Shown here: positions 1-64,000 of the stretch, piece after piece
Layout of the letters: every line of letters begins with the position of its first letter
How positions within the stretch are numbered: position 1 is the stretch's first letter
From: Prochlorococcus sp. scB243_495K23
GTDB lineage: Bacteria; Cyanobacteriota; Cyanobacteriia; PCC-6307; Cyanobiaceae
DNA: 64,000 bases
Assembly: GCA_000635495.1 (NCBI GenBank)
Contig: JFLW01000087.1
Coordinates: 62,001-126,000 of the forward strand
Reading direction: 5' to 3'
Made by a program: the position numbers and the translations under genes
Notes under the pieces: generated by a model
The model's input: the letters and a program-made list of their open reading frames with translations, nothing else
What the model was told of the DNA's origin: nothing
Database searches by the model: none

Positions 1-289
1 AAAAAAAATTTCACCAGTACTTAGAATAATGTATTAACGTGCTTTAGTGGTGATTAGGTGTTAATATTATCTTAGTTATGATTAATTCAAGAGATAATCA
101 TAGCTATGAAATCAATCTCAATTAGTTTGAAAATCGTTTAAAGCTTTATAAATAGCAGAATTTAATCACTATTAATTTTATTCATTTCTAAAAAGTAAAT
201 AATAATAGCTAAAAAGCTTTATTAAAAGATAAAACCTAATTCTTTAATTTAGAAAATTTTCAAAATCCAAATCATTCAGAATCAATTAT
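1..289. other. Gene-free leader region upstream of rne
   Basis: I see no coding region or RNA gene here. The stretch is very AT-rich. It presumably carries the promoter and a long 5' leader of the RNase E gene that starts at 290, but I cannot pick a promoter with confidence. Whatever precedes position 1 is outside the window. Confidence 0.5.
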
Positions 290-2110
290 ATGTCTCAGCA
301 AATTATCATCGCTGAGCAGGCTCGAATAGCAGCACTACTCACAGATGATCGAGTTGATGAATTAGTCGTCGCACAAGGTCAATATCAAATTGGCGATATT
401 TTTTTAGGAACAGTTGAAAATGTTCTCCCTGGCATTGATGCCGCTTTTATAAATATTGGAGAAAGTGAGAAAAATGGATTCATCCATATTTCAGATTTAG
501 GTCCACTAAGACTTAAAAAAGGTACATTTGGAATAACTGAATTACTAGAACCAAAACAAAAAGTTTTAGTACAGGTAATAAAGGAACCCACAGGCTCAAA
601 AGGTCCCAGAGTAACCGGGAGTATTTCGATCCCAGGAAAATACCTGATATTACAGCCATATAGCCAAGGAGTAAATATTTCAAGAAAAATAAATACAGAA
701 ACAGAACGAAGCCGTTTGAAATCTCTTGGGGTTTTAATAAAACCACCCAGCACAGGCTTGTTATTTAGAACAGAGGCTGAAAAAATAAAAGAAGAACTTC
801 TAATTGAAGATTTAGAACAATTAACTCAACAATGGGAAAATATACTAAAAATTTCTGAAGCCTCTAATCCGCCAAATTTAATAAAAAGAGATGATGATTT
901 CTCTCTTAAGATTTTGAGAGATTATATTAAAGAATCAACCAAAAGCATAATTATTGATAGTAAATTTTCAGTTGCAAGGGCAAAAGATTTTTTAATAAAT
1001 TATGAATCTGATATAGATATTGAATTTCACGATAACAGTTTAAACCAACATATTATCGAAAAGTACGAAATTAAGAAGACAATTCAAAAAGCTCTCCAGC
1101 CGAGAGTAGATCTTCCTTCGGGAGGCTACATTATTATCGAACCTACTGAAGCTTTAACAGTAATCGATGTAAACTCTGGATCATTTACAAGATCCGCAAA
1201 CTCAAGACAAACCGTTTTATGGACAAACTGCGAAGCAGCAGTTGAAATCTCAAGGCAAATGAAATTAAGAAATATTGGTGGAGTTATAGTAATAGATTTT
1301 ATTGATATGGAATCTAGAAGAGATCAATTTCAGTTACTTGAGCATTTTACCTCAGCAATAAAAGATGATTCTGCTAGGCCTCAGATAGCTCAGCTTACTG
1401 AATTAGGCTTAGTAGAGTTAACCAGAAAAAGACAAGGTCAAAATATATATGAATTATTCGGTAAAAAATGTTCTACATGCGATGGTACCGGACATGTAGA
1501 AAATATTTTAAATCAAGAAATTTCTAATTTCAAAATTAAAAATATTGAAAATAAATCTAATCAATCAAACAATCTAAAAGCTATAGATGCAGATACTTAT
1601 CAAGCAACTGATGAGCAGGAAAAAATAATTGACAAGGAATTAATTAACTCCAAAGATCCAAGTAAAGAGAATTCTTCTAATAAAAAAGAAAAAGAGAATG
1701 ATAATTTGAACCAATCAAATTCAAAAGAAAAAAATATAATAACTGTTGATCTTACAAATGAAGAAAAAATTGTTTTCAGTCAATTAGGTATTAATCCACT
1801 TGTAAAGTTAGGTAAAGAATATCTCACCAGCAATAATTTTGTGCGTTTAAAAGAAAGTAATAAAGAAACAGTAAAACCCTTAGATAATAAAAAAACAAAA
1901 GCAAAACAAATTAAAAAAATCTCAAAATTGGGAGAAGATAAGATTCAAATTAAAATTGAAGAAAATGCAAATTCTAAAGATAAATCAACAAATAAAACTA
2001 ATGAAAATAATGAAGTTGTTTTAACAGATAAAAAGGATGAAGTTGACCTTACAGATGATCTAAACAATGCAAGAAAAAAAAGAAGAAGATCTTCAGCAAG
2101 CATTGAATAA
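290..2110 (+). CDS. rne: Ribonuclease E/G
   Basis: Endoribonuclease of the RNase E/G family, the main mRNA decay and RNA processing nuclease in cyanobacteria. The N-terminal S1-type RNA-binding region (about residues 30-125) contains [19 protein letters not shown]. The DNase I-like catalytic part has the metal-binding Asp in IDVNSG near residue 291 and a second in [10 protein letters not shown] near 335. A Zn-link CSTCDGTG lies near residue 394. After about residue 410 the chain is Lys/Asn/Glu-rich and looks disordered. It ends in a basic RKKRRRSSA segment that resembles the cyanobacterial PNPase-binding nonapeptide. The 3' end overlaps rnhB by 44 bp, which suggests coupled expression. Family assignment is firm; PNPase binding is inferred from the motif. 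Confidence 0.95.
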
Positions 2111-2684
2111 AGTATTCGAAGTTGGAATAGATGAAGTTGGACGTGGAGCGATTTTTGGTCCAGTTTTTGCAGCAGCTGTAGTATTAACTGAAAAAAATAA
2201 ATTAATCTTAAAACAATTTGGTGTAACAGATAGTAAGAAACTAACTCCCAAAAAAAGGAAATTACTTTTACCAAAAATTTTATTACTTTCTTCAGATTAT
2301 GGAATTGGGCAATCTTCGGCCAGAGAAATAGATAAGTTAGGTATCAGGGGTGCGACAGAACTTTCAATGATAAGAGCTTTAAAAAAATTAAAAGAAAAGC
2401 CATCTGAATTAATAATTGATGGTCCCTTATTATTAAGGCCATGGGGCGGAATTCAGAAAAACATAATATCCGGAGACTCAAAGTTTATCTCGATAGCTTC
2501 AGCAAGCATAGTTGCCAAAGTTTCTCGCGACAATCTAATGGAGAGGTTAGAAAAAAAATACTCAGGATACTTGATATTTAAAAATAAAGGTTATGGAACC
2601 AGAGAGCATTTTTCATTACTCAAAAAAAATGGAATAACTAAACTTCACAGAAAAAGTTTTTTAAAGAAATCAAATCTTATTTAA
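2067..2684 (+). CDS. rnhB: Ribonuclease HII
   Basis: Cleaves the RNA strand of RNA-DNA hybrids and initiates removal of single ribonucleotides from DNA. The family's opening motif [12 protein letters not shown] (catalytic D22 and E23) and the downstream [15 protein letters not shown] block are both present. At 205 residues it is of normal length. The ATG start lies inside the end of rne; an in-frame TTG at 2103 would shorten the overlap to 8 bp and still keep the catalytic N-terminus. The overlap with rne suggests one transcript. The 3' end overlaps the convergent DUF1997 gene by 15 bp. Confidence 0.95.
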
Positions 2685-3188
2685 TTCACACCAATCTAAA
2701 AAATCTTTTACGAGTTGCTGTTGAACCCTTGACTTTATACCCAACAGAATCCCATTTAATACCGAATGACCAGTAGATTCCAAAATTTTCTTTGGTACCA
2801 GCTTCAGTAGAGGGGGTTGGCTTACAGATACTCCAAGAAGCGCCTCACCTTCTAAACCAATATCAGTTGCTTCCAAATTCGCTTTCAAAATAAGATTAAA
2901 ATCATCTATCATCCCCAAACCATCTAATGTACTTTCAAGAGCACTCATTTTTAAAATTCCATCTTTATTTTCTACCGCAATTGAGACAACAGGGTTAATA
3001 TCTAATTGGAAAACCTTAAAACTTGTTACTGTATACTTATACCTACCTACTCCTTCTGGTACTAATTTTTTGGAGTCAAGCATTGCTCCAACAACTCTTT
3101 CTTCCTCCAAAAGATATTTAGAAAGATATTCTTTATTACGTGTTACAGAAAGCTTGAGTTTCTGTTTAGCATCAAAAGACAATAGCAT
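2670..3188 (-). CDS. DUF1997 family protein
   Basis: Conserved protein of 172 residues with the features of the DUF1997 family, which is common in cyanobacteria and plastids and has no firmly known function. I see no signal peptide or membrane segment. The central part alternates beta-strand-like stretches ([26 protein letters not shown]), and the C-terminus is helical. It is convergent with rnhB and divergent from pheA, whose start is 52 bp away, so the two promoters share a short T-rich spacer. The family call is from recall of the pattern, not from a catalytic motif. Confidence 0.7.
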
Positions 3189-3240
3189 TTTCTATAATCC
3201 TCCAATGCTTATTTGATCTCTTTTTTTTTTACAATTAATC

Positions 3241-4086
3241 ATGCGCAAACAAGTTGCATATTTAGGTCCACAAGGAACATACGCAGAAAAAGCAGCCCAT
3301 ATATTATCAAAGCTTGCCGATTTTCAGACACCTATATTTGTACCATGTAATGGGTTACATTCGGTCATTAAATCAATAGCGTACAACAATTGTGATGCTG
3401 CTGTAGTCCCTATAGAAAATTCTGTAGAAGGGGGAGTTACAGCTACTCTGGATGCCCTTTGGAAATTCCCTGAAATTTTTATAAATAAAGCAATTGTTTT
3501 ACCTATAAAACATGCATTAATTAGTGATGGAGAACTTTCAAACATTTCAGAAGTATTATCTCATCCTCAAGCATTAGCTCAATGTTCAGAATGGTTATCT
3601 GAAAATCTTCCAAATGCAATTCCTCTCCCAACAAATTCAACATCAGAAGCTGTCAATATGATCAAGGGGAGTAAATTCAGAGCTGCTATCGGTTCAAAAT
3701 CGTTGATTGAAATTGAAGGACTTAAAGAATTAGCCTTTCCTATTAATGATGTTCCAGGTAATTGCACTAGATTTGTTTTATTAAGCAAGGAATCAAATTC
3801 AAATTTAGCTAATATTGCCAGTTTTGCTTTCTCGTTAATTTCAAATAAACCAGGTGCTTTGCTTAAAGCTATAAATTATATTGCAGATTTTGGATTTAAT
3901 ATGAGTAAAATTGAATCGAGACCTTCAAAAAGAGAATTAGGTGAATATATAATTTATGTAGATTTAGAAATCAAAGATCAAAATAATATTAAAAATTTTC
4001 TTGAATTAAAAAATAAGTTAAAGCCACTTTGCAAGAATTTTGTAGACTTTGGAAATTATCTTTCTGAAAATGTTGAACTTGATTAA
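3241..4086 (+). CDS. pheA: Prephenate dehydratase
   Basis: Converts prephenate to phenylpyruvate in phenylalanine synthesis. The N-terminal periplasmic-binding-like catalytic domain opens with VAYLGPQGTYAEKAA, and the catalytic Thr-Arg-Phe sits at 176-178 (GNCTRFVLL). A C-terminal ACT domain carries the allosteric ESRP motif at 225-228, so feedback inhibition by phenylalanine is likely. There is no chorismate mutase domain, so this is the monofunctional form. The partner branch enzyme TyrA is encoded at 54454. The 3' end is 1 bp from the end of the convergent methyltransferase gene. Confidence 0.95.
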   Translation: MRKQVAYLGPQGTYAEKAAHILSKLADFQTPIFVPCNGLHSVIKSIAYNNCDAAVVPIENSVEGGVTATLDALWKFPEIFINKAIVLPIKHALISDGELSNISEVLSHPQALAQCSEWLSENLPNAIPLPTNSTSEAVNMIKGSKFRAAIGSKSLIEIEGLKELAFPINDVPGNCTRFVLLSKESNSNLANIASFAFSLISNKPGALLKAINYIADFGFNMSKIESRPSKRELGEYIIYVDLEIKDQNNIKNFLELKNKLKPLCKNFVDFGNYLSENVELD

Positions 4087-4087
4087 T

Positions 4088-5023
4088 TTACCCTCTACAT
4101 TTATAAACTCCAAACTCCATTAAACCTTTTTTAAATGCCCAATTCATGAGAAGAATTGTTGGAATCTCTCTAATCGACTTAATTATCGCAAATGGGCCAA
4201 GTGACAAAATTACAAAGGGCCTTCGAATGCCTTCAATAATGGAGTCGTACCATGAAGGATTTGTATAGTAATTCCAATTTTCAGAAATAACTCTTCCTGA
4301 ACTATTTTCGTTAGTTCTAAGAATGTTACTAAATTCGTCAATGCTAATGAAATTAGGATGTACCCATTGTTCAAGTAATTGTTTAAGAACTAACTTTTCA
4401 AAAAATGATGGGGGGTATGCCTCAAGGTCTCTTGAGTTCCAATCAGCCAACGCTAAAAACCCTCCTGGTCTTAGAGTTCTCAGCATTTCGTCTGCAAACC
4501 TAGTTTTATCATTCATGTGTGCACCAGCCTCAACACTCCAGACGGCATCAAATGATCCATCTTCAAATTTTAAATCCAAAGCATCCATAACTTGGAAGTT
4601 GCAATTTAGCCCATCAGGAGTAAGTTCTCTTGCTCTTTTAACTTGAGCCGGACTAATTGTAATGCCAGTGACATTAAACCCATAATATTCTGCAAGGATC
4701 CTAGAACTTCCCCCTATGCCACAACCTACATCAAGAATTCTTGATCCCTGCGGTAATTTATCTAAACCACTCCATTTGACTAATTCATGAACAAACTGAA
4801 CTTTAGCCTTTCTAAAATCAATATTTTTTTGGCCTGAGGGATAAAAACCCAAATGTATATGTTCTCCCCATAATCTCTCAAGTAATTTGTCTTGGGTCCA
4901 AGCATCATATGCAGAGGCTACTGTACCGGAAGAAATATATTTTCTAGCATTGTTTCTCCATATTATCGCTAGGGCTAGAAAGAATAAAAATATTAAAAAA
5001 AAAGGGATTAATAATTCAAACAT
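4088..5023 (-). CDS. MPBQ/MSBQ-type quinone methyltransferase
   Basis: SAM-dependent methyltransferase of 311 residues with an N-terminal hydrophobic anchor (about residues 3-22). The SAM-binding motif ILDVGCGIGGSS is at 96-107, and GHTMND-like and LRPGG motifs follow (ALDLKFEDGSFDAVWS, MLRTLRPGGFLALADW). The anchor plus this core matches the cyanobacterial 2-methyl-6-phytyl-1,4-benzoquinone / solanesyl-benzoquinone methyltransferase (Synechocystis Sll0418 type), which acts in tocopherol and plastoquinone synthesis at membranes. Gamma-tocopherol methyltransferase is the main alternative. The start codon abuts the stop of the LON-domain gene, so it is probably the last gene of the str-operon transcript. 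Confidence 0.75.
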   Translation of the reverse strand: MFELLIPFFLIFLFFLALAIIWRNNARKYISSGTVASAYDAWTQDKLLERLWGEHIHLGFYPSGQKNIDFRKAKVQFVHELVKWSGLDKLPQGSRILDVGCGIGGSSRILAEYYGFNVTGITISPAQVKRARELTPDGLNCNFQVMDALDLKFEDGSFDAVWSVEAGAHMNDKTRFADEMLRTLRPGGFLALADWNSRDLEAYPPSFFEKLVLKQLLEQWVHPNFISIDEFSNILRTNENSSGRVISENWNYYTNPSWYDSIIEGIRRPFVILSLGPFAIIKSIREIPTILLMNWAFKKGLMEFGVYKCRG

Positions 5024-5680
5024 TTAATTTTCTTTTATATCAGGAAAACTCTCTTTCAATGCTGTTCTTGCTGCAAGTTGTTTTCTTGTATGATCAAGCA
5101 TTTCATATTCTCTTTGCAAACGGGTAAAAGTATTTCTCTCTTCAAGAAGTCTTTGCTGTTCTTCCGCAACAGGACCGCCCAAATGAGCTCCTATCCAAAA
5201 TGATAATTCCATTGGGTTATCAGGTAATTTATCAGGTAGATTTTTTTTTGTATTAGTCAATTTACTCGTTAAATTAATAACATCACTAAGTGCTTCTTTT
5301 ACTGAATCTTTTAGAGAATCTAATTTTTTAAAATCATCAATATTATCATCACAAATCCAACTAACCATTGCAGAACAAAATGGCGTCGAACGAGTAATTT
5401 CTAAGACTTGAAATCTTTGTTGGCCAAGAGTAATAATATTACTTGTCCCATCCTCTGCAGTTTGATGTTTTAGAATTTGTGCGCAACATCCAACATTAGC
5501 CATACTTTTAGTAGTTGGATCCCACTTGATCACTCCAAACATAGAGTCACTTTCAAGAACAGATTGGAGCATAATCCTATATCTCGATTCAAAAATATGT
5601 AAAGGCATTACTTCTTGAGGAAAAAGGACTACCTCTGGCAAAGGAAATAAAGGTAATTCCCTTACTGAGAGTTCTCCCAT
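5024..5680 (-). CDS. LON substrate-binding domain protein
   Basis: Stand-alone protein with the N-terminal domain of Lon protease (about residues 8-205) but no ATPase or peptidase domain. The diagnostic start LPLFPLPEVVLFPQEVMPLHIFE is clear, followed by FGVIKW and TLGQQRF-type strands and a helical C-terminus. Such proteins are widespread in cyanobacteria, and their client is unknown. It lies 56 bp downstream of rpsJ and directly abuts the methyltransferase start, so cotranscription with the translation genes is likely. Function beyond protein binding cannot be read from the sequence. Confidence 0.85.
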   Translation of the reverse strand: MGELSVRELPLFPLPEVVLFPQEVMPLHIFESRYRIMLQSVLESDSMFGVIKWDPTTKSMANVGCCAQILKHQTAEDGTSNIITLGQQRFQVLEITRSTPFCSAMVSWICDDNIDDFKKLDSLKDSVKEALSDVINLTSKLTNTKKNLPDKLPDNPMELSFWIGAHLGGPVAEEQQRLLEERNTFTRLQREYEMLDHTRKQLAARTALKESFPDIKEN

Positions 5681-5736
5681 TTAAACCTCATTTCATTTTT
5701 TTTATACTAAACAATTTAGGGCAGTTTCGGGATTTA

Positions 5737-6057
5737 TTAAAGTTTAACTTCTATATCTACACCACTAGGGAGATCTAATTTCATTAAAGCATCAATAGTT
5801 TTTGCAGAAGGACTGTAAATATCTATTATTCTTCGATGTGTTCTTGTTTCAAAATGCTCTCTAGAATCTTTATCAACATGTGGTGATCTCAGGACGCAAT
5901 AAATCTTCCTTTTTGTAGGTAAAGGTATTGGACCTATAGCTGAAGCAGAAGTAGTATCAGCAGTTTGGATGATTTTGTCGCAAGATAAATCAAGCATTCT
6001 TCTATCAAATGCTTTGAGCCTTATTCTTATTTTTTGTTGTGCAATTGATGCAGTCAT
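5737..6057 (-). CDS. rpsJ: 30S ribosomal protein S10
   Basis: Component of the 30S head, also the NusE transcription factor in other bacteria. The 106-residue protein has the family core [14 protein letters not shown] and [29 protein letters not shown]. It sits after tuf in the str operon instead of heading the S10 cluster at 48.7 kb, an arrangement known from other cyanobacteria. A perfect 9-bp hairpin separates it from tuf. Confidence 0.97.
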
Positions 6058-6078
6058 AGTGTCAAATAACTTCTAGTA

Positions 6079-6104
6079 AAGGGTCATTGATTAAAATGAC
6101 CCTT
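6079..6104 (-). promoter_or_regulatory. Hairpin between tuf and rpsJ
   Basis: The arms AAGGGTCAT (6079-6087) and ATGACCCTT (6096-6104) are perfectly complementary, with an 8-nt loop. On the minus strand no T-run follows the stem, so this is not a clear intrinsic terminator. It may act as an RNA processing site, partial terminator or stability element that sets S10 output against EF-Tu. That role is inference. Confidence 0.5.
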
Positions 6105-6157
6105 ATCGATAAACATATATTAGATGATTGAGGTTAAATTTTTAAAATTCAAATTTA

Positions 6158-7357
6158 TTATTTGAGAATTTTAGAAACAACTCCAGCACCGATAGTACGT
6201 CCACCCTCACGTATGGCAAATCGCATACCTTGTTCAATAGCTACTGGACAAATTAGTTCACCAGTCATCTTAATTCTGTCTCCTGGCATCACCATTTCAA
6301 CATTAGAGCCATCATCTGAGGTAAATGCTGTTATTTGACCTGTCACATCAGTTGTTCTGATGTAGAACTGGGGTCTATATCCTGCAAAGAAAGGAGTATG
6401 TCTTCCGCCCTCTTCTTTTTTGAGAACATAAACTTCTCCCTCAAACTGAGTATGAGGAGTAATAGATCCTTTCTTCACAAGAACCATTCCTCTCTCAATA
6501 TCTTCTTTCTGGACACCCCTTAAAAGTAAACCAACATTGTCACCAGCCATTCCTTCGTCAAGAAGTTTTCGGAACATTTCAACTCCAGTAACAGTTGTTA
6601 ATCTTGTATCTCTTATTCCAACTATTTCTACCTCTTCTCCAACCTTAACTTTACCTCTCTCAATTCTTCCAGTAGCAACAGTTCCTCTACCAGTAATTGA
6701 GAAAACATCTTCAACTGCCATCAAGAATGGTTTATCAACTTCTCTTTCTGGTTCAGGAATGTTAGCGTCAACAGCTTTCATTAATTCTTCAATCTTTGAT
6801 TCCCAAGTAGAATCACCTTCAAGAGCTTTTAAACCTGAAACTTGAACTATAGGAATATCATCTCCAGGGAAGTCGTAGCTATCTAAAAGTTCCCTAATTT
6901 CCATTTCGACAAGTTCAATAATTTCTTCATCATCAACCATATCGCATTTATTTAGAGCAACAACAAGAGCAGGAACTCCAACCTGTTTAGCTAAAAGGAT
7001 ATGCTCTTTTGTTTGAGCCATAGGACCATCTGTAGCTGCGCAAACTAGAATTGCTCCATCCATCTGGGCAGCTCCTGTGATCATGTTTTTCACATAATCA
7101 GCGTGTCCTGGGCAATCGACATGAGCATAATGTCTGCCTTCAGTTTCATATTCAACATGAGCTGTATTAATGGTAATCCCACGCTCTCTTTCTTCAGGAG
7201 CACCATCAATGTCTCCATAGTCTTGAGCTTGAGCTTGACCTTTTTTAGCTAATACATTTGTAATAGCAGCTGTTAGTGTTGTTTTTCCATGATCAACATG
7301 GCCAATAGTACCTATGTTGACATGTGGTTTGTTTCTTTCGAACTTCTCGCGAGCCAT
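6158..7357 (-). CDS. tuf: Elongation factor Tu
   Basis: GTPase that delivers aminoacyl-tRNA to the ribosome. The 399-residue protein has the G-domain motifs GHVDHGKT (P-loop), DCPGHADY and [10 protein letters not shown], followed by the two beta-barrel domains ([12 protein letters not shown], then [15 protein letters not shown]) and the conserved end [17 protein letters not shown]. It lies 44 bp downstream of fusA in the str operon. Its coding sequence is less AT-biased than its neighbours, as expected for a highly expressed gene. Confidence 0.99.
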
Positions 7358-7401
7358 TTTGAATTAAAGAATCGAGGGTTTAAGAGTGTTTTGTTTAGAG
7401 A

Positions 7402-9477
7402 TCAGGAGTTGCCCTGATTCTTGGAAATGATAGCTTCAGCAACATTACGAGGAACTTCCTCATAATTTGCGAACTCCATTGAAAATATACCCCGACCTTG
7501 AGTCATTGATCGGAGTTGAGTGGCATAACCGAACATTTCGGCTAAGGGCACTTTGGCCTGTACCTTAGACAATCCATCATCAACAGATTGTCCTTCTACT
7601 TGACCTCTTCTAGAAGAGAGATCACCAATTACAGATCCAAGAAAGTCGTCAGGACTTTCGACCTCAACTTTCATCATAGGCTCTAAAAGGACAGGATTGC
7701 ATTTTTTAACCCCGTCTTTAAAAGCCATGGAACCTGCAATTTTGAAGGCCATTTCAGATGAGTCTACATCGTGGAATGAACCATCGACTAGTGTTACTTT
7801 TACATCAATGAGTGGATAACCGGCAAGAACACCAGATTCACAGGTTTCTTTCATTCCATTAGATGCAGGACCAATATACTCTTTTGGTACAGCTCCACCA
7901 ACAATTTTGTTAACAAATTCAAAACCTTTACCAACTTCAGCAGGTTCCATTTCAATAATTACATGACCATATTGACCTTTACCTCCAGTCTGTCTTGCAT
8001 ATTTACCTTCACCTTTAGAACTAGACCTAATAGTTTCTCTATATGAAACCTGTGGAGCTCCTATATTTGCTTCAACTTTAAATTCCCTTAACATTCTGTC
8101 AACAAGGATTTCCAAGTGCAATTCACCCATACCTGCAATAACAGTTTGATTTGTCTCGGGATCTGTACTTACCCTAAAGGTTGGATCTTCTTCAGACAAA
8201 GCAGTTAAAGCTTTTGATAATTTTTCCATATCGCCTTTAGTTTTTGGCTCAACAGCTACTGAGATAACTGGTTCAGGGATAAACAATGTTTCCAAAACTA
8301 TTGGATCTTCTGTGTTACATAAAGTGTCACCAGTTGTTGTGTTCTTAAGACCTAATACAGCTCCTAAATCCCCTGCCCTCAATTCATCAACCTCCTCTCT
8401 TTCATCAGCCTTAAGAATCACTAATCTAGAAATTCTCTCTTTAGCATCCTTAGTAGAATTCATTACATAACTTCCCTTCGAAAGAACACCTGAATACATT
8501 CTTACGAAAGTTAATTTCCCATAGGGGTCTGACATAACTTTGAATGCTAATGCACTGAAAGGAGCATTATCATCTGAAGGTCTAACATCTTCTTTGCCAC
8601 TTGGCAAAACACCTTGTATTGGTTTCACATCAACTGGAGCTGGCAAGTAATCAACTACAGCGTCTAAAACAAGTTGGACACCTTTATTCTTAAAAGCTGA
8701 ACCGCATAATACGGGAACCAATCCATGTTTTAAAACCCCTTCTCTGATACCTCTTTTAAGTTGTTCTTCAGATAATTCTCCTGTTTCAAGAAATATTTCT
8801 ATTAACTCTTCATCATTTTCTGCGACACTCTCCATTAACTTTAATCTCCACTCAGCAGCTTCCTCGACCATGTCAGATGGAATTGGTCCCTCTTCAATAT
8901 CAGTACCTAAATCGTTTTTGTAAAGATATGCTTTGTTGGCTACTAAATCGATAATGCCTGTAAGATCACCTTCAGCCCCAATTGGTAACTGGATTGGAAG
9001 TGCATTTGCCTTTAGTCTATCTTTAATTTGCTTATTAACTTTTAAAAAATCCGCACCAGTTCTATCCATTTTATTAACAAAAACCATTCTTGGTACAGAG
9101 TATCTATCTGCTTGACGCCAAACTGTTTCGGATTGAGGCTGAACTCCGCCAACTGCACAAAATACAGCTATAACTCCATCCAACACACGCATTGATCTTT
9201 CAACTTCAATAGTAAAGTCAACGTGTCCAGGAGTATCAATAATATTAATCCTATGATCTTGCCAACTAGTAGATATTGCCGCAGCAGTAATAGTTATTCC
9301 TCTTTCTCTTTCTTGAGCCATCCAATCTGTTACAGCAGCACCATCGTGCACCTCTCCTATCTTATGAACAACGCCTGAATAAAACAAAATTCTCTCAGTT
9401 GTGGTCGTCTTACCTGCATCAATGTGAGCGGCTATACCTATATTCCTTACTCGTTCTAGGGGAAAGTCGCGTGCCAA
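7402..9477 (-). CDS. fusA: Elongation factor G
   Basis: Translocase GTPase that moves tRNA and mRNA through the ribosome. It is full length at 691 residues with five domains. The G motifs are [36 protein letters not shown] and [10 protein letters not shown], and the domain IV loop region includes the YRETIRSS and [15 protein letters not shown] blocks. It lies between rpsG and tuf, as is standard for the str operon, with a 96-bp spacer to rpsG. Confidence 0.99.
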
Positions 9478-9573
9478 TTTTAAAGCTCCAAATAAAATAA
9501 ATTTTGATAAGTGTAGTTCACTTTAAAAGCAAACTTTAATAATAATAAACTACTTAAGTACCTTTTGATGAAA

Positions 9574-10044
9574 TTAATATCTGTAATGTGCAAAAGCTTT
9601 ATTAGCTTCTGCCATTTTATGAGTATCTTCTCTTTTTTTAACTGAACTACCTGTTTCATTTGCTGCATCCATCAACTCGCCAGCTAGTTTTTGGGACATA
9701 CTTTTGCCATTTCTTGCGCGTGAAAATGTAACAAGCCATCTTAATGCCATAGCTGTACCCCTCTCTTGGCGAACTTCCATAGGTACTTGATATGTTGCAC
9801 CACCAACTCTTCTAGCTCGTACCTCGACAAGAGGAGTAGCATTTTTTACAGCTGTTTCAAATAATTCCACTGCATTCCCTCCTGTCCTCTCGCTTATTAA
9901 AGAAAACGCATCAGACAATATCCTTTGAGCAGTTGATTTTTTACCATGCTTCATCAATCGAGAAATCATCATTGAAGCAAGACGACTATTAAATTGAGGA
10001 TCAGGAAGAACTGGTCTTTTTACTGCTGCATTACGACGTGACAT
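9574..10044 (-). CDS. rpsG: 30S ribosomal protein S7
   Basis: Primary assembly protein of the 30S head that binds 16S rRNA near the decoding region. The 156-residue protein begins [16 protein letters not shown] and carries the core [20 protein letters not shown] and the end [17 protein letters not shown] typical of the family. It lies 25 bp after rpsL in the str operon. Confidence 0.98.
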
Positions 10045-10069
10045 GTTTAAAAAAAGTGATGTTTACAAA

Positions 10070-10444
10070 TTAATCTTTTGGAGCTTTTGCTCCATACTTA
10101 GATCTGGATTGACGTCTATCTTTGACTCCAGCCGTATCTAAAGTTCCTCTTATTATATGATATCTAACTCCTGGCAAATCCTTTACTCTTCCACCCCTAA
10201 GCAGTACTACAGAATGTTCTTGCAAATTATGTCCAATCCCAGGGATATAAGCAGTTACTTCGAAACCAGACGTTAATCTAACCCTAGCAACTTTTCTCAA
10301 AGCTGAATTAGGCTTCTTTGGTGTTGATGTATAGACTCTCGTACATACCCCTCTTCTCTCAGGGCAAGCTTTTAACGCAGGAGATTTTGTTTTCTTTGTC
10401 AGACGTTTTCTTTCTGAACCTACTAACTGTGAGATGGTGGGCAT
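10070..10444 (-). CDS. rpsL: 30S ribosomal protein S12
   Basis: Decoding-centre protein and first gene of the str operon. The 124-residue sequence has the conserved loops [15 protein letters not shown] and [16 protein letters not shown], the latter holding the Asp that is methylthiolated in many bacteria. The streptomycin-resistance positions look wild type. The promoter must lie in the 196-bp spacer shared with the divergent glutamate synthase gene. Confidence 0.98.
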
Positions 10445-10640
10445 CTATTAAAACTTAGATAAAAATAAACATTTAACCATCATAACCTTTTAAGAGCACT
10501 TACTAAAAGTTTTTAATTATATTTTTTTTAAAATTTGTCAAATTAAAATTATTTGGTAAATATTCATTATCTTTAGATTTATTTTCATATTTATTTTTAT
10601 AATACAAATACATAAATAACTAAATAGAATTAAATAATCT
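10445..10640. promoter_or_regulatory. Divergent promoter region rpsL / glutamate synthase
   Basis: An AT-rich spacer between the start of rpsL (minus) and the glutamate synthase gene (plus). It must hold promoters for both the str operon and nitrogen assimilation. I looked for a canonical NtcA site (GTA-N8-TAC) and found only a poor partial match near 10556, so I do not claim one. Confidence 0.4.
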
Positions 10641-13600
10641 ATGGGAGAGAGTATCAAAAGAATCGTTGGCCCATATCAAGATAGTTATTCCCCAAATGGA
10701 ATAATTGGAGAGAAAGATGCGTGTGGAGTTGGTTTCGTAGCAAATGTTGAAGGTATAGAAAGCAACTGGATCCTTAAACAATCTCTAAAGGGCCTAAACT
10801 GCATGGAGCACAGAGGAGGTTGTGGAGGAGATAGTGACTCAGGAGATGGAGCAGGCATTTTATGTTCAATTCCATGGGGATATCTAGAAGAGAAAATTAA
10901 TCTAAAAAATACTCAAGAATTTAATAGAGGTTTAGGCATGGTCTTTATGCCTAATAAAATAAAAAAAATTGAAATATGTAAATCAATATGTGATGAAGAA
11001 GCAGAAAAATTAAAAGTCAACAAAACATATTGGAGAACAGTACCTGTTAATTATGAAATCTTAGGTCCTTTAGCTAAAGCAAATGCTCCATTTATCTGTC
11101 AGTGGATTTTATATATAGATAAAAAAGATCATAAGGATGTTGAAAGGCTTTTATTTCAATTAAGGAAAAGAATTGAGAAAAAAATAAGAGAAACTTTCAA
11201 AAACGATGTTAGAGATTGTGAATTTTATTTTGCCTCACTAAGTTCTCAAACAGTTGTTTATAAAGGTATGGTTCGCTCTGAAATATTATCCGAATTTTAT
11301 CAAGATCTAAAAGAAGAGAGTTTTAAAGTTTCATTTTCTGTTTATCATCGTAGATTTAGTACTAATACACTTCCAAAATGGCCACTAGCTCAGCCCATGA
11401 GATTTTTGGGTCATAATGGTGAAATAAATACTCTCTTAGGCAATATTAATTGGGCTAAAGCTTCAGAAACACATATAGATGATTTTTGGGGAGAGTTATC
11501 TAATGAAATTAAGCCCATTGTAGATGTAAACAAAAGTGATTCATCAAATCTTGATGCAACCCTTGAAATCAATATTCGTTCAGGTCAGCCCATTACTGAC
11601 TCATTATTAAAACTCGTTCCTGAAGCATTTCGAGATCAACCAGAACTTGAGGAGAGAGAGTATATAAAGGCTTTTTATGAATATTCTGCAAGCCTACAAG
11701 AAGCTTGGGATGGTCCAGCACTCCTTGTATTTGCTGATGGAAATTTTGTCGGAGCAACGCTTGATAGAAATGGCCTAAGACCAGCAAGATATTCAATCAC
11801 AAGTGATGGTTTTGTAATCATGGGCTCTGAGACAGGAGTAGTAGATCTTGAAGAAGAAAGAGTAATAGAAAAAGGTCGATTAGGACCGGGACAAATGTTG
11901 GCAGTTGATTTTCATCAGCATAGAATCCTAAGAAATTGGGAAGTAAAATCTGAAGCCGCTCAAAGGCATGATTATAAAAATCTTCTCAGTAATAGAACTA
12001 TAAAAATTGAAAATAATGAATGGGTTAAAGACTGCAAACTAAAAGACCTTGAGTTGTTGCAACAACAAACTGCATACGGGTTTTCAGCGGAAGATAATGA
12101 CCTTATCTTAGACTCAATGGCTTCATTAGCTAAAGAGCCTACTTATTGCATGGGCGACGACATCCCATTAGCAGTTCTTTCATCTAAGCCACATATTTTA
12201 TACGACTACTTTAAGCAAAGATTTGCGCAAGTTACTAATCCTCCTATTGACCCTCTGAGAGAAAAACTTGTAATGAGTTTAGAGATGCATCTAGGAGAAA
12301 GATGTACACCGTTTGAAATTAAAGACGCTAAACCTTTTATACATTTACAAAGTCCGATTCTTAACGAGGAAGAACTAATTTCCATCAAAAAATCAAAAAT
12401 TAAATCTCAGACAATTTCAAGTTTGTTTGATTTAGAGGAAGGTATTCAAGGCTTAGAGAACCAATTAAAACTTATCTGTAAACAGAGTGAGCTAGCTATA
12501 AAAGAAGGTTGCTCTTTAATTATCATTTCTGATAAGGGAATTAATCCTAAAAAGACTTTCATACCCCCTTTACTTGCTGTTGGAGCAATTCATCATTATC
12601 TTCTTAAAAAAGAAATCAGGCTAAAAGCTTCTCTAATAATTGAGACCGGTCAATGTTGGAGCACACATCATTTAGCTTGTTTAATTGGATATGGAGCAAG
12701 TGCAGTTTGCCCTTGGTTGACTTTCGAAGCAGGTAGACACTGGTTAAAACATCCAAAAACACAAAAGCTCATTGATAGCAAAAAAATAAATCCATTATCA
12801 ATAGTTGATGTTCAAGAAAATATCAAAAAAGCTCTAGAAGACGGTCTAAGAAAAATTCTCTCAAAAATAGGTATCTCACTTTTATCTAGTTACCATGGTG
12901 CACAAATTTTTGAAGCTGTAGGCCTTGGATCTGACTTAATAAAAATTGCTTTTGATGGCACAACAAGTCGTATCGCTGGCATAACATTAAAAGAATTAAC
13001 TAATGAAACACTTTCAATACATACGAAAGCCTATCCAGAGATCGATTTAAAAAAATTAGAATTTTTAGGATTTGTACAATTTAGAAATAATGGAGAATAT
13101 CATTCCAATAACCCAGAAATGTCCAAAGTTTTACATTCGGCGGTAAAACAAGGGCCAGGATACGATCATTTTGAAACTTACAAAAAACTTATTAGTAATA
13201 GACCGACAACATCTCTTAGAGATTTACTAACAATTAATTCAAAAAGAAAAAGTATTCCATTAGAGGCAGTTGAAAGTGTTGAATCAATTTGCAAAAGGTT
13301 CTGTACTGGAGGAATGAGTTTAGGTGCTTTATCCAGAGAAGCGCATGAAGTTTTAGCAGTTGCAATGAATAGAATTGGTGGAAAAAGTAATAGTGGAGAA
13401 GGTGGAGAAGATCCAGCTCGTTTTAATGTTTTAAATGATATCGATGAAAATACTCAATCAGCGACTTTGCCATTTATTAAAGGCTTAAAGAATGGAGACA
13501 CCGCATGCTCCGCTATTAAACAAATAGCATCAGGAAGATTTGGAGTTACACCTGAATATCTAAGAAGTGGTAAACAACTCGAAATTAAAATGGCTCAAGG

Positions 13601-15212
13601 TGCAAAACCCGGAGAGGGGGGACAATTACCTGGTCCAAAAGTTGATTCTTACATTGCAAAACTAAGAAATAGTAAACCTGGAGTAGCTTTAATATCTCCT
13701 CCCCCGCATCATGATATTTATTCAATTGAAGACTTAGCTCAACTTATCCACGACTTACACCAAGTTCATCCAAAAGCGAAAGTAAGCGTTAAACTAGTCT
13801 CTGAAATTGGTATAGGCACTATTGCTGCTGGAGTAAGCAAAGCTAATGCGGATGTAATTCAAATATCAGGCCATGACGGAGGTACAGGTGCTTCACCCCT
13901 GAGTTCTATTAAACATGCAGGTTTGCCATGGGAACTTGGTGTCGCTGAGGTTCATAAATCTCTCTTAGAGAATAACTTACGCGAAAGAGTAATTTTGAGA
14001 ACTGATGGAGGTCTTAAAACAGGCTGGGACGTAGTTATTGCAGCTTTACTAGGTGCTGAAGAATATGGTTTTGGTTCTGTAGCGATGATTGCTGAAGGAT
14101 GCATAATGGCTCGGGTTTGTCATACAAACAAGTGTCCTGTTGGAGTTGCTACTCAAAAAGAAGAATTAAGAAAAAGATTTAAAGGTATTCCAGAAAATGT
14201 AGTCAATTTTTTCTTGTATATTGCTGAAGAAGTAAGACAGATAATGAGTAGTATCGGTGTTTCTAATATGGAAGAACTGATTGGTAATCAAGAATTTCTT
14301 TCTGCAAGAAATATCGATCTTCCAAAAACTTCTAATATTGATCTTTCTTCTTTAGTAAATGAACACTTAACCCCTGACAGATCATGGTTACAACATTTAA
14401 AAACTGCCCATAGTAATGGTTTTGTATTAGAAGACGAGTTTTTGTCTGATACTAAATTTATAGATTCAATTAAAAATCACGAAATATTAACCAAAGAAAT
14501 TGAGATAAAAAATACAGATAGAAGTGTTTGTGCGAAAATATCAGGCGAAATCGCAGAACTTCACGGCAACACTGGCTTCAATGGCGAACTCAACTTAAAT
14601 TTCAAAGGATATGCAGGACAAAGCTTTGGTGCCTTTTTATTGAAGGGAATGAATGTTCAATTAATCGGAGAAGCTAATGATTATGTTTGTAAAGGAATGA
14701 ATGGAGGAATACTCACAATAATTCCACCAAAAATAAGTGAAATCTCCTCCGAACAAGTCATCCTAGGAAATACTTGTCTTTATGGAGCAACGGGTGGAAA
14801 ATTATTTGCATTAGGAAAATCGGGAGAAAGATTTGCGGTTAGAAATAGTGGTGCTACAGCGGTAACAGAAGGAGCAGGTGATCATTGTTGTGAATACATG
14901 ACTGGTGGGAAAGTAGTTATTCTAGGTTCCACAGGAAGGAATATTGGTGCGGGCATGACTGGTGGAATAGCTTTTATAATCGATGAAAATAAAGATTTAA
15001 GTAATAAAGTAAATAAAGAAATAGTAAGCATTCATCAAATAACTTCATCAAAGCAGGAAAATATCTTATTGGAAATTATTAGAGAATATCAAGCAAAAAC
15101 AAATAGCTTAAAGGCTGCCAAAATAATTGAAAACTGGTCTCATTTTAAGAGTACTTTCAAATTGATTGTTCCCCCAAGCGAAGAAGAGATGCTTGGTATA
15201 AAAACAATGTAA
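10641..15212 (+). CDS. gltB: Glutamate synthase large subunit, probably ferredoxin-dependent
   Basis: Central enzyme of ammonium assimilation: glutamine plus 2-oxoglutarate gives two glutamate. At 1523 residues it has an Ntn glutaminase domain whose catalytic Cys28 (KDACGVGF) would be exposed after removal of a short propeptide. A central domain follows, then the FMN-binding synthase domain (GGMSLGALSREAHE, SGHDGGTGASPLSS), the 3Fe-4S cysteine cluster in ARVCHTNKCPVGVATQ, and the C-terminal beta-helix (GEIAELHGNTG, GGKVVILGSTGRNIGAGMTGG). No small NADPH subunit gene lies nearby, which together with the cyanobacterial context favours the ferredoxin-dependent type (often named glsF). A YciI-like gene starts at the next base after its stop. 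Confidence 0.95.
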   Translation: MGESIKRIVGPYQDSYSPNGIIGEKDACGVGFVANVEGIESNWILKQSLKGLNCMEHRGGCGGDSDSGDGAGILCSIPWGYLEEKINLKNTQEFNRGLGMVFMPNKIKKIEICKSICDEEAEKLKVNKTYWRTVPVNYEILGPLAKANAPFICQWILYIDKKDHKDVERLLFQLRKRIEKKIRETFKNDVRDCEFYFASLSSQTVVYKGMVRSEILSEFYQDLKEESFKVSFSVYHRRFSTNTLPKWPLAQPMRFLGHNGEINTLLGNINWAKASETHIDDFWGELSNEIKPIVDVNKSDSSNLDATLEINIRSGQPITDSLLKLVPEAFRDQPELEEREYIKAFYEYSASLQEAWDGPALLVFADGNFVGATLDRNGLRPARYSITSDGFVIMGSETGVVDLEEERVIEKGRLGPGQMLAVDFHQHRILRNWEVKSEAAQRHDYKNLLSNRTIKIENNEWVKDCKLKDLELLQQQTAYGFSAEDNDLILDSMASLAKEPTYCMGDDIPLAVLSSKPHILYDYFKQRFAQVTNPPIDPLREKLVMSLEMHLGERCTPFEIKDAKPFIHLQSPILNEEELISIKKSKIKSQTISSLFDLEEGIQGLENQLKLICKQSELAIKEGCSLIIISDKGINPKKTFIPPLLAVGAIHHYLLKKEIRLKASLIIETGQCWSTHHLACLIGYGASAVCPWLTFEAGRHWLKHPKTQKLIDSKKINPLSIVDVQENIKKALEDGLRKILSKIGISLLSSYHGAQIFEAVGLGSDLIKIAFDGTTSRIAGITLKELTNETLSIHTKAYPEIDLKKLEFLGFVQFRNNGEYHSNNPEMSKVLHSAVKQGPGYDHFETYKKLISNRPTTSLRDLLTINSKRKSIPLEAVESVESICKRFCTGGMSLGALSREAHEVLAVAMNRIGGKSNSGEGGEDPARFNVLNDIDENTQSATLPFIKGLKNGDTACSAIKQIASGRFGVTPEYLRSGKQLEIKMAQGAKPGEGGQLPGPKVDSYIAKLRNSKPGVALISPPPHHDIYSIEDLAQLIHDLHQVHPKAKVSVKLVSEIGIGTIAAGVSKANADVIQISGHDGGTGASPLSSIKHAGLPWELGVAEVHKSLLENNLRERVILRTDGGLKTGWDVVIAALLGAEEYGFGSVAMIAEGCIMARVCHTNKCPVGVATQKEELRKRFKGIPENVVNFFLYIAEEVRQIMSSIGVSNMEELIGNQEFLSARNIDLPKTSNIDLSSLVNEHLTPDRSWLQHLKTAHSNGFVLEDEFLSDTKFIDSIKNHEILTKEIEIKNTDRSVCAKISGEIAELHGNTGFNGELNLNFKGYAGQSFGAFLLKGMNVQLIGEANDYVCKGMNGGILTIIPPKISEISSEQVILGNTCLYGATGGKLFALGKSGERFAVRNSGATAVTEGAGDHCCEYMTGGKVVILGSTGRNIGAGMTGGIAFIIDENKDLSNKVNKEIVSIHQITSSKQENILLEIIREYQAKTNSLKAAKIIENWSHFKSTFKLIVPPSEEEMLGIKTM

Positions 15213-15506
15213 ATGCCTTTCTTTGTAAAAACTGAAATTATAAAAAAAGAATACTTAATCAATAATTATTTAAAAAGAAAAATAATTAACGAACATATTG
15301 ATTGGGTAAAAAAATTAAAAAAAGAGGGAATTAATATAAAAAGTGGCTTTTTGGTAGATGAGTTAAATAGGCCAGGTGACGGCGGATTACTTATTCTTGA
15401 GATGAATAATTATAGAAATGCACTAAAAATAATTAAGAATGATCCAATGATTAGAAATGATCTAGTTGAATGGAAATTAAATGAGTGGGTAGATCCAAAT
15501 AAATAA
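15213..15506 (+). CDS. YciI-like small protein
   Basis: A 97-residue protein that looks like a YCII / dimeric alpha-beta barrel domain. It has an N-terminal strand (PFFVKTEIIKK), a helix (EHIDWVKKLKKEG), a GFLVDE strand, a GGLLILE strand and the end DLVEWKLNEW. Its ATG follows the glutamate synthase stop with no gap, so translation is probably coupled. The family has no agreed biochemical role, and a link to nitrogen metabolism is only positional. It ends 6 bp from the convergent lipA. Confidence 0.65.
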   Translation: MPFFVKTEIIKKEYLINNYLKRKIINEHIDWVKKLKKEGINIKSGFLVDELNRPGDGGLLILEMNNYRNALKIIKNDPMIRNDLVEWKLNEWVDPNK

Positions 15507-15512
15507 ATATAA

Positions 15513-16406
15513 CTATCTTGGATACTTTTTCATAAGTTTTTGAATCTCTTCAGCATGGTAGCTACTACGAGTTAAAGGAGAACTAACTACTTGCATGAAG
15601 TTTAAATCTTTTTCCCCGAACGCTTTAAAGTAGTTAAATTTTGAAGGACTTACAAATCTTTTAACAGGTAAATGATTAGGACCAGGAGATAAATATTGGC
15701 CAATAGTAACAATATCAACGAAATTACTTTTTAAATCCTTAAGCAGACTTAAGACCTCCTCGTCTTTTTCCCCTAAACCAAGCATGAAGCCTGACTTTGT
15801 ATAAATTTTGGGAGAATAGTCTCTGGTTCTTTTTAGCAACTCAAGAGTTCTTTCATATTTACCCTGAGGTCTTACTTTTTTATATAGCGAAGGCACAGTC
15901 TCAATATTATGGTTTAAAACGTTTGGATTTGAATCAAGAACTTTTTCAAGAGCTTTCCAGTTGCCACAAAAATCAGGAATTAAAAGCTCAATAGTAGTTT
16001 CAGGAGATTTTTCTCTTATATGATGAACACATTGAAAAAATTGAGATGCGCCACCATCCTCAAGATCGTCTCTATTAACTGATGTGATTACAACATGCTT
16101 AAGCTTCATTCTAAAAACGGCTTCGGCTAGACGATATGGTTCAGTTGGGTCTAAGTCTCTCTTAGATCTATCAAAATCAATATCGCAATATGGACATGCC
16201 CTAGTGCAACCAGGTCCCATTATGAGGAAAGTTGCAGTTCCACTAGCAAAACATTCGCCAATATTTGGACAGCTTGCTTCTTGACATACAGTATTAAGAT
16301 TTAAATCATTTAATAAATTTGCAATATTACCAATTCGCTCAACTTGTGGAGCTTTGACCCTTAACCATTCAGGTTTTGAAATTAAACTATTGGGATTATT
16401 AGTCAC
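15513..16406 (-). CDS. lipA: Lipoyl synthase
   Basis: Radical-SAM enzyme that inserts two sulfurs into octanoyl groups on lipoyl domains. Two [4Fe-4S] clusters are visible. The auxiliary cluster cysteines are in [13 protein letters not shown], and the radical-SAM CxxxCxxC is in [11 protein letters not shown]. The GLGEKDEEV and [15 protein letters not shown] motifs and the C-terminal SSYHAEE are as expected. At 297 residues it is full length. Confidence 0.97.
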
Positions 16407-16697
16407 ATTAAACTTTCTTGACCTGTAATTTTATTTTACTAAAAACAAGATGAATTAACTATTTATAATTTCAAAGACGAAGCTGATTCAACAGAAGTAA
16501 ATAAAAAAATGAATTCAATTAATCCTTCTGCAATTTAGAAAATCTTAATAAATTTACTAGTTACAGAACGCTCTTGTTTTATTAACTAAAATTGAATCAG
16601 ATTTCATAATGTTATTTTTAATATAGATATCAGAACATACTGATTTTAAAAATATAGATTAGAAGTTTGTAATAATAACACTATTTTGTACTAAAAA
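16407..16697. other. Gene-free spacer, 290 bp
   Basis: The spacer lies between divergent lipA and the recombinase gene and is very AT-rich. On the plus strand an open stretch of about 31 codons ends in TAG near 16540 (…YNFKDEADSTEVNKKMNS…), but it has no good start codon, so I treat it as chance or a remnant. No hairpin with a T-run or tRNA-like fold is evident. Confidence 0.4.
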
Positions 16698-17372
16698 GTG
16701 TTTTTTTTATTATTTTTTGATACAGTAAAAAATATATGTAATAAAACATTGACTTTTAAATTTAAAAGAAAAAGTATTTTATTATCGGAAAAAAATAAAG
16801 ACTCTAAAGCAATAGGTTATGCTAGAGCCACTCATAACGAATATGAATATTTAGAAGAGCAAATAAAAATTTTGAAGGAAGAGGGTTGCATTTTAGTGTT
16901 CTCTGAATTTATAAGTTTAGATGAAGAAATCAAACCCCAACTCAATAATGCTATAAATTCTTTATCAAAAGGCGATCAATTAATAATAACTCAGCTTGAT
17001 CGAGCATTTAAAAATAAAAAAGAATGCTTGATAACAATAAATAAACTTATTAATAAGGATATTCAATTGCGAACTTTGACTGGTTTTTTTGCTGCTGATG
17101 AATCTTCTAATACAAATTCTTCAATTTTTAAGATTTTATATGAATTAGATAATTTAGAAGACAAAAGTTTAGGTGAAAGAAAAAAAGAACAGCTATTACG
17201 CAGAAAATTATCTGGAAATAATTTGGGAGGCAGACCCAAAATAAGTCCTTTAAAAGAATCTTTAGTAATCAGATTGCGTAATGAAGGATATTCATATCGA
17301 TCAATCAGATCACAAACAGGAATTGCATTATCAACAATAAGAAGAGTGATTTTGGAAGGAGAATTAACATAA
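16698..17372 (+). CDS. Serine recombinase / resolvase-like protein, catalytic Ser replaced
   Basis: Resembles small resolvases and invertases: an N-terminal catalytic domain (about residues 38-165), then a C-terminal helix-turn-helix (about 180-215, GRPKISPLKESLVIRL…YSYRSIRSQTGIALSTIRRVI). The first motif reads GYARAT where active members have GYARVS, so Thr45 occupies the position of the nucleophilic Ser. The QLDRAFKN block keeps one of the usual arginines of LDRLGR. The start is uncertain: GTG at 16698 gives a hydrophobic leader unlike the family, there is no in-frame ATG, and an in-frame TTG lies near 16750. It may be a domesticated DNA-binding protein rather than an active recombinase. 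A 70-residue gene follows after 1 bp. Confidence 0.75.
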   Translation: MFFLLFFDTVKNICNKTLTFKFKRKSILLSEKNKDSKAIGYARATHNEYEYLEEQIKILKEEGCILVFSEFISLDEEIKPQLNNAINSLSKGDQLIITQLDRAFKNKKECLITINKLINKDIQLRTLTGFFAADESSNTNSSIFKILYELDNLEDKSLGERKKEQLLRRKLSGNNLGGRPKISPLKESLVIRLRNEGYSYRSIRSQTGIALSTIRRVILEGELT

Positions 17373-17373
17373 A

Positions 17374-17586
17374 ATGAAGAGGAAAGAAATTGAAGATTTA
17401 ATTAAAGAAAATTTCAAAGATACAGCGTTGCGTATTGATGAATTAGATAATGAAGATACAAAAAGTTTGTTAGCTGAATATAGAGAATGGATTATGAATG
17501 ATTTAGATTTTGAAGAAGTAATGATGTTACCTTATGAAGCATATACTGACAAATTAGATCGTAATTACTTAGACGATTTACTTTAG
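17374..17586 (+). CDS. Small acidic conserved-type protein, unknown function
   Basis: I do not recognise this 70-residue protein beyond a likely conserved picocyanobacterial family. It is acidic and predicted helical (KRKEIEDLIKENFKD, SLLAEYREWIMNDLDFEE), with no Cys, signal peptide or membrane segment. It starts 1 bp after the recombinase stop, so the two are probably translated from one mRNA. The convergent serine hydrolase gene ends 2 bp away. Confidence 0.6.
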   Translation: MKRKEIEDLIKENFKDTALRIDELDNEDTKSLLAEYREWIMNDLDFEEVMMLPYEAYTDKLDRNYLDDLL

Positions 17587-17588
17587 TC

Positions 17589-18491
17589 TTAAGTAAGATA
17601 TCTTTTATTAAATTCAAATACTTCTTTTGATATTGATGGTAAGAAGGAAGTATCTTTGGAATATTTTTCTCCATCACAAAAAACAACTAATAAAGTATGG
17701 AGATATCGACTATTAGTCCACCAAGCAGCATCATGTCTAACTTCAGACATTAAGCCTGCTTTGCTCCAAAGATTAATGCTTTCTGGTAATCCTGCACCCA
17801 AAAAACCATCTATTTGATTAAGAGAATCGTTTTTAAGAACAAGTTTATTTAAATTTCTTTTTAAAAAACTTCGTAAATTTAAATCATTTTTTTGATAATT
17901 AATATGAATCATAATTTCCTCCAAAACCCTTGCAGCCGAATCAGAATTCATAGCGTTTCTATTTTTATTATCATATCCATAAAATTCTTTTTCACGACCA
18001 AATGGTCCATCATCCCAGGTCTTCTGACAGCAATTTATACCCCTCAATTCCTCCCAATGTAAATCATGTAGCCAATCGTTTATTATACTTCTTTGATATT
18101 TCCAATTTTCCCATAATTCGCCCTCAATACAAGGTCCACTTGTTGTTCCAGTAAGTAAATCAATTAAGAAGCTTGTTGCATTATTACTCGAGAAAGATAA
18201 CATTTTCCTTACAGCATCAATAATTTCATCTGATAATAATAAACTTCCTTTTTTAATCCAATAATATGCAGCAAGGCCATAAACCAACTTAACTATGCTG
18301 GCAGGGTAAACCATTTTTGTATTATTAATACCAGTTCCAAAACCTTTAAATACGCTTTTATTTTCACTTTTATAATTAATCCAAGTTATGGCAATATCTT
18401 CTCTTGAAAAATCTTTACTATAAGAGCATACTCTCCTTAAAATATCATTTAAGGCTAGACCCATCTCTTTACTTGAATAGTAAAAGGACAT
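17589..18491 (-). CDS. Serine hydrolase, class A beta-lactamase fold
   Basis: A 300-residue penicillin-recognising type enzyme. It has the nucleophile motif S65-I-V-K68 (PASIVKL), S101-S-N103 as the SxN motif, and K244-A-G246 (WSKAGLMSEVRHDAAWW) as the KTG-equivalent. The general fold covers peptidoglycan peptidases and beta-lactamases. No signal peptide is visible at either candidate start (Met1 or Met10), so a cytoplasmic amidase-like role cannot be excluded. Its start codon lies 3 bp from that of the divergent NlpC/P60 gene, which suggests a shared cell-wall theme. The substrate is unknown. Confidence 0.8.
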   Translation of the reverse strand: MSFYYSSKEMGLALNDILRRVCSYSKDFSREDIAITWINYKSENKSVFKGFGTGINNTKMVYPASIVKLVYGLAAYYWIKKGSLLLSDEIIDAVRKMLSFSSNNATSFLIDLLTGTTSGPCIEGELWENWKYQRSIINDWLHDLHWEELRGINCCQKTWDDGPFGREKEFYGYDNKNRNAMNSDSAARVLEEIMIHINYQKNDLNLRSFLKRNLNKLVLKNDSLNQIDGFLGAGLPESINLWSKAGLMSEVRHDAAWWTNSRYLHTLLVVFCDGEKYSKDTSFLPSISKEVFEFNKRYLT

Positions 18492-18494
18492 TGT

Positions 18495-19253
18495 ATGGAA
18501 AATTATAAAAATCCTATCTCACTATTTAAACAAACTAATTTTTCAAAAACTATTTGGTGGAAATTAAAAGTTAATATTTCGGGATATCAAAATGAAAAAG
18601 AAGATAAATTAGTTACTGAAATATTTAAAAATAGAATTTTTAGGCTTATTTATCCAAATATTTATCAAAAGAACCATAAATTTTCAAGAATACTAGTTCA
18701 ACTATATGAAGATGGTTACGTCTGTTGGATAAATTTAGATGGATTAATTATTGAGAAATACAAATTCAAAAAAAATAACAGTTTAGAAAATGAGCACTTC
18801 TTTATAAAAGATAAAGTTAACTCAATTTTAAAATGGATCAAGGATCAATCTGAGTTAAATAATGAATATCTTTGGGGAGGTACATTAGGACCCAATTTTG
18901 ATTGTTCTGGATTAATTCAGACTGCTTTTTTAAAGCATCAAATTTATATACCTCGAGACTCTTTTCAAATAAAAAGTTTTTGTAAGCACCTTTTTTATTA
19001 CAAAGAATCGTATGCGGCTCTACGACCTGGCGATCTTTTATTTTTTGGAAATGAAGAAAAATGTGATCATATTGGAATCTACAAAGGAGAAGGATTCTAT
19101 TACCATAGCTCTGGAATGGATTTTGGCAGAAATGGAATAGGATTAGATACCCTAAGGGTATCTAATGATAAAATCTCATTGCATTATAAATCTAAACTTA
19201 TTTCGGCAGGAAGAGTAGTTAGAAATTATAGATGGGATCGCACTATACGTTAA
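18495..19253 (+). CDS. NlpC/P60 family cysteine peptidase
   Basis: Predicted peptidoglycan endopeptidase cutting gamma-D-Glu to diamino-acid links. The C-terminal NlpC/P60 domain (about 108-245) has the catalytic Cys137 in FDCSGL and His192 in CDHIGIY, with His204 (YYHSSG) as the likely third residue. PRDSFQ and LRPGDLLFF match family strands. The N-terminal part (about 25-95) resembles the SH3-like domain that precedes the catalytic domain in cyanobacterial members. No clear signal peptide is visible. The start lies 3 bp from the divergent serine hydrolase start, so at least one promoter must be inside coding sequence or a start is misplaced. Confidence 0.87.
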   Translation: MENYKNPISLFKQTNFSKTIWWKLKVNISGYQNEKEDKLVTEIFKNRIFRLIYPNIYQKNHKFSRILVQLYEDGYVCWINLDGLIIEKYKFKKNNSLENEHFFIKDKVNSILKWIKDQSELNNEYLWGGTLGPNFDCSGLIQTAFLKHQIYIPRDSFQIKSFCKHLFYYKESYAALRPGDLLFFGNEEKCDHIGIYKGEGFYYHSSGMDFGRNGIGLDTLRVSNDKISLHYKSKLISAGRVVRNYRWDRTIR

Positions 19254-19317
19254 TTAATAGAGCTCACCTTAAAATTTTAAATTAAATTAAAATATTACTT
19301 ATTCTTTTATTTAGAAA

Positions 19318-19917
19318 TTAACCAGCTGTCCAAATATTTTTAATAATTGGCATTATTGTATCTAAGTGTAATGTTCCAACAAGTAGCCAAGCAAAAACTG
19401 CTCCTCCACAGCCTCCTAACCAAAATCCACTTGTGAAATCAGCCCAACCAGCTCTTGTGAATAAGTCCTTTGGCGGATTGTTAACAGTCGCATCTGGAGG
19501 TTGAACATTAGGTGCTTTACCGGGTGCATTATAAAGAACTAAAAGTGCTGTCAAAATATGAACAGCTCCAATAGCCGCAAGAAGTCCAGCAGTTAGCGCA
19601 AATTCAGAATTTCTTAATGGGCCAGTCATAGTGAAAGGACCGTATAGGAGATACCCAAAAGCTGCTCCAGTTTCTAAGCCTCTAAAATTGGGAGAAATAC
19701 CTTCTCTATAAAAAGGCAAATTATTTATAAAAGCTTTTGTAAAATAGCCACTATTAACTGGGGTAGCTAAATTACCAACACATGGATCAGCAACTGTTTT
19801 TACTGCCCATTGTTCTGCAACACCAATATCATTTGGTTGTACAGAATTATCTATGTATTTCTCATCAAACTTAATTGAACTTGTTGATTCTGAGAATGAT
19901 TTTTGAAAGTCGCTCAT
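19318..19917 (-). CDS. psaL: Photosystem I subunit XI
   Basis: Integral PSI subunit that mediates trimer contacts in cyanobacteria. The 199-residue protein shows [38 protein letters not shown], followed by three membrane segments ([20 protein letters not shown] and two later ones, ending in a Gly-rich helix [18 protein letters not shown]). The N-terminus is longer than in many freshwater homologs. It follows psaI in the same orientation with a 27-bp gap, so the two form an operon. Confidence 0.96.
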
Positions 19918-19944
19918 TTTTTTAATAGTTTAGTGTTTAATAAT

Positions 19945-20058
19945 TTATTCAGTTGCTGTAATAAATCTTCCAATCAATACGATAAAAACAGCAGGCATTG
20001 CTATACCAATTAATGGAACAAAAATTGAGGGTAGGAGGCTTGGTAAATCAGATGGCAT
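19945..20058 (-). CDS. psaI: Photosystem I subunit VIII
   Basis: A 37-residue single-pass membrane protein translated from the minus strand. It begins MPSDLPSLLPSIFVPLIGIA and ends GRFITATE. The LPSIFVPL…GIAMPA pattern is the PsaI signature. It neighbours PsaL in the complex and stabilises it. It lies directly upstream of psaL, as in other cyanobacteria, and is easily missed because of its size. Confidence 0.93.
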   Translation of the reverse strand: MPSDLPSLLPSIFVPLIGIAMPAVFIVLIGRFITATE

Positions 20059-20150
20059 AGTTCTTTAAACATCTTTAAACACTTTAGTATTTATCTGCGA
20101 AATAGTGTTAATTTTATTACTTGATGATATAAAAATTATTAACTTTTTAC

Positions 20151-20369
20151 ATGTTAAATTTTTTCGCAATTGTACTTATTATTTTTATAGGAATATTACT
20201 TCTAGTTTTAAAAAAAAGAAGTTTTAGAAAGTTTATAAATAAAGGCAAATTACATTCCGTTAAATTAAAAAAAAATAGAAAAAATAATAATAAATATCTA
20301 TCTAATAAAAAAAGTTTTTCATACAATCACGAAACAAAAAAGTACTCATTATTCTATAAAAATTCTTAA
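20151..20369 (+). CDS. Small membrane protein, possibly truncated
   Basis: I do not recognise the family. A single hydrophobic helix (residues 3-20, FFAIVLIIFIGILLLVL) is followed by a very basic tail rich in Lys and Asn, giving an N-out or N-anchored type topology. The reading frame is closed by a TAA at 20367, but the same frame then stays open for 63 more codons with HEAT-like sequence (see the next entry). The 72-residue product may therefore be the front half of a longer protein broken by one stop codon. Confidence 0.5.
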   Translation: MLNFFAIVLIIFIGILLLVLKKRSFRKFINKGKLHSVKLKKNRKNNNKYLSNKKSFSYNHETKKYSLFYKNS

Positions 20370-20561
20370 AGAAATAAAATAATTAGTCTTTTTCAGGGTG
20401 ATACAGAAAATAAATTAAAGGCTTTAAAAATTGCGGAAGAATTGGCTGATAAATCAACATTACCAATTTTACGAAAAGGCTTAAGAGATATTTCTCCAGA
20501 AGTCGTTGAAATTTCAGCTTTATTAATAAGACAGTTCAAGTATACAATCAATTTTGATTAG
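20370..20561 (+). pseudogene. HEAT-repeat-like tail in frame with the preceding gene
   Basis: Directly after the TAA at 20367-20369 the same frame continues open to a TAG at 20559-20561. The encoded segment contains GDTENKLKALKIAEELADKS, then LPILRKGLRDISPEVVEISALLIRQF. This reads like one HEAT-type helical repeat (D…N…R…AL pattern, with a conserved-looking 'SPEVVEISALLI' second helix). It has no ATG, GTG or TTG near its beginning, so it is unlikely to be expressed alone. The simplest reading is that a nonsense change split one gene. It ends inside the convergent glycosyltransferase gene (14 bp overlap). Confidence 0.45.
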
Positions 20562-21510
20562 CACTGTTTATTGATCTAATTCTGTAAATTGGACGACTTT
20601 GACTTTCATGATATGTCCTAATTAAAAGTTCGCTCAATAATCCAAAGCTAAATAATTGAACACCAGCAACTCCTAATATTAATGCAAACATCAGCAACGG
20701 ACGATTTCCAATATCCTCACCCATTATTTTTAAAACTATCAAATAAGAAGTTATCGCAAGGCTAAAGAAAATACTTATAATTCCAACAAAACCAAACCCA
20801 TACATCGGTCTTGTTAAAAATTTAGTCATAAACCAAACAGTTAATAAATCCATTAAAACTCTAAAAGTTCTATCAATTCCATATTTACTAGATCCATATT
20901 GCCTGCTCCTATGATTTACTTTAATTTCTTTGATTCTTGCACCTTCAATATTTGCTAAAACGGGCAAAAACCTGTGAAGTTCCCCATATAACTTTATATC
21001 TTCTATTATTTCTTTCTTAAATGCTTTTAATGAGCAACCATAGTCATGCAACTTCAAACCTGTTACGTGAGCTATTAACTTATTCGCTATTTTTGATGGT
21101 ATCTTTCTATTAATTAATTTGTCTTTTCTATCAAACCTCCAGCCACAAACTAAATCATAACCATTATTAATTTCTGAAATTAATAAAGGAATATCATTTG
21201 GATCATTCTGTAAATCACCATCCAAAGTAATAACAATATCGCCCTTAGAATTATCAAAGCCAGCTGCCATTGCTGCAGTTTGACCATAATTTTTGCGAAG
21301 GGAAATTACTGACAATTCTTTAATTTTGAGAGTTAGTTGCTTTAATACTTGATGAGTATTATCTTTAGAACCATCATTTACAACAATCAATTCAAAATTA
21401 AATTTATGAGATGACATTAGATTTATAACTTCATCCAATAAAAGACCAATACTCTCGCTTTCATTGAAAACAGGGACGATAATAGAAATTAATTGTTTTA
21501 TATCTGACAT
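20548..21510 (-). CDS. Family 2 glycosyltransferase, DPM synthase/GtrB-like
   Basis: Membrane glycosyltransferase that would transfer a sugar from a nucleotide sugar to a polyprenyl phosphate. The GT2 core covers residues 8-230: SIIVPVFNESESIGLL, VNDGSKDNT, LDGDLQNDP (the DxD-type metal site) and the acceptor region with RFLPVLA and VNHRSRQYGSSKYG. Two C-terminal membrane helices follow (FGFVGIISIFFSLAITSYLI and PLLMFALILGVAGVQLFSFGLLSELL). The 320-residue length matches the GtrB/DPMS-like class. Its function in this cell, possibly envelope glycan decoration, is inferred. Confidence 0.9.
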   Translation of the reverse strand: MSDIKQLISIIVPVFNESESIGLLLDEVINLMSSHKFNFELIVVNDGSKDNTHQVLKQLTLKIKELSVISLRKNYGQTAAMAAGFDNSKGDIVITLDGDLQNDPNDIPLLISEINNGYDLVCGWRFDRKDKLINRKIPSKIANKLIAHVTGLKLHDYGCSLKAFKKEIIEDIKLYGELHRFLPVLANIEGARIKEIKVNHRSRQYGSSKYGIDRTFRVLMDLLTVWFMTKFLTRPMYGFGFVGIISIFFSLAITSYLIVLKIMGEDIGNRPLLMFALILGVAGVQLFSFGLLSELLIRTYHESQSRPIYRIRSINSANQN

Positions 21511-21561
21511 TTATTTTTAATAATAATTACACAATTTTAACTTAATTTAGAACATTAAATT

Positions 21562-21595
21562 TAAACAAAAAAAATCACCACGAACGTGGTGATTT
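21562..21595 (-). terminator. Rho-independent terminator of psaAB
   Basis: The 11-bp perfect arms AAATCACCACG (21572-21582) and CGTGGTGATTT (21585-21595) have an AA loop. Read on the minus strand, the stem is followed by a run of T (complement of the A-run at 21566-21574). It lies 18 bp after the psaB stop. The run of A on the other side could also let it act for plus-strand transcripts. Confidence 0.85.
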
Positions 21596-21613
21596 AAATT
21601 ATTTAAGGGAAAT

Positions 21614-23842
21614 TTAACCAAACTTACCTGAAGTGGATGCGATAACAAATGCCCCAAATGTAAGTATGTTTCCAATCGTGAAATGTGCTAGTCCAACTAA
21701 TCTAGCTTGAACAATTGAAAGTGCAACTGGCTTATCTCTCCACCCAACAAGGTTAGCAATTGGAGTACGTTGATGTGCCCAAACTAATGTTTCAATTAAC
21801 TCCTGCCAGTAACCACGCCATGATATTAGGAACATGAAACCAGTAGCCCAAACCAAGTGACCGAATAGGAACATCCAAGCCCAAGGAGATAGAGAATTTA
21901 CTCCAAATGGATTATATCCATTAATAAGTTGGGCAGAGTTTAACCAGAGATAATCTCTGAACCATCCCATTAGATAAGTTCCTGATTCGTTAAATTGTGC
22001 TACGTTACCCTGCCAAATTGCTAAGTGTTTCCAATGCCAGTAGAAAGTTACCCATGCTAGTAAATTTAATGCCCAGAACATAGCTAAGTACATAGCATCC
22101 CAAGATGAACTATCACAAGTACCTCCACGTCCAGGTCCATCACAAGGGAAAGCATAACCTAAATCTTTCTTATCAGGAATTAATTTTGTTCCTCTAGCAT
22201 CAAGTGCACCTTTGATAAGGATTAATGCAGTTGTATGAAGACCTAAAGCGATTGCATGGTGAACTAAGAAATCTGCTGGCCCGATAGGTAAGAAAGCACT
22301 TAATGCATCTTGTCTATTGATAAGATCCATCCAGTAATGATTACCTGGTAATGAATTAGCTGCGAGAGATGCTGAACTTGTAGGATCAGATAATAAAGCG
22401 TTAAAGCCATACATCATCTTACCTTGAGCTGCTTGAACGAATTGAGCAAATACTGGCTCGATTAGAATTTGCTTTTCAGGATTACCAAAAGCTACAACAA
22501 CATCGTTATGAACATAAATTCCAAGAGTATGAAATCCTAGCAACATTGTTACCCAACTAAGGTGGCTTATCAAAGCTTCCTTGGTTCCAAGTACTCTTGC
22601 TAGTACATTATCCTTATTTAATTCAGGATCGTAATCTCTCACAAAGAAAATAGCTCCGTGTGCAAAAGCACCGACCATCAAGAACATTGCTATGTACTGA
22701 TGATGACTGTATAGAGCAGATTGTGTGGTGTAGTCCCTAGCAATAAAAGCGTAAGAGGGAAGTGCACCCATATGTTGGGCTACAAGAGAAGTTGCTACAC
22801 CAAGTGATGCTAATGCTAATCCTAGTTGGAAATGTAATGAGTTATTTACAGTTTCATATATTCCGTCGTGGTTAATTCCGAAACTACCTTTATGAGGATC
22901 ATTAGGGTGCCTTGTATTATGAGCTTCCGTAATTTCTTTTAGGCTATGTCCTATGCCAAAAGTGTTTCTATACATATGACCAGCAATTACAAAAACTGTA
23001 CCAATCGCAATATGGTGATGAGCAATGTCAGTAAGCCATAATGCTTCACTTTGAGGATGGAGACCACCTAAAAAAGTAAAGATTGCTGTTCCAGCTCCCT
23101 CAGCTGTTCCAAATACTTGATCTAGGGAATCAGGATTTTGGGCATATGCTCCCCAGTTTAAAGTAAAGAAAGGAGCTAGTCCTGCAGGATGTGGAAGTAC
23201 TGTTAACCAGTTATCCCAACCTACATGTTGTCCTCTTGATTCAGGTATAGCAACATGAACCAAATGACCTGTCCAAGCAATACTACTGAAACCAAATAAG
23301 ACCGCTAAATGGTGATTTAATCTTGACTCTGCATTTTTAAACCAAGCTAGAGAAGGTCTAAATTTTGGCTGTAAGTGTAGCCAACCTGCAAATAGCGTCC
23401 AACAAGCCAAAATACTCATAAATATTGAAGCTTGGAAGAGTTGCTCATTAGTTCTCATTCCAATTGTGTACCACCAATGGTAGAGGCCTGAGTAAGCTAT
23501 GTTTACTGGACCACTTGCTCCAGCCTGTGTCATTGCCTCTGTGATACCAGATCCAAAATGTGGATCCCAAATAGCATGTGCAATAGGACGAACGTGAGTT
23601 GGGTCAAGTACAAATTGCTCGAAGTTACCTTGCCAAGCAATATGAAACAAGTTACCAGCAACCCAAAGTGCGATTATTGCTAGATGACCAAAATGTGTAG
23701 AGAAAAGCTTCTGATAAAGCTTTTCTTCGGTCATACCATCATGACTTTCAAAGTCGTGAGCGGTTGCTATTCCGTACCATATTCGTCGTGTTGTAGGGTC
23801 CTGAGCTAGACCCTGGTTAAATGATGGGAATTTTGTTGCCAT
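21614..23842 (-). CDS. psaB: Photosystem I P700 apoprotein A2
   Basis: One of the two reaction-centre subunits that bind P700, the electron transfer chlorophylls and the F_X iron-sulfur cluster. The 742-residue membrane protein starts [20 protein letters not shown]. It has the F_X loop [15 protein letters not shown] with the two ligand cysteines and the C-terminal helices ending [14 protein letters not shown]. It follows psaA after 27 bp and ends just before a strong terminator. Confidence 0.99.
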
Positions 23843-23869
23843 TGAATTAAAAAGGTGAAGTTCAGGTAA

Positions 23870-26173
23870 TTAGCCCAGGCCAAAAAGGCGAGCATGGAAG
23901 AAGGCCCATGTGGTAGCAATACCACCGACAAGGAAGTGTGTTACACCTACTGCTCTACCCTGGGTAATAGATAAAGCTCTTGGTTGAATGGTTGGAGCAA
24001 CTTTAAGTTTGTTATGTGCCCAAACGATTGATTCGAATAATTCTTGCCAATATCCCCTTCCACTAAAGAGGAACATTAAACTAAATGCCCATATGAAGTG
24101 AGCTCCTAAGAACATCAAACCGTACATACTTATTGATTGACCATAACTTGTTAATACTTGAGAAGCTTGCGCCCAAAGGAAATCTCTTAACCAACCATTA
24201 ATAGTAATGGAACTTTGTGCGAAGTTACCACCAGTAAGTCCCCATACGTCACTCTGCATTTTCCAAGAGAAGTGGAAAATTACTATTGATAAACAGTTAT
24301 ACATCCAGAAAAGGGCTAAGAACACGTGGTCCCATGAAGAAACTTGACATGTACCACCTCTTCCAGGTCCATCACAAGGGAATCTAAATCCTAAAGAAGC
24401 TTTATCAGGGATCAACCTTGAACTTCTTGCATAAAGTACTCCTTTGAGAAGTATCAAAACAGTTACGTGAATTTGGAAAGCATGAATATGATGAATCATT
24501 AAATCAGCTGTCCCTAATGGAATTGGAGCTATAGCAACCTTTCCACCCACTTCTACTAGACTTCCATTAAAAACTTCACTTAAAGCTTTATGAGGTAAAG
24601 CTTCTGCAGTACCTGCTAAAAGAGAAGTTCCAACAGCAGATGCTTGAATACTCTGAACCCATTGAGCAAAAATTGGCTGAAGTTGGATTGCAGAATCACT
24701 AAACATATCTTGAGGTCTACCCAAAGCCCTCATAGTATCGTTGTGAATATAGAGTCCAAAGCTATGGAATCCTAACCACATACATACCCAGTTTAAGTGA
24801 CTGATTAAAGCATCTCTTGCTTTAAGGATTCTGTCTAATACATTATCAATATGTTTTGCTGGATCATAATCTCTAACCATTGCAATTCCAGCATGGGCTC
24901 CTGCACCTACTATGAACAATCCACCTATCCACATGTGATGAGTAAATAATCCAAGAACTGTCATGTAGTCAGTAGCTATATATGGATATGGAGGCATCGC
25001 ATACATATGATGAGATACAAGTATGCTTATTGATCCAAGCATTGCAAGGTTTACTGCAAGCTGGGCATGTCTACTTTCTGCCATGAACTCAAAAAGACCT
25101 TGATGACCTTTAGGAGCAGGAAATAATATTGGGTCTCCTTGCTGTGAATCTAATATTTCTTTCATACTATGACCAATACCGTAATTAGTCCTATACATAT
25201 GACCACCAATGATTGCTATAACACCAAAAGCTAAGTGATGATGAGAAACATCAGTCATCCATAAACTTCCTGTCACAGGGTTAAGTCCACCTTTAAAGGT
25301 AAGGAAATCTGAGAATGCTAACCAGTTTAAACTAAAGAAATTACCTGTACCACTTGCTAATCCTGGAAATATCTGACCGATGATTTGAGGATCACAGAGT
25401 TGATGAGGCATAGGCATATCTGCAATAGTTGCTATTTCTTTACCATTGATTACTAAAGGAGAGCCTGCATCAATTGCATCTAAGAGAGCTGCAGTAGGAG
25501 CTCCGATATGAATACAATGACCAGCCCATGCTAAAGATCCTAACCCTACTAAACCAGCTATATGGTGGTTAAGCATAGACTCAATATCTTGGAACCACTC
25601 CATTTTTGGAGCTGCTTTGTGATAATGAAAGATTCCGGCATGAAGCATAAGTGCAGCCATTACTACAGCACCTATTGCTAAAGCCATCAGTTCACTTTCA
25701 TTAGTTATTCCCCATGCTCGCCACATGTGGAAAATTCCTGAACTTATTTGAATTCCGTTGTAGTTAGCTCCAAGATCAGCATTCAGCATTTCTTGGCCAA
25801 CTATTGCCCAAACTTGTTGAGCACCAGGTTTAACGTGAGTTGGGTCAGCTAACCAACCTGAATAATTAGAAAATCTTGCTCCATGGAAAAATGCTGCACT
25901 CATCCATATAAAAATGACTGCAAGATGTCCAAAATGAGCTGAAAAGATTTTTCTTGTTGCTTCTTCAGCATCGCCTGTATGCACATCAAAATCATGTGCG
26001 TCAGCATGCAAATTCCAGATCCATGTTGTAGTTTTTGGACCTTTAGATAATTTACTTGACCAGAAACCTGGCTTATCTAATTTGGCAAAATCAATAGGTC
26101 TTGGATCGGCCTTTACAGGATCTTCCAAAACTTTTTTGTTTTTTTCTCCACTTTCTGGTGGGCTGATGGTCAT
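23870..26173 (-). CDS. psaA: Photosystem I P700 apoprotein A1
   Basis: Reaction-centre partner of PsaB. The 767-residue protein has the stromal N-terminus with [17 protein letters not shown], the F_X loop [17 protein letters not shown] and the ending FHARLFGLG. It is the first gene of the psaAB operon, with a 335-bp upstream region that contains an inverted repeat (separate entry). Confidence 0.99.
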
Positions 26174-26508
26174 CTAGCACCTCGAAAATAATTGACATTA
26201 AAGCCGATTGATCGGATCTCGAACTTATTAATAATGATAATGTTCAAGAAAACGAATCCCTCGGAAACTTTAGATATTCGTTTCAAAAATAATAAGGCAA
26301 AGATTCTTTCGTTATGCATTAACGTAACAAATGTTCTAATGATTGTTACTATATGAATATTTTGTTAAATTCTTGTCTATGACTAGACTATGAGTATATT
26401 TACTTAAATTTTACATGAATTTCTTAAATTTTTTTTTATATTTCAAAGAAAATTTTTTAAATCCAGCAACAGGATATAATTTCAACGTAACTATCAATAG
26501 TTTCTGAT
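26174..26508. promoter_or_regulatory. psaA / cbiGH divergent upstream region
   Basis: A gene-free spacer of 335 bp. It must contain the light-regulated psaAB promoter (minus) and the cbiGH promoter (plus). Visible structure includes a CCGAT-TG-ATCGG hairpin near 26202-26213 and an inverted repeat at 26324-26349. I looked for paired HLR1 elements (the RpaB site seen at PSI genes of other cyanobacteria) and saw only half-site-like TTTACAT near 26409, so no site is called. Confidence 0.5.
26324..26349. promoter_or_regulatory. Inverted repeat GTAACAA-N12-TTGTTAC
   Basis: Perfect 7-bp arms GTAACAA (26324-26330) and TTGTTAC (26343-26349) are separated by 12 bp, about 150-175 bp upstream of psaA. 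The spacing places the arm centres about two helical turns apart, which would suit a dimeric DNA-binding protein. This is a candidate operator only. Confidence 0.35.
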
Positions 26509-28311
26509 TTGGAAGGAATTGCTATAGGTCTATCTAATAATTCAAAAGAAATTTTAAAAAGGCTTAAAAAAACAGAATTTGTCAAAGAAATATATATTGC
26601 AGGTTCTTCAAAAGAGGATGGTAAGAAAAATGAACTTATTCAAGTACAAAAACCTAAAGAAATCTTACTTAAAAAATGGCAAGAGATAGATTTAATAATT
26701 TTTATAGGCTCCATCGCTGCATCAATACGCATAATAAATTCTTTTTTAACCTCAAAAGATCAAGATCCTGGTGTAATAGTTATAGATAACAAATGTTCCA
26801 AGATAGTTCCTTTAATTGGTTTGCATCAGTCAAATACGCAAAATATTGCATGTCAAATTGCTAATTTATTTGGTGGAGAAATAATAGAAACTAATAATTC
26901 CAATAATCAAAGCTTCTTAAATCTTGATGCATTTGGGAATCAATGGGGTTGGCAAAGATTTGGCAACATAAAAGATTGGTCAAAACTAGTAATTAAACAA
27001 GCTAATAACGAAAAAATATTTTGCAAACAATCATCTGGTAATAGCTTGTGGAAAAATTCAGAATCAGGGGAGATTATTAATCAAATTAATGAAAAAGAAA
27101 TTGTAAAACCAGATGCAACTTTTCATGTGAGTATATTCGAAAATCATGAAACTTCTTGGCACCCGCCGGTATTATGGATTGGCATTGGATGTGAAAGAAA
27201 TACAAGCAAAGACTTAATAGCAAATTCTTTAAATAATTTTTTTGAGTCAAGAAATTTATCACAGAAATCAATTGCGGGATTCGCAACTATTGATATTAAA
27301 AATAATGAGAAAGGAATTTTAGAACTTGTTAAAGAAAAAAACTTGCCTATAAAGTTTTTTAGTAAAGAAGATCTTTCAAAAATGATTGTTCCAAATCCAT
27401 CAAATGTTGTACAAAATGAAATTGGAACCCCTTCCGTAGCAGAAGCCTCTTGCTTAATCGCAGCAGGAGAAGAATCAAAATTATTAGAAGAAAAAAGAAT
27501 TTTTAAAAATGAATCTGGGGCAGTAACTATCGCTGTAGCAGAATCAAAAAATCAATATAATCCAACCCATGGCGAAATCCATATTATTGGAAGTGGGCCT
27601 GGTGATATCTCCTTCCTAACCAATAATGCAAGAAAAGCACTTTCAAGATGCACTGTTTGGATTGGATACAAAATGTATTTAGATTTAATAAAACCCATAA
27701 AAAGGAATGATCAGGTTTTAATTGAAAGCAAACTTACTGAAGAAAAAGAGAGATGCAGCAAAGCAATTAAACTAGCTGAGGAAGGAATAAAAGTGGCTTT
27801 AATTTCTTCAGGTGAATCTGGATTTTATGGAATGGCAGGTTTACTTTTAGAGTTACTTCAAAAAATCAAAAAAGAATTTAGACCTTACTTTGAAGTACAT
27901 CCAGGTATAAGTAGTGTTCAATTAGCTGCTGCGATTAGTGGCGCACCACTAATGAATGACTTTTGTTCAGTAAGCTTAAGCGATAAATTAACTCCATGGT
28001 CTTTAATAGAAAAAAGAATTGAAGGAGCTCTTCTGGGTGACTTTGTAATAGCTTTATTTAATCCTCAATCCATTGAAAGAAATTGGCAGCTAAAAAGTAT
28101 AATAGATATATGTTTAAAATCTAGGCATAGTGATACTCCAGTTTTAATAGCTAGACAAGTAGGGAGAGACAATCAAACCAAAAAATTTTTTACTTTAAAT
28201 ACCATTCCTTTTAAAGAGATTGATATGTTATCAATCATTATTATTGGCAATTCTCAAACAACCTTAGTTGACGAAATATTTCTCACTCCCAGAGGATATT
28301 TACAAAATTAA
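26509..28311 (+). CDS. cobJ: CbiG-CbiH fusion, cobalamin ring contraction (precorrin-3B/cobalt-factor III C17-methyltransferase)
   Basis: Two corrin-pathway enzymes in one 600-residue chain. Residues 1-345 are CbiG-like: an N-terminal domain with GSIAASIRIIN and PGVIVIDNKCSKIVPLIGLH, then a C-terminal domain with LWIGIGCERNTS and GTPSVAEASCLIAAG. Residues about 355-600 are the CbiH/CobJ SAM methyltransferase (IHIIGSGPGDISFLT, SSGESGFYGMAG, HPGISSVQLAAA). Together they would carry out ring contraction and C17 methylation, followed by opening of the delta-lactone. The start is TTG at 26509; there is no ATG nearby. Picocyanobacteria make pseudocobalamin, so this is a functional pathway step by inference. 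Confidence 0.9.
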   Translation: MEGIAIGLSNNSKEILKRLKKTEFVKEIYIAGSSKEDGKKNELIQVQKPKEILLKKWQEIDLIIFIGSIAASIRIINSFLTSKDQDPGVIVIDNKCSKIVPLIGLHQSNTQNIACQIANLFGGEIIETNNSNNQSFLNLDAFGNQWGWQRFGNIKDWSKLVIKQANNEKIFCKQSSGNSLWKNSESGEIINQINEKEIVKPDATFHVSIFENHETSWHPPVLWIGIGCERNTSKDLIANSLNNFFESRNLSQKSIAGFATIDIKNNEKGILELVKEKNLPIKFFSKEDLSKMIVPNPSNVVQNEIGTPSVAEASCLIAAGEESKLLEEKRIFKNESGAVTIAVAESKNQYNPTHGEIHIIGSGPGDISFLTNNARKALSRCTVWIGYKMYLDLIKPIKRNDQVLIESKLTEEKERCSKAIKLAEEGIKVALISSGESGFYGMAGLLLELLQKIKKEFRPYFEVHPGISSVQLAAAISGAPLMNDFCSVSLSDKLTPWSLIEKRIEGALLGDFVIALFNPQSIERNWQLKSIIDICLKSRHSDTPVLIARQVGRDNQTKKFFTLNTIPFKEIDMLSIIIIGNSQTTLVDEIFLTPRGYLQN

Positions 28312-28406
28312 GTTTAGATAATCCATAATTTTATAAATAGAATGTTTTTCTTTGCTTTTTTTTATAAGAATACTAATCTTTTATAATAATGATTTAAGAA
28401 AATTAA

Positions 28407-29195
28407 TTGAAAAATATTGGTTTAATTTTGTTTGACATTGATGGGGTAATCCGCAGCGTAGAAAATAGTTACAGACTTTCATTAAAGAAAACAGTTTACA
28501 AATTTTCCGGATGGGAGCCGGGCTATATAGATATTGATAATGCAAAAAATGAAGGGATCTGGAATAATGACTGGGATTTAAGTTTAGAACTTATAAAAAG
28601 ATATATAAAAAAAGAGAACTTAAACCTTAAAATTCCTCAACGAGAGGAGATAGTAAAGTGTTTTGAAGAGTTTTACTTTGGTGGAGATCCAGACAAAGAT
28701 AGTAAATACTGGTCTGGTTACATTACAAATGAGGAGCTATTAGTTGATAAAAAGTTTTTTGATTTAATTCAAGGTAATGGAATAATCTGGGGTTTTGTTA
28801 GTGGTGCAGAGTCTGCTTCTGCAAAATTTGTTTTAGAAAAAAGACTTGGACTAAAATCACCACCATTAATATCTATGGGAGATGCCCCTGACAAGCCTAA
28901 TCCTAAAGGTTTTATTAACTTATCAAAAAAGCTTATTGGAGATAAACTTGGCGAATCAAATATTCCCATTGCATATGTTGGAGATACTATTGCAGATATA
29001 AATACAGTTATGAACGCTAGAAAGGAAATACCATCTCAGAAATTCATAAGTATCGGAATAGCTCCCCCTCATTTACATTTAAATTCTCGATTAAAAGAAC
29101 GTGATTCTTATGAAACAAATCTTAGAGATGCAGGCGCTGACTTGATTTTAAATTCTATTTATGACCTTAAAGATATTAATCTTGACTTGTTTTAA
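28407..29195 (+). CDS. HAD-superfamily hydrolase, TIGR01548-like
   Basis: A 262-residue phosphatase-like protein of HAD subfamily IA. The nucleophile motif is FDIDGVI (Asp9 and Asp11), motif II is WGFVSGAES, and the acidic motif IV is VGDTIADINT. A cap domain with several Trp residues lies between motifs I and II. The sequence resembles the cyanobacterial/archaeal TIGR01548 group, whose substrate is unknown. It starts at a TTG (28407), with no ATG in a plausible position. It is the last gene before the tRNA-Ser island; 28 bp separate its stop from the distal 16-bp repeat. Confidence 0.8.
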   Translation: MKNIGLILFDIDGVIRSVENSYRLSLKKTVYKFSGWEPGYIDIDNAKNEGIWNNDWDLSLELIKRYIKKENLNLKIPQREEIVKCFEEFYFGGDPDKDSKYWSGYITNEELLVDKKFFDLIQGNGIIWGFVSGAESASAKFVLEKRLGLKSPPLISMGDAPDKPNPKGFINLSKKLIGDKLGESNIPIAYVGDTIADINTVMNARKEIPSQKFISIGIAPPHLHLNSRLKERDSYETNLRDAGADLILNSIYDLKDINLDLF

Positions 29196-29223
29196 AACAA
29201 ATATTTTAAAAATTTTCTAAATA

Positions 29224-29239
29224 AATCACGGAGAGGGAG
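29224..29239. repeat. Distal attachment-like repeat, copy of tRNA-Ser 3' end
   Basis: The 16 bp AATCACGGAGAGGGAG is identical to 30631-30646, which spans the last 11 bases of tRNA-Ser(GCT) plus 5 bp downstream. The flanks differ immediately on both sides. This is the layout left when an element integrates into a tRNA 3' end and rebuilds the tRNA, so the copy at 29224 marks the far boundary. Confidence 0.8.
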
Positions 29240-29310
29240 TTACTCGGAGTGAGTCTTGAAGGCACTCTATGACAAGTATAGGGAAGGCAAAAAGATGATG
29301 CTAATGAGAA

Positions 29311-29332
29311 TTATCCCCTAATTTATCCCCTG
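29311..29332. repeat. Two TTATCCCCT motifs, left side of island
   Basis: TTATCCCCTA occurs at 29311-29320 and TTATCCCCTG at 29323-29332, spaced 12 bp start to start, close to one helical turn. The same motif recurs at 30468, 30490 and 30502 on the other side of the lyase gene. A weaker TTATCCCTC is at 29363. Possible recombinase arm-type or regulator binding sites. Confidence 0.5.
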
Positions 29333-29362
29333 AGTTTATTTGTTAATTTGGAGTATTTTATT

Positions 29363-29470
29363 TTATCCCTCGATCTCTACACTCTCATTCGGTAAACCAG
29401 TTTTACCTTTAATTTCATCTCCAAGTGATATCCACCATCTATAGTCTATTTGTTCAAAAGCAAAAAACAC
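29363..29470 (-). CDS. Possible 35-residue ORF or gene remnant in the island
   Basis: From a GTG at 29470 the minus strand encodes VFFAFEQIDYRWWISLGDEI and further to GLPNESVEIEG before a TAA. The composition looks protein-like, with conserved-looking aromatic and acidic positions and no low complexity. It lies just downstream of the lyase gene on the same strand. I know no family for it. It could be a real small protein, the end of a lost gene, or chance. Confidence 0.25.
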   Translation of the reverse strand: MFFAFEQIDYRWWISLGDEIKGKTGLPNESVEIEG

Positions 29471-29483
29471 TTTGTAGTAAATA

Positions 29484-30392
29484 TCATTTTATATAACTAT
29501 CTAAAGTTTTCTCATCTGAAACAACAATGAAATCATCAAAGTGAATCGTTTGGTCGGGGTAACTCACTCCAACTACTCGATCTCGATAGACACCAAGTCT
29601 GATATGACTTCGATAATACTGTCCACGCCAATCATAAGTGACATCATTATAATCAAATATCAATTCCCCATCCTTATAGACTCTGACAAAACCATCGTTA
29701 TCTCTTGTATTATAGATTCCAATCTTATATGTACTCCATTCCCCTAATGGAGTCACTTTTGCTGTACCATCAACATCTCTGTCTTTATATTGACTTCTGA
29801 ACTTTTCCCACTTCTGAATCCAATATTTGTCTGCATAGTTCTTATACTTTGATTCAATACGATACTTGTCTTCTTTCTGCCGACTCATTTTCCTGTCATT
29901 TCCTCCAGTATCTCCTCCTATTTTCAATCTTTGTCCATTTTCATAATAACGTAATCCTATCAAAGGACCATTTGGTCCATCATAATGCATCGTATTCTTG
30001 AATTGAAAGAATAGAACTCTATCGTCGATATGAGTAAAATCCTCTGGAAGTCTCTTTCTGAAACTGATCCATATTTCTTTACCTAATGCCTTTTTAGGAA
30101 ACGGTTGAAATTCTGCTCTTTCAGTGAATTCTTTTGTTCTTCCCTTTCGATCTACATTATATCCATCTTTCACAGTTACAGAGAGATACTGATTGCCATC
30201 AGGATCTACCTTAATTTCAAATGGTTTTCGACCTGTACCTTTATTATTAGTCGTAAATTTATTTGTTCTCAATCTTCCTACCTTTTCATTTTCAAAGTTT
30301 TCAAAGATATTCCAAGGAGAACGACCCTTTGAGTATGAAGTACCAGAGGTAAACACACATAAGATCAAAAAAAGGTATACAAGTTTTTTCAT
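29484..30392 (-). CDS. Secreted polysaccharide lyase-like protein
   Basis: A 302-residue protein with a Sec-type signal peptide (MKKLVYLFLILCVFTSGTSYS), followed by a beta-rich domain resembling heparin-lyase-type (Polysacc_lyase, jelly roll) proteins. Supporting segments are TERAEFQPFPKKALGKEIWISF, FFQFKNTMHYDGPNGPLIGLRY, GEWSTYKIGIYNTRDNDGFVRVYKDGELIFDY and the closing YPDQTIHFDDFIVV. I chose the ATG at 30392 rather than the GTG-type start at 30425 because it puts the signal peptide at the very N-terminus. It would act outside the cytoplasm on a uronic-acid or similar glycan; the substrate is unknown. It is the sole sizeable cargo of the tRNA-Ser island and transcribes away from the tRNA. 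Confidence 0.65.
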   Translation of the reverse strand: MKKLVYLFLILCVFTSGTSYSKGRSPWNIFENFENEKVGRLRTNKFTTNNKGTGRKPFEIKVDPDGNQYLSVTVKDGYNVDRKGRTKEFTERAEFQPFPKKALGKEIWISFRKRLPEDFTHIDDRVLFFQFKNTMHYDGPNGPLIGLRYYENGQRLKIGGDTGGNDRKMSRQKEDKYRIESKYKNYADKYWIQKWEKFRSQYKDRDVDGTAKVTPLGEWSTYKIGIYNTRDNDGFVRVYKDGELIFDYNDVTYDWRGQYYRSHIRLGVYRDRVVGVSYPDQTIHFDDFIVVSDEKTLDSYIK

Positions 30393-30467
30393 GTCCGAAA
30401 AAAATTTTGTGTACTTTAGCACCATCTTTTTTAATTTTTTGTCAACTCATTTTGATAACTTAGAACT

Positions 30468-30511
30468 TTATCCCCTAACAAGTAAAAAAATATCCCCTTC
30501 TTTATCCCCTA
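30468..30511. repeat. Three TTATCCCC motifs, right side of island
   Basis: TTATCCCCTA is at 30468-30477, TATCCCCTT at 30490-30498 and TTATCCCCTA at 30502-30511, in the leader between the lyase start and the tRNA. With the copies at 29311 and 29323 they bracket the gene. All five are in the same orientation. Confidence 0.5.
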
Positions 30512-30534
30512 ACCCTTGAAAACTTTGTGATACG

Positions 30535-30625
30535 ATATGATCCTTCCTGATACTAATTATTTCTCAATCATGCTTCATAGCAAGTCATATGAGCATTTTT
30601 AGAACTATATGAACCTTTCTGAAAC
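30535..30625. repeat. Imperfect 19-bp direct repeat pair next to tRNA-Ser
   Basis: ATATGATCCTTCCTGATAC (30535-30553) and ATATGAACCTTTCTGAAAC (30607-30625) match at 16 of 19 positions in the same orientation, the second ending 6 bp before the att-like repeat. Such repeats near an integration point can be recombinase or excision factor sites, but this is inference. Confidence 0.4.
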
Positions 30626-30635
30626 CAAATAATCA

Positions 30636-30724
30636 CGGAGAGGGAGGGATTCGAACCCTCGACAAAAGTTACCTCCTGTAACTCCTTAGCAGGGAGCCGC
30701 TTTCAACCACTCAGCCACCTCTCC
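30636..30724 (-). tRNA. tRNA-Ser(GCT)
   Basis: On the minus strand the 89-nt sequence starts GGAGAGGTGGCTGAGTGG and ends with the T-arm GTTCGAATC and CCTCTCC plus discriminator G. The 7-bp acceptor stem pairs perfectly. The anticodon loop CTGCTAA gives GCT, and the long variable arm is typical of serine tRNA. CCA is not encoded. Its 3' end carries the 16-bp repeat that marks the island. Confidence 0.97.
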
Positions 30725-30784
30725 AGTTCTTATACATTATCAATTTTTATGCAAACATTCAAAATTTTTTATTTAATCGAAATG

Positions 30785-31984
30785 CTAATCTACATGAACT
30801 TTCGGTAATCTATTTTTAAAAGAACAAAGAATTTCCCAAGGGATAGTATTAGATTTTATTGCCCATTCAAGAGGAGAAATTGTTTTATCTCCATCAGATC
30901 CTAGTAATACCATGGTACTACCAACTTTAATTTCATTAGAATCTGTTATGTCTACCATCATTTGGTCCATAGTTATAGATCCAACTTGAGGATAAAATTT
31001 ATTATTATGGATAACGTCAATCTTGCCTGAAAGATTTCTTGGTACACCATCTGCATAACCAATACTTAATACAGCTAACTTAGTTTTTCTATGACTTACA
31101 AATTTGCCTCCATAACTTACACTTACACCTTTATCAATAGTTCTTATAAAAGCTACTTTGACCTTCAAAGATAAAGCTGGTTTAAGTGATAAATTTTTAT
31201 CTATTTTTTCTAAAGGACTGTATCCATACATAGAAAGCCCAACGCGCACCATGTGAAAATGAAAATCTTTGTTAATAAGCATTCCCGCAGAATTAGCAAA
31301 ATGAATCTTAATTTCATTATTTCGATCAAGATTAATTTGCTTTAATAATTCATTAAACTTCAGTCTTTGTAATTGGGTAATACTTTTAGGATCTAATGCA
31401 TTAGCTTCATCTGCAGAAGCTAAATGACTATATATTCCTTCTATTAAAATGTTCTCAAAAGATTTTATTTTTTCAAATTGCTGAACAAATTTATTAGATT
31501 CAAATCCTAATCTTGACATTCCAGTATCAACTTTAAGGTGTAAAGGAAATTTCAATCCAAAGTGCTTACCAATGTTATTGCAAATTAAACATTCTCTTAT
31601 ACTACTGATAGTTGGCATAAGATCATTTTTAAAACATATATTAAGATCTCTTTTCGTATAAAGATTTCCGAGGATAAGTATTGGTTTTTTAACTCCAGAA
31701 GAACGGAGCTTAATGCCTTCATTTAATGTAGCAACACCTAATTGAGATGCTCCACCTCTAATAGCATACTCTGATACTAATTTCGCATCATGTCCATATC
31801 CATCAGCTTTAACGACTGCCATAAATTGACAATTTTTTCTTAATTTTGATCTTAACTGTCTAACGTTTGTTTCTATTGCTTTACCTTTAACTTCAATCCA
31901 TGCTCTTTGTTTTAGATCTATATATTTTTCAAAATTTGGAGATTTGTCAAAATTAAATACCTGATTTGTTTGACTATTTTTCAT
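30785..31984 (-). CDS. alr: Alanine racemase
   Basis: PLP enzyme making D-alanine for peptidoglycan. The PLP lysine is Lys59 in AVVKADGYGHDA. The GMSRLGF and HFANSAG blocks, the VRVGLSMYGYSPL segment and the second catalytic Tyr in VSYGGKF are present, ending in TIPWEILCSFKNRLPKV. The 399-residue length is normal with a slightly extended N-terminus. It is divergent from the HNH nuclease gene. Confidence 0.96.
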   Translation of the reverse strand: MKNSQTNQVFNFDKSPNFEKYIDLKQRAWIEVKGKAIETNVRQLRSKLRKNCQFMAVVKADGYGHDAKLVSEYAIRGGASQLGVATLNEGIKLRSSGVKKPILILGNLYTKRDLNICFKNDLMPTISSIRECLICNNIGKHFGLKFPLHLKVDTGMSRLGFESNKFVQQFEKIKSFENILIEGIYSHLASADEANALDPKSITQLQRLKFNELLKQINLDRNNEIKIHFANSAGMLINKDFHFHMVRVGLSMYGYSPLEKIDKNLSLKPALSLKVKVAFIRTIDKGVSVSYGGKFVSHRKTKLAVLSIGYADGVPRNLSGKIDVIHNNKFYPQVGSITMDQMMVDITDSNEIKVGSTMVLLGSDGDKTISPLEWAIKSNTIPWEILCSFKNRLPKVHVD

Positions 31985-32052
31985 TAACTTTGCACAAATA
32001 TATGCGCTTATAGAAATATACAGTTAGCATGACATGTAAATTGTATTTTGGC

Positions 32053-32559
32053 ATGAGCCAGACTCTAGTTTTAAATGCATCTTATGAACCTTTAAACATC
32101 ACTTCCTGGCGAAGAGCAGTAATTCTGATGATTAAAGGTAAAGCAGAAAGCTTAGAGGAAGATAAAACATATTCAATACATAGCGGGAAAAAGTTGCCGA
32201 CAGTTATAAGACTTCGTTACTACGTCAAAGTTCCTTTTAGAGAGGTTTCTTTAACAAGAAAAAACATTCTTCTGAGAGATAATAATGCTTGCCAATACTG
32301 CAACTATAGGGGTAGTGACCTATCAATAGATCATGTTTTACCGAGAAGCAGAGGTGGAACAGATAATTGGGAAAATGTTACTACAGCATGTCTCAGATGT
32401 AATGTACAAAAAGGTAATCGAACCCCCGAAGAAGCGAATATGCCCTTAAAACGTAAGCCTTATCGTCCATTAAGTAATCTAAATTTTGAAGCTACAAGAC
32501 AAATTGACTCTGGCAGGCATAAGGAATGGAGTAAATATGTAATAGGGGTTGCAAGCTAA
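32053..32559 (+). CDS. HNH endonuclease family protein
   Basis: A 168-residue protein with a C-terminal HNH domain: zinc CxxC pair in CQYCNYRG, the DHVLPRSRGGTDNWENV core with catalytic His and Asn, and a second pair in CLRCNVQKG. The N-terminus MSQTLVLNASYEPLNITSWRR is typical of the widespread cyanobacterial single-domain HNH proteins. I chose the ATG at 32053 over the upstream one at 32029, because the family begins at this point. Role unknown; it may be a repair or housekeeping nuclease rather than a restriction enzyme. It is convergent with prfA. Confidence 0.88.
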   Translation: MSQTLVLNASYEPLNITSWRRAVILMIKGKAESLEEDKTYSIHSGKKLPTVIRLRYYVKVPFREVSLTRKNILLRDNNACQYCNYRGSDLSIDHVLPRSRGGTDNWENVTTACLRCNVQKGNRTPEEANMPLKRKPYRPLSNLNFEATRQIDSGRHKEWSKYVIGVAS

Positions 32560-32569
32560 TAAAAAAATC

Positions 32570-33664
32570 TTAATTTACTTCTTTATTAAAATCTTCCATC
32601 ATTCTTTTTTGTTCTTGAGCTATGCATGCATTAATCACTTCTTCTAATTGACCAGCAAGAATTGGCTCAAGAGAAAAATTGGAACCTAATCTATGATCAG
32701 TTGTCCTGTTATCTTTAAAATTGTAAGTTCTGATTTTTTCACTTCTATCGCCTGTTCCAACCTGGGAAAGCCTTTGTGATCTCTCTTTTGCATTAGATTC
32801 TTTTAATTGAATTTCATATAATTTAGCTCTTAAAATTTCCATTGCTCGTTCGCGATTTTGCAATTGTGATCTCTCTTGAGTACAAAAAACTCTTATTCCT
32901 GTAGGTTTGTGGAGAAGATCAATAGCTGTCTCTACCTTGTTAACATTTTGTCCCCCTGCACCTCCTGATCTTGCTGTACCAACCTCAAGATCCGTTGGAT
33001 CAATCTTAACCTCAACAGGATCAGCCTCAGGCATAACGGCCACTGTGGCAGTAGAAGTGTGAACTCTGCCTTGAGATTCAGTAGCTGGAACTCTTTGGAC
33101 TCTATGTACGCCGGCCTCAAATTTAAGTTGACTATATACAGAATCTCCCTTAACAGAGATAACTAACTCCTTAAATCCCCCCATATCTGACTCGGAAGCA
33201 CTAACAGGTTTAACAGACCATCCAATTTTTTGTCCATATCTTTCATACATTCTTGCTAAATCACCCGCCCATATACAAGCCTCGTTACCTCCAGCACCGG
33301 CTCTGATTTCTAACATTACACTTCTCTCATCTCTTGGATCTTTTGGTAACAATGCGATTGTCGTTTTTTGAATCAATTCATTTTTACATTCCTCTAAAGT
33401 TATTAATTCCTCATTTATCAAAGATTCCATTTCTTTATCATTCCTATTCTCTTTTAGTAGATTTTTTGAATCTTCGATTTCTTTATCAGTATCAAGCAAC
33501 TTATTAAAATCAATCACCAAAGGTTCCAATTTTGACCTTTCTCTTGCTATGGATTCTAATTTTTTTGGATCATTAGCTATATCAGGATCTGCAAGTTGCA
33601 CTTCCAAATTTTCAAAACTTTCTGAAGCAGTTTTCAACCTTGCAATTAATGTTGAGTATTCCAA
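32570..33664 (-). CDS. prfA: Peptide chain release factor 1
   Basis: Recognises UAA and UAG and triggers peptide release. The 364-residue protein carries the GGQ motif in [15 protein letters not shown] (target of PrmC methylation) and the PxT stop-codon selector as PAT in [15 protein letters not shown], which marks RF1 rather than RF2. It lies 28 bp after rpmE, and prfA is the last gene of the rplM-rpsI-rpmE-prfA unit. Confidence 0.97.
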
Positions 33665-33692
33665 TTGAAATTATGCTTAATTTTTGAAAGTT

Positions 33693-33953
33693 CTATTTTT
33701 TAGAATCTTTTTCTTCTTTTTGCTCTTTTGATGTAGCTGAATTAGCTGAACCCATTCCATATTTTTTCATAAACCTATCAACCCTACCTTCTGTATCAAG
33801 AATCTTCTGAGTTCCAGTGAAGAAGGGATGATTACCACTCCATACATCAACATGTAATTCAGGCTGCGTTGAGCCAGTTGTCATTACAACTTCACCATTA
33901 CAAATAACTTTTGCATCTGGATACCATTTTGGGTGTATTTCTGATTTTGGCAT
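33693..33953 (-). CDS. rpmE: 50S ribosomal protein L31, zinc-ligand-poor form
   Basis: An 86-residue L31 with MPKSEIHPKWYPDAKVICNGEV and SGNHPFFTGTQKILDTEGRVDRFMKKYG. Only one cysteine is present instead of the CxxC pairs of the zinc-binding type, so it should fold without zinc. It has a charged, Lys-rich tail. It lies 9 bp after rpsI. Confidence 0.95.
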   Translation of the reverse strand: MPKSEIHPKWYPDAKVICNGEVVMTTGSTQPELHVDVWSGNHPFFTGTQKILDTEGRVDRFMKKYGMGSANSATSKEQKEEKDSKK

Positions 33954-33962
33954 GATTTGAAT

Positions 33963-34373
33963 TTAACGTTTGGAGAATTGAGGAGCTTTTCTTGCTTTTT
34001 TAAGACCATATTTTCTTCTTTCCTTAGCTCTAGGATCTCTACTGAGATGACCTTCAGTTTTTAGAGGTTTCCTATTGTCAGGAGATAATTCGCAAAGTGC
34101 TCTTGCTGCTCCTTGCTTAATAGCCTCTGCTTGACCTGTCAATCCACCACCAAAAACATTTACAATAACATCATAAGAATTTTCAAGGCCTAATGTTTGC
34201 AAAGGTGCTTTTATTGAATTTAAGTGAAGAGGGTTAAAGTTTAAGTAATCATCTCCAGAACGACCATTAATTTTTATAAGTCCATTTCCTGGAATCAGGC
34301 GCACTCTAGCTACTGAAGTTTTTCTTCTTCCAGTTCCCCAATACACAGCTTTATTTTTTATTTGACTGTTCAT
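33963..34373 (-). CDS. rpsI: 30S ribosomal protein S9
   Basis: Ribosomal protein whose C-terminal Lys-Arg tail contacts P-site tRNA. The 136-residue protein contains [35 protein letters not shown] and the ending [26 protein letters not shown]. It lies 9 bp after rplM, the usual pair. Confidence 0.97.
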
Positions 34374-34382
34374 TTTGATAAA

Positions 34383-34814
34383 TTAACTATTTAATAATAC
34401 AGGATTCTGAGCAGCATGAGGATGATCAGCACCTTTATAAACTTTTAGTTTTTTAAATTGCTGTCTTCCTAAAGAGTTATGTGGCAGCATACCCTTAACA
34501 GCTTGCTCAATGATTCTTTCAGGAATTCTTTCTTGTAGAGACTCAAATTTTTCAATTTTCATTCCTCCTGGTCTTCCAGAATGCCTCCTATAAAGTTTTT
34601 GTGATGCTTTTTTACCTGTTACCTCAACTTTCTCTGCATTTACTACAATGACAAAATCTCCAGTATCTAGATGAGGTGTAAATGTTGGTTTATTCTTCCC
34701 TCTTAATACAGTTGCAATTTCCGTAGCAAGTCTACCAAGCGTCTTATCTTTTGCGTCAACTAAAAACCAATTTCTTTCAATTGTTTCTAATGATGGAGTA
34801 ATTGTTTTATTCAT
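34383..34814 (-). CDS. rplM: 50S ribosomal protein L13
   Basis: Early assembly protein of the 50S subunit, 143 residues. [46 protein letters not shown] and [20 protein letters not shown] are diagnostic. It starts a new transcription unit: a terminator follows truA upstream, and a 114-bp spacer separates the two. Confidence 0.97.
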
Positions 34815-34900
34815 TTACCAAATTTCTGCAAATAAATTTAAATTAGTATTAAATTCTACCTTATTGAAGGAATATTAAACAACAGTTTTGAATGATTTAT

Positions 34901-34937
34901 AAAAAAAGTTCTCTTAATTAAACCTTACTTAAGAGAA
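34901..34937 (-). terminator. Rho-independent terminator overlapping the truA stop
   Basis: On the minus strand the arms TTCTCTTAA and TTAAGAGAA (34929-34937 and 34909-34917) form a perfect 9-bp stem with an 11-nt loop, followed by CTTTTTTT (34901-34908). The 5' arm contains the truA stop codon itself. It should end the long ribosomal transcript from rplC through truA. Confidence 0.8.
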
Positions 34938-35735
34938 ACCCTTAATTAAAAATACAGGAAAAAAATCATTGTTATTAATCTTTTTAAAAACATTTTCTTC
35001 ATAAACAGCATTTACAAAACATAACCCCTTAGCTGGAGCAGATTCTTTAACATCATTTTTCTTTTTGTTTACCCATCTATCTGTAAAAATTTCTGGCGAT
35101 ATTTTGTTTTCTCCAACTAAAACTAATTGACCAATAATTAAGCGGACCATTCCGTATAGAAAACCAGTAGCTTTAATATCAACAAAAATCAAATCTTCTA
35201 CTCTTTTAATATCTATATTTTTTATTTTTGTAATTGAGTTTGTTCTATTACTACCACTTTTCTGAAAAGCAAAAAAATCATGTTCTCCTATCATTTTCTT
35301 GGATGCATTTAACATTAAAACTTCATCTAATACTTTTTGATATCTATGCCATGACCAATTATTGATGAACAAGTTTGGGAATTTACTGTTATTAATGACA
35401 TATCGATAATGTCTATACATTGCTGAATAGCATGCATGCCAACTATCTTTTACCTCAACTGATTCCAAAATCCTAATTGATGAGGGTAAAAGACTATTTA
35501 AGACATCAGAATAACTATTTCCTGGAACAACACAATCAACATCAAAGTGCACTACTTGACCTGATGCATGAACACCTGCATCAGTCCTACCTGCTGCAAA
35601 AGTCTTTACTGTATGATTCGTAATCTTTAAGAGAGCTTTGTCTAATATTTCTTGAACAGTAGTTGCATTTTTTTGTTTTTGCCAACCTGAATAATGAGTC
35701 CCGTCATATTGGACTAGTAAAGCTATCCTTTTCAA
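34929..35735 (-). CDS. truA: tRNA pseudouridine synthase A
   Basis: Modifies U38-U40 in the anticodon arm of many tRNAs. The catalytic Asp52 is in AAGRTDAGVHASGQVVHFD. YDGTHYSGWQKQ, YRYVINN and FLYGMVRLIIGQLV are further family blocks. It lies 37 bp after rplQ and is the last gene of the alpha-type operon, closed by a terminator at its stop. Confidence 0.96.
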   Translation of the reverse strand: MKRIALLVQYDGTHYSGWQKQKNATTVQEILDKALLKITNHTVKTFAAGRTDAGVHASGQVVHFDVDCVVPGNSYSDVLNSLLPSSIRILESVEVKDSWHACYSAMYRHYRYVINNSKFPNLFINNWSWHRYQKVLDEVLMLNASKKMIGEHDFFAFQKSGSNRTNSITKIKNIDIKRVEDLIFVDIKATGFLYGMVRLIIGQLVLVGENKISPEIFTDRWVNKKKNDVKESAPAKGLCFVNAVYEENVFKKINNNDFFPVFLIKGFS

Positions 35736-35772
35736 AAGTTATTTTTTAGTAAAAGCCCCTTAATTAACTAGA

Positions 35773-36123
35773 TTAAACAAGCTCGATTATGGCCATCTGA
35801 GCGTTATCACCTTTTCTAGATACTGTTCTTACTATGCGTGTATAACCACCATCTCTGTCTCCATATCTTTCCTTTGCTTTTTCAAATAATGAATGAACTA
35901 ATTTTTTATCATAAATATATCCAATAGCCCTTCTCCTAGAAGCCAAACTTCCCTCTTTGGCAAGTGAAATCATTCTTTCAGCTTCATTTCTTAAAGCTTT
36001 AGCACGAGCTTTTGTTGTAGTTACTCTACCTTCCCTAATTAATTGAGTAGTTAAACCTCTTAGAAGTGCTTTCCTTTGGTCAGCAGGCTTACTTAATAAT
36101 GGAATTCTAAGTTGGTGTCTCAT
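35773..36123 (-). CDS. rplQ: 50S ribosomal protein L17
   Basis: A 116-residue protein beginning [20 protein letters not shown], with [24 protein letters not shown] and [29 protein letters not shown]. It follows rpoA after 14 bp, the standard order. Confidence 0.97.
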
Positions 36124-36137
36124 AATCTTTAAAATTG

Positions 36138-37076
36138 TTAAGCAGATGTTCTGCTTTGTGGAATAGAAATGCCGATGCGCTCAAGAGCCTCAATAACCTC
36201 ATCTGCAGATTTAGAGCCAAAGTTCTTAATTTCAAGAAGATCTTCATAACTGAAGCCCATTAGATCCGAAACTGAGTTAACTTGCGCCCGTTTCAAACAA
36301 TTATATGCTCTAACGGACAAGTTTAGTTCCTCGAGTGGAATTTGAGCTTCTGGAGAAGGTTCAGGTTCCTCAGGAATTTCCTCAACCATTGTTACAGTAG
36401 CTAGGGGTTGAAACAGTTCTATTAATTGATTTGCAGCTTCAGCGATAGCATCGTCAGGACTTGTTGAGCCATCTGTTACAACTTCCATTTTTAATCTTTC
36501 TCTTCCTGTTCCGCCTTCTGCTACTGCGGTTTCATCAATCGTAAAATTCACTCTCTTTACCGGCATAAATACAGCATCTATTTGGAGCAAATCAATAGCA
36601 GTTGTTTCTTCACTCTTTCGGTCGACGGGTCTATATCCAACGCCTCTTTCAACATGGATTTCCAACTCTAAGTTATGACCGTCCTGGATAGTCGCGATCG
36701 GTTTTTCGCCATCAACAATTTCAACTTGAGAGGAGAATTGAATATCATTCGCCTTCACCTCCATTGGACCACTCGCAACTAACCTACCTATTTCAAGCTC
36801 TGGATTAGAACTATTGATTGATAGTTGCTTGCAATTGAGAAGAATATCTAAAACGTCTTCTCTGACTCCAGGAATAGTGGCATATTCATGATTAATTCCT
36901 GCTATTCTTACTGCAGTAACTGCACTCCCTTCAAGTCCTCCCATAAGGACTCTTCTTAGAGAATTACCCAAAGTTGTAGCTTGTCCCCTTTCTAGAGGGC
37001 CAATTAAAAAAGTTCCTGTTTGGGAGCGATCATCTGCTATTTGATGGTCGATTCTGTCAATCTGGTATTGCAACAC
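36138..37076 (-). CDS. rpoA: RNA polymerase alpha subunit
   Basis: The assembly platform of RNA polymerase, 312 residues. The N-terminal domain has [23 protein letters not shown], and the C-terminal domain has [22 protein letters not shown] and [18 protein letters not shown], the DNA and regulator contact surface. The start is GTG at 37076 (GTG TTG CAA). Upstream of it lies an odd T10G10 tract (C10A10 in the mRNA) and no clear Shine-Dalgarno sequence. Confidence 0.98.
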
Positions 37077-37096
37077 GGAAAAAATGAGGTTAAGAG

Positions 37097-37116
37097 TTTT
37101 TTTTTTGGGGGGGGGG
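37097..37116. repeat. T10G10 homopolymer tract upstream of rpoA
   Basis: Ten T (37097-37106) are followed by ten G (37107-37116). In the minus-strand mRNA this is C10A10, 21-40 nt before the rpoA GTG and 18-37 nt after the rpsK stop. A run of ten G/C is striking in such AT-rich DNA and should be prone to slippage. Confidence 0.8.
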
Positions 37117-37133
37117 TTGAGAATGGTTTAGAC

Positions 37134-37526
37134 CTAAACGCGTCTTCGTTTAGGTCTTCTACATCCATTATGAGGTAATGGAGTTACATCTCTTATTAGA
37201 GTTATTTCTAATCCGGCCACTTGTAAAGCTCTTATGGCCGTTTCCCTACCTGCGCCAGGACCCCTAACTAGTACTTCTATTTGTCTCATGCCTTGATCAA
37301 GTGCTCTTCGAGCTGCAGCTTCAGCTGCTGTTTGAGCAGCAAATGGCGTACCTTTTCGAGCGCCTTTAAATCCACTTGCGCCTGCAGAAGACCAAGAAAT
37401 TACATGACCAGAGGTGTCAGTAATTGAGACGATAGTGTTATTAAATGTGCTTTGGATATGTACCACACCATTAGGTACATTACGTTTAGATTTCTTTGAA
37501 CCTGTTTTTTTTACTGTAGCTGCCAT
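37134..37526 (-). CDS. rpsK: 30S ribosomal protein S11
   Basis: A 130-residue platform protein: [40 protein letters not shown] and [21 protein letters not shown]. It lies 43 bp after rpsM. Confidence 0.98.
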
Positions 37527-37569
37527 GATGTTTTAATTTAATACTTCAATTTTAGGTAGATTTAGTTAA

Positions 37570-37935
37570 TTATTTTTTTCTTCCAGCAACTGTTTTCCTG
37601 GAACCCCTTCTTGTTCTTGCATTGGTTCTAGTTCTTTGACCTCTTACTGGAAGGCTCATTCTATGTCTTCTTCCTCTTACACAACCTATATCTTGTAGAC
37701 GTTTTAAAGCCATTCCCTCTTTTCTTCTCAAATCCCCTTCTAAAGTGAATTCTTCTGTGGCACCTCTAAGTTTTTGCACATCAGAATCTGAAAGGTCTTT
37801 TACACGAGTATCTGGGTTTACACCCGTATTAGCAAGAATTAGCTTTGATCTCGTTAAACCAATTCCATAAACGTATGTTAGTGCAATTTCAACTCGCTTT
37901 TCGCGAGGTATGTCAATTCCTGCAATCCTGGCCAC
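37570..37935 (-). CDS. rpsM: 30S ribosomal protein S13
   Basis: A 121-residue 30S head protein contacting the P-site t[29 protein letters not shown] and [18 protein letters not shown]-type tail ([20 protein letters not shown]). It lies 41 bp after rpmJ. Confidence 0.98.
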
Positions 37936-37976
37936 GTGTTTTGAATAAGTAAAAGTTTGAATTTAAGGGTTACAAT

Positions 37977-38093
37977 TTAACCCTGACGTTGTTTATTGCG
38001 AGGTCTTTTCTTGTTAATAACATAGATTTTACCTCTTCTCCTCACGATCTGATCGTCAGGACTAATTTTTTTGACTGAAGATCTGACCTTCAT
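37977..38093 (-). CDS. rpmJ: 50S ribosomal protein L36, cysteine-free form
   Basis: A 38-residue protein read from the minus strand: [20 protein letters not shown], then [18 protein letters not shown]. Family features are the MKVR start, [11 protein letters not shown] and the KQRQG end. The CxxC…C…H zinc ligands of the standard form are absent (SPDD and INKKRPR replace them). It sits between adk and rpsM, as expected for rpmJ. Confidence 0.95.
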
Positions 38094-38135
38094 AGGTGTT
38101 TAACAAATAAAACGCTAATATTATATTCTACATCA

Positions 38136-38687
38136 TCACCAAGCCATTTTTTGTTTGATATCAGAGGAAATGGTTTTTAAATCTCTATCAGCATCAATAT
38201 ATTCTAACAATGAGAGATCTTTAAAATATTGAATCAATGGTTCTGTAGTTTTTTTATAAATATCAACTCTTGTTCTAATTGTCTCTTCTGTATCATCTTT
38301 TCTCCCTCTTAAAAGCAAACGCTTAATTAACACTTCTTCTGGAATATCTAAATAAAAAACCACTTCTAAAGGTTGATTTATTTCAGTTAAAACTTCATTC
38401 AATGAACTTGCTTGAGATAAATTTCTTGGGTAACCGTCTAGAATCCAACCTTTATTATCCTTAACTAAATTATGTCTTACTATTTTTAATACGAGTTCAT
38501 CACTAACAAGTTCCCCACTATTAATAATATCTTTTACCTGGATACCAAGGGTAGTATTCATTTCGATTTCTTTTCTTAATAATTCACCAGTAGAGAGGTG
38601 TAAGTAAGAATAAGTTTGACTTAGCAATTCCGCTTGAGTCCCTTTCCCTGCTCCAGGAGCTCCTAAAAATAATAAATGTTTCCTCAT
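38136..38687 (-). CDS. adk: Adenylate kinase
   Basis: Interconverts ATP plus AMP and 2 ADP. The P-loop is [10 protein letters not shown] (residues 9-18), DGYPRNLSQ is the AMP-binding block, and [18 protein letters not shown] contains a short LID with no zinc cysteines. The 183-residue form is the short type. Its ATG overlaps the last base of the secY stop (TAATG-type coupling). Confidence 0.96.
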
Positions 38688-40006
38688 TAATTGTTAATTA
38701 GTCCCTCATATCTTTGTGAAATAACATAAGTTTGAATTTGCTTAGCAGTATCTATAGCAACACCCACAAGAATAAGTAATGAAGTTGCTCCTAACCCTTG
38801 AAAGGTCTGAACATTTGTAGCTCTTTCTACTGCGGCTGGGATTATAGCTACTGAACCCAAAAATAATCCACCTAGTAATGTCAACCTATTTTGTATACCT
38901 GATAGGTAGTTTGCTGTATTAGTTCCTGGCCTAACTCCTGGTATCGCTACTCCCCCTTTCTTTAAATTTGAAGCTACATCCACTGGATTGATAGTAAGAG
39001 AGGCATAAAAATATGAGAACCCCAAAATCAAGGAAAAGAATGTAAGAGCATATGGCCATGGATTAGAAGATCCAGGATTTAAACTACTGGCTAACTTGAT
39101 TAAGACTGGATTACCTGTAACATTTGCAATAGTTATGGGTAAAAAGATTAAAGCAGATGCAAATATGATCGGCATGACTCCACCTGCGTTTAATTTCAAA
39201 GGTAAATAACTTTGCCTTGTAGGAAGTAGTGTTGAACTTCCTATCTGCCTTTTTGCACTGACAATAGGAATGCGTCTTGCACCCTCTTGGACAAAAATGA
39301 TTCCAACTATTGTCAGTAAAAATACTCCAAGTAAAACTGCTATACCTAAAACATCTCCTCTATCGCCAGTTTGAGCTTTTTCAATGGTTGAACTTAGAGC
39401 CTTAGGTAAAGTCGAGACAATATTCAAAAAAATTACAAGTGAAGCTCCTTGACCTATACCTTTCTCCGTAATAATTTCACTAAACCACATTACTAACATT
39501 GAGCCAGTAACCAAGGCAATGGAGGTTTGCAAGACAAATGTAGTGTCACTTATTCCCTGAATAGCATATTGTCTGAGAATTAAGGAAAAAATTATACTTT
39601 GCAAAAAACCCCATCCTAATGAAACATATCTAGTTATTTGAGCAATTTTTCTTCTTCCCGCTTCTCCTTCATTTTTTTGTAAATCTTCAAGAACAGGCAA
39701 TGAAGCTGTGAGAAGTTGAATAATAATTGATGCGTTGATAAAGGGAAGTATGCCTAATGCAAATATTCCTAAGGTTGAAATCCCTCCTCCAGTAAAAATA
39801 TCTAAAAAACCTATTAATTGTCCTCCCTGATCTATAAAACTTTTAAAAGCAACCCTATCAATACCAGGCATAGGGATATATATACCAAGTCTTACTAACA
39901 GGAGGAGACCTAAAGTAGTTAAAACTCTACTTCTTAGCTCTTTATTTAAAAATAATTGGGAAAGTATTTCAGAAGCGCTAGGATTTCTACTTTTGTTGAC
40001 AAACAT
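38687..40006 (-). CDS. secY: Preprotein translocase subunit SecY
   Basis: Central channel of the Sec translocon, with ten membrane segments over 439 residues. [12 protein letters not shown], the plug-region [14 protein letters not shown] and the cytoplasmic loop [13 protein letters not shown] are recognisable. It lies 29 bp after rplO, the normal place. In cyanobacteria it serves both plasma and thylakoid membranes. Confidence 0.97.
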
Positions 40007-40035
40007 TTTGAAGATTACCTAAATTGTTAGTAAAT

Positions 40036-40494
40036 TTATTTATTTTTTATAAGCTCGCAGGATCCACCAGCGTCCTCAATTTTTTGTTTTGCAACTTTTG
40101 TAAATGCATGAGCTTGGACGTTTAACTTTACATTAAGTTGGCCGTTACCAAGTATTTTTAATGGAAATTTGGGCTTGAAGATTAATCCTTTCTTAACTAG
40201 TGAGCCTAGGTTAACAGTATCGTTATCTTTGAAATCATTTAATTTTTCTAAATTAATTATGGAAAAGTTCTTTTGATTAATTATTTCAAAGTGCTTTAAT
40301 TTTGGAACTCTTCTATATAAAGGCATTTGGCCACCTTCAAAACCTGGACGTGTGGGTCTTCCAGAACGTGACTTTTGTCCTCTCATTCCAAAACCACAAG
40401 ATGCACCCTGACCAGCTGCAATACCCCTGCCCTTTCTTAATTTTTTCTTTCTCGAGCCAGAATTTGATTTGAGTGTATTTAATGTTGAAGTCAT
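40036..40494 (-). CDS. rplO: 50S ribosomal protein L15
   Basis: A 152-residue assembly protein: [49 protein letters not shown] chose the ATG at 40494 ([11 protein letters not shown]). The TTG-based start at 40503 would overlap rpsE by 4 bp and adds three residues. It lies directly after rpsE. Confidence 0.95.
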
Positions 40495-40499
40495 AATTT

Positions 40500-41120
40500 T
40501 CAAGAATAAAGCTGTTCAAGTGAGATGCCTCTCTCCCTAGAGGCAGATTTGTGTGTTCTTAATTGTGAAAGAGCTACCATAGCAGCTCTAGCATTATTCA
40601 AAGGTGTTTTACTACCCAATCTTTTTGCTAAAACATTTTTTATGCCGGCTAATTCTAAAACTGTTCTTATTGAACCACCAGCAATTACACCTGTACCTGG
40701 GGCAGCTGGTCTAATAAGAACATTAGCAGCACCATCTCGACCTAAAGATAAAGTCGGTATTGAATTATTTGGGGTTAAAGGAACCCTAACAAGATTCTTT
40801 TTACCATCTGAAACTCCCTTTCTCACCGCACCAATAACATCCCCTGCTTTACCAACTCCAACTCCTACCTGACCTTTCTCGTTACCTACAACAACAATTG
40901 CTCTAAAACTCATTTTTTTTCCACCCTTAACAGTCTTAGAAACGCGTCGAATTTGAACAACTCTTTCTTGCCAATCAGAATCTCTCTCTAGATTTTTTGA
41001 ATCACCTCTTCTATTTCTTTTTCGATCATTACGATTATTCTTTTTTTGTTCTACGGGCGTAGCTCCAGGAACATTATCGTTCTTGGATTGAATTTCTTGT
41101 TTTGTTGGAGTGTCAGTCAT
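40500..41120 (-). CDS. rpsE: 30S ribosomal protein S5
   Basis: A 206-residue accuracy protein. An N-terminal extension of about 45 charged residues precedes the S5 core ([67 protein letters not shown]). The low-complexity N-terminus is typical of cyanobacterial S5. It lies 17 bp after rplR. Confidence 0.97.
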
Positions 41121-41137
41121 AGTAAAAAAATTAAGAG

Positions 41138-41506
41138 TTAGAATTCTAGGCCAGCTTCACGAGCAGCATCTGCAAGTGCCTTTACTCTACCGTGATATAA
41201 ATTACCTCCACGGTCAAAAATTACTTGCTTTATACCTTTTTTTATCGCTCTCTTTGCTAATAATTTTCCAACAATGGAAGAAGAATTGCAATCAGAAGCT
41301 AATTTCTCAGATTTTTCTCTTAGTTCTTTATCAACAGTTGAAGCTGAGCAAATAGTTGTTTGAGCGCTATCGTCTATAACCTGAGCATAAATATGATTAT
41401 TAGAACGAAAAACAGACAATCTTGGACGAGTTGCATCTCCAATTAAGAATCTCCTTAATCTTCTATGTCTTTTTTGGGTTTGTAATTTCCTGGAAAGTTT
41501 GGTCAT
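41138..41506 (-). CDS. rplR: 50S ribosomal protein L18
   Basis: A 122-residue 5S rRNA-binding protein: [31 protein letters not shown] and [26 protein letters not shown]. It follows rplF after 14 bp. Confidence 0.97.
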
Positions 41507-41520
41507 TTTTTTAATTGGAA

Positions 41521-42060
41521 TTATTTTTTGCCAGATTTACCAGCTTTTCTGAGAATTCTCTCATCATGATATTTAATTCCTTTACCTTTGTATGGTTCTG
41601 GAGGTCTAATTGATCTGATTTTTGCTGCTTCATTACCAACAATTTCCTTATCAATTCCAGATACAGTAACGTTTGTATTACTCTCAACCTTGTATGTTAT
41701 ACCATCAGGGGGGATAATTTCTATAGGATGACTGTATCCTGCACTAACAACTAGATTTTTACCTTTTACTTGCGCTCTCGATCCAACGCCTACAATTTCA
41801 AGTTTTTTTGAAAAACCTTGACTAACCCCTTCAACCATATTTGCAATTAAAGCTCTACATAAACCATGTCTTTGTCTTGAGAATATTTTTGTAGTAGTGG
41901 GACTTACGACAACAGTATTATCTTTTTTATCAAAACTAACTCCTTCTGGCATCTGACGTTTTAACTCACCCTTAGGACCTTTAACTGTAACTGTTAATCC
42001 ATCAAAATCAACAGATACTTTATCTGGTATTAGTACTGGTGTTTTTCCAATTCTTGACAT
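41521..42060 (-). CDS. rplF: 50S ribosomal protein L6
   Basis: A 179-residue protein near the factor-binding site: [27 protein letters not shown] and the C-terminal [29 protein letters not shown]. It follows rpsH after 12 bp. Confidence 0.98.
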
Positions 42061-42072
42061 AATTAATCCTCC

Positions 42073-42474
42073 TTAATAAACATAGCAAAGTACTTCACCA
42101 CCTATACCTTGCTTCCTAGCATCACGATCACTCATGACACCTTTAGAAGTAGATATAATAGCAACTCCAAGACCTCCTAGTACTTTTGGTAAAGCTCTAG
42201 TATTTTTATAAATTCTCAAACCAGGTTTACTAACTCTCTGCATCGATCGAATAGTAGGAAATTGATTCTTGCCACTATATTTTAGACCAAGTATTATTTG
42301 TGACTTATAGCCTTCACCTTCTTCATTAATGTCAGAAATGAAACCCTCTTTTTGAAGCACTTTTGCAATACTTAGGGACATTTTTGAACTTGGGATTGAT
42401 GTGGTTGTATGCTTTTTTTGACTCGCATTTCTAATTCGAGTAAGCATATCTGAAATAGGATCGTGATTTGACAT
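42073..42474 (-). CDS. rpsH: 30S ribosomal protein S8
   Basis: A 133-residue 16S central-domain binder: [21 protein letters not shown] and [33 protein letters not shown]. It follows rplE directly; no rpsN (S14) gene lies between them, unlike the Escherichia coli spc operon. Confidence 0.97.
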
Positions 42475-42483
42475 GGTTTTAAT

Positions 42484-43023
42484 TTAATTCTTACTAAAAG
42501 GCATTCCTAACTCTTGCAAGAGAGCTTTACCCTCTTGATCTGATTTCGCACTAGTGACAATAGTTATATCCATACCTCTTATTGAATCTATTTTATCAAA
42601 AGAGATTTCAGGAAAAATTAATTGCTCTTTCACTCCAACGGTGTAATTCCCTCTCCCATCAAAACTTTTTGGATTAACTCCTCTAAAGTCTCTTATTCTT
42701 GGTAAAGCTAGATTTATAAATCTCTCTAAAAAGGAATACATCCTGTCACCTCTCAAAGTTACAGTACAACCAATTGGCATACCCTCACGAATTTTAAAAC
42801 CCGCGATAGCTTTTTTGGCCCTAGTTACTAGTGCCTTTTGCCCTGTAATTGTTGCCATTTCATTCAAGGAAGCCTCTAAAGCTTTTGAATTTGAAGCTGC
42901 CTCACCAAGACCTCTGTTAACGTTGACTTTGACAACTTTAGGTACTTGATGAATATTTTTAAGACCAAGGTCTTTTAAAAGTTTTGGTCTAATTGATTCT
43001 TTGTAGCGATTTTTTAGAGTCAT
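42484..43023 (-). CDS. rplE: 50S ribosomal protein L5
   Basis: A 179-residue 5S rRNA-binding protein: [50 protein letters not shown] and [16 protein letters not shown]. It is separated from rplX by 74 bp, the largest gap within the spc part. Confidence 0.98.
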
Positions 43024-43097
43024 AATTTTTTGTTAATTCTGGTCTTTGTCAGAATTGATAAATTAGAAAAAGTTTAAATCTGGTTTCTGATGAAAAA

Positions 43098-43454
43098 TTA
43101 ATCAATTACTTCACCAGTTTTCTTCAGTCTTCTTTTCTTAACTCCCTCTTTATCAATAAAATATTCAATCTTACTTGTAAGATTTTTTTCCTTTGAGAAG
43201 AACATTACATTTGATGCATGTAAAGATGCCTCCTCTGTAAGTATTCTTCCAGTTTCCCCTTCCTGAGTTGGTTTTACATGTTTAGTCCTAAGGTTAATTC
43301 CTTTGACTACTACTCTATTTTCAAGAGGGATAGTTTTTAAAACCTCTCCAGTTTTACCCTTTTCCTTGCCATTAATTACTTTTACTAAATCTCCAGTTTT
43401 AATTCTCATTTTTATTCTTTGGAAATTATTCTTTTGTTTTAATGAATCCAACAT
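43098..43454 (-). CDS. rplX: 50S ribosomal protein L24
   Basis: A 118-residue assembly initiator with the KOW motif ([23 protein letters not shown]) and [19 protein letters not shown]. The ATG abuts the rplN stop; an internal Met16 (MRIKTGD) is an alternative start that matches the shorter form in other bacteria. The abutting ATG suggests coupling and is preferred. Confidence 0.93.
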
Positions 43455-43820
43455 TTAAATCACCTCAGGAGCAAGAGAAACAATTTTTGTATAATTTTTA
43501 TCCCGCAGTTCTCTGGCTACAGGACCAAAAACTCTAGTACCTTTTGGATTCTTATCCTCATTAATCAAAACAGCAGCATTATCATCAAATCTGATTGAAT
43601 TACCAGTATTTCTTCTCAATGTTGCTTTTGTTCTAACGATGACGGCTTTCACAACTTCAGATTTCTTAACTCCCATATTCGGAAGAGCATCTTTAACAGT
43701 TGCTACAATTACATCCCCAACATGTGCATATCTTCTATTAGAACCTAAGACCCTAATACATTGGAGTCTTTTCGCTCCGCTATTATCAGCAACTGTTAAA
43801 TAGGTTTCTTGTTGAATCAT
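43455..43820 (-). CDS. rplN: 50S ribosomal protein L14
   Basis: A 121-residue 50S protein at the subunit interface: [26 protein letters not shown] and [23 protein letters not shown]. Its ATG overlaps the rpsQ stop by 4 bp. Confidence 0.98.
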
Positions 43821-44083
43821 TGTTTAACCTCCTTAGCCTGGCTTGCTTTATTCAGAATCTCTTCAATTGCCCATCTTTTATGAGCACTAAGCGGTCTAGT
43901 TTCTCTTATTTTAACTCGATCGCCTAAAACACATGTATTTTCTGGATCATGCGCCTTATATCTCGTAGTTCTACTTACAATTTTTTTATAAGTGGGGTGT
44001 GGATATCTATTAATTACAGCAACAACAACTGTTTTATCCATTTTGTCGCTGACAACAGTACCAATTCTTTCTTTAAGTGCCAT
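43817..44083 (-). CDS. rpsQ: 30S ribosomal protein S17
   Basis: An 88-residue OB-fold protein: [44 protein letters not shown] and [20 protein letters not shown]. It follows rpmC after 9 bp. Confidence 0.97.
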
Positions 44084-44092
44084 AACTAATAA

Positions 44093-44311
44093 TTAATCAG
44101 AAGTAGTTTTAGAAGCAGATTGACTCTTACTAAGAGTTAGTAATTGCGCAACTTGTTTCTTGATGATTTTAAATTTATGAGTTTCATTAAGCTGTCTCGT
44201 AGCTTGCTTGAATCTCAAGTCAAAAAGATCTTTTCTTAATTGGTCAATCTTTTCGGTAATTTGATCAGAATTTAATTTTTTAAATTCTTTTAGAGACTCT
44301 GTGTTTTTCAT
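44093..44311 (-). CDS. rpmC: 50S ribosomal protein L29
   Basis: A 72-residue helical protein by the exit tunnel: [40 protein letters not shown]. The start overlaps the rplP stop by 4 bp. Confidence 0.95.
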
Positions 44312-44790
44312 TGTTTAACCTCCTCTTGAGATTTATTACTAATATTTTTCTTTGCTTTGGAGGTAACTTCTAGATTTTTATCAATGGAGATAAATTTTGT
44401 TTTTACAGGAAGTTTGTATTGAGCCAGACGCATAGCTTCCTTTGCAGTTTCCTCAGTGATATCCTCACCACCCATTTCAAAAAGTATTCTTCCAGGTTTT
44501 ACAACTGCAACCCAAAACTCTGGATTACCTTTACCAGAACCCATTCTAGTTTCAGCAGGTCTCATGGTTACAGGTTTATCAGGAAATATTCTTATCCAAA
44601 TTTGACCGCCACGTTTGATATATCTTGTCATAGCTCGTCTACTTGCCTCGATCTGTCGTGCAGTCACCCACCCACAGTCTTGAGCTTGGAGAGCAAATTG
44701 ACCGAATGCAATAGTATTACCTTTTGAGGCTACTCCCCTCATTCTGCCTCTATGCTGTTTGCGGAATTTAGTACGTTTTGGACTAAGCAT
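44308..44790 (-). CDS. rplP: 50S ribosomal protein L16
   Basis: A 160-residue A-site protein: [55 protein letters not shown]. The last 20 residues are a charged extension beyond the usual core. It follows rpsC after 10 bp. Confidence 0.97.
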
Positions 44791-44800
44791 TTTTTACCTC

Positions 44801-45532
44801 CTATGAATTCTCATTTGAACGATCCTCAAATTCCTGAGGTCTTCTACTAGCTTTCCTCTTAGGGCTCGCACCCACAGGGATAGTTTGTTCTTCTTTAGGG
44901 AGAACTTCACCTTTAAAAACCCAAACTTTAATGCCTAAAACACCGTAAGTTGTATTAGCTTCACGTGTTGCATAGTCAATTTCAGCTCTTAAAGTATGTA
45001 ATGGTACTCTACCTTCTCTAGTCCATTCAGTTCTAGCTATTTCAGCACCATTTAGTCTTCCCCCTACTTGTATTTTAAGACCTAAGACTCCAGCCCTTTG
45101 AGCTCGTTGTAAGGCCATTCTAATTGTTCTTCTAAAGGCGACTCTTTTTTCTAGTTGTTGTGCAATATATTCAGCCAGTAAAAAAGCATCGGCGTCTACG
45201 CGTTCAACTTCAACTACATTAATTCTGACTTGCCTTGTCCTATCTCCTATAGTTTTTTGAATCCCAGATCTTAATTCTTCAATACCACTTCCTTGTCTTC
45301 CAACTATAACTCCTGGTCTAGCTGTTTTTAATTCAAGTTCCAGTTGGTCAGCTTTTCTAGCTATTAAGACATCGCTTATTCCAGCTGCTCCATATTTTTT
45401 TTGTATGAATGTACGAATTTTAAAATCTTCCTGGAGAAGAATTGGATATGTTTTAGAAGTAGCAAACCACTTAGAACGATGCTCTTGTGTAATTCCTAAT
45501 CTTAATCCAGAAGGATGTATTTTATGTCCCAT
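44801..45532 (-). CDS. rpsC: 30S ribosomal protein S3
   Basis: A 243-residue mRNA-entry protein: [24 protein letters not shown], the KH domain with [18 protein letters not shown], and [30 protein letters not shown]. Its first base overlaps the rplV stop. Confidence 0.98.
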
Positions 45533-45918
45533 TAGTTTTGTACCTCCACATTAGTTTGAATAGGAGCAGATTCAACAGAAATACTGATATGGCAAGTCTG
45601 TTTTTTAATTGAAAAAGCCCGTCCTTGAGCTCTGGGCCTATACCTTTTCATTACAGGACCACTATTAGCCCATGCAGACGAAATCACTAAGGTAGATGGA
45701 TCCATCCCAAGGTTATGTTCTGCATTAGCAACTGCAGATCTTAGAACTTTAGTTATGGGGTCTGTAGATCTGTAAGGCATAAATTCCAACATAATCAATG
45801 CATCTCTATAAGACCTACCCCTTATCTGATCCAAAACTCTTCTAACTTTAGAGGCTGATCCGCGAATATAATTCCCATGAGCAATTGCTGTTTTTGGTGT
45901 TTCAGGTGTTTTTGTCAT
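45532..45918 (-). CDS. rplV: 50S ribosomal protein L22
   Basis: A 128-residue tunnel-lining protein: [38 protein letters not shown] and the hairpin [24 protein letters not shown]. It overlaps rpsS by 4 bp. Confidence 0.97.
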
Positions 45919-46193
45919 GATTTTGCTCCTTTCTTATCTCTTATGTGACCTCGGTAAGTACGTGTAGGAGCAAATTCACCAAGTTTATGACCAATCATTT
46001 GTTCAGTAATAAAAACTGGAATGTGAGTTTTGCCATTATGTACGGCGATTGTGTGGCCAATCATTACAGGTAAAATCGTAGAGGATCTAGACCAAGTTTT
46101 GATAACAGACTTGTCATTATCAGTATTTTGTTTTTCAACCTTCTTGAGCAGACTATCTGCTATAAAAGGTCCTTTTTTTAGTGAACGTCCCAT
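45915..46193 (-). CDS. rpsS: 30S ribosomal protein S19
   Basis: A 92-residue 30S head protein: [42 protein letters not shown] and [16 protein letters not shown]. It follows rplB after 37 bp. Confidence 0.98.
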
Positions 46194-46230
46194 GATTATG
46201 TAAAAGAAATTGAAATAATAGATGAAGTAA

Positions 46231-47094
46231 TCAAGAGTCTCTTCCTCCTCTACTCCTCTTAGAAACTCGACGACGTCTTCGAACTACTAATTTATTACTT
46301 GGTTTGTTCTTTTTACGTGTCTTTAATCCAAGAGCTGGTTTACCCCATGGAGTAACTGGGCCTGCTCTACCAATTGGTGCTTTTCCCTCTCCTCCTCCAT
46401 GTGGATGATCACATGGGTTCATGACACTACCTCTTACTTGTGGCCTTCTGCCAAGCCATCTTCTTCTTCCCGCTTTTCCTAAGCTAGTATTTCTTATTTC
46501 AGAATTACCAACTTCTCCAAGAGTTGCATAGCATTCTTTTCTTACAAGTCTTACCTCAGTAGATGGAAGTTTCAAAGCAACATAATCTCCCTCTTTTGCC
46601 ATAACTTGAGCACTGGCTCCTGCTGATCTAACCATCTGAGCACCTCTACCTGCATATAACTCAACACAATGAACACTAGATCCCAATGGCATGGCAGAAA
46701 GTGGCATCGCATTTCCATCTTCAATTGGCACACTTTCTCCAGATATGACATTTTGTCCTACTTTTACTCCAGCTGGAGCAATAATATATCTTTTCTCACC
46801 ATCTTCGTAGAATAAAAGTGCTAATCTTGCATTTCTATGAGGATCGTAATGGATCGCTGCAACTTTAGCGTTAATATTTCTTTTATCTCTTCTAAAGTCG
46901 ACTAATCTATATTGTCTTTTGTGACCACCTCCACGATGACGACAAGTGATAACTCCACGATTATTCCTGCCTTTAACTCTATGTTTTGAAACTATTAGTG
47001 ATCTTTCAGGCTTTGCACTTGTTATTTCACTAAAGTCAGTAACTACTCTTTGCCTAGTGCCAGGTGTATAAGGTTTAAATTTACGAATTGCCAT
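46231..47094 (-). CDS. rplB: 50S ribosomal protein L2
   Basis: A 287-residue protein needed for subunit joining and peptidyl transfer: [33 protein letters not shown] and the catalytic-region histidine in [19 protein letters not shown]. It follows rplW after 12 bp. Confidence 0.98.
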
Positions 47095-47106
47095 GATTAA
47101 AACTCC

Positions 47107-47409
47107 TTAAGATTCTGGAAATAGTTGAATTTTGTCTCCTTCGGCAAGACGTACAATTGCCTTCTTGACCTGAGAACGTTTACCGGAAAATTTCCCGACT
47201 CTTCTTGTTCTCCTAGGGGGATTCATAGTGTTAACTCCTATGACTTTAACACTGAACAAGGCTTCTATAGCTGCCTTAATTTGAGGCTTTGCCGCTCTAT
47301 GATCTACCTCAAAAGTATATTGGTTAAGATCTAGTGCGTTTGTAGCTTTCTCAGTAATAACTGGCTTTCGTATTACATCGGCTAAACGAGAGTCAAATAA
47401 TTTACTCAT
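47107..47409 (-). CDS. rplW: 50S ribosomal protein L23
   Basis: A 100-residue docking site for SRP and trigger factor: [26 protein letters not shown] and [22 protein letters not shown]. It overlaps rplD by 4 bp. Confidence 0.97.
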
Positions 47410-48038
47410 GATGCATATACCTCCTGAATTTTATCTATAGCTGATTGACCAATTACCAATTTATTAGCGTTGAGAATATCAAATACATTTAATTGATCTG
47501 CAGCGATTAACTTTACTTTTTCAAGATTATTTATGGATTTTTTTATAACATCTGACGGACTATCAAGAATAACTAAAACTTTTTCAGTTTTTTGTATACC
47601 TAATCGAGCAAGGCCATTGATGATGTCACTTGTTTTAGGCTGCTTTAGCGTAGATCCAAAATCTTCAACGGCCTTCATATCAGATACTCTAGACATAAGT
47701 GCTGTTCTAAGAGCTAATCTACGTTCCTTACGATTCATATCAAGATTGTAAGAACGTGGCTTCGGTCCAAAAATAATTCCACCACCGGGTCTTAAAGGTG
47801 TCCTAATTGATCCTTGACGAGCTCTTCCTGTACCTTTCTGTTTGTATGGCTTTCTACCGCCTCCACGCACTTCTGATCTTGTTAAGGTTGATGCTGTCCC
47901 TTGTCTTTTATTTGCTAGTTGCCTAAGGACTGCTCTATGTATTAAATCTGCCGAAGAAGTCTCTTTGGCAACTGCTAAATCAAGATTAACTTTGCCGGAT
48001 TTTTTACCATCCCACTTAAGAGTTTCAAGTGTTGTCAT
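47406..48038 (-). CDS. rplD: 50S ribosomal protein L4
   Basis: A 210-residue tunnel protein; in E. coli it represses its own operon by binding the leader. Blocks: [38 protein letters not shown] and [12 protein letters not shown]. It overlaps rplC by 4 bp. Confidence 0.97.
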
Positions 48039-48688
48039 GATTTTTCACCTCCTTTTTTTCCTACAACATTGTTTGGCTTAATGTTTACTATTGAGCCTGG
48101 CTTACCGGGAACAGAACCCTTTACTACAATCAAATTTTTCTGATCATCAATTTTTAGAACTAACAAACCTTTAGTTGTAATCTGTTTTCCTCCATATCTT
48201 CCTGCCATTCTTTTTCCAGGATAAATTCTTCCTGGAGTTGTTCCTGCTCCTGTAGATCCAGGTGCTCTATGATTTTTTGAACCATGACTCATAGGACCTC
48301 TGCTAAAACCATGTCTTTTCTGGTAACCAGCAAAACCTCTACCCATAGATTTACCACTGATATCAACTTTTTGACCAACCTCAAAGTTTTTTACAGTTAT
48401 TTGATTTCCGATTTCATAAGATGAAGTTTCTTCAACCCTATATTCTTTCAAATGCTTTAAAAATTCTTCACCTGATTTCAACAGATGTCCCTTTTCAGGT
48501 TTACTTATATGCTTGTCTTTGGACAAGCCATAGCCTATTTGAACGGCAGTATAACCATCCAAAGAGGTTGTTTTCAATTGAGTGATACGGCATGGACCAG
48601 CCTCAATAAGAGTAACTGGCACCGAATTACCTTTCTCGTCGAAAAGTTGGGACATGCCCAATTTCTTTCCTAAAATTCCTATAGACAT
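48035..48688 (-). CDS. rplC: 50S ribosomal protein L3
   Basis: A 217-residue early assembly protein and first gene of the S10-type cluster here: [67 protein letters not shown]. Because rpsJ lies in the str operon, the cluster begins with rplC. It has a 285-bp leader shared with the divergent ndhN. Confidence 0.98.
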
Positions 48689-48973
48689 AAGACTAAATTA
48701 GGCTAGCTCGTAATGATTTTTAAATTATCTAAAACCTTCAGTAATTGAGGTGAAGTTAATAAAAAAACAATTAAATTAATAAGGTTGAGACTTATCTGAA
48801 AATCTAGATAGTTTCTCCTGGGATAAACCCACCTGTGTTTTTTAACGAAACGCTAAAAAATGTGAAATTGTTTAGAGGCTCGGCTAGCTTGCGAGCTTAA
48901 AAATTCACTGAGTTACAATTGTACATCATCAAGTACCATAAAATAAAATAAAATAGAAATAAAGGAAATTTTT
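48689..48973. promoter_or_regulatory. Divergent leader between rplC and ndhN
   Basis: A gene-free spacer of 285 bp. It must hold the promoter for the whole ribosomal supercluster (minus) and for ndhN-ldpA (plus). A short hairpin GCTCG-N9-CGAGC is visible at about 48881-48899. On the minus strand it would lie early in the rplC leader or in its promoter. I cannot show that it is an L4-type autoregulatory site. Confidence 0.4.
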
Positions 48974-49450
48974 ATGCCATTACTTCTCACAGGGAAAAAG
49001 TTTCATAACGATTTAAAAACCAACAAATGTCTTGCAATCTTTGCTCCTCTTGAAGGTGGTTATGAAACTCGTCTTTTGAGAAGAATGAGGGCCAAGGGCT
49101 TTAAAACTTTTATAACCTCAGCAAGAGGGCTTGGAGATCCAGAAGTCTTCTTGCTCAAATTACATGGCGTTAGACCACCTCACCTTGGTCATCAAAGCGT
49201 AGGAAGGAATGGAGCACTCGGGGAAGTTCAACAAGTTATCCCACAAGCTTCTGAGTTATTTAATGAAAATGATAAAAATAAATTACTTTGGTTATTAGAA
49301 GGTCAAGTACTGTCTCAGTCTGAATTAGAGAGCTTAATAGAAATTTGCACTAACGATAATAAACTAACGATAGTTGTTGAAATGGGGGGGTCGAGAAAAC
49401 TTGAATGGAAGCCATTAAGTAATTATATTCTAGATGAATTTGAAAGTTAA
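48974..49450 (+). CDS. ndhN: NDH-1 subunit N
   Basis: Cyanobacterial/plastid-specific peripheral subunit of the photosynthetic NDH-1 complex (cyclic electron flow and respiration). The 158-residue protein begins [20 protein letters not shown] and contains [20 protein letters not shown] and [13 protein letters not shown]-like [18 protein letters not shown]. It forms an operon with ldpA, which starts 5 bp after its stop. Confidence 0.93.
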
Positions 49451-49455
49451 ATTAT

Positions 49456-50454
49456 TTGATTGCATCTAAGAATAAAAAAGATAAATGGATTAAATTAATT
49501 TGTGGTGCCAGTAATGAAGATATTGTTGCCATTGAAGATTTATGTGCAATTTTTACTGCTGCTGGTGTCGACTACATAGATGTTGCCGCAGAAGAATCTA
49601 TAGTCCACGCAGCAAAAAAAGGAATTGAGTGGGCAAAAAAAGTCTTTAAAAATTCCCCTGGAATAATGATAAGCATTAGTGATGGAAATGATATCCACTT
49701 TCGTAAAGCAAAATTTGATCCATTGAAATGTCCCCCTAATTGTCCAAGACCGTGCGAAAAAGTTTGTCCCACCTTTGCAATTGATTATTCTGGGATCAAA
49801 AAGAGTAAATGTTATGGATGTGGAAGATGTTTGAATAGCTGTCCCCTAAATCTGATTAGCGAATATGAATATAATTTGTCAAAAGATAATTTAGGATCAA
49901 TACTTCAGAAAATAAAGCCTAATGCAGTAGAAATTCATACAGAAATTAATCGCCTAGATTCTTTTGCAAAAGTTGTCAGTAACCTTAAAAATTCTGGAAT
50001 GAAATTAGACAAGATATCTATCAGTTGTGGATTAAATCAATCTTCCAAAAAATCCCGAGAGCCCGAAGATCTTTTGAAAGCTCTTTGGGAAAGATATGAA
50101 ATTCTGAATGAGCTAGATATTCCCCTTATTTGGCAACTAGATGGAAGGCCAATGTCTGGAGATCTTGCTCCTACAACAAGTAGAGATGCAGTTAAGTTGT
50201 TTGAAAAAATCGGTTCAGATCTTCCACCAGGATTAATTCAATTAGCAGGAGGAACAAATGAAAAAACTCATGAATTGTTTAATTCAAACAATCTCCCAGA
50301 TGGAATAGCATTTGGAAGTGCTGCAAGAAAAATTATGCAGCCCCTTATTGAATTTGCTCACAAAAATAACAAAAAACTCTATGAGTATCCTGAAATAATG
50401 GGTTTGGCGATCAAAAAAGCTCAGAAATTTCTAAAGCCATGGAAATCGAGCTAA
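49456..50454 (+). CDS. ldpA: LdpA, iron-sulfur protein of circadian light input
   Basis: In Synechococcus LdpA senses redox state and adjusts circadian period. The 332-residue protein has two ferredoxin-type 4Fe-4S motifs: CPPNCPRPCEKVCP and CYGCGRCLNSCP (about residues 92-135). A TIM-barrel-like C-terminal part includes PLIWQLDGRPMSGD. The start is TTG at 49456 (MIASKNKK), since no ATG is available upstream. Whether period control is kept in an organism with a reduced clock is unknown. Confidence 0.88.
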   Translation: MIASKNKKDKWIKLICGASNEDIVAIEDLCAIFTAAGVDYIDVAAEESIVHAAKKGIEWAKKVFKNSPGIMISISDGNDIHFRKAKFDPLKCPPNCPRPCEKVCPTFAIDYSGIKKSKCYGCGRCLNSCPLNLISEYEYNLSKDNLGSILQKIKPNAVEIHTEINRLDSFAKVVSNLKNSGMKLDKISISCGLNQSSKKSREPEDLLKALWERYEILNELDIPLIWQLDGRPMSGDLAPTTSRDAVKLFEKIGSDLPPGLIQLAGGTNEKTHELFNSNNLPDGIAFGSAARKIMQPLIEFAHKNNKKLYEYPEIMGLAIKKAQKFLKPWKSS

Positions 50455-50557
50455 TTCAAATAATATTTTTATTTTTCAAAACTAGCGCCATGTTTATAAA
50501 AAATTTGTATTTTTTGGATAGAAAAAAATCTTCTCATGTATTAAAATGGTAATTCAA

Positions 50558-50629
50558 TGGGCCGTCGCCAAGTGGTAAGGCATCGGGTTTTGGTCTCGAC
50601 ATTCCTAGGTTCGAATCCTAGCGGCCCAG
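50558..50629 (+). tRNA. tRNA-Gln(TTG)
   Basis: A 72-nt cloverleaf TGGGCCGTCGCCAAGTGG… with a perfect acceptor stem (TGGGCCG/CGGCCCA) and discriminator G. The anticodon loop TTTTGGT gives TTG, and the T-arm has GGTTCGAATCC. CCA is not encoded. Just 13 bp separate it from the HAD gene start. Confidence 0.96.
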
Positions 50630-50642
50630 TTCTAATATTCAA

Positions 50643-51422
50643 TTGGTGTCTTCTCAAAAAATTTTTCTATTTGATTTTGATGGAGTAATAGTTGATGGAA
50701 TGCAAGAATATTGGCAGAGCTCCTTGCTGGCCTGTGAAAGATATTTAAATTCACCCAACATCACTATTGATCAAAAACTTTATCAAGGAGTACCAAATTC
50801 TTTCAAAGAAATTAGGCCTTGGGTTAAATATGGTTGGGAAATGATTCTAATTGTTCACGAAATTATAAAAACAGAAAATCCATTAAAAAGTGATAATAAA
50901 GATGATTTCATTAATAGTTATCATCAAAATTGCCAGAGGATATTAAATGAAAATTCCTGGAAAGCAGAAGATATACAAAAAATGTTAGATAAGTCTCGCA
51001 AGTACCAAATTGATAAAGATTTTAAATCGTGGGTAAATTTACATAAACCTTTTTTTGAAATTATAAATTTTATGAAAGAATTAAGTAAAAGAGGAATAAA
51101 AACTGGAGTCATAACAACTAAAGGTAAAATATTTGCAGAAAAAATTCTTAAACAATTAAATATTTTTCCAGAATTTATTTTTGGTTATGAATCAGGAACA
51201 AAAATCAAAATAGCTGAAAAACTTACACAAACTTATGAAATTTTAGGCTTTATAGAAGATAGAAAAAAAACTCTAATCGATATTAAACAAAATTCAGAAA
51301 CTTCTCACATTCCATGCTTCCTAGCTGATTGGGGATATTTAAAAGAATCAGATAAAAATAAGTTAAGTAATGAAATCAAATTGTTAAAATTAGGAAACCT
51401 TGGAAAATTAGTTGCAATTTAA
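50643..51422 (+). CDS. HAD-superfamily hydrolase
   Basis: A 259-residue phosphatase-like protein: motif I FDFDGVIVDGM (nucleophile Asp near residue 10), a helical cap domain to about residue 150, motif II GVITTKGK, a Lys region and motif IV FIEDRKKTL. The start is TTG at 50643 or the adjacent GTG at 50646; both keep motif I. The substrate is unknown; phosphoglycolate-type phosphatases share this build. Confidence 0.82.
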   Translation: MVSSQKIFLFDFDGVIVDGMQEYWQSSLLACERYLNSPNITIDQKLYQGVPNSFKEIRPWVKYGWEMILIVHEIIKTENPLKSDNKDDFINSYHQNCQRILNENSWKAEDIQKMLDKSRKYQIDKDFKSWVNLHKPFFEIINFMKELSKRGIKTGVITTKGKIFAEKILKQLNIFPEFIFGYESGTKIKIAEKLTQTYEILGFIEDRKKTLIDIKQNSETSHIPCFLADWGYLKESDKNKLSNEIKLLKLGNLGKLVAI

Positions 51423-51436
51423 AGATAATCAGCTAG

Positions 51437-51450
51437 AGTACAGATGTACT
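51437..51450. promoter_or_regulatory. LexA (SOS) box of recA
   Basis: AGTACAGATGTACT fits the cyanobacterial LexA consensus RGTACNNNDGTWCB at every position. It overlaps a -10-like TATAGT (51450-51455) about 80 bp upstream of the recA ATG, well placed to block transcription. Regulation by LexA is inferred from the site. Confidence 0.82.
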
Positions 51451-51534
51451 ATAGTTTGTATTTATGAAGTTTGGTTTAAATAAAAATTACCAAATTTAGA
51501 ATAATTACAAGAACTTTAACCGATAAATCAAACA

Positions 51535-52632
51535 ATGAGCCTTGAAGAAAAGAAAAAAACTGAATCAAAAGAAAAAGACAAGGCATTAAGTCTTGTCTTA
51601 GGTCAAATAGAAAGAAATTTTGGACGAGGTTCAATAATGAGACTTGGTGACGCCTCAAGAATGAAAGTAGAAACAATATCTACTGGAGCGCTAACCTTAG
51701 ATTTAGCATTAGGAGGAGGCTATCCAAAAGGAAGAGTAGTAGAAGTTTACGGACCAGAAAGTTCAGGAAAAACTACATTAACGCTTCACGCGATTGCGGA
51801 AGTCCAAAAAAATGGAGGAGTAGCTGCATTTGTAGATGCTGAGCATGCACTCGATCCAGTTTATGCGGCCTCTTTAGGTGTTGATGTTGAAAATTTGTTA
51901 GTTTCACAGCCAGATACTGGTGAAATGGCTCTAGAAATAGTTGACCAACTTATAAGATCGAGTGCGGTAGATCTTGTAGTTGTTGACTCGGTCGCAGCGC
52001 TAACCCCAAGAGCCGAGATAGAAGGAGAGATGGGAGATCACGTAATTGGAAGCCAAGCAAGGCTAATGAGCCAAGCAATGAGGAAAATAACAGGAAATAT
52101 TGGCAAATCTGGATGTACGGTAATATTCCTGAATCAATTACGCCTAAAAATTGGCGTTACATACGGCAATCCAGAAACAACCACAGGAGGTAATGCATTA
52201 AAATTTTACGCCTCAGTAAGACTTGATATCAGAAGAATTCAAACTCTTAAAAGAGGTACTGAGGAATATGGCATAAGAGCAAAAGTGAAAGTAGCAAAAA
52301 ACAAAGTTGCACCACCATTTAGAATTGCAGAATTTGATATTCTCTTTGGGAAAGGTATTAGTACAACAGGATGCTTATTAGATTTAGCAGAAGAGACTAA
52401 TATCATCATAAGGAGAGGTGCTTGGTATAGTTATGAAGGAGAAAATATTGGACAAGGAAGAGATAATACAATTATTTGGCTTGATCAAAACTTAGAAATC
52501 AGGAATAAAGTAGAATCTATGGTTAAAGAGAAATTAACAGAAGGAACTGAAGTCAGTTCTAATTCAATGAAAACATTAAATAGCAATCCTGCTAATACAA
52601 TCGCTGTTAATGATATAAAAACAGTAGCTTAG
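51535..52632 (+). CDS. recA: Recombinase A
   Basis: ATP-dependent strand-exchange protein and SOS co-protease. The 365-residue protein has Walker [10 protein letters not shown] at 73-81, [12 protein letters not shown] as Walker B, loop L1 [22 protein letters not shown] and loop L2 with [13 protein letters not shown]. The acidic C-terminus typical of RecA is weak and replaced by an Asn/Ser-rich tail. A perfect LexA box lies upstream. Confidence 0.98.
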
Positions 52633-52634
52633 AT

Positions 52635-52880
52635 TTATAAAGAATCAGCTAAAGTCCACCACCCAGCAGCAGGGCCTATAAATCTCACTACAATCCATAA
52701 TATTACTAACCCTCCGATTCCAAACCAACTTGCCTTAACACTTAATTTAATTAGGTTATCTCTTTGATTGATTGTAAAGGGAAGCCATTCAAATAATCGT
52801 GGAGACTCATCAATTTTAGTATTAGTATTATTTTTTTTTGGAGGTAAACCAAGTGTTTTACGTCTTTTTGCTTCTCCCAT
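52635..52880 (-). CDS. DUF2839 family protein
   Basis: An 81-residue cyanobacterial protein. It begins MGEAKRRKTLGLPPKK, a family hallmark, and has one C-terminal membrane helix (WFGIGGLVILWIVVRFIGPAAGWW). Function unknown. It is convergent with recA (2 bp between stops) and lies 29 bp downstream of the DinG-like gene. Confidence 0.85.
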   Translation of the reverse strand: MGEAKRRKTLGLPPKKNNTNTKIDESPRLFEWLPFTINQRDNLIKLSVKASWFGIGGLVILWIVVRFIGPAAGWWTLADSL

Positions 52881-52909
52881 ATTTCTTTAGTTATTTATAA
52901 AATCATAAC

Positions 52910-54358
52910 CTAATCAAAAGGTAGCATATAGTTAATTTGTTTTGAGGGTTGAATGTTTTGCAAAAGTAATCTTCCCCAGTTTCTTTTATTTGCTCTTCCA
53001 TCTAGGATTATTAACTTACCTGAATTTCTTCTTAAAGGAGAAATAGATCTTTCAAGTTTAATTCTAGCTTGAGGAAGAAAGAAGTCTCTAAACCAATCTT
53101 GAGAAAGCTTCTTTTTATGAGAGACAGTAATTGCATTAATGGGTTCTGACATATTCGGAATCGGAAGTAAAGGAATGATAATTTGTTCTGGAATTTGAAT
53201 TAAATAAGAATTCATAATCCACCAGTCAAAACTAGAGCAAAGGATTTCATTTCTACCTGAGGGAATTGTCTCTAGCAATACTCTCTTCCCGTAAGTAGAA
53301 GCTAATTCTGTAGCAAGATTAGTTTTTAAATTAATATCATCAGACAAAACTAAAGTTAAACCCTTTCTAAAAAGTATTAACTTTTTACATTTGTCCAAGA
53401 TTGAATTGGTGAAAAGAGGATTATTAGGAAGCAACTGTTTAGAGGGTATATATAAAGAAATCTTTTTCTCTTCAAAATTACTCTTAAAATTAATAACCAA
53501 GTCAATATCTAAACTATGGTTTTTAAAATACATTTGGAAAAAATTATCTTTTCTCAATGCTGATAAAAAAACAAATTTATTATTTGAAAAAAATTCCTTA
53601 ATTTGAAAAAGTTCATCTATTGGCTGTAAATACAAATTCCAATCTAAATTTGTATCGTTTAACTTTACCCAGCATGCCCAACCTTGAGATAATGCTTTGT
53701 TGACGTTTAAAAATTTATCAGAAAAAAAAGAATATTCATGAAAAAAGTTTGATAAGAAACTAATTTCTTTTTCATCTAAATTGATATAACTATTTCCTAA
53801 GACCTTTCTCAAGAAGAACTTTTTCTTCAACGAATCATATACTTTTATAAATTTTTGATTGATTAATTCAAATTCTTTAAAATTTTTTGTCCAATCCTTT
53901 TTAAGTAAAGAAATCCTAAAATGATTTTTTAAATCCTGTTTTATATCCTCAATTCCTGAATAAACTATTCGATGATTTCTAAGATTATGAGAATTGGGAT
54001 CATTAAGAAAATTTTGGATAGTTATCAAGTGAACATGATGATTTGCAAAAATAAATTGATCATTTTTCAAAATAAAATTAAAACCTAGATTTTTCAATGA
54101 ATCAATCTGAAATTGCCTTATAAATTGGATTTTTTCTTTAGATAAAATAAAAGTTGAATCCTCTTCCTTTAAAAATAAAGAAATCAAAATTGGAGGTAAC
54201 CAATCATAGCTAGAGAAAATTTCTGAATTAATTAGATAGGTAGAATCATTTTCAATACATTTGGAAACTATCCTCCCAAAAGAATATATGTGCTCCCAAT
54301 TAATACTTTGATCTCTCAAAAAATTTTTCAAATATTGATGACTTAAAATTTCAAGCAT
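52910..54358 (-). CDS. Degenerate DinG/XPD-like helicase
   Basis: A 482-residue protein. Its C-terminal 110 residues resemble the second helicase domain of DinG-type proteins: PEQIIIPLLPIPNMSEPI, WFRDFFLPQARIKLERSISPLRRNSGKLIILDGRANKRNWGRLLLQNI (the LxQxxGRLIR-like and DxR blocks). The GRLIR arginine finger block is altered (SISPLRRNSG). I see no GxGKT/S Walker A, no DEAH box and no FeS cysteine set in the N-terminal 350 residues, so ATP-driven unwinding is doubtful. It is Phe/Asn/Lys-rich and AT-biased. Alternative: a DNA-binding scaffold derived from a helicase. Confidence 0.65.
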   Translation of the reverse strand: MLEILSHQYLKNFLRDQSINWEHIYSFGRIVSKCIENDSTYLINSEIFSSYDWLPPILISLFLKEEDSTFILSKEKIQFIRQFQIDSLKNLGFNFILKNDQFIFANHHVHLITIQNFLNDPNSHNLRNHRIVYSGIEDIKQDLKNHFRISLLKKDWTKNFKEFELINQKFIKVYDSLKKKFFLRKVLGNSYINLDEKEISFLSNFFHEYSFFSDKFLNVNKALSQGWACWVKLNDTNLDWNLYLQPIDELFQIKEFFSNNKFVFLSALRKDNFFQMYFKNHSLDIDLVINFKSNFEEKKISLYIPSKQLLPNNPLFTNSILDKCKKLILFRKGLTLVLSDDINLKTNLATELASTYGKRVLLETIPSGRNEILCSSFDWWIMNSYLIQIPEQIIIPLLPIPNMSEPINAITVSHKKKLSQDWFRDFFLPQARIKLERSISPLRRNSGKLIILDGRANKRNWGRLLLQNIQPSKQINYMLPFD

Positions 54359-54453
54359 TTATAATTAATTTAATTTCAAAAACATGCAAAATTTATGAAC
54401 CTAATATACAAAAAATTGGTATCAATAAAAGAGGGTTTTGAATTAATTAATTT

Positions 54454-55293
54454 ATGAAAATTGGAATAGTAGGATTAGGATTAATTGGTGGTTCTTTAGG
54501 ATTAAAACTCCAAAGTCTAAATCATACAATTTATGGAATAGCAAATAATGAATTTAATGAAAAAAAAGCTAAGGATAAAAAACTTGCAAATTTTGTTAGC
54601 TGTGATCTGAGCTTATTAAAAAAATGTGAGCTAATAATTTTGGCATTGCCTATCAAAGATTTGATCAGTCCTTCGCAACAATTAGTAGCATCAATACCTC
54701 AGGACACAATACTAACTGATGTAGGGTCTGTAAAAGAACCAATTGTAAATACATGGGAAAATTCACATCCTCTATTTATTGGATCGCATCCAATGGCAGG
54801 CACAGAAAAAAAAGGAGTTGATTCAGGTTTTGAAGGTCTTTTTAAAAATGCAAAATGGATTATTACCCCAACACAAAATAGTGATTTAAATTCAGTCAGA
54901 ACTATTTCCGCGCTCATAAAATCAATGGATTGTGAAATTTGCCAAGCTTCGCCAAAAGAGCATGATGAAGCAGTATCTCTAATTTCTCATTTGCCTATAT
55001 TTTTAGCTTCTGCCCTCATAGAAACTGCGCAAACAAAAAATAATCAATCTTTATTAGATCTCTCGCAAAAATTAGCTGCTACAGGATTTGCTGACACTTC
55101 GAGAGTTGGCGGAGGCAATGAACAACTAGGCCTAGATTTAGCTATTAATAATCAGATTAATGTTTTAAATTCCATAAATAATTTTAAAAATAAGCTGAAT
55201 ATACTGGAATCTCTTATTAAAGAAAAAAATTGGGATTTACTTTCTAAAAAACTTGCTGAAGCAAAAGAAAACAGACAAAATTTTATAAACTAA
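54454..55293 (+). CDS. tyrA: Prephenate/arogenate dehydrogenase
   Basis: Tyrosine-branch enzyme. The Rossmann motif GIVGLGLIGGSLGLKL is at the N-terminus. TDVGSVKEPI, FIGSHPMAGTEKKGVDSG (catalytic His region) and AAVSLISHLP-like DEAVSLISHLPIFLASAL follow. The 279-residue length is normal. Cyanobacterial homologs often prefer arogenate and NADP, but specificity cannot be read here. The 3' end overlaps the convergent CrtD-like gene by 11 bp. Confidence 0.94.
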   Translation: MKIGIVGLGLIGGSLGLKLQSLNHTIYGIANNEFNEKKAKDKKLANFVSCDLSLLKKCELIILALPIKDLISPSQQLVASIPQDTILTDVGSVKEPIVNTWENSHPLFIGSHPMAGTEKKGVDSGFEGLFKNAKWIITPTQNSDLNSVRTISALIKSMDCEICQASPKEHDEAVSLISHLPIFLASALIETAQTKNNQSLLDLSQKLAATGFADTSRVGGGNEQLGLDLAINNQINVLNSINNFKNKLNILESLIKEKNWDLLSKKLAEAKENRQNFIN

Positions 55294-56788
55294 AATTTTC
55301 TATACCTTTGGAAGCTAAAATTTGCCTTGAAACCATTAATGCAGACTGACTAACACCTGCAGTCCCCTCTCCAGGATAAATCGAATCTCCACATAACCAT
55401 AAACCTTCAAAAGGTGTCCTACTTGATAATCCAAAGAAACCAAAAATATCTGGATTTTGACCAAGCCCGCCAACTATTCCATTAGGTCTTTTTGTCCATT
55501 TTTCAAAGCCCAATGGAGTTGCTAGTTCTCTATGTAGCCATTTTTCAGGATCGATATCAAATTGACTTTCCAATTCAAGGGATATTTTTTTCATGAAATC
55601 ATTTTTTTTCTTTAAGTAAGTTTGTTTATCTAGATCAAACCAATCTTTAGTTTTGGTAAAGATACTGGCAATTAAAGTAACCTCCCCTTTTGGCGCTCTT
55701 CCATCACCATCATCACTAATTGATACAAATAACGAAGAAAATTCTTTTGAAACAAATTGATAATGATTGGAGAATGTTTTTTTGATATGTTCCTTTTTTA
55801 ATGCTGAATAAAAAACTACAGCTCCACTTGGATCAGGCAAATTATTAAGTCGATTTTTATAATTTTTTTTTCTTAATAAAGGATCTTTCAAATGCTTGAG
55901 CAAAGATTGTGGAGGTGCGGTATAAATCACATCTTTTGCTTGATAAATAAATGATTTTTTTTTCGAATTAGCAGATAGTTGCCAACACATATTTACATCG
56001 TCAAAAGTTATAGAATTAACTTCTTGTCCAAAAATTAAATTAACTCCAGTTTTAATTAATGAACTTTCTAATGATTCACTTAAAGACTGCATAGATTTTT
56101 TAAGATGCCACAGACCATGTGGCTTTTGACACATCTGAAGAACAGTAGATCCATATAATGCTGCAGTACTATAAACGTCCTCTTGAGAATAAAGTTTTAG
56201 TTGAAGATTTAAGAATTTAATCAAGCGCTCATTCTTGGATAAACCACATATCCGCAATAGATCAAAAATAGTAGATTTAAGTAAGATACCTGTGACAATG
56301 TTTGAAGGTACTAGTGCTTTGAGAAGTTGAGAAAAATCCCAAAAATTACTTATTGGTAATACAGGATTATTATTAGCAAATATCCAATTACTTTCATGTA
56401 TTAGGGTACAAAGCTTCCAAAATCTTTGACTCCCAGGAAACTGCATTTCTCGTTCAGCAATCCATTTACTTTTTTCATACCAAATAGGTATAGGATTACC
56501 ACCATCATTTAAATCAACAATGCAAGCAGGGTCTAAAATTTCGGCTTCTGGGGATGGAATATCTAAAAAATCAAAAATTCTAGAATGTATTCCTCCCTTC
56601 TCTAAACCAGCAACCTGAGTTGCGCCAACATCGAAAGTATAATTCTTTCTTTTAAAAGTACCGGCACATCCTCCGGCTTGAGTATGAGATTCGATTAAAG
56701 TCACTGATAAGCCTTGTTTTGATAAAATCGCTGCAGAAGTTAGTCCTGCTATACCGGCGCCTACAACAATAACTTCAGACTTTTTCAT
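55283..56788 (-). CDS. CrtD-like carotenoid desaturase/isomerase family oxidoreductase
   Basis: FAD-dependent amine-oxidase-fold enzyme of 501 residues. The dinucleotide-binding motif is VIVVGAGIAGLTSAAILSKQG, followed by SHTQAGGCAGTF and YTFDVGATQ, and the C-terminal FAD motif is LWLCGDSIYPGEGTAGVSQSAL. The overall pattern is closest to cyanobacterial C-3',4' desaturase CrtD (Slr1293 type), with CrtH-type prolycopene isomerase as the alternative. Picocyanobacteria do not make myxoxanthophyll as far as I know, so the true substrate is open. Its start lies 4 bp from the divergent fructosamine kinase start. Confidence 0.78.
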   Translation of the reverse strand: MKKSEVIVVGAGIAGLTSAAILSKQGLSVTLIESHTQAGGCAGTFKRKNYTFDVGATQVAGLEKGGIHSRIFDFLDIPSPEAEILDPACIVDLNDGGNPIPIWYEKSKWIAEREMQFPGSQRFWKLCTLIHESNWIFANNNPVLPISNFWDFSQLLKALVPSNIVTGILLKSTIFDLLRICGLSKNERLIKFLNLQLKLYSQEDVYSTAALYGSTVLQMCQKPHGLWHLKKSMQSLSESLESSLIKTGVNLIFGQEVNSITFDDVNMCWQLSANSKKKSFIYQAKDVIYTAPPQSLLKHLKDPLLRKKNYKNRLNNLPDPSGAVVFYSALKKEHIKKTFSNHYQFVSKEFSSLFVSISDDGDGRAPKGEVTLIASIFTKTKDWFDLDKQTYLKKKNDFMKKISLELESQFDIDPEKWLHRELATPLGFEKWTKRPNGIVGGLGQNPDIFGFFGLSSRTPFEGLWLCGDSIYPGEGTAGVSQSALMVSRQILASKGIENFSL

Positions 56789-56792
56789 TAAA

Positions 56793-57671
56793 ATGCAAAA
56801 ATTATCTCCTATTGAAATTAACGAAATTTGTGAAGAATTAGGTGAAAAATATCCAAAAAGTATTGAACAAGTACATGGTGGCGATATTCATAATGCATGG
56901 CGAATAGAATTCTCAAACAAAAAGTTATTCCTTAAAAGAAACATTAGAAACGAAAAATTTCTTGAATTTGAAAAATATTGTCTCCAACATTTGAGAAAAT
57001 ATATTAATCAAGAAAACTTAGTTATTCCTGAGGTTATTGCATATAAAAATATAAAAAATATAGAGATTCTTTTAATTGAATGGATAGATATGCATAACTT
57101 TGACCAAAAAAAGCTTGGAAAAGGTTTAGGTGAATTGCACTTGAAATCAGCTGAATCTAACCCCAAAATGTTTGGGTTTCCAGTTGAGGGTTTTATCGGA
57201 ACAACAGATCAGAAAAAAGGCTTGGAAGATAATTGGATAGATTGTTTTTTAAACTTAAGGATAATACCTCAATTATTAAGTCTTAAATCGAGAATTTTAG
57301 ATGAAGAAATTATAAATAAAGTTAAAGAAAAAATTCAATCAGAATTGCTGAATCACAAACCAATAAATGCTCTAGTTCATGGTGATTTATGGTCAGGCAA
57401 TGCAGGAATAGACAAAAATGGAAAGGGGGTTATATTTGACCCTGCATCTTGGTGGGCAGATAATGAAGTAGATATAGCTATGACAAAACTATTTGGAGGT
57501 TTTAGAAAAGAATTTTATGAAGAATACCATAGAATTTTTCCTATAAAAAACGGATTTGAAAAAAGAATTATTATTTATAATTTTTATCACATATTGAATC
57601 ATGCCAATATGTTTGGAGGAGGTTACTTAAACCAAGTTGAAGATTACGTAAAAGCAATTCTTAAAATGTAA
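56793..57671 (+). CDS. Fructosamine kinase family protein
   Basis: Kinase-like protein of 292 residues that by family phosphorylates ketosamines formed by protein glycation, leading to deglycation. Diagnostic blocks are VHGGDIHNAWRIEF, FLKRN, the GFIGTTDQ motif, the catalytic loop VHGDLWSGNAGI (Asp near 202) and the metal-binding FDPASWWADNEVDIAMT. Full length. Confidence 0.9.
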   Translation: MQKLSPIEINEICEELGEKYPKSIEQVHGGDIHNAWRIEFSNKKLFLKRNIRNEKFLEFEKYCLQHLRKYINQENLVIPEVIAYKNIKNIEILLIEWIDMHNFDQKKLGKGLGELHLKSAESNPKMFGFPVEGFIGTTDQKKGLEDNWIDCFLNLRIIPQLLSLKSRILDEEIINKVKEKIQSELLNHKPINALVHGDLWSGNAGIDKNGKGVIFDPASWWADNEVDIAMTKLFGGFRKEFYEEYHRIFPIKNGFEKRIIIYNFYHILNHANMFGGGYLNQVEDYVKAILKM

Positions 57672-57678
57672 TCTTTAA

Positions 57679-58044
57679 CTACCCTAAATATGTCTTCTTA
57701 AGATTTTGTACCTTATCTAGAACAGCTTCACGATTTTCACTCGTACGAAGATTTTGCCAGCTCCATTGACCGACAACAATGACTCCTAGCAGTTCTAGTA
57801 AACCAGGAAGAATTGGGAAAAAGTTTATCGTATCAATGACAACTTTAATTATTATCTGAGCTATTACGACAACAGCTATTATGCCTGCCGCCTTGCCGTA
57901 CTTGCCCATTTGAGTCCAATCAACATTACCAAGGGTTTCGTTGACTTTTCCCATAACATCAGAGTACTTCTCTGAAAAACTTTTGGTTTCTGAGCTTGTA
58001 TCGGAGCCGGAGTCTTGGTTTGACTCTGGAGTGTTATCACTCAT
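57679..58044 (-). CDS. CAAD-domain membrane protein
   Basis: A 121-residue protein with a Ser/Asp-rich N-terminus (about 1-35), then a CAAD/CURT1-like domain: amphipathic helix, two membrane helices (AAGIIAVVVIAQIIIKVVIDTI and LPGLLELLGVIVVGQWSW), and a C-terminal charged helix. CAAD domains occur on cyanobacterial aminoacyl-tRNA synthetases and relate to CURT1 thylakoid-curvature proteins. As a stand-alone protein it probably shapes or organises thylakoid membranes, an inference. Confidence 0.85.
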   Translation of the reverse strand: MSDNTPESNQDSGSDTSSETKSFSEKYSDVMGKVNETLGNVDWTQMGKYGKAAGIIAVVVIAQIIIKVVIDTINFFPILPGLLELLGVIVVGQWSWQNLRTSENREAVLDKVQNLKKTYLG

Positions 58045-58338
58045 GAATTCAGTAAACTTAATATATGAACCAGACAGTATCGGAAAAAACGTCTATTGAC
58101 TACCTTTTTGTTGTGCAAAATTCCGAACCGAAACATTTTGTATTTTTTTAGAGGCGTTGGTATATATGCTTTCTGAAGATATTTAAACTTAAAATTGATT
58201 TATAAAAACTTCACATTATGGTCTAGTTCTAACAAAAACATCAATAAATTATAGTAATAAGAAAAATTTAAAAGTCTAAAATTTTTATTTTAATTATTAT
58301 ATTTTCATAGTTTATCTCTCAAAAATTAAAGGATTTAA
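58045..58338. other. Gene-free spacer, 294 bp
   Basis: The region between the divergent CAAD and MoeB-like genes. It is strongly AT-rich, especially after 58180. I see no ORF, tRNA or hairpin with a T-run. It presumably holds two promoters; an undetected small RNA is possible but not supported. Confidence 0.4.
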
Positions 58339-59502
58339 ATGTCCAAAGATATAAAATTTAATTTCTTAAACTCTGATGAAGAAGAAAGATATCAAAAACA
58401 TTTTACCCTCAAAGAGATAGGTTATGAAGGCCAACTAAATCTTAAAAACAGCTCAGTATTATGCATTGGAGCAGGTGGGCTTGGTTCTTCCGTTTTGCTT
58501 TATCTAGCTGCAGCAGGAATTGGGAGAATTGGAATAGTTGATAATGATCAAGTGGAAAAGTCTAATCTCCAGAGACAGATAATTCATGAAACAAATACTA
58601 TTGGCAATCTTAAAATTGATTCTGCTCGGGAAAGAATTAAAAAATTTAATCCTAATTGTGAAATATTAACCTTTTCAGAGAGAATTAATCCTAAAAATGC
58701 TCTTCAATTAATAAAAGAGTTTGATGTTATTTGTGATTGCTCGGATAACTTTGGCACAAGATATTTAATAAATGACTCATGCCTTATATTAAAAAAACCC
58801 CTAGTCTTTGGAAGTGTACAAGGCTTTGAAGGGCAAGTGAGTGTTTTCAATTTATATAAAAATAGTCCTAATTTAAGAGACTTACTTCCAGAATCACCTA
58901 CAAAAAATGCTGTCCCTAGTTGTGCAGAATACGGGGTTGTAGGTGTTTCAACAGGTTTAATAGGAATTCTTCAGGTTAATGAAATTATCAAAATCATTTT
59001 GAAAAAAGGTGAAATTTTAGATGGGAAAATTTTAATTTTTAATCTATTTAGTATGAATATGAAAAAATTACATCTAAAAAGTGATCAGTTAAATAAACGA
59101 ATAAAAAATCTGTCTCAGTTTGAGAGCTTTTATAATAGTGATGAATATTGCGGGAAAAACGATGAAATTAAAAGTATTAATGCTAATGACTTTAATAGTT
59201 TATACAAAGCAAAACCTAACAAAATTCTTTTAATTGATGTTAGAGAAAATGAAGAGTTTTCTAAATCCGCAATAGAGGGATCTATCTCAATTCCCCTAAG
59301 TAATTTAAAGCAAGAATCTGACTTAAAATTTATTCAAAAAGAAAGTTTAAATAAAGAGGTTTTCACTATATGTAAATCGGGTAAACGCTCTGAAAAAGCT
59401 TCAAGAATCTTGTCTAAATTCAAAATTCAGTCAAGATCTATTGAAGGCGGCATTGAAAAAATAAAAAAATATTGTGCAAATAATTTTTTAAGAATAAGTT
59501 AG
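58339..59502 (+). CDS. moeB: MoeB/ThiF-type E1-like enzyme with C-terminal rhodanese domain
   Basis: Activates a sulfur-carrier protein C-terminus by adenylation, then passes sulfur on (MoaD or ThiS type partner). The E1 domain is at 20-260: GAGGLGS at 44-50, DNDQVEKSNLQRQ at 68-80, and the catalytic Cys195 in PSCAEYG. The rhodanese domain is about 285-387, with LIDVREN and the persulfide loop CKSGKRS. The two zinc CxxC pairs of E. coli MoeB are missing: NLYKNSPNLRDL stands where CxxC is expected, and no pair follows after GKILIFN. The 3' end overlaps the convergent adenosyltransferase by 4 bp. Confidence 0.88.
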   Translation: MSKDIKFNFLNSDEEERYQKHFTLKEIGYEGQLNLKNSSVLCIGAGGLGSSVLLYLAAAGIGRIGIVDNDQVEKSNLQRQIIHETNTIGNLKIDSARERIKKFNPNCEILTFSERINPKNALQLIKEFDVICDCSDNFGTRYLINDSCLILKKPLVFGSVQGFEGQVSVFNLYKNSPNLRDLLPESPTKNAVPSCAEYGVVGVSTGLIGILQVNEIIKIILKKGEILDGKILIFNLFSMNMKKLHLKSDQLNKRIKNLSQFESFYNSDEYCGKNDEIKSINANDFNSLYKAKPNKILLIDVRENEEFSKSAIEGSISIPLSNLKQESDLKFIQKESLNKEVFTICKSGKRSEKASRILSKFKIQSRSIEGGIEKIKKYCANNFLRIS

Positions 59503-60659
59503 TAATCAACTCCTCTTTTTAAATCAACTCCCACATTTGCATAATGCTTATGACAAACCATTTCAGAGTAAACATCAGCTAGTTCAAAGTATGAAGGTTC
59601 ATTTTTGCACCTCCCAGTAATTACAACTTCTGTATCTGCTGGTTTTTTTAAGAGCGTTTGATGTATTGATTCCACAGGTAACAACTCTAAATCAACAGTT
59701 GGATTCAATTCATCTAAAATGATTGTTTTATACAAGCCAGACAAAATAGCAGCTTTAGCAATTTCCCATGCTCTTTCAGCCTCAACATAATCAATTGGTT
59801 GTTGTTGACCTCTCCATACGATGGCATCTCTACCTGAACGCAAATGATCTACTAAATGAGGGTAACTCTCTCTCAAAGCTTCTATGGCAGCATCTTCGGT
59901 ATATCCATTTCCACCTTTTAACCACTGTAATATTAAAACTCTATGACTTTTATCTTGAGATATTCCTTTACCAATAGCTTGAAGAGCCTTACCGAGTGCA
60001 CTTGTGGATTTACCCTTTCCTTCACCTGTATAAATCTCAATTCCACCACTAGAACTACTTTGTTTGGATAGTTCTGATAAGTCTCCTATCAAACGTGGTC
60101 TCATTTCTGAGTGGAGTTGAGATATTCTCACCAAAGAGGGTGGGGCTGCCCTTCCCGTAATAATTATTTCTAATCCATCTGGACGATTTTGCAGAGTATC
60201 AACTACTTCATTGATATCAAGCATTCCTAAATCAAGAACTGGATTTAACTCATCTAGTACAACTACAGAATAAAGAGAACTAGCAATTGCTCCTTTAGCA
60301 ATATTCCAACCTCTTTCAGCCTCACCAACATCAAACTTTGTAACTTGGTCAGCAGTGAAAAATTCGGATCTTCCTGTCCTTACATGGTCAATTAAATGTG
60401 GAAAGCCTCTTTGTAAAGCCTCTATAGCTGAATCCTCGTCATATGGTCTCTCAGGGCCTTTTAAAAATCTTAGAAGTAAAACTCTTGACTGTCTTTTTTC
60501 GCATATTCCTAATCCTATTGTCCTGAGAACTACTCCCAAAGCAGCCTGACTTTTACCCTTACCCTCTCCATCATAAATATGTAATTGACCTTTTGATCTC
60601 TCTTGGCTGTCACTTGCTGTGACAATTCCAATTCCTCTATTTCTACTCGTATTCGTCAA
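59499..60659 (-). CDS. Corrinoid adenosyltransferase, tandem-duplicated (CobA/CobO type)
   Basis: Transfers adenosyl from ATP to cob(I)yrinic acid a,c-diamide, or a similar corrinoid, in the cobalamin pathway. The 386-residue chain contains two full copies of the BtuR/CobO fold. Copy 1 (about 25-195) has P-loop GEGKGKS at 31-37 and DELNPVLDL near 136; copy 2 (about 205-386) has GEGKGKS at 212-218 and DELNPTVDL near 315. Both end in an ITGR strand. Single-copy enzymes are about 190-200 residues. Both P-loops look intact, so both may be active. Confidence 0.88.
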   Translation of the reverse strand: MTNTSRNRGIGIVTASDSQERSKGQLHIYDGEGKGKSQAALGVVLRTIGLGICEKRQSRVLLLRFLKGPERPYDEDSAIEALQRGFPHLIDHVRTGRSEFFTADQVTKFDVGEAERGWNIAKGAIASSLYSVVVLDELNPVLDLGMLDINEVVDTLQNRPDGLEIIITGRAAPPSLVRISQLHSEMRPRLIGDLSELSKQSSSSGGIEIYTGEGKGKSTSALGKALQAIGKGISQDKSHRVLILQWLKGGNGYTEDAAIEALRESYPHLVDHLRSGRDAIVWRGQQQPIDYVEAERAWEIAKAAILSGLYKTIILDELNPTVDLELLPVESIHQTLLKKPADTEVVITGRCKNEPSYFELADVYSEMVCHKHYANVGVDLKRGVDY

Positions 60660-60767
60660 TTGAACAAAATAAGTAAATTTAATCTAAGATATAGATAAGA
60701 ATATTATTAAAGATTTAATAATAAATTCAACCTTTTCATAGGTAATTTGAATTTTAAAGTAATTAGC

Positions 60768-61592
60768 ATGTTCAATCAACTAGAAATTCTCTCTGATGAA
60801 CAAAGTGAAAAACTTTATACAATTAGAAGATACATTAAGAATCTTGATAGTGTTTGTATTGCTTATTCCGGAGGAGTTGACAGTACATTAGTAGCATCAT
60901 TAGCATTCGAGCAATTAGGTAGCAAAGCAATTGCCATAACTGGAATTTCTCCTGCATTAGCAACTACTCTTCGTGAAGAAGCAAGAAGGCAAGCAAAATG
61001 GATTGGAGTAAAGCATGTTGAGATTAAAACATCAGAATTAGACCAATCAAGTTACAGTAAAAATCCTAAGGATAGGTGCTTTGCATGCAAAAAAGAGCTC
61101 CACAAACATACAACCTACCTCTCTAAAAAACTTAATTACAAGATAGTTTTAGATGGAGTCAATCTGGATGACCTTAAAGATTACAGACCAGGTATACAAG
61201 CCTCAAAACAAGCAGGAGTTATCTCTCCCCTTGCAAAATTTAAAGTCTCAAAACAAGACATTAGGGATATATCAAGAGCATTGGGTTTTCCTTGGTGGGA
61301 TAAACCTGCTCAACCTTGTTTATCATCAAGATTTCCTTATGGCCATGAAATAACAAGTGAAAGGCTAAAAATGGTTGAGAAAGCAGAAGAATATCTTAAA
61401 GAATGTGGAATATCGGAGGTTAGAGTTAGATGCCAGGGCTCAACAGCAAGAATAGAAATTCCCCAAGATGAATTAAAGCATTTTTTTAACAAATATAATT
61501 TTAGTGAGTTAGTTCAATATTTTTCTAATTTAGGATTTAATTGCACAAGTTTAGATCTTGAGGGACTTGTAAGCGGAAAATTAAATAGGTAA
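60768..61592 (+). CDS. larE: LarE-type sulfur transferase
   Basis: PP-loop ATP pyrophosphatase that in lactobacilli donates a cysteine sulfur to build the nickel-pincer cofactor. The PP-loop is AYSGGVDST. The NPKDRCFACKKELH block and the PCLSSRFPYGHEI motif carry the conserved cysteine used as sacrificial sulfur donor. I start it at the ATG at 60768 (274 residues); an upstream TTG at 60747 adds seven residues. No larB or larC is in the window, so its role in this organism is open. Confidence 0.85.
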   Translation: MFNQLEILSDEQSEKLYTIRRYIKNLDSVCIAYSGGVDSTLVASLAFEQLGSKAIAITGISPALATTLREEARRQAKWIGVKHVEIKTSELDQSSYSKNPKDRCFACKKELHKHTTYLSKKLNYKIVLDGVNLDDLKDYRPGIQASKQAGVISPLAKFKVSKQDIRDISRALGFPWWDKPAQPCLSSRFPYGHEITSERLKMVEKAEEYLKECGISEVRVRCQGSTARIEIPQDELKHFFNKYNFSELVQYFSNLGFNCTSLDLEGLVSGKLNR

Positions 61593-61598
61593 ATATTG

Positions 61599-62033
61599 TC
61601 AAACAACCGTTCTGATTTGATTAGAGACTGCTGAAGGTGGATTTCGCTCAATGACACGCAAAGAATGTTCTTTAGCCATCAAAGATTCAATTAAATATTG
61701 ACTAGCTAGTTCAGGCATCATATTTTGACCACATGTAAAAATATCGACTGCCGAATAATTAGATTCAGGCCAAGTATGTATTGAAATATGAGATTCTGCC
61801 AGTAATGCAATTGCCGTAACCCCCTGAGGCTCAAATTTATTACTTATCAAATTCAAAACTGTTGCATTTGCCAATTTAGCAGCTCTATTTAAAATACAGC
61901 GCAAAAAGGATTCGTCATTTAATTTTTCGCGATCGCATCTATAAAGTTCCAACAAAAGGTGTTTACTTTGATGAATTAATTTTTGCTCATTACTTAACGA
62001 ATTTAAAATTTGACTTTTTTTGTAGATTTCCAT
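61599..62033 (-). CDS. speD: S-adenosylmethionine decarboxylase proenzyme
   Basis: Makes decarboxylated SAM for spermidine synthesis. The prokaryotic short form (144 residues) self-cleaves between E80 and S81 (LAESHISIHTWPE), giving a pyruvoyl cofactor. The H in SIHTWPE and the C in FTCGQ are the expected catalytic residues. The N-terminus is about 20 residues longer than the shortest members. It is convergent with larE (6 bp). Confidence 0.9.
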   Translation of the reverse strand: MEIYKKSQILNSLSNEQKLIHQSKHLLLELYRCDREKLNDESFLRCILNRAAKLANATVLNLISNKFEPQGVTAIALLAESHISIHTWPESNYSAVDIFTCGQNMMPELASQYLIESLMAKEHSLRVIERNPPSAVSNQIRTVV

Positions 62034-62085
62034 TTAAGAAATTTCTATGAAATTAAGATTAGCTAAAAAACATGCTTTTTAAAAA

Positions 62086-63177
62086 TTATAAGTGAATCAT
62101 TTGTGAAGAGCCTAAGAAAGACTGATTAAATTTATCTAAATGGGTCGCACTTATAAAACATTGACTATCTTTACCAACAGAATTTAATAATAAATTTTGC
62201 CTGGTTAAATCTAATTCCGCCAAGACATCATCCAATATAAGTATTGGAGGAACATTTAATGTTTTAGTTAATAAATCGAGTTCAGCCATCTTTAAAGCCA
62301 AGATAAAAGTCCTTTGCTGTCCTGAGGAACCATATTTTCTAACTGAAACATTATTAATTAGAAACTCAATATCATCACGATGAGGGCCAAAATTACATTT
62401 ACCAGTCAATGCTTCTATTGAACGCTGATTTAGGAGTTGTTCTGCTATTTTTTTACTAATAACTTCTTCTTCTTCTTCTTCTGGACTTATATTTTGTATC
62501 CCCGATAGATAATTTATGTCTATTTGCTCTTGAGATTTACTTAAATGATTATGCCAATATTCAACATATGGTTTTATTTTTAATAAAGCTCTTCTTCTGC
62601 GCCGAAAAATTCTTGTACTTATTATTGACATTTGAATATCAAAGCTTTCAACAATATCTGTGGATTGGGTTTTTAAGAAACTTTCCGAACGCCAAAAATG
62701 ACTTCTTTGTTTTAAAAGCCTATTAAATCTACTTATCAGGTCTAGATATACAGGTTCAAGCTGAGATACGACTTTATCAATCCATGTTCTTCGATAACTT
62801 GGTTCACTTCTAACAATATCTATATCATTAGAACAGAAACATACACTCCGAATATAATTCTTTATTTCACTCTGTTTTTTTAAGATTGATTCATTAACAT
62901 AAATTCTTTTTGGCCCTTTGCGGAATAAATTTAACTTTAAATCGTCTTTAAAATTTATCTGTCCTATAACTACAGCCATATCACTATCGTTCTCTATTAA
63001 ATCTTTATCGCTTAGTGCTCTACTAGATTTTAATTGACTTAAAAATTCAACCGATTCAAGTAAATTTGATTTGCCAATACCATTGCAGCCAAGAACAATT
63101 GCTCTTTGCTCATTTAGATCAATTTCAAAACTTTTATGGTTCCGAAAATTTTTAATTTTTAATTTATTTAAAAAAAT
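62086..63177 (-). CDS. recF: RecF recombination protein, start unclear (possible frameshift)
   Basis: Loads RecA at gaps via RecFOR. The ATG at 62979 would give a protein lacking Walker A. The same frame stays open upstream and encodes the true N-terminus: FLNKLKIKNFRNHKSFEIDL and Walker A LGCNGIGKSNLLE. From the ATT at 63177 the length is 363 residues, right for RecF. Downstream, SGQQRTFILALKMAEL is the ABC signature and LILDDVLAELD is Walker B. No in-frame ATG, GTG or TTG exists upstream. An out-of-frame ATG at 63190 (ATGCAC, followed by A8 and T7) would join the frame if one A were absent. Either a homopolymer frameshift or an ATT start is implied. Confidence 0.85.
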   Translation of the reverse strand: MFLNKLKIKNFRNHKSFEIDLNEQRAIVLGCNGIGKSNLLESVEFLSQLKSSRALSDKDLIENDSDMAVVIGQINFKDDLKLNLFRKGPKRIYVNESILKKQSEIKNYIRSVCFCSNDIDIVRSEPSYRRTWIDKVVSQLEPVYLDLISRFNRLLKQRSHFWRSESFLKTQSTDIVESFDIQMSIISTRIFRRRRRALLKIKPYVEYWHNHLSKSQEQIDINYLSGIQNISPEEEEEEVISKKIAEQLLNQRSIEALTGKCNFGPHRDDIEFLINNVSVRKYGSSGQQRTFILALKMAELDLLTKTLNVPPILILDDVLAELDLTRQNLLLNSVGKDSQCFISATHLDKFNQSFLGSSQMIHL

Positions 63178-63254
63178 TTTTTTTGTGCATTCATTAATTA
63201 AATTAGCTAAGTTTAAAATATTTAGATTTTCTTTAAAGAAATTGAAAAATTAAA

Positions 63255-63328
63255 GGGCATGTAGCTCAGTTGGATAGAGCATCAGATTCCGGTTCTGAGA
63301 GTCGGGGGTTCGAATCCCTCCATGCTCG
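63255..63328 (+). tRNA. tRNA-Arg(CCG)
   Basis: A 74-nt cloverleaf GGGCATGTAGCTCAGTTGG…. The acceptor stem GGGCATG/CATGCTC pairs with one G-U, discriminator G. The anticodon loop TTCCGGT gives CCG, and the T-arm has GGTTCGAATCC. No CCA is encoded. Confidence 0.96.
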
Positions 63329-63339
63329 TAAAATGATTT

Positions 63340-63786
63340 TTAAAGTTTATATCCCATTACTCTTATTCCATTTGGATCTAATATAAATCCATTTTCCTCT
63401 AAACTTAAAAACGAAGATACTGGAGCCTGTACAGAAATACTGCATCCAGGCATTTCTCTATTTATTTTCTCAAGAGTTACTTGAAGCAATATTGAATAAT
63501 AAAGTTGCTGATTATTCCCTGGCAATGCACTTAAATTCCACAAGTTAGCATTCAATCCCCTGTCTGACGTAACCCTTACAAAACCATATAATTTATTCTT
63601 TAATTCATTCTGTATGGTAAAGAAGAAATTACTTTTCTGGATAGCCTCAGAAAGAGGTTTTATTGGAAACGTCTCACAACCACAATTTGCTAAAAGTTTA
63701 TTAACTTCTTTAGCCAATGGAATTTGAGAAGAGTTAACAAAATAACCTTCTGGGAGAACAAGTTTTTTTTTAGAAAAATACTGCAA
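63340..63786 (-). CDS. GNAT-like N-acetyltransferase
   Basis: A 148-residue protein resembling a GNAT acetyltransferase: LYGFVRVTSDRGLNANLWNLSALPG as the central strand pair (beta4-beta5), VTLEKINREMPGCSISVQAP, then FLSLEENGFILDPNGIRVMGY as the closing GNAT strand. The acetyl-CoA Q/R-x-x-G-x-G/A loop is degenerate (PGNNQQLYY). It lies 3 bp after ppc on the same strand, so it is probably cotranscribed; the substrate is unknown. Confidence 0.65.
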   Translation of the reverse strand: MQYFSKKKLVLPEGYFVNSSQIPLAKEVNKLLANCGCETFPIKPLSEAIQKSNFFFTIQNELKNKLYGFVRVTSDRGLNANLWNLSALPGNNQQLYYSILLQVTLEKINREMPGCSISVQAPVSSFLSLEENGFILDPNGIRVMGYKL

Positions 63787-63789
63787 TTA

Positions 63790-64000
63790 TTAACCTGTAT
63801 TTCTCATGCCAGCTGCTATCCCATTAATAGTTAAAAGTGCTCCCCTCAATAGTTCACTTCTGCTGTAAGCCCTTCTAGATTCATCTTTATCTATCATAAA
63901 TTCGCTTATTGGGGGTTGTCTTGTCTGGTCTCTTAATCTTCTTAGAAGTGAAACCTGCAAAAACCCTAATGGAATAATTGTCTTATTTCTCAAGCTTACT
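63790..64000 (-). CDS. ppc: Phosphoenolpyruvate carboxylase, C-terminal part only
   Basis: The C-terminal 70 residues of PEPC; the gene runs off the window edge. [14 protein letters not shown] and the invariant end [20 protein letters not shown] are diagnostic. PEPC makes oxaloacetate from PEP and bicarbonate. The Met at 63993 is internal, not the start. Confidence 0.93.

Follow-up and report, generated by a model that had tools for sequence, protein, structure and literature searches.

An integrase-less unit beside a Prochlorococcus tRNA-Ser(GCT) gene as a likely trans-mobilised integrative cassette

Can a 1.4-kb stretch of DNA that lies at the 3' end of a tRNA gene, and that carries one gene and no integrase, be a mobile unit in its own right, or is it what is left of one? 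This question is raised by a locus in a stretch of 64,000 nucleotides from Prochlorococcus sp. scB243_495K23, the whole of which is called the window here. The 16-mer AATCACGGAGAGGGAG occurs at positions 29224-29239 and 30631-30646 of the window, and no third copy was found in it on either strand with up to two mismatches. Shuffled controls contained a mean of 0.05 matches, and two matches were reached in none of 100 shuffles. Because ARAGORN placed the tRNA-Ser(GCT) gene at 30635-30725 on the minus strand, the first 16-mer copy lies beyond the 3' end of this tRNA. Comparison with related units refined the repeat: the conserved core that they have in common is the 11-bp CGGAGAGGGAG, and the AATCA outside this core is variable. 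The distal att copy (29224-29239, plus strand) contains the core at 29229-29239, and the proximal att core (30636-30646, plus strand) lies within the 3' end of the tRNA gene, which is the target gene and is intact beside the unit. Core to core, the integrated unit extends from 29229 to 30646 (1407 bp plus one 11-bp core). Outside it are two chromosomal genes, one for a HAD-like hydrolase (28407-29195, plus strand), which served to find the locus in relatives, and one for alanine racemase (ALR; 30785-31984, minus strand), which is not unit DNA.

The longest open reading frame inside the island encodes a predicted polysaccharide lyase of 313 amino acids (29484-30425, minus strand), which matched the Pfam family Polysacc_lyase (PF14099, E 2.2e-14) and begins with a hydrophobic segment that resembles a signal peptide by eye. 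Shorter reading frames on the plus strand overlap the lyase gene, and a search of solved structures with the lyase found no relative. Neither the list of reading frames nor tblastn revealed an integrase inside the island, and tblastn gave no trace of a resolvase or AlpA-like gene in it either, leaving the lyase-type gene alone. All four copies of the motif TTATCCCCT in the 64-kb window fall in the island, two near each end, compared to 0.69 expected; four copies were reached in none of 100 shuffles. On the left, two copies spaced 12 bp apart occupy 29311-29331 (plus strand), and this array begins 82 bp from where the left core starts. On the right, three sites occupy 30468-30510 (plus strand), with TTATCCCCT at 30468, ATATCCCCT at 30490, and TTATCCCCT at 30502, at spacings of 22 and 12 bp and at 168, 146, and 134 bp before the right core. 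We call these flanking regions the left and right arms and their motifs putative integrase arm-type sites. No inverted repeat was listed at the two unit ends. The earlier note, made from sequence alone, had described a perfect 16-bp duplicate of the tRNA 3' end 1.4 kb from the intact tRNA, a single secreted polysaccharide-lyase-like gene between the repeats, no integrase, and repeated motifs. All four claims held, the secretion signal by eye only, and the repeated motifs are the four copies of TTATCCCCT.

We determined the state of the same site in relatives by using the flanking HAD gene as a query, which matched in 214 of the 266 genomes of the genus. From these 214 genomes, 122 loci were examined besides the window. 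The locus list was ordered by similarity to the window, so that close relatives are over-represented in it. Among the resulting 123 loci, 73 were empty, 46 were occupied, and 4 had no tRNA on the piece. The HAD gene and the tRNA are separated by 29-63 bp in empty loci, and inserts of ≈0.2-10.7 kb are present in occupied ones. The 46 occupied loci hold 54 units delimited by the 11-bp core, including tandem stacks of two or three units in seven loci; in 7 of the 46, the distal core was not recognised, and the start of the unit was fixed at position 38 after the HAD gene. The closest relative of the window by the two flanking genes (locus L040, 2.9% different) has an empty site. Excision of the unit in silico produced the empty-site sequence of L040 across the core and the whole tRNA, and the first difference was a 1-bp shift ≈60 bases beyond the tRNA. 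The check that the earlier note had proposed, that relatives without the island should have one core copy and no lyase gene, came out in its favour: one copy, and no room for the lyase, was found at 73 of the 119 classifiable loci, window included. We also considered that the 16-mer copy might belong to a second, decayed tRNA, which the earlier note had named as a possible refutation. This idea was rejected, since the tRNA-like sequence stops beyond the core and empty sites have one core. A first motif search of 60 genomes, for two copies of TTATCCCCT within 30 bp, matched five, namely the window's own genome and G018, G030, G043, and G044; the matches in G043 and G044, which are distant genomes whose loci lack the core, were taken as chance.

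Comparison with other loci gave good support for recent movement of the integrase-less window unit. Between the window and locus L187 of Prochlorococcus AG-424-E18, the left arm, lyase gene, and right arm are 99.2%, 96.2%, and 99.5% identical, respectively, and the whole unit is 97.0% identical, compared to 87.8% and 87.6% for the flanking genes. On the left side this step in identity coincides with the att core, and on the right side it is located by the tRNA and the bases that directly follow it. Three further loci (L193, L194, and L100) have arms 98.8-99.5% identical to those of the window, although the lyase gene differs by 12-13% and by an insertion. In L194, where ≈3.5 kb separate the HAD gene from the unit, the aligned HAD identity is invalid because of a misalignment; BLAST gave 86% over 337 bases. 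When the arms were the only query, they were found at 99-100% identity in 7 of 266 species genomes, in one by the left arm only, at a contig end. In a tree of the flanks, built from the 118 loci that have both flanking genes, the four rows with the lyase unit require four separate changes. The nearest row to each of the window, L187, and L193 is an empty site, and L100 is equally close (1.6%) to an empty site and to a site with a different occupant. The other condition that the earlier note had set for its own refutation, presence of the segment in all relatives with smooth divergence, was not met.

The same pattern does not extend to all units. Pairs whose arms aligned over a short length only were excluded. 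Among the remaining 50 unit pairs that share both arms, the arms were more alike than the flanks in 12 and less alike in 38, and for this reason recent spread is clear only for some units. All six pairs among the window, L100, L187, and L193 belong to these 12. In the other pairs without an integrase-bearing member, the arms are 74-96% identical, and therefore the non-coding arms are not frozen in general. Movement was also seen for an integrase-bearing unit, because L056 and L175 share 4.0 kb at 94% identity with HAD genes that are only 76% identical. We conclude that recent spread of the integrase-less window unit between species is well supported by comparison, and we do not claim it for every unit.

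The lyase gene itself was found in ten other named Prochlorococcus loci by a search that reached close relatives only. In L187, L193, and L194, it is at tRNA-Ser(GCT) within the backbone of the window unit. In four others (L188, L189, L192, and L195), tRNA-Ser(CGA) is on the piece, and a fifth (L191) shows the same spacing as these without a tRNA on the piece; the remaining two (L190 and L196) are incomplete or lack cores. The Ser(CGA)-type units L188, L189, L191, and L192 are 1.73-1.78 kb long and contain the lyase gene as their only reading frame of at least 90 amino acids. Their likeness to the window unit is limited to this gene (95% in L188 and L189; 85% in L191 and L192), and their ends are unrelated to its ends, which implies that the lyase gene has been transferred between two att backbones that target different tRNA genes. 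A second check proposed by the earlier note, a search for the same unit at other tRNA genes, was therefore answered in its favour as to the cargo, which occurs in cargo-only units at tRNA-Ser(CGA), with unrelated arms. Conversely, the window's right arm accompanies other cargo in L204 (96.5%) and in L045 and L205 (92%), where L045 has no reading frame of 90 amino acids. Lyase alleles also recombine within the gene, as shown by L193, which is 98-100% identical to the window at 29507-29806 and 72-88% identical at 29807-30406.

These data bear on the alternative that homologous recombination of flanking DNA, brought by transformation, transduction, or vesicles, spreads the unit, and that the att repeats merely go back to a single old insertion. 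In favour of this alternative are the mosaic identity along the flanking genes and the recombination of lyase alleles just described. Against it are the steps in identity between the window and L187 at the att core and tRNA side, with flanks at ≈88% and the unit at 97%; the occupation of the same core by different units, stacked in tandem in 7 of 46 loci; and the presence of the cargo at another tRNA with unrelated arms. We consider this alternative very unlikely.

Other units at tRNA-Ser(GCT) carry a range of cargo. Pfam and PADLOC searches identified a carbamoyltransferase with an SxtJ-family partner, sulfotransferases, an acyltransferase-SGNH protein, a polysaccharide export protein, an SRA-HNH protein, and a D12 methylase with a type II restriction enzyme. 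Nine proteins submitted to PADLOC gave three matches, which were the type II restriction enzyme (L020) and, both in L084, an HNH nuclease and a weak PDC-S57 match. Surface modification and restriction recur among the cargo, and several cargo proteins belong to no family. A role of the cargo in phage resistance or surface variation is possible, and is an inference. Seven units of 177-218 bp contain no gene at all. Four of these (L023, L094_0, L118, and L130) align to both ends of a longer unit, with the pieces overlapping at the arm repeats; L039_1 aligns to both ends of L020 with the join outside the repeats; and L137 and L123 match the unit tried partially or not at all. These gene-less units parallel solo LTRs.

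Is the window unit, then, a deletion remnant, as the earlier note had allowed? In this explanation, the unit descends from an autonomous tRNA element that inserted here, was later stripped of its integrase and further genes, and can no longer move. Several observations favour it. Integrase fragments interrupted by stops in L161 and L185 (genome G152) and in L163 (G278) indicate that autonomous elements do decay; L167 has, besides an integrase, an export protein resembling the one in integrase-less units that share its left-arm motif; and the seven units of 177-218 bp no longer hold any cargo, five of them aligning to both ends of a longer unit. Against it, the integrase-less unit is present with nearly unchanged arms in the seven species genomes described above, the nearest relatives of its hosts are mostly empty, and 49 of the 54 units at this tRNA show no trace of an integrase, resolvase, or AlpA-like gene by tblastn. 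The remnant explanation is weakened because the integrase-less form has itself spread between species, and we consider it unlikely for the window unit. Deletion may possibly be the origin of such units, but not the whole of their later history.

If the unit is not a remnant, its ends should be informative, and most units indeed share one layout regardless of the gene carried, in which a motif of 7-9 bp is repeated 12 bp apart. Measured from the start of the left core, the left array lies at ≈82 and 94 bp; the right array lies ≈137 and 125 bp before the right core, and a third right-hand copy is often present 22 bp further in. The motifs vary between units and include TTATCCCC, TTTCCTACCC, TTTACCCACC, TTTCATCCCC, TCCCAACAACA, TTCGCCACACC, TTCGTCACAAC, ATTGTCCCC, TTTCCGACAAC, and GTAACCC. 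We measured this periodicity in 49 units, which comprise the units of at least 500 bp plus L169, L175, and L167, without L037 and L168. The mean 8-mer identity at a lag of 12 was 0.66 on the left, against a background of 0.29 (sd 0.045), and 0.68 on the right, against a background of 0.28 (sd 0.049). Left and right motifs matched each other within units at 0.454, compared to 0.359 (sd 0.023) when right ends were dealt among units; none of 1000 permutations, which were made only at the best position of the grid, reached 0.454. In a fixed arm test of the 47 units of at least 500 bp, 30 passed on the left, 38 on the right, 26 on both sides, and 25 on both sides with a shared 7-mer. The corresponding values for control segments of the window (n=1880) were 1.9%, 1.6%, 0.05%, and 0%.

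Some results count against a uniform design. Among the 42 integrase-less units of at least 500 bp, both arms passed in 21 and at least one in 37, so that half failed the strict two-arm test. The left array starts at atypical distances of 60 bp in L167, 94 bp in L169, and 73 bp in L116_0, instead of the usual 82 bp, and L042, L050, and L086 have kept a single left site. Both the failures of the strict test and the atypical starts weigh against the reading that we prefer. Similar arrays occur at elements of tRNA-Asn, tRNA-Ser(CGA), and tRNA-Ser(TGA).

The N-terminal domain of integrases binds arm-type sites (PMC2951348), and the motif arrays have the layout expected of such sites, although this role is inferred and no binding data exist. 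Alternatively, the 12-bp-spaced arrays could have a regulatory or structural function, for example as operators at the promoter of the cargo gene. The lack of binding data and the single left site in L042, L050, and L086 leave room for this explanation. Against it, the arrays lie at set distances from the att cores at both ends, independent of the cargo and of its strand; similar arrays are found upstream of most integrases of the family; and the same kind of array recurs at the elements of the three other tRNAs. We therefore hold this explanation to be very improbable and retain the reading of the arrays as putative integrase sites.

Which enzyme would act on these sites? Only 5 of the 54 units carry a tyrosine-recombinase gene together with a serine resolvase, and two of these five are 99% identical to each other. 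Of four integrases scanned with Pfam, those of L031 and L084 scored above the Phage_integrase cut-off, that of L056 fell just under it, with an Arm-DNA-bind_3 match likewise below cut-off, and that of L076 gave a SAM-like match alone, also below cut-off; the last two are called integrases by their similarity to other integrases. An AlpA-like protein was matched by Pfam in L056 and has relatives in L092 and L076. Relatives of the L056 integrase at E 1e-20 or better were found in 25 places in 22 of the 266 genomes; this search used one query, and distant integrases may have been missed. Most of these L056-family integrases have a similar array upstream, with a motif of their own and a spacing of 12 bp or, at some other tRNAs, 11 bp.

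At tRNA-Ser(GCT), the same or a like motif is shared by integrase carriers and integrase-less units in three cases, which are L084 and L020 with CGCCACACC (TTCGCCACACC class), L169 and L116_0 with TCACAACA, and the left arm of L167 and eight units with TTTCCTACCC. The right arm of the L167 integrase unit is of a different class from its left arm, and the export protein beside its integrase starts, by eye, like that of the integrase-less TTTCCTACCC units. Across 18 integrases, likeness of the arm motifs correlated with likeness of the N-terminal domains (r 0.60, permutation P 0.0002) and of the catalytic domains (r 0.47, permutation P 0.0002). Within the seven Ser(GCT) integrases alone, the N-terminal correlation was not significant (r 0.35, P 0.08) and the catalytic correlation was 0.00. 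For this analysis the motifs were picked by eye, and related integrases do not count as independent data. Excluded from it were L174 (ambiguous), L170 (without a clear motif), L175 (almost identical to L056), and L181 (motif the same as that of L180).

A helper for the window unit itself was not found. None of the 25 integrase matches in the 266 genomes has the exact TTATCCCCT arms of the window (TTATCCCC class). The carrier nearest to this class is L031_1 (TTTCATCCCC), whose arms and those of the TTATCCCC unit L013 are ≈80% identical. In L076 and L167, TTATCCCC-type units are the immediate neighbours of integrase units that belong to other classes. The window's genome contains no relative of the L056 integrase; it has two other genes of the phage-integrase family, of which one lies in a phage-like contig and the other encodes 389 amino acids. 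When compared by hand, only 1 of the 41 genomes that have solely integrase-less units at tRNA-Ser(GCT) had an L056-type integrase elsewhere (G168), and many of the assemblies are incomplete. Helper and cassette are therefore rarely found together, which counts against mobilisation in trans. A blastn search of phage records did not detect the unit, and IMG/VR viral contigs contained neither the lyase, nor the window-type joined attP, nor the general attP pattern, nor the integrase. No virus-borne or circular (excised) form was seen, where the circle was sought in viral contigs only.

Taken together, site-specific occupancy, a shared att design, and recent movement of the integrase-less window unit are supported by comparison, and the trans step is inferred. 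Our preferred reading, to which we give a probability of ≈0.76, is that the island is a non-autonomous, site-specific integrative cassette that is mobilised in trans by integrases of related tycheposon-like tRNA elements, rather than a dead remnant. The suggestion of the earlier note that the unit was perhaps moved in trans is thus the best-supported reading, with trans action itself inferred. According to this model, one cargo gene is flanked by two non-coding arms. Joined, the arms would make up a complete attP, composed of an 11-bp core that matches the 3' end of tRNA-Ser(GCT) exactly and class-specific arrays of 12-bp spacing at set distances on each side. The unit would enter at the tRNA 3' end by site-specific recombination, which would keep the tRNA intact and permit tandem stacking. 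The recombination would be performed by a tyrosine recombinase supplied by related integrase-bearing elements, for which the motifs may serve as arm-type binding sites. The cargo is exchangeable between arm backbones, even across different tRNA targets.

A bolder reading, which we think is as likely to be wrong as right, is that Prochlorococcus runs a distributed, integron-like exchange of cassettes. Here, integrase-less units of kilobase size would enter tRNA 3' ends by means of arm "addresses" that are distinct from one another. Each address would have its own integrase, present in the cell only for a time, and cargo such as surface polysaccharide enzymes and restriction enzymes could be re-housed in other addresses, including those of other tRNAs. 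Searches that start from recombinases would miss such units, given the 49 of 54 at tRNA-Ser(GCT) that have no integrase trace. If the units are moved in trans, they would provide a definite mechanism for much of the small-scale gene turnover in a very abundant photosynthetic genus, and a readable code in which the arm motif would predict which helper moves which cassette.

How does the window unit compare with known systems? Tycheposons of Prochlorococcus were reportedly described by Hackl et al. (2023, Cell). They share with the present units the genus, insertion at tRNA 3' ends, cargo genes, and a tyrosine recombinase in autonomous relatives. The window unit meets the criterion of insertion at a tRNA 3' end with att duplication. 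Its own tyrosine recombinase is absent, and its 1407 bp fall short of the tycheposon length of 4-200 kb (PMC10872708); because these two criteria are unmet, we do not file it as a tycheposon. Integrase-less units of this kind were not described in the literature searched, and passages of PMC2784084 and PMC12416821 do not mention them; the founding tycheposon paper was not covered, and this absence is no proof of novelty.

The islands at ssrA in Dehalococcoides that lack an integration module are an example of cis-mobilizable elements (CIMEs), and they use a serine recombinase (PMC3146451). Like the present units, they have att sites at both ends, lack integration and transfer genes, and stack in tandem at one RNA gene beside integrase-bearing sisters. 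The units here differ in their class-specific arm arrays, their tyrosine-recombinase relatives, their size of ≈1-4 kb (0.2 kb without cargo), and the visible spread of an integrase-less unit between species. The window unit meets the CIME criteria of attL and attR sequence at both ends, whose function is inferred, and of lacking integration and transfer genes, with a lyase-type gene alone. As a separate observation on the mobilisation of CIMEs by the enzyme of a related element, integrase-bearing units do exist at the same tRNA, and the mobilisation itself is inferred.

Integron cassettes and CALIN arrays (PMC11389934) are likewise small, integrase-less, arrayed, and thought to be mobilised in trans, but the att site here is a tRNA 3' end with long arms. 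MITEs (PMC11389934) are also non-autonomous, with ends kept and the enzyme absent, and cargo-less units of ≈0.2 kb exist here. Unlike MITEs, the units here carry genes, integrate site-specifically at a tRNA, and have no listed inverted repeat at their ends, and the window unit fails the MITE criterion of terminal inverted repeats and no gene. The att sites of KplE1 IntS (PMC2951348) provide a further parallel, in which the N-terminal integrase domain binds arm-type sites that flank a core at a tRNA gene, as we infer for the units here. By contrast with KplE1, the arm motif classes here vary widely within a largely constant geometry, and most units have no integrase gene. The window unit meets the criterion for the attP of a tyrosine integrase, a core with repeated arm motifs on both sides in a shared geometry, with binding by an integrase inferred. 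With the founding tycheposon paper not covered, we rate the window unit as a variant of mobile-element types that are already known: it behaves like a cis-mobilizable, integrase-less relative of tRNA-borne, tycheposon-like elements, whose movement is well supported and whose dependence on trans action and on its arms is inferred.

Among the three tRNA genes of the window, duplication of the 3' end was confined to tRNA-Ser (1 of 3). When 3' ends were searched for within the window at a match of at least 14 of 16 positions, no duplicate was found for tRNA-Gln (window 50558-50629) or tRNA-Arg (window 63255-63328), and tRNA-Ser is therefore the only one of the three whose 3' end is duplicated there.

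A second unit is present in the window's own genome at tRNA-Ser(CGA) (L017:1413-5173 on contig G000:C84; 3760 bp). It contains a single ORF of 1103 aa, which by eye resembles helicase/restriction-type proteins. Its left arm consists of two copies of TACCCACCAACA, 12 bp apart, at position 82, and no right arm could be recognized in this unit. The same genome carries a second lyase gene, 47% identical to that of the window (L015:6249-7274 on G000:C86), and the piece that holds this gene contains no tRNA and no cores. A phage-like contig of this genome (L165; G000:C121) encodes a tyrosine recombinase of 191 aa, together with one ATPase-like ORF and one ORF that, judged by eye, resembles a small terminase.

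In three other fetched loci (L056, L092, and L175), an integrase-bearing unit at tRNA-Ser(GCT) is 94-99% identical across 4.0-5.4 kb, and the flanking chromosomal HAD genes of the hosts are 76-95% identical. This integrase-bearing element has been transferred between hosts recently. At a Ser(CGA)-type core, the lyase unit of locus L191 is adjoined by a unit of 3533 bp (L191b) with arm arrays of TTCTCCCAACA and two long ORFs of 409 and 475 aa.

In the units of L014 and L167 (L167:6687-11385), the motif class of the left arm is not that of the right arm, as though each had arisen by recombination between two units. Seven further units lack cargo and span 177-218 bp from core to core (L023, L039, L094, L118, L123, L130, and L137). 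Five of the seven align to both ends of a longer unit, and in four of these five the ends are joined at arm repeats. Cargo-less units whose two ends join in this way resemble solo LTRs.
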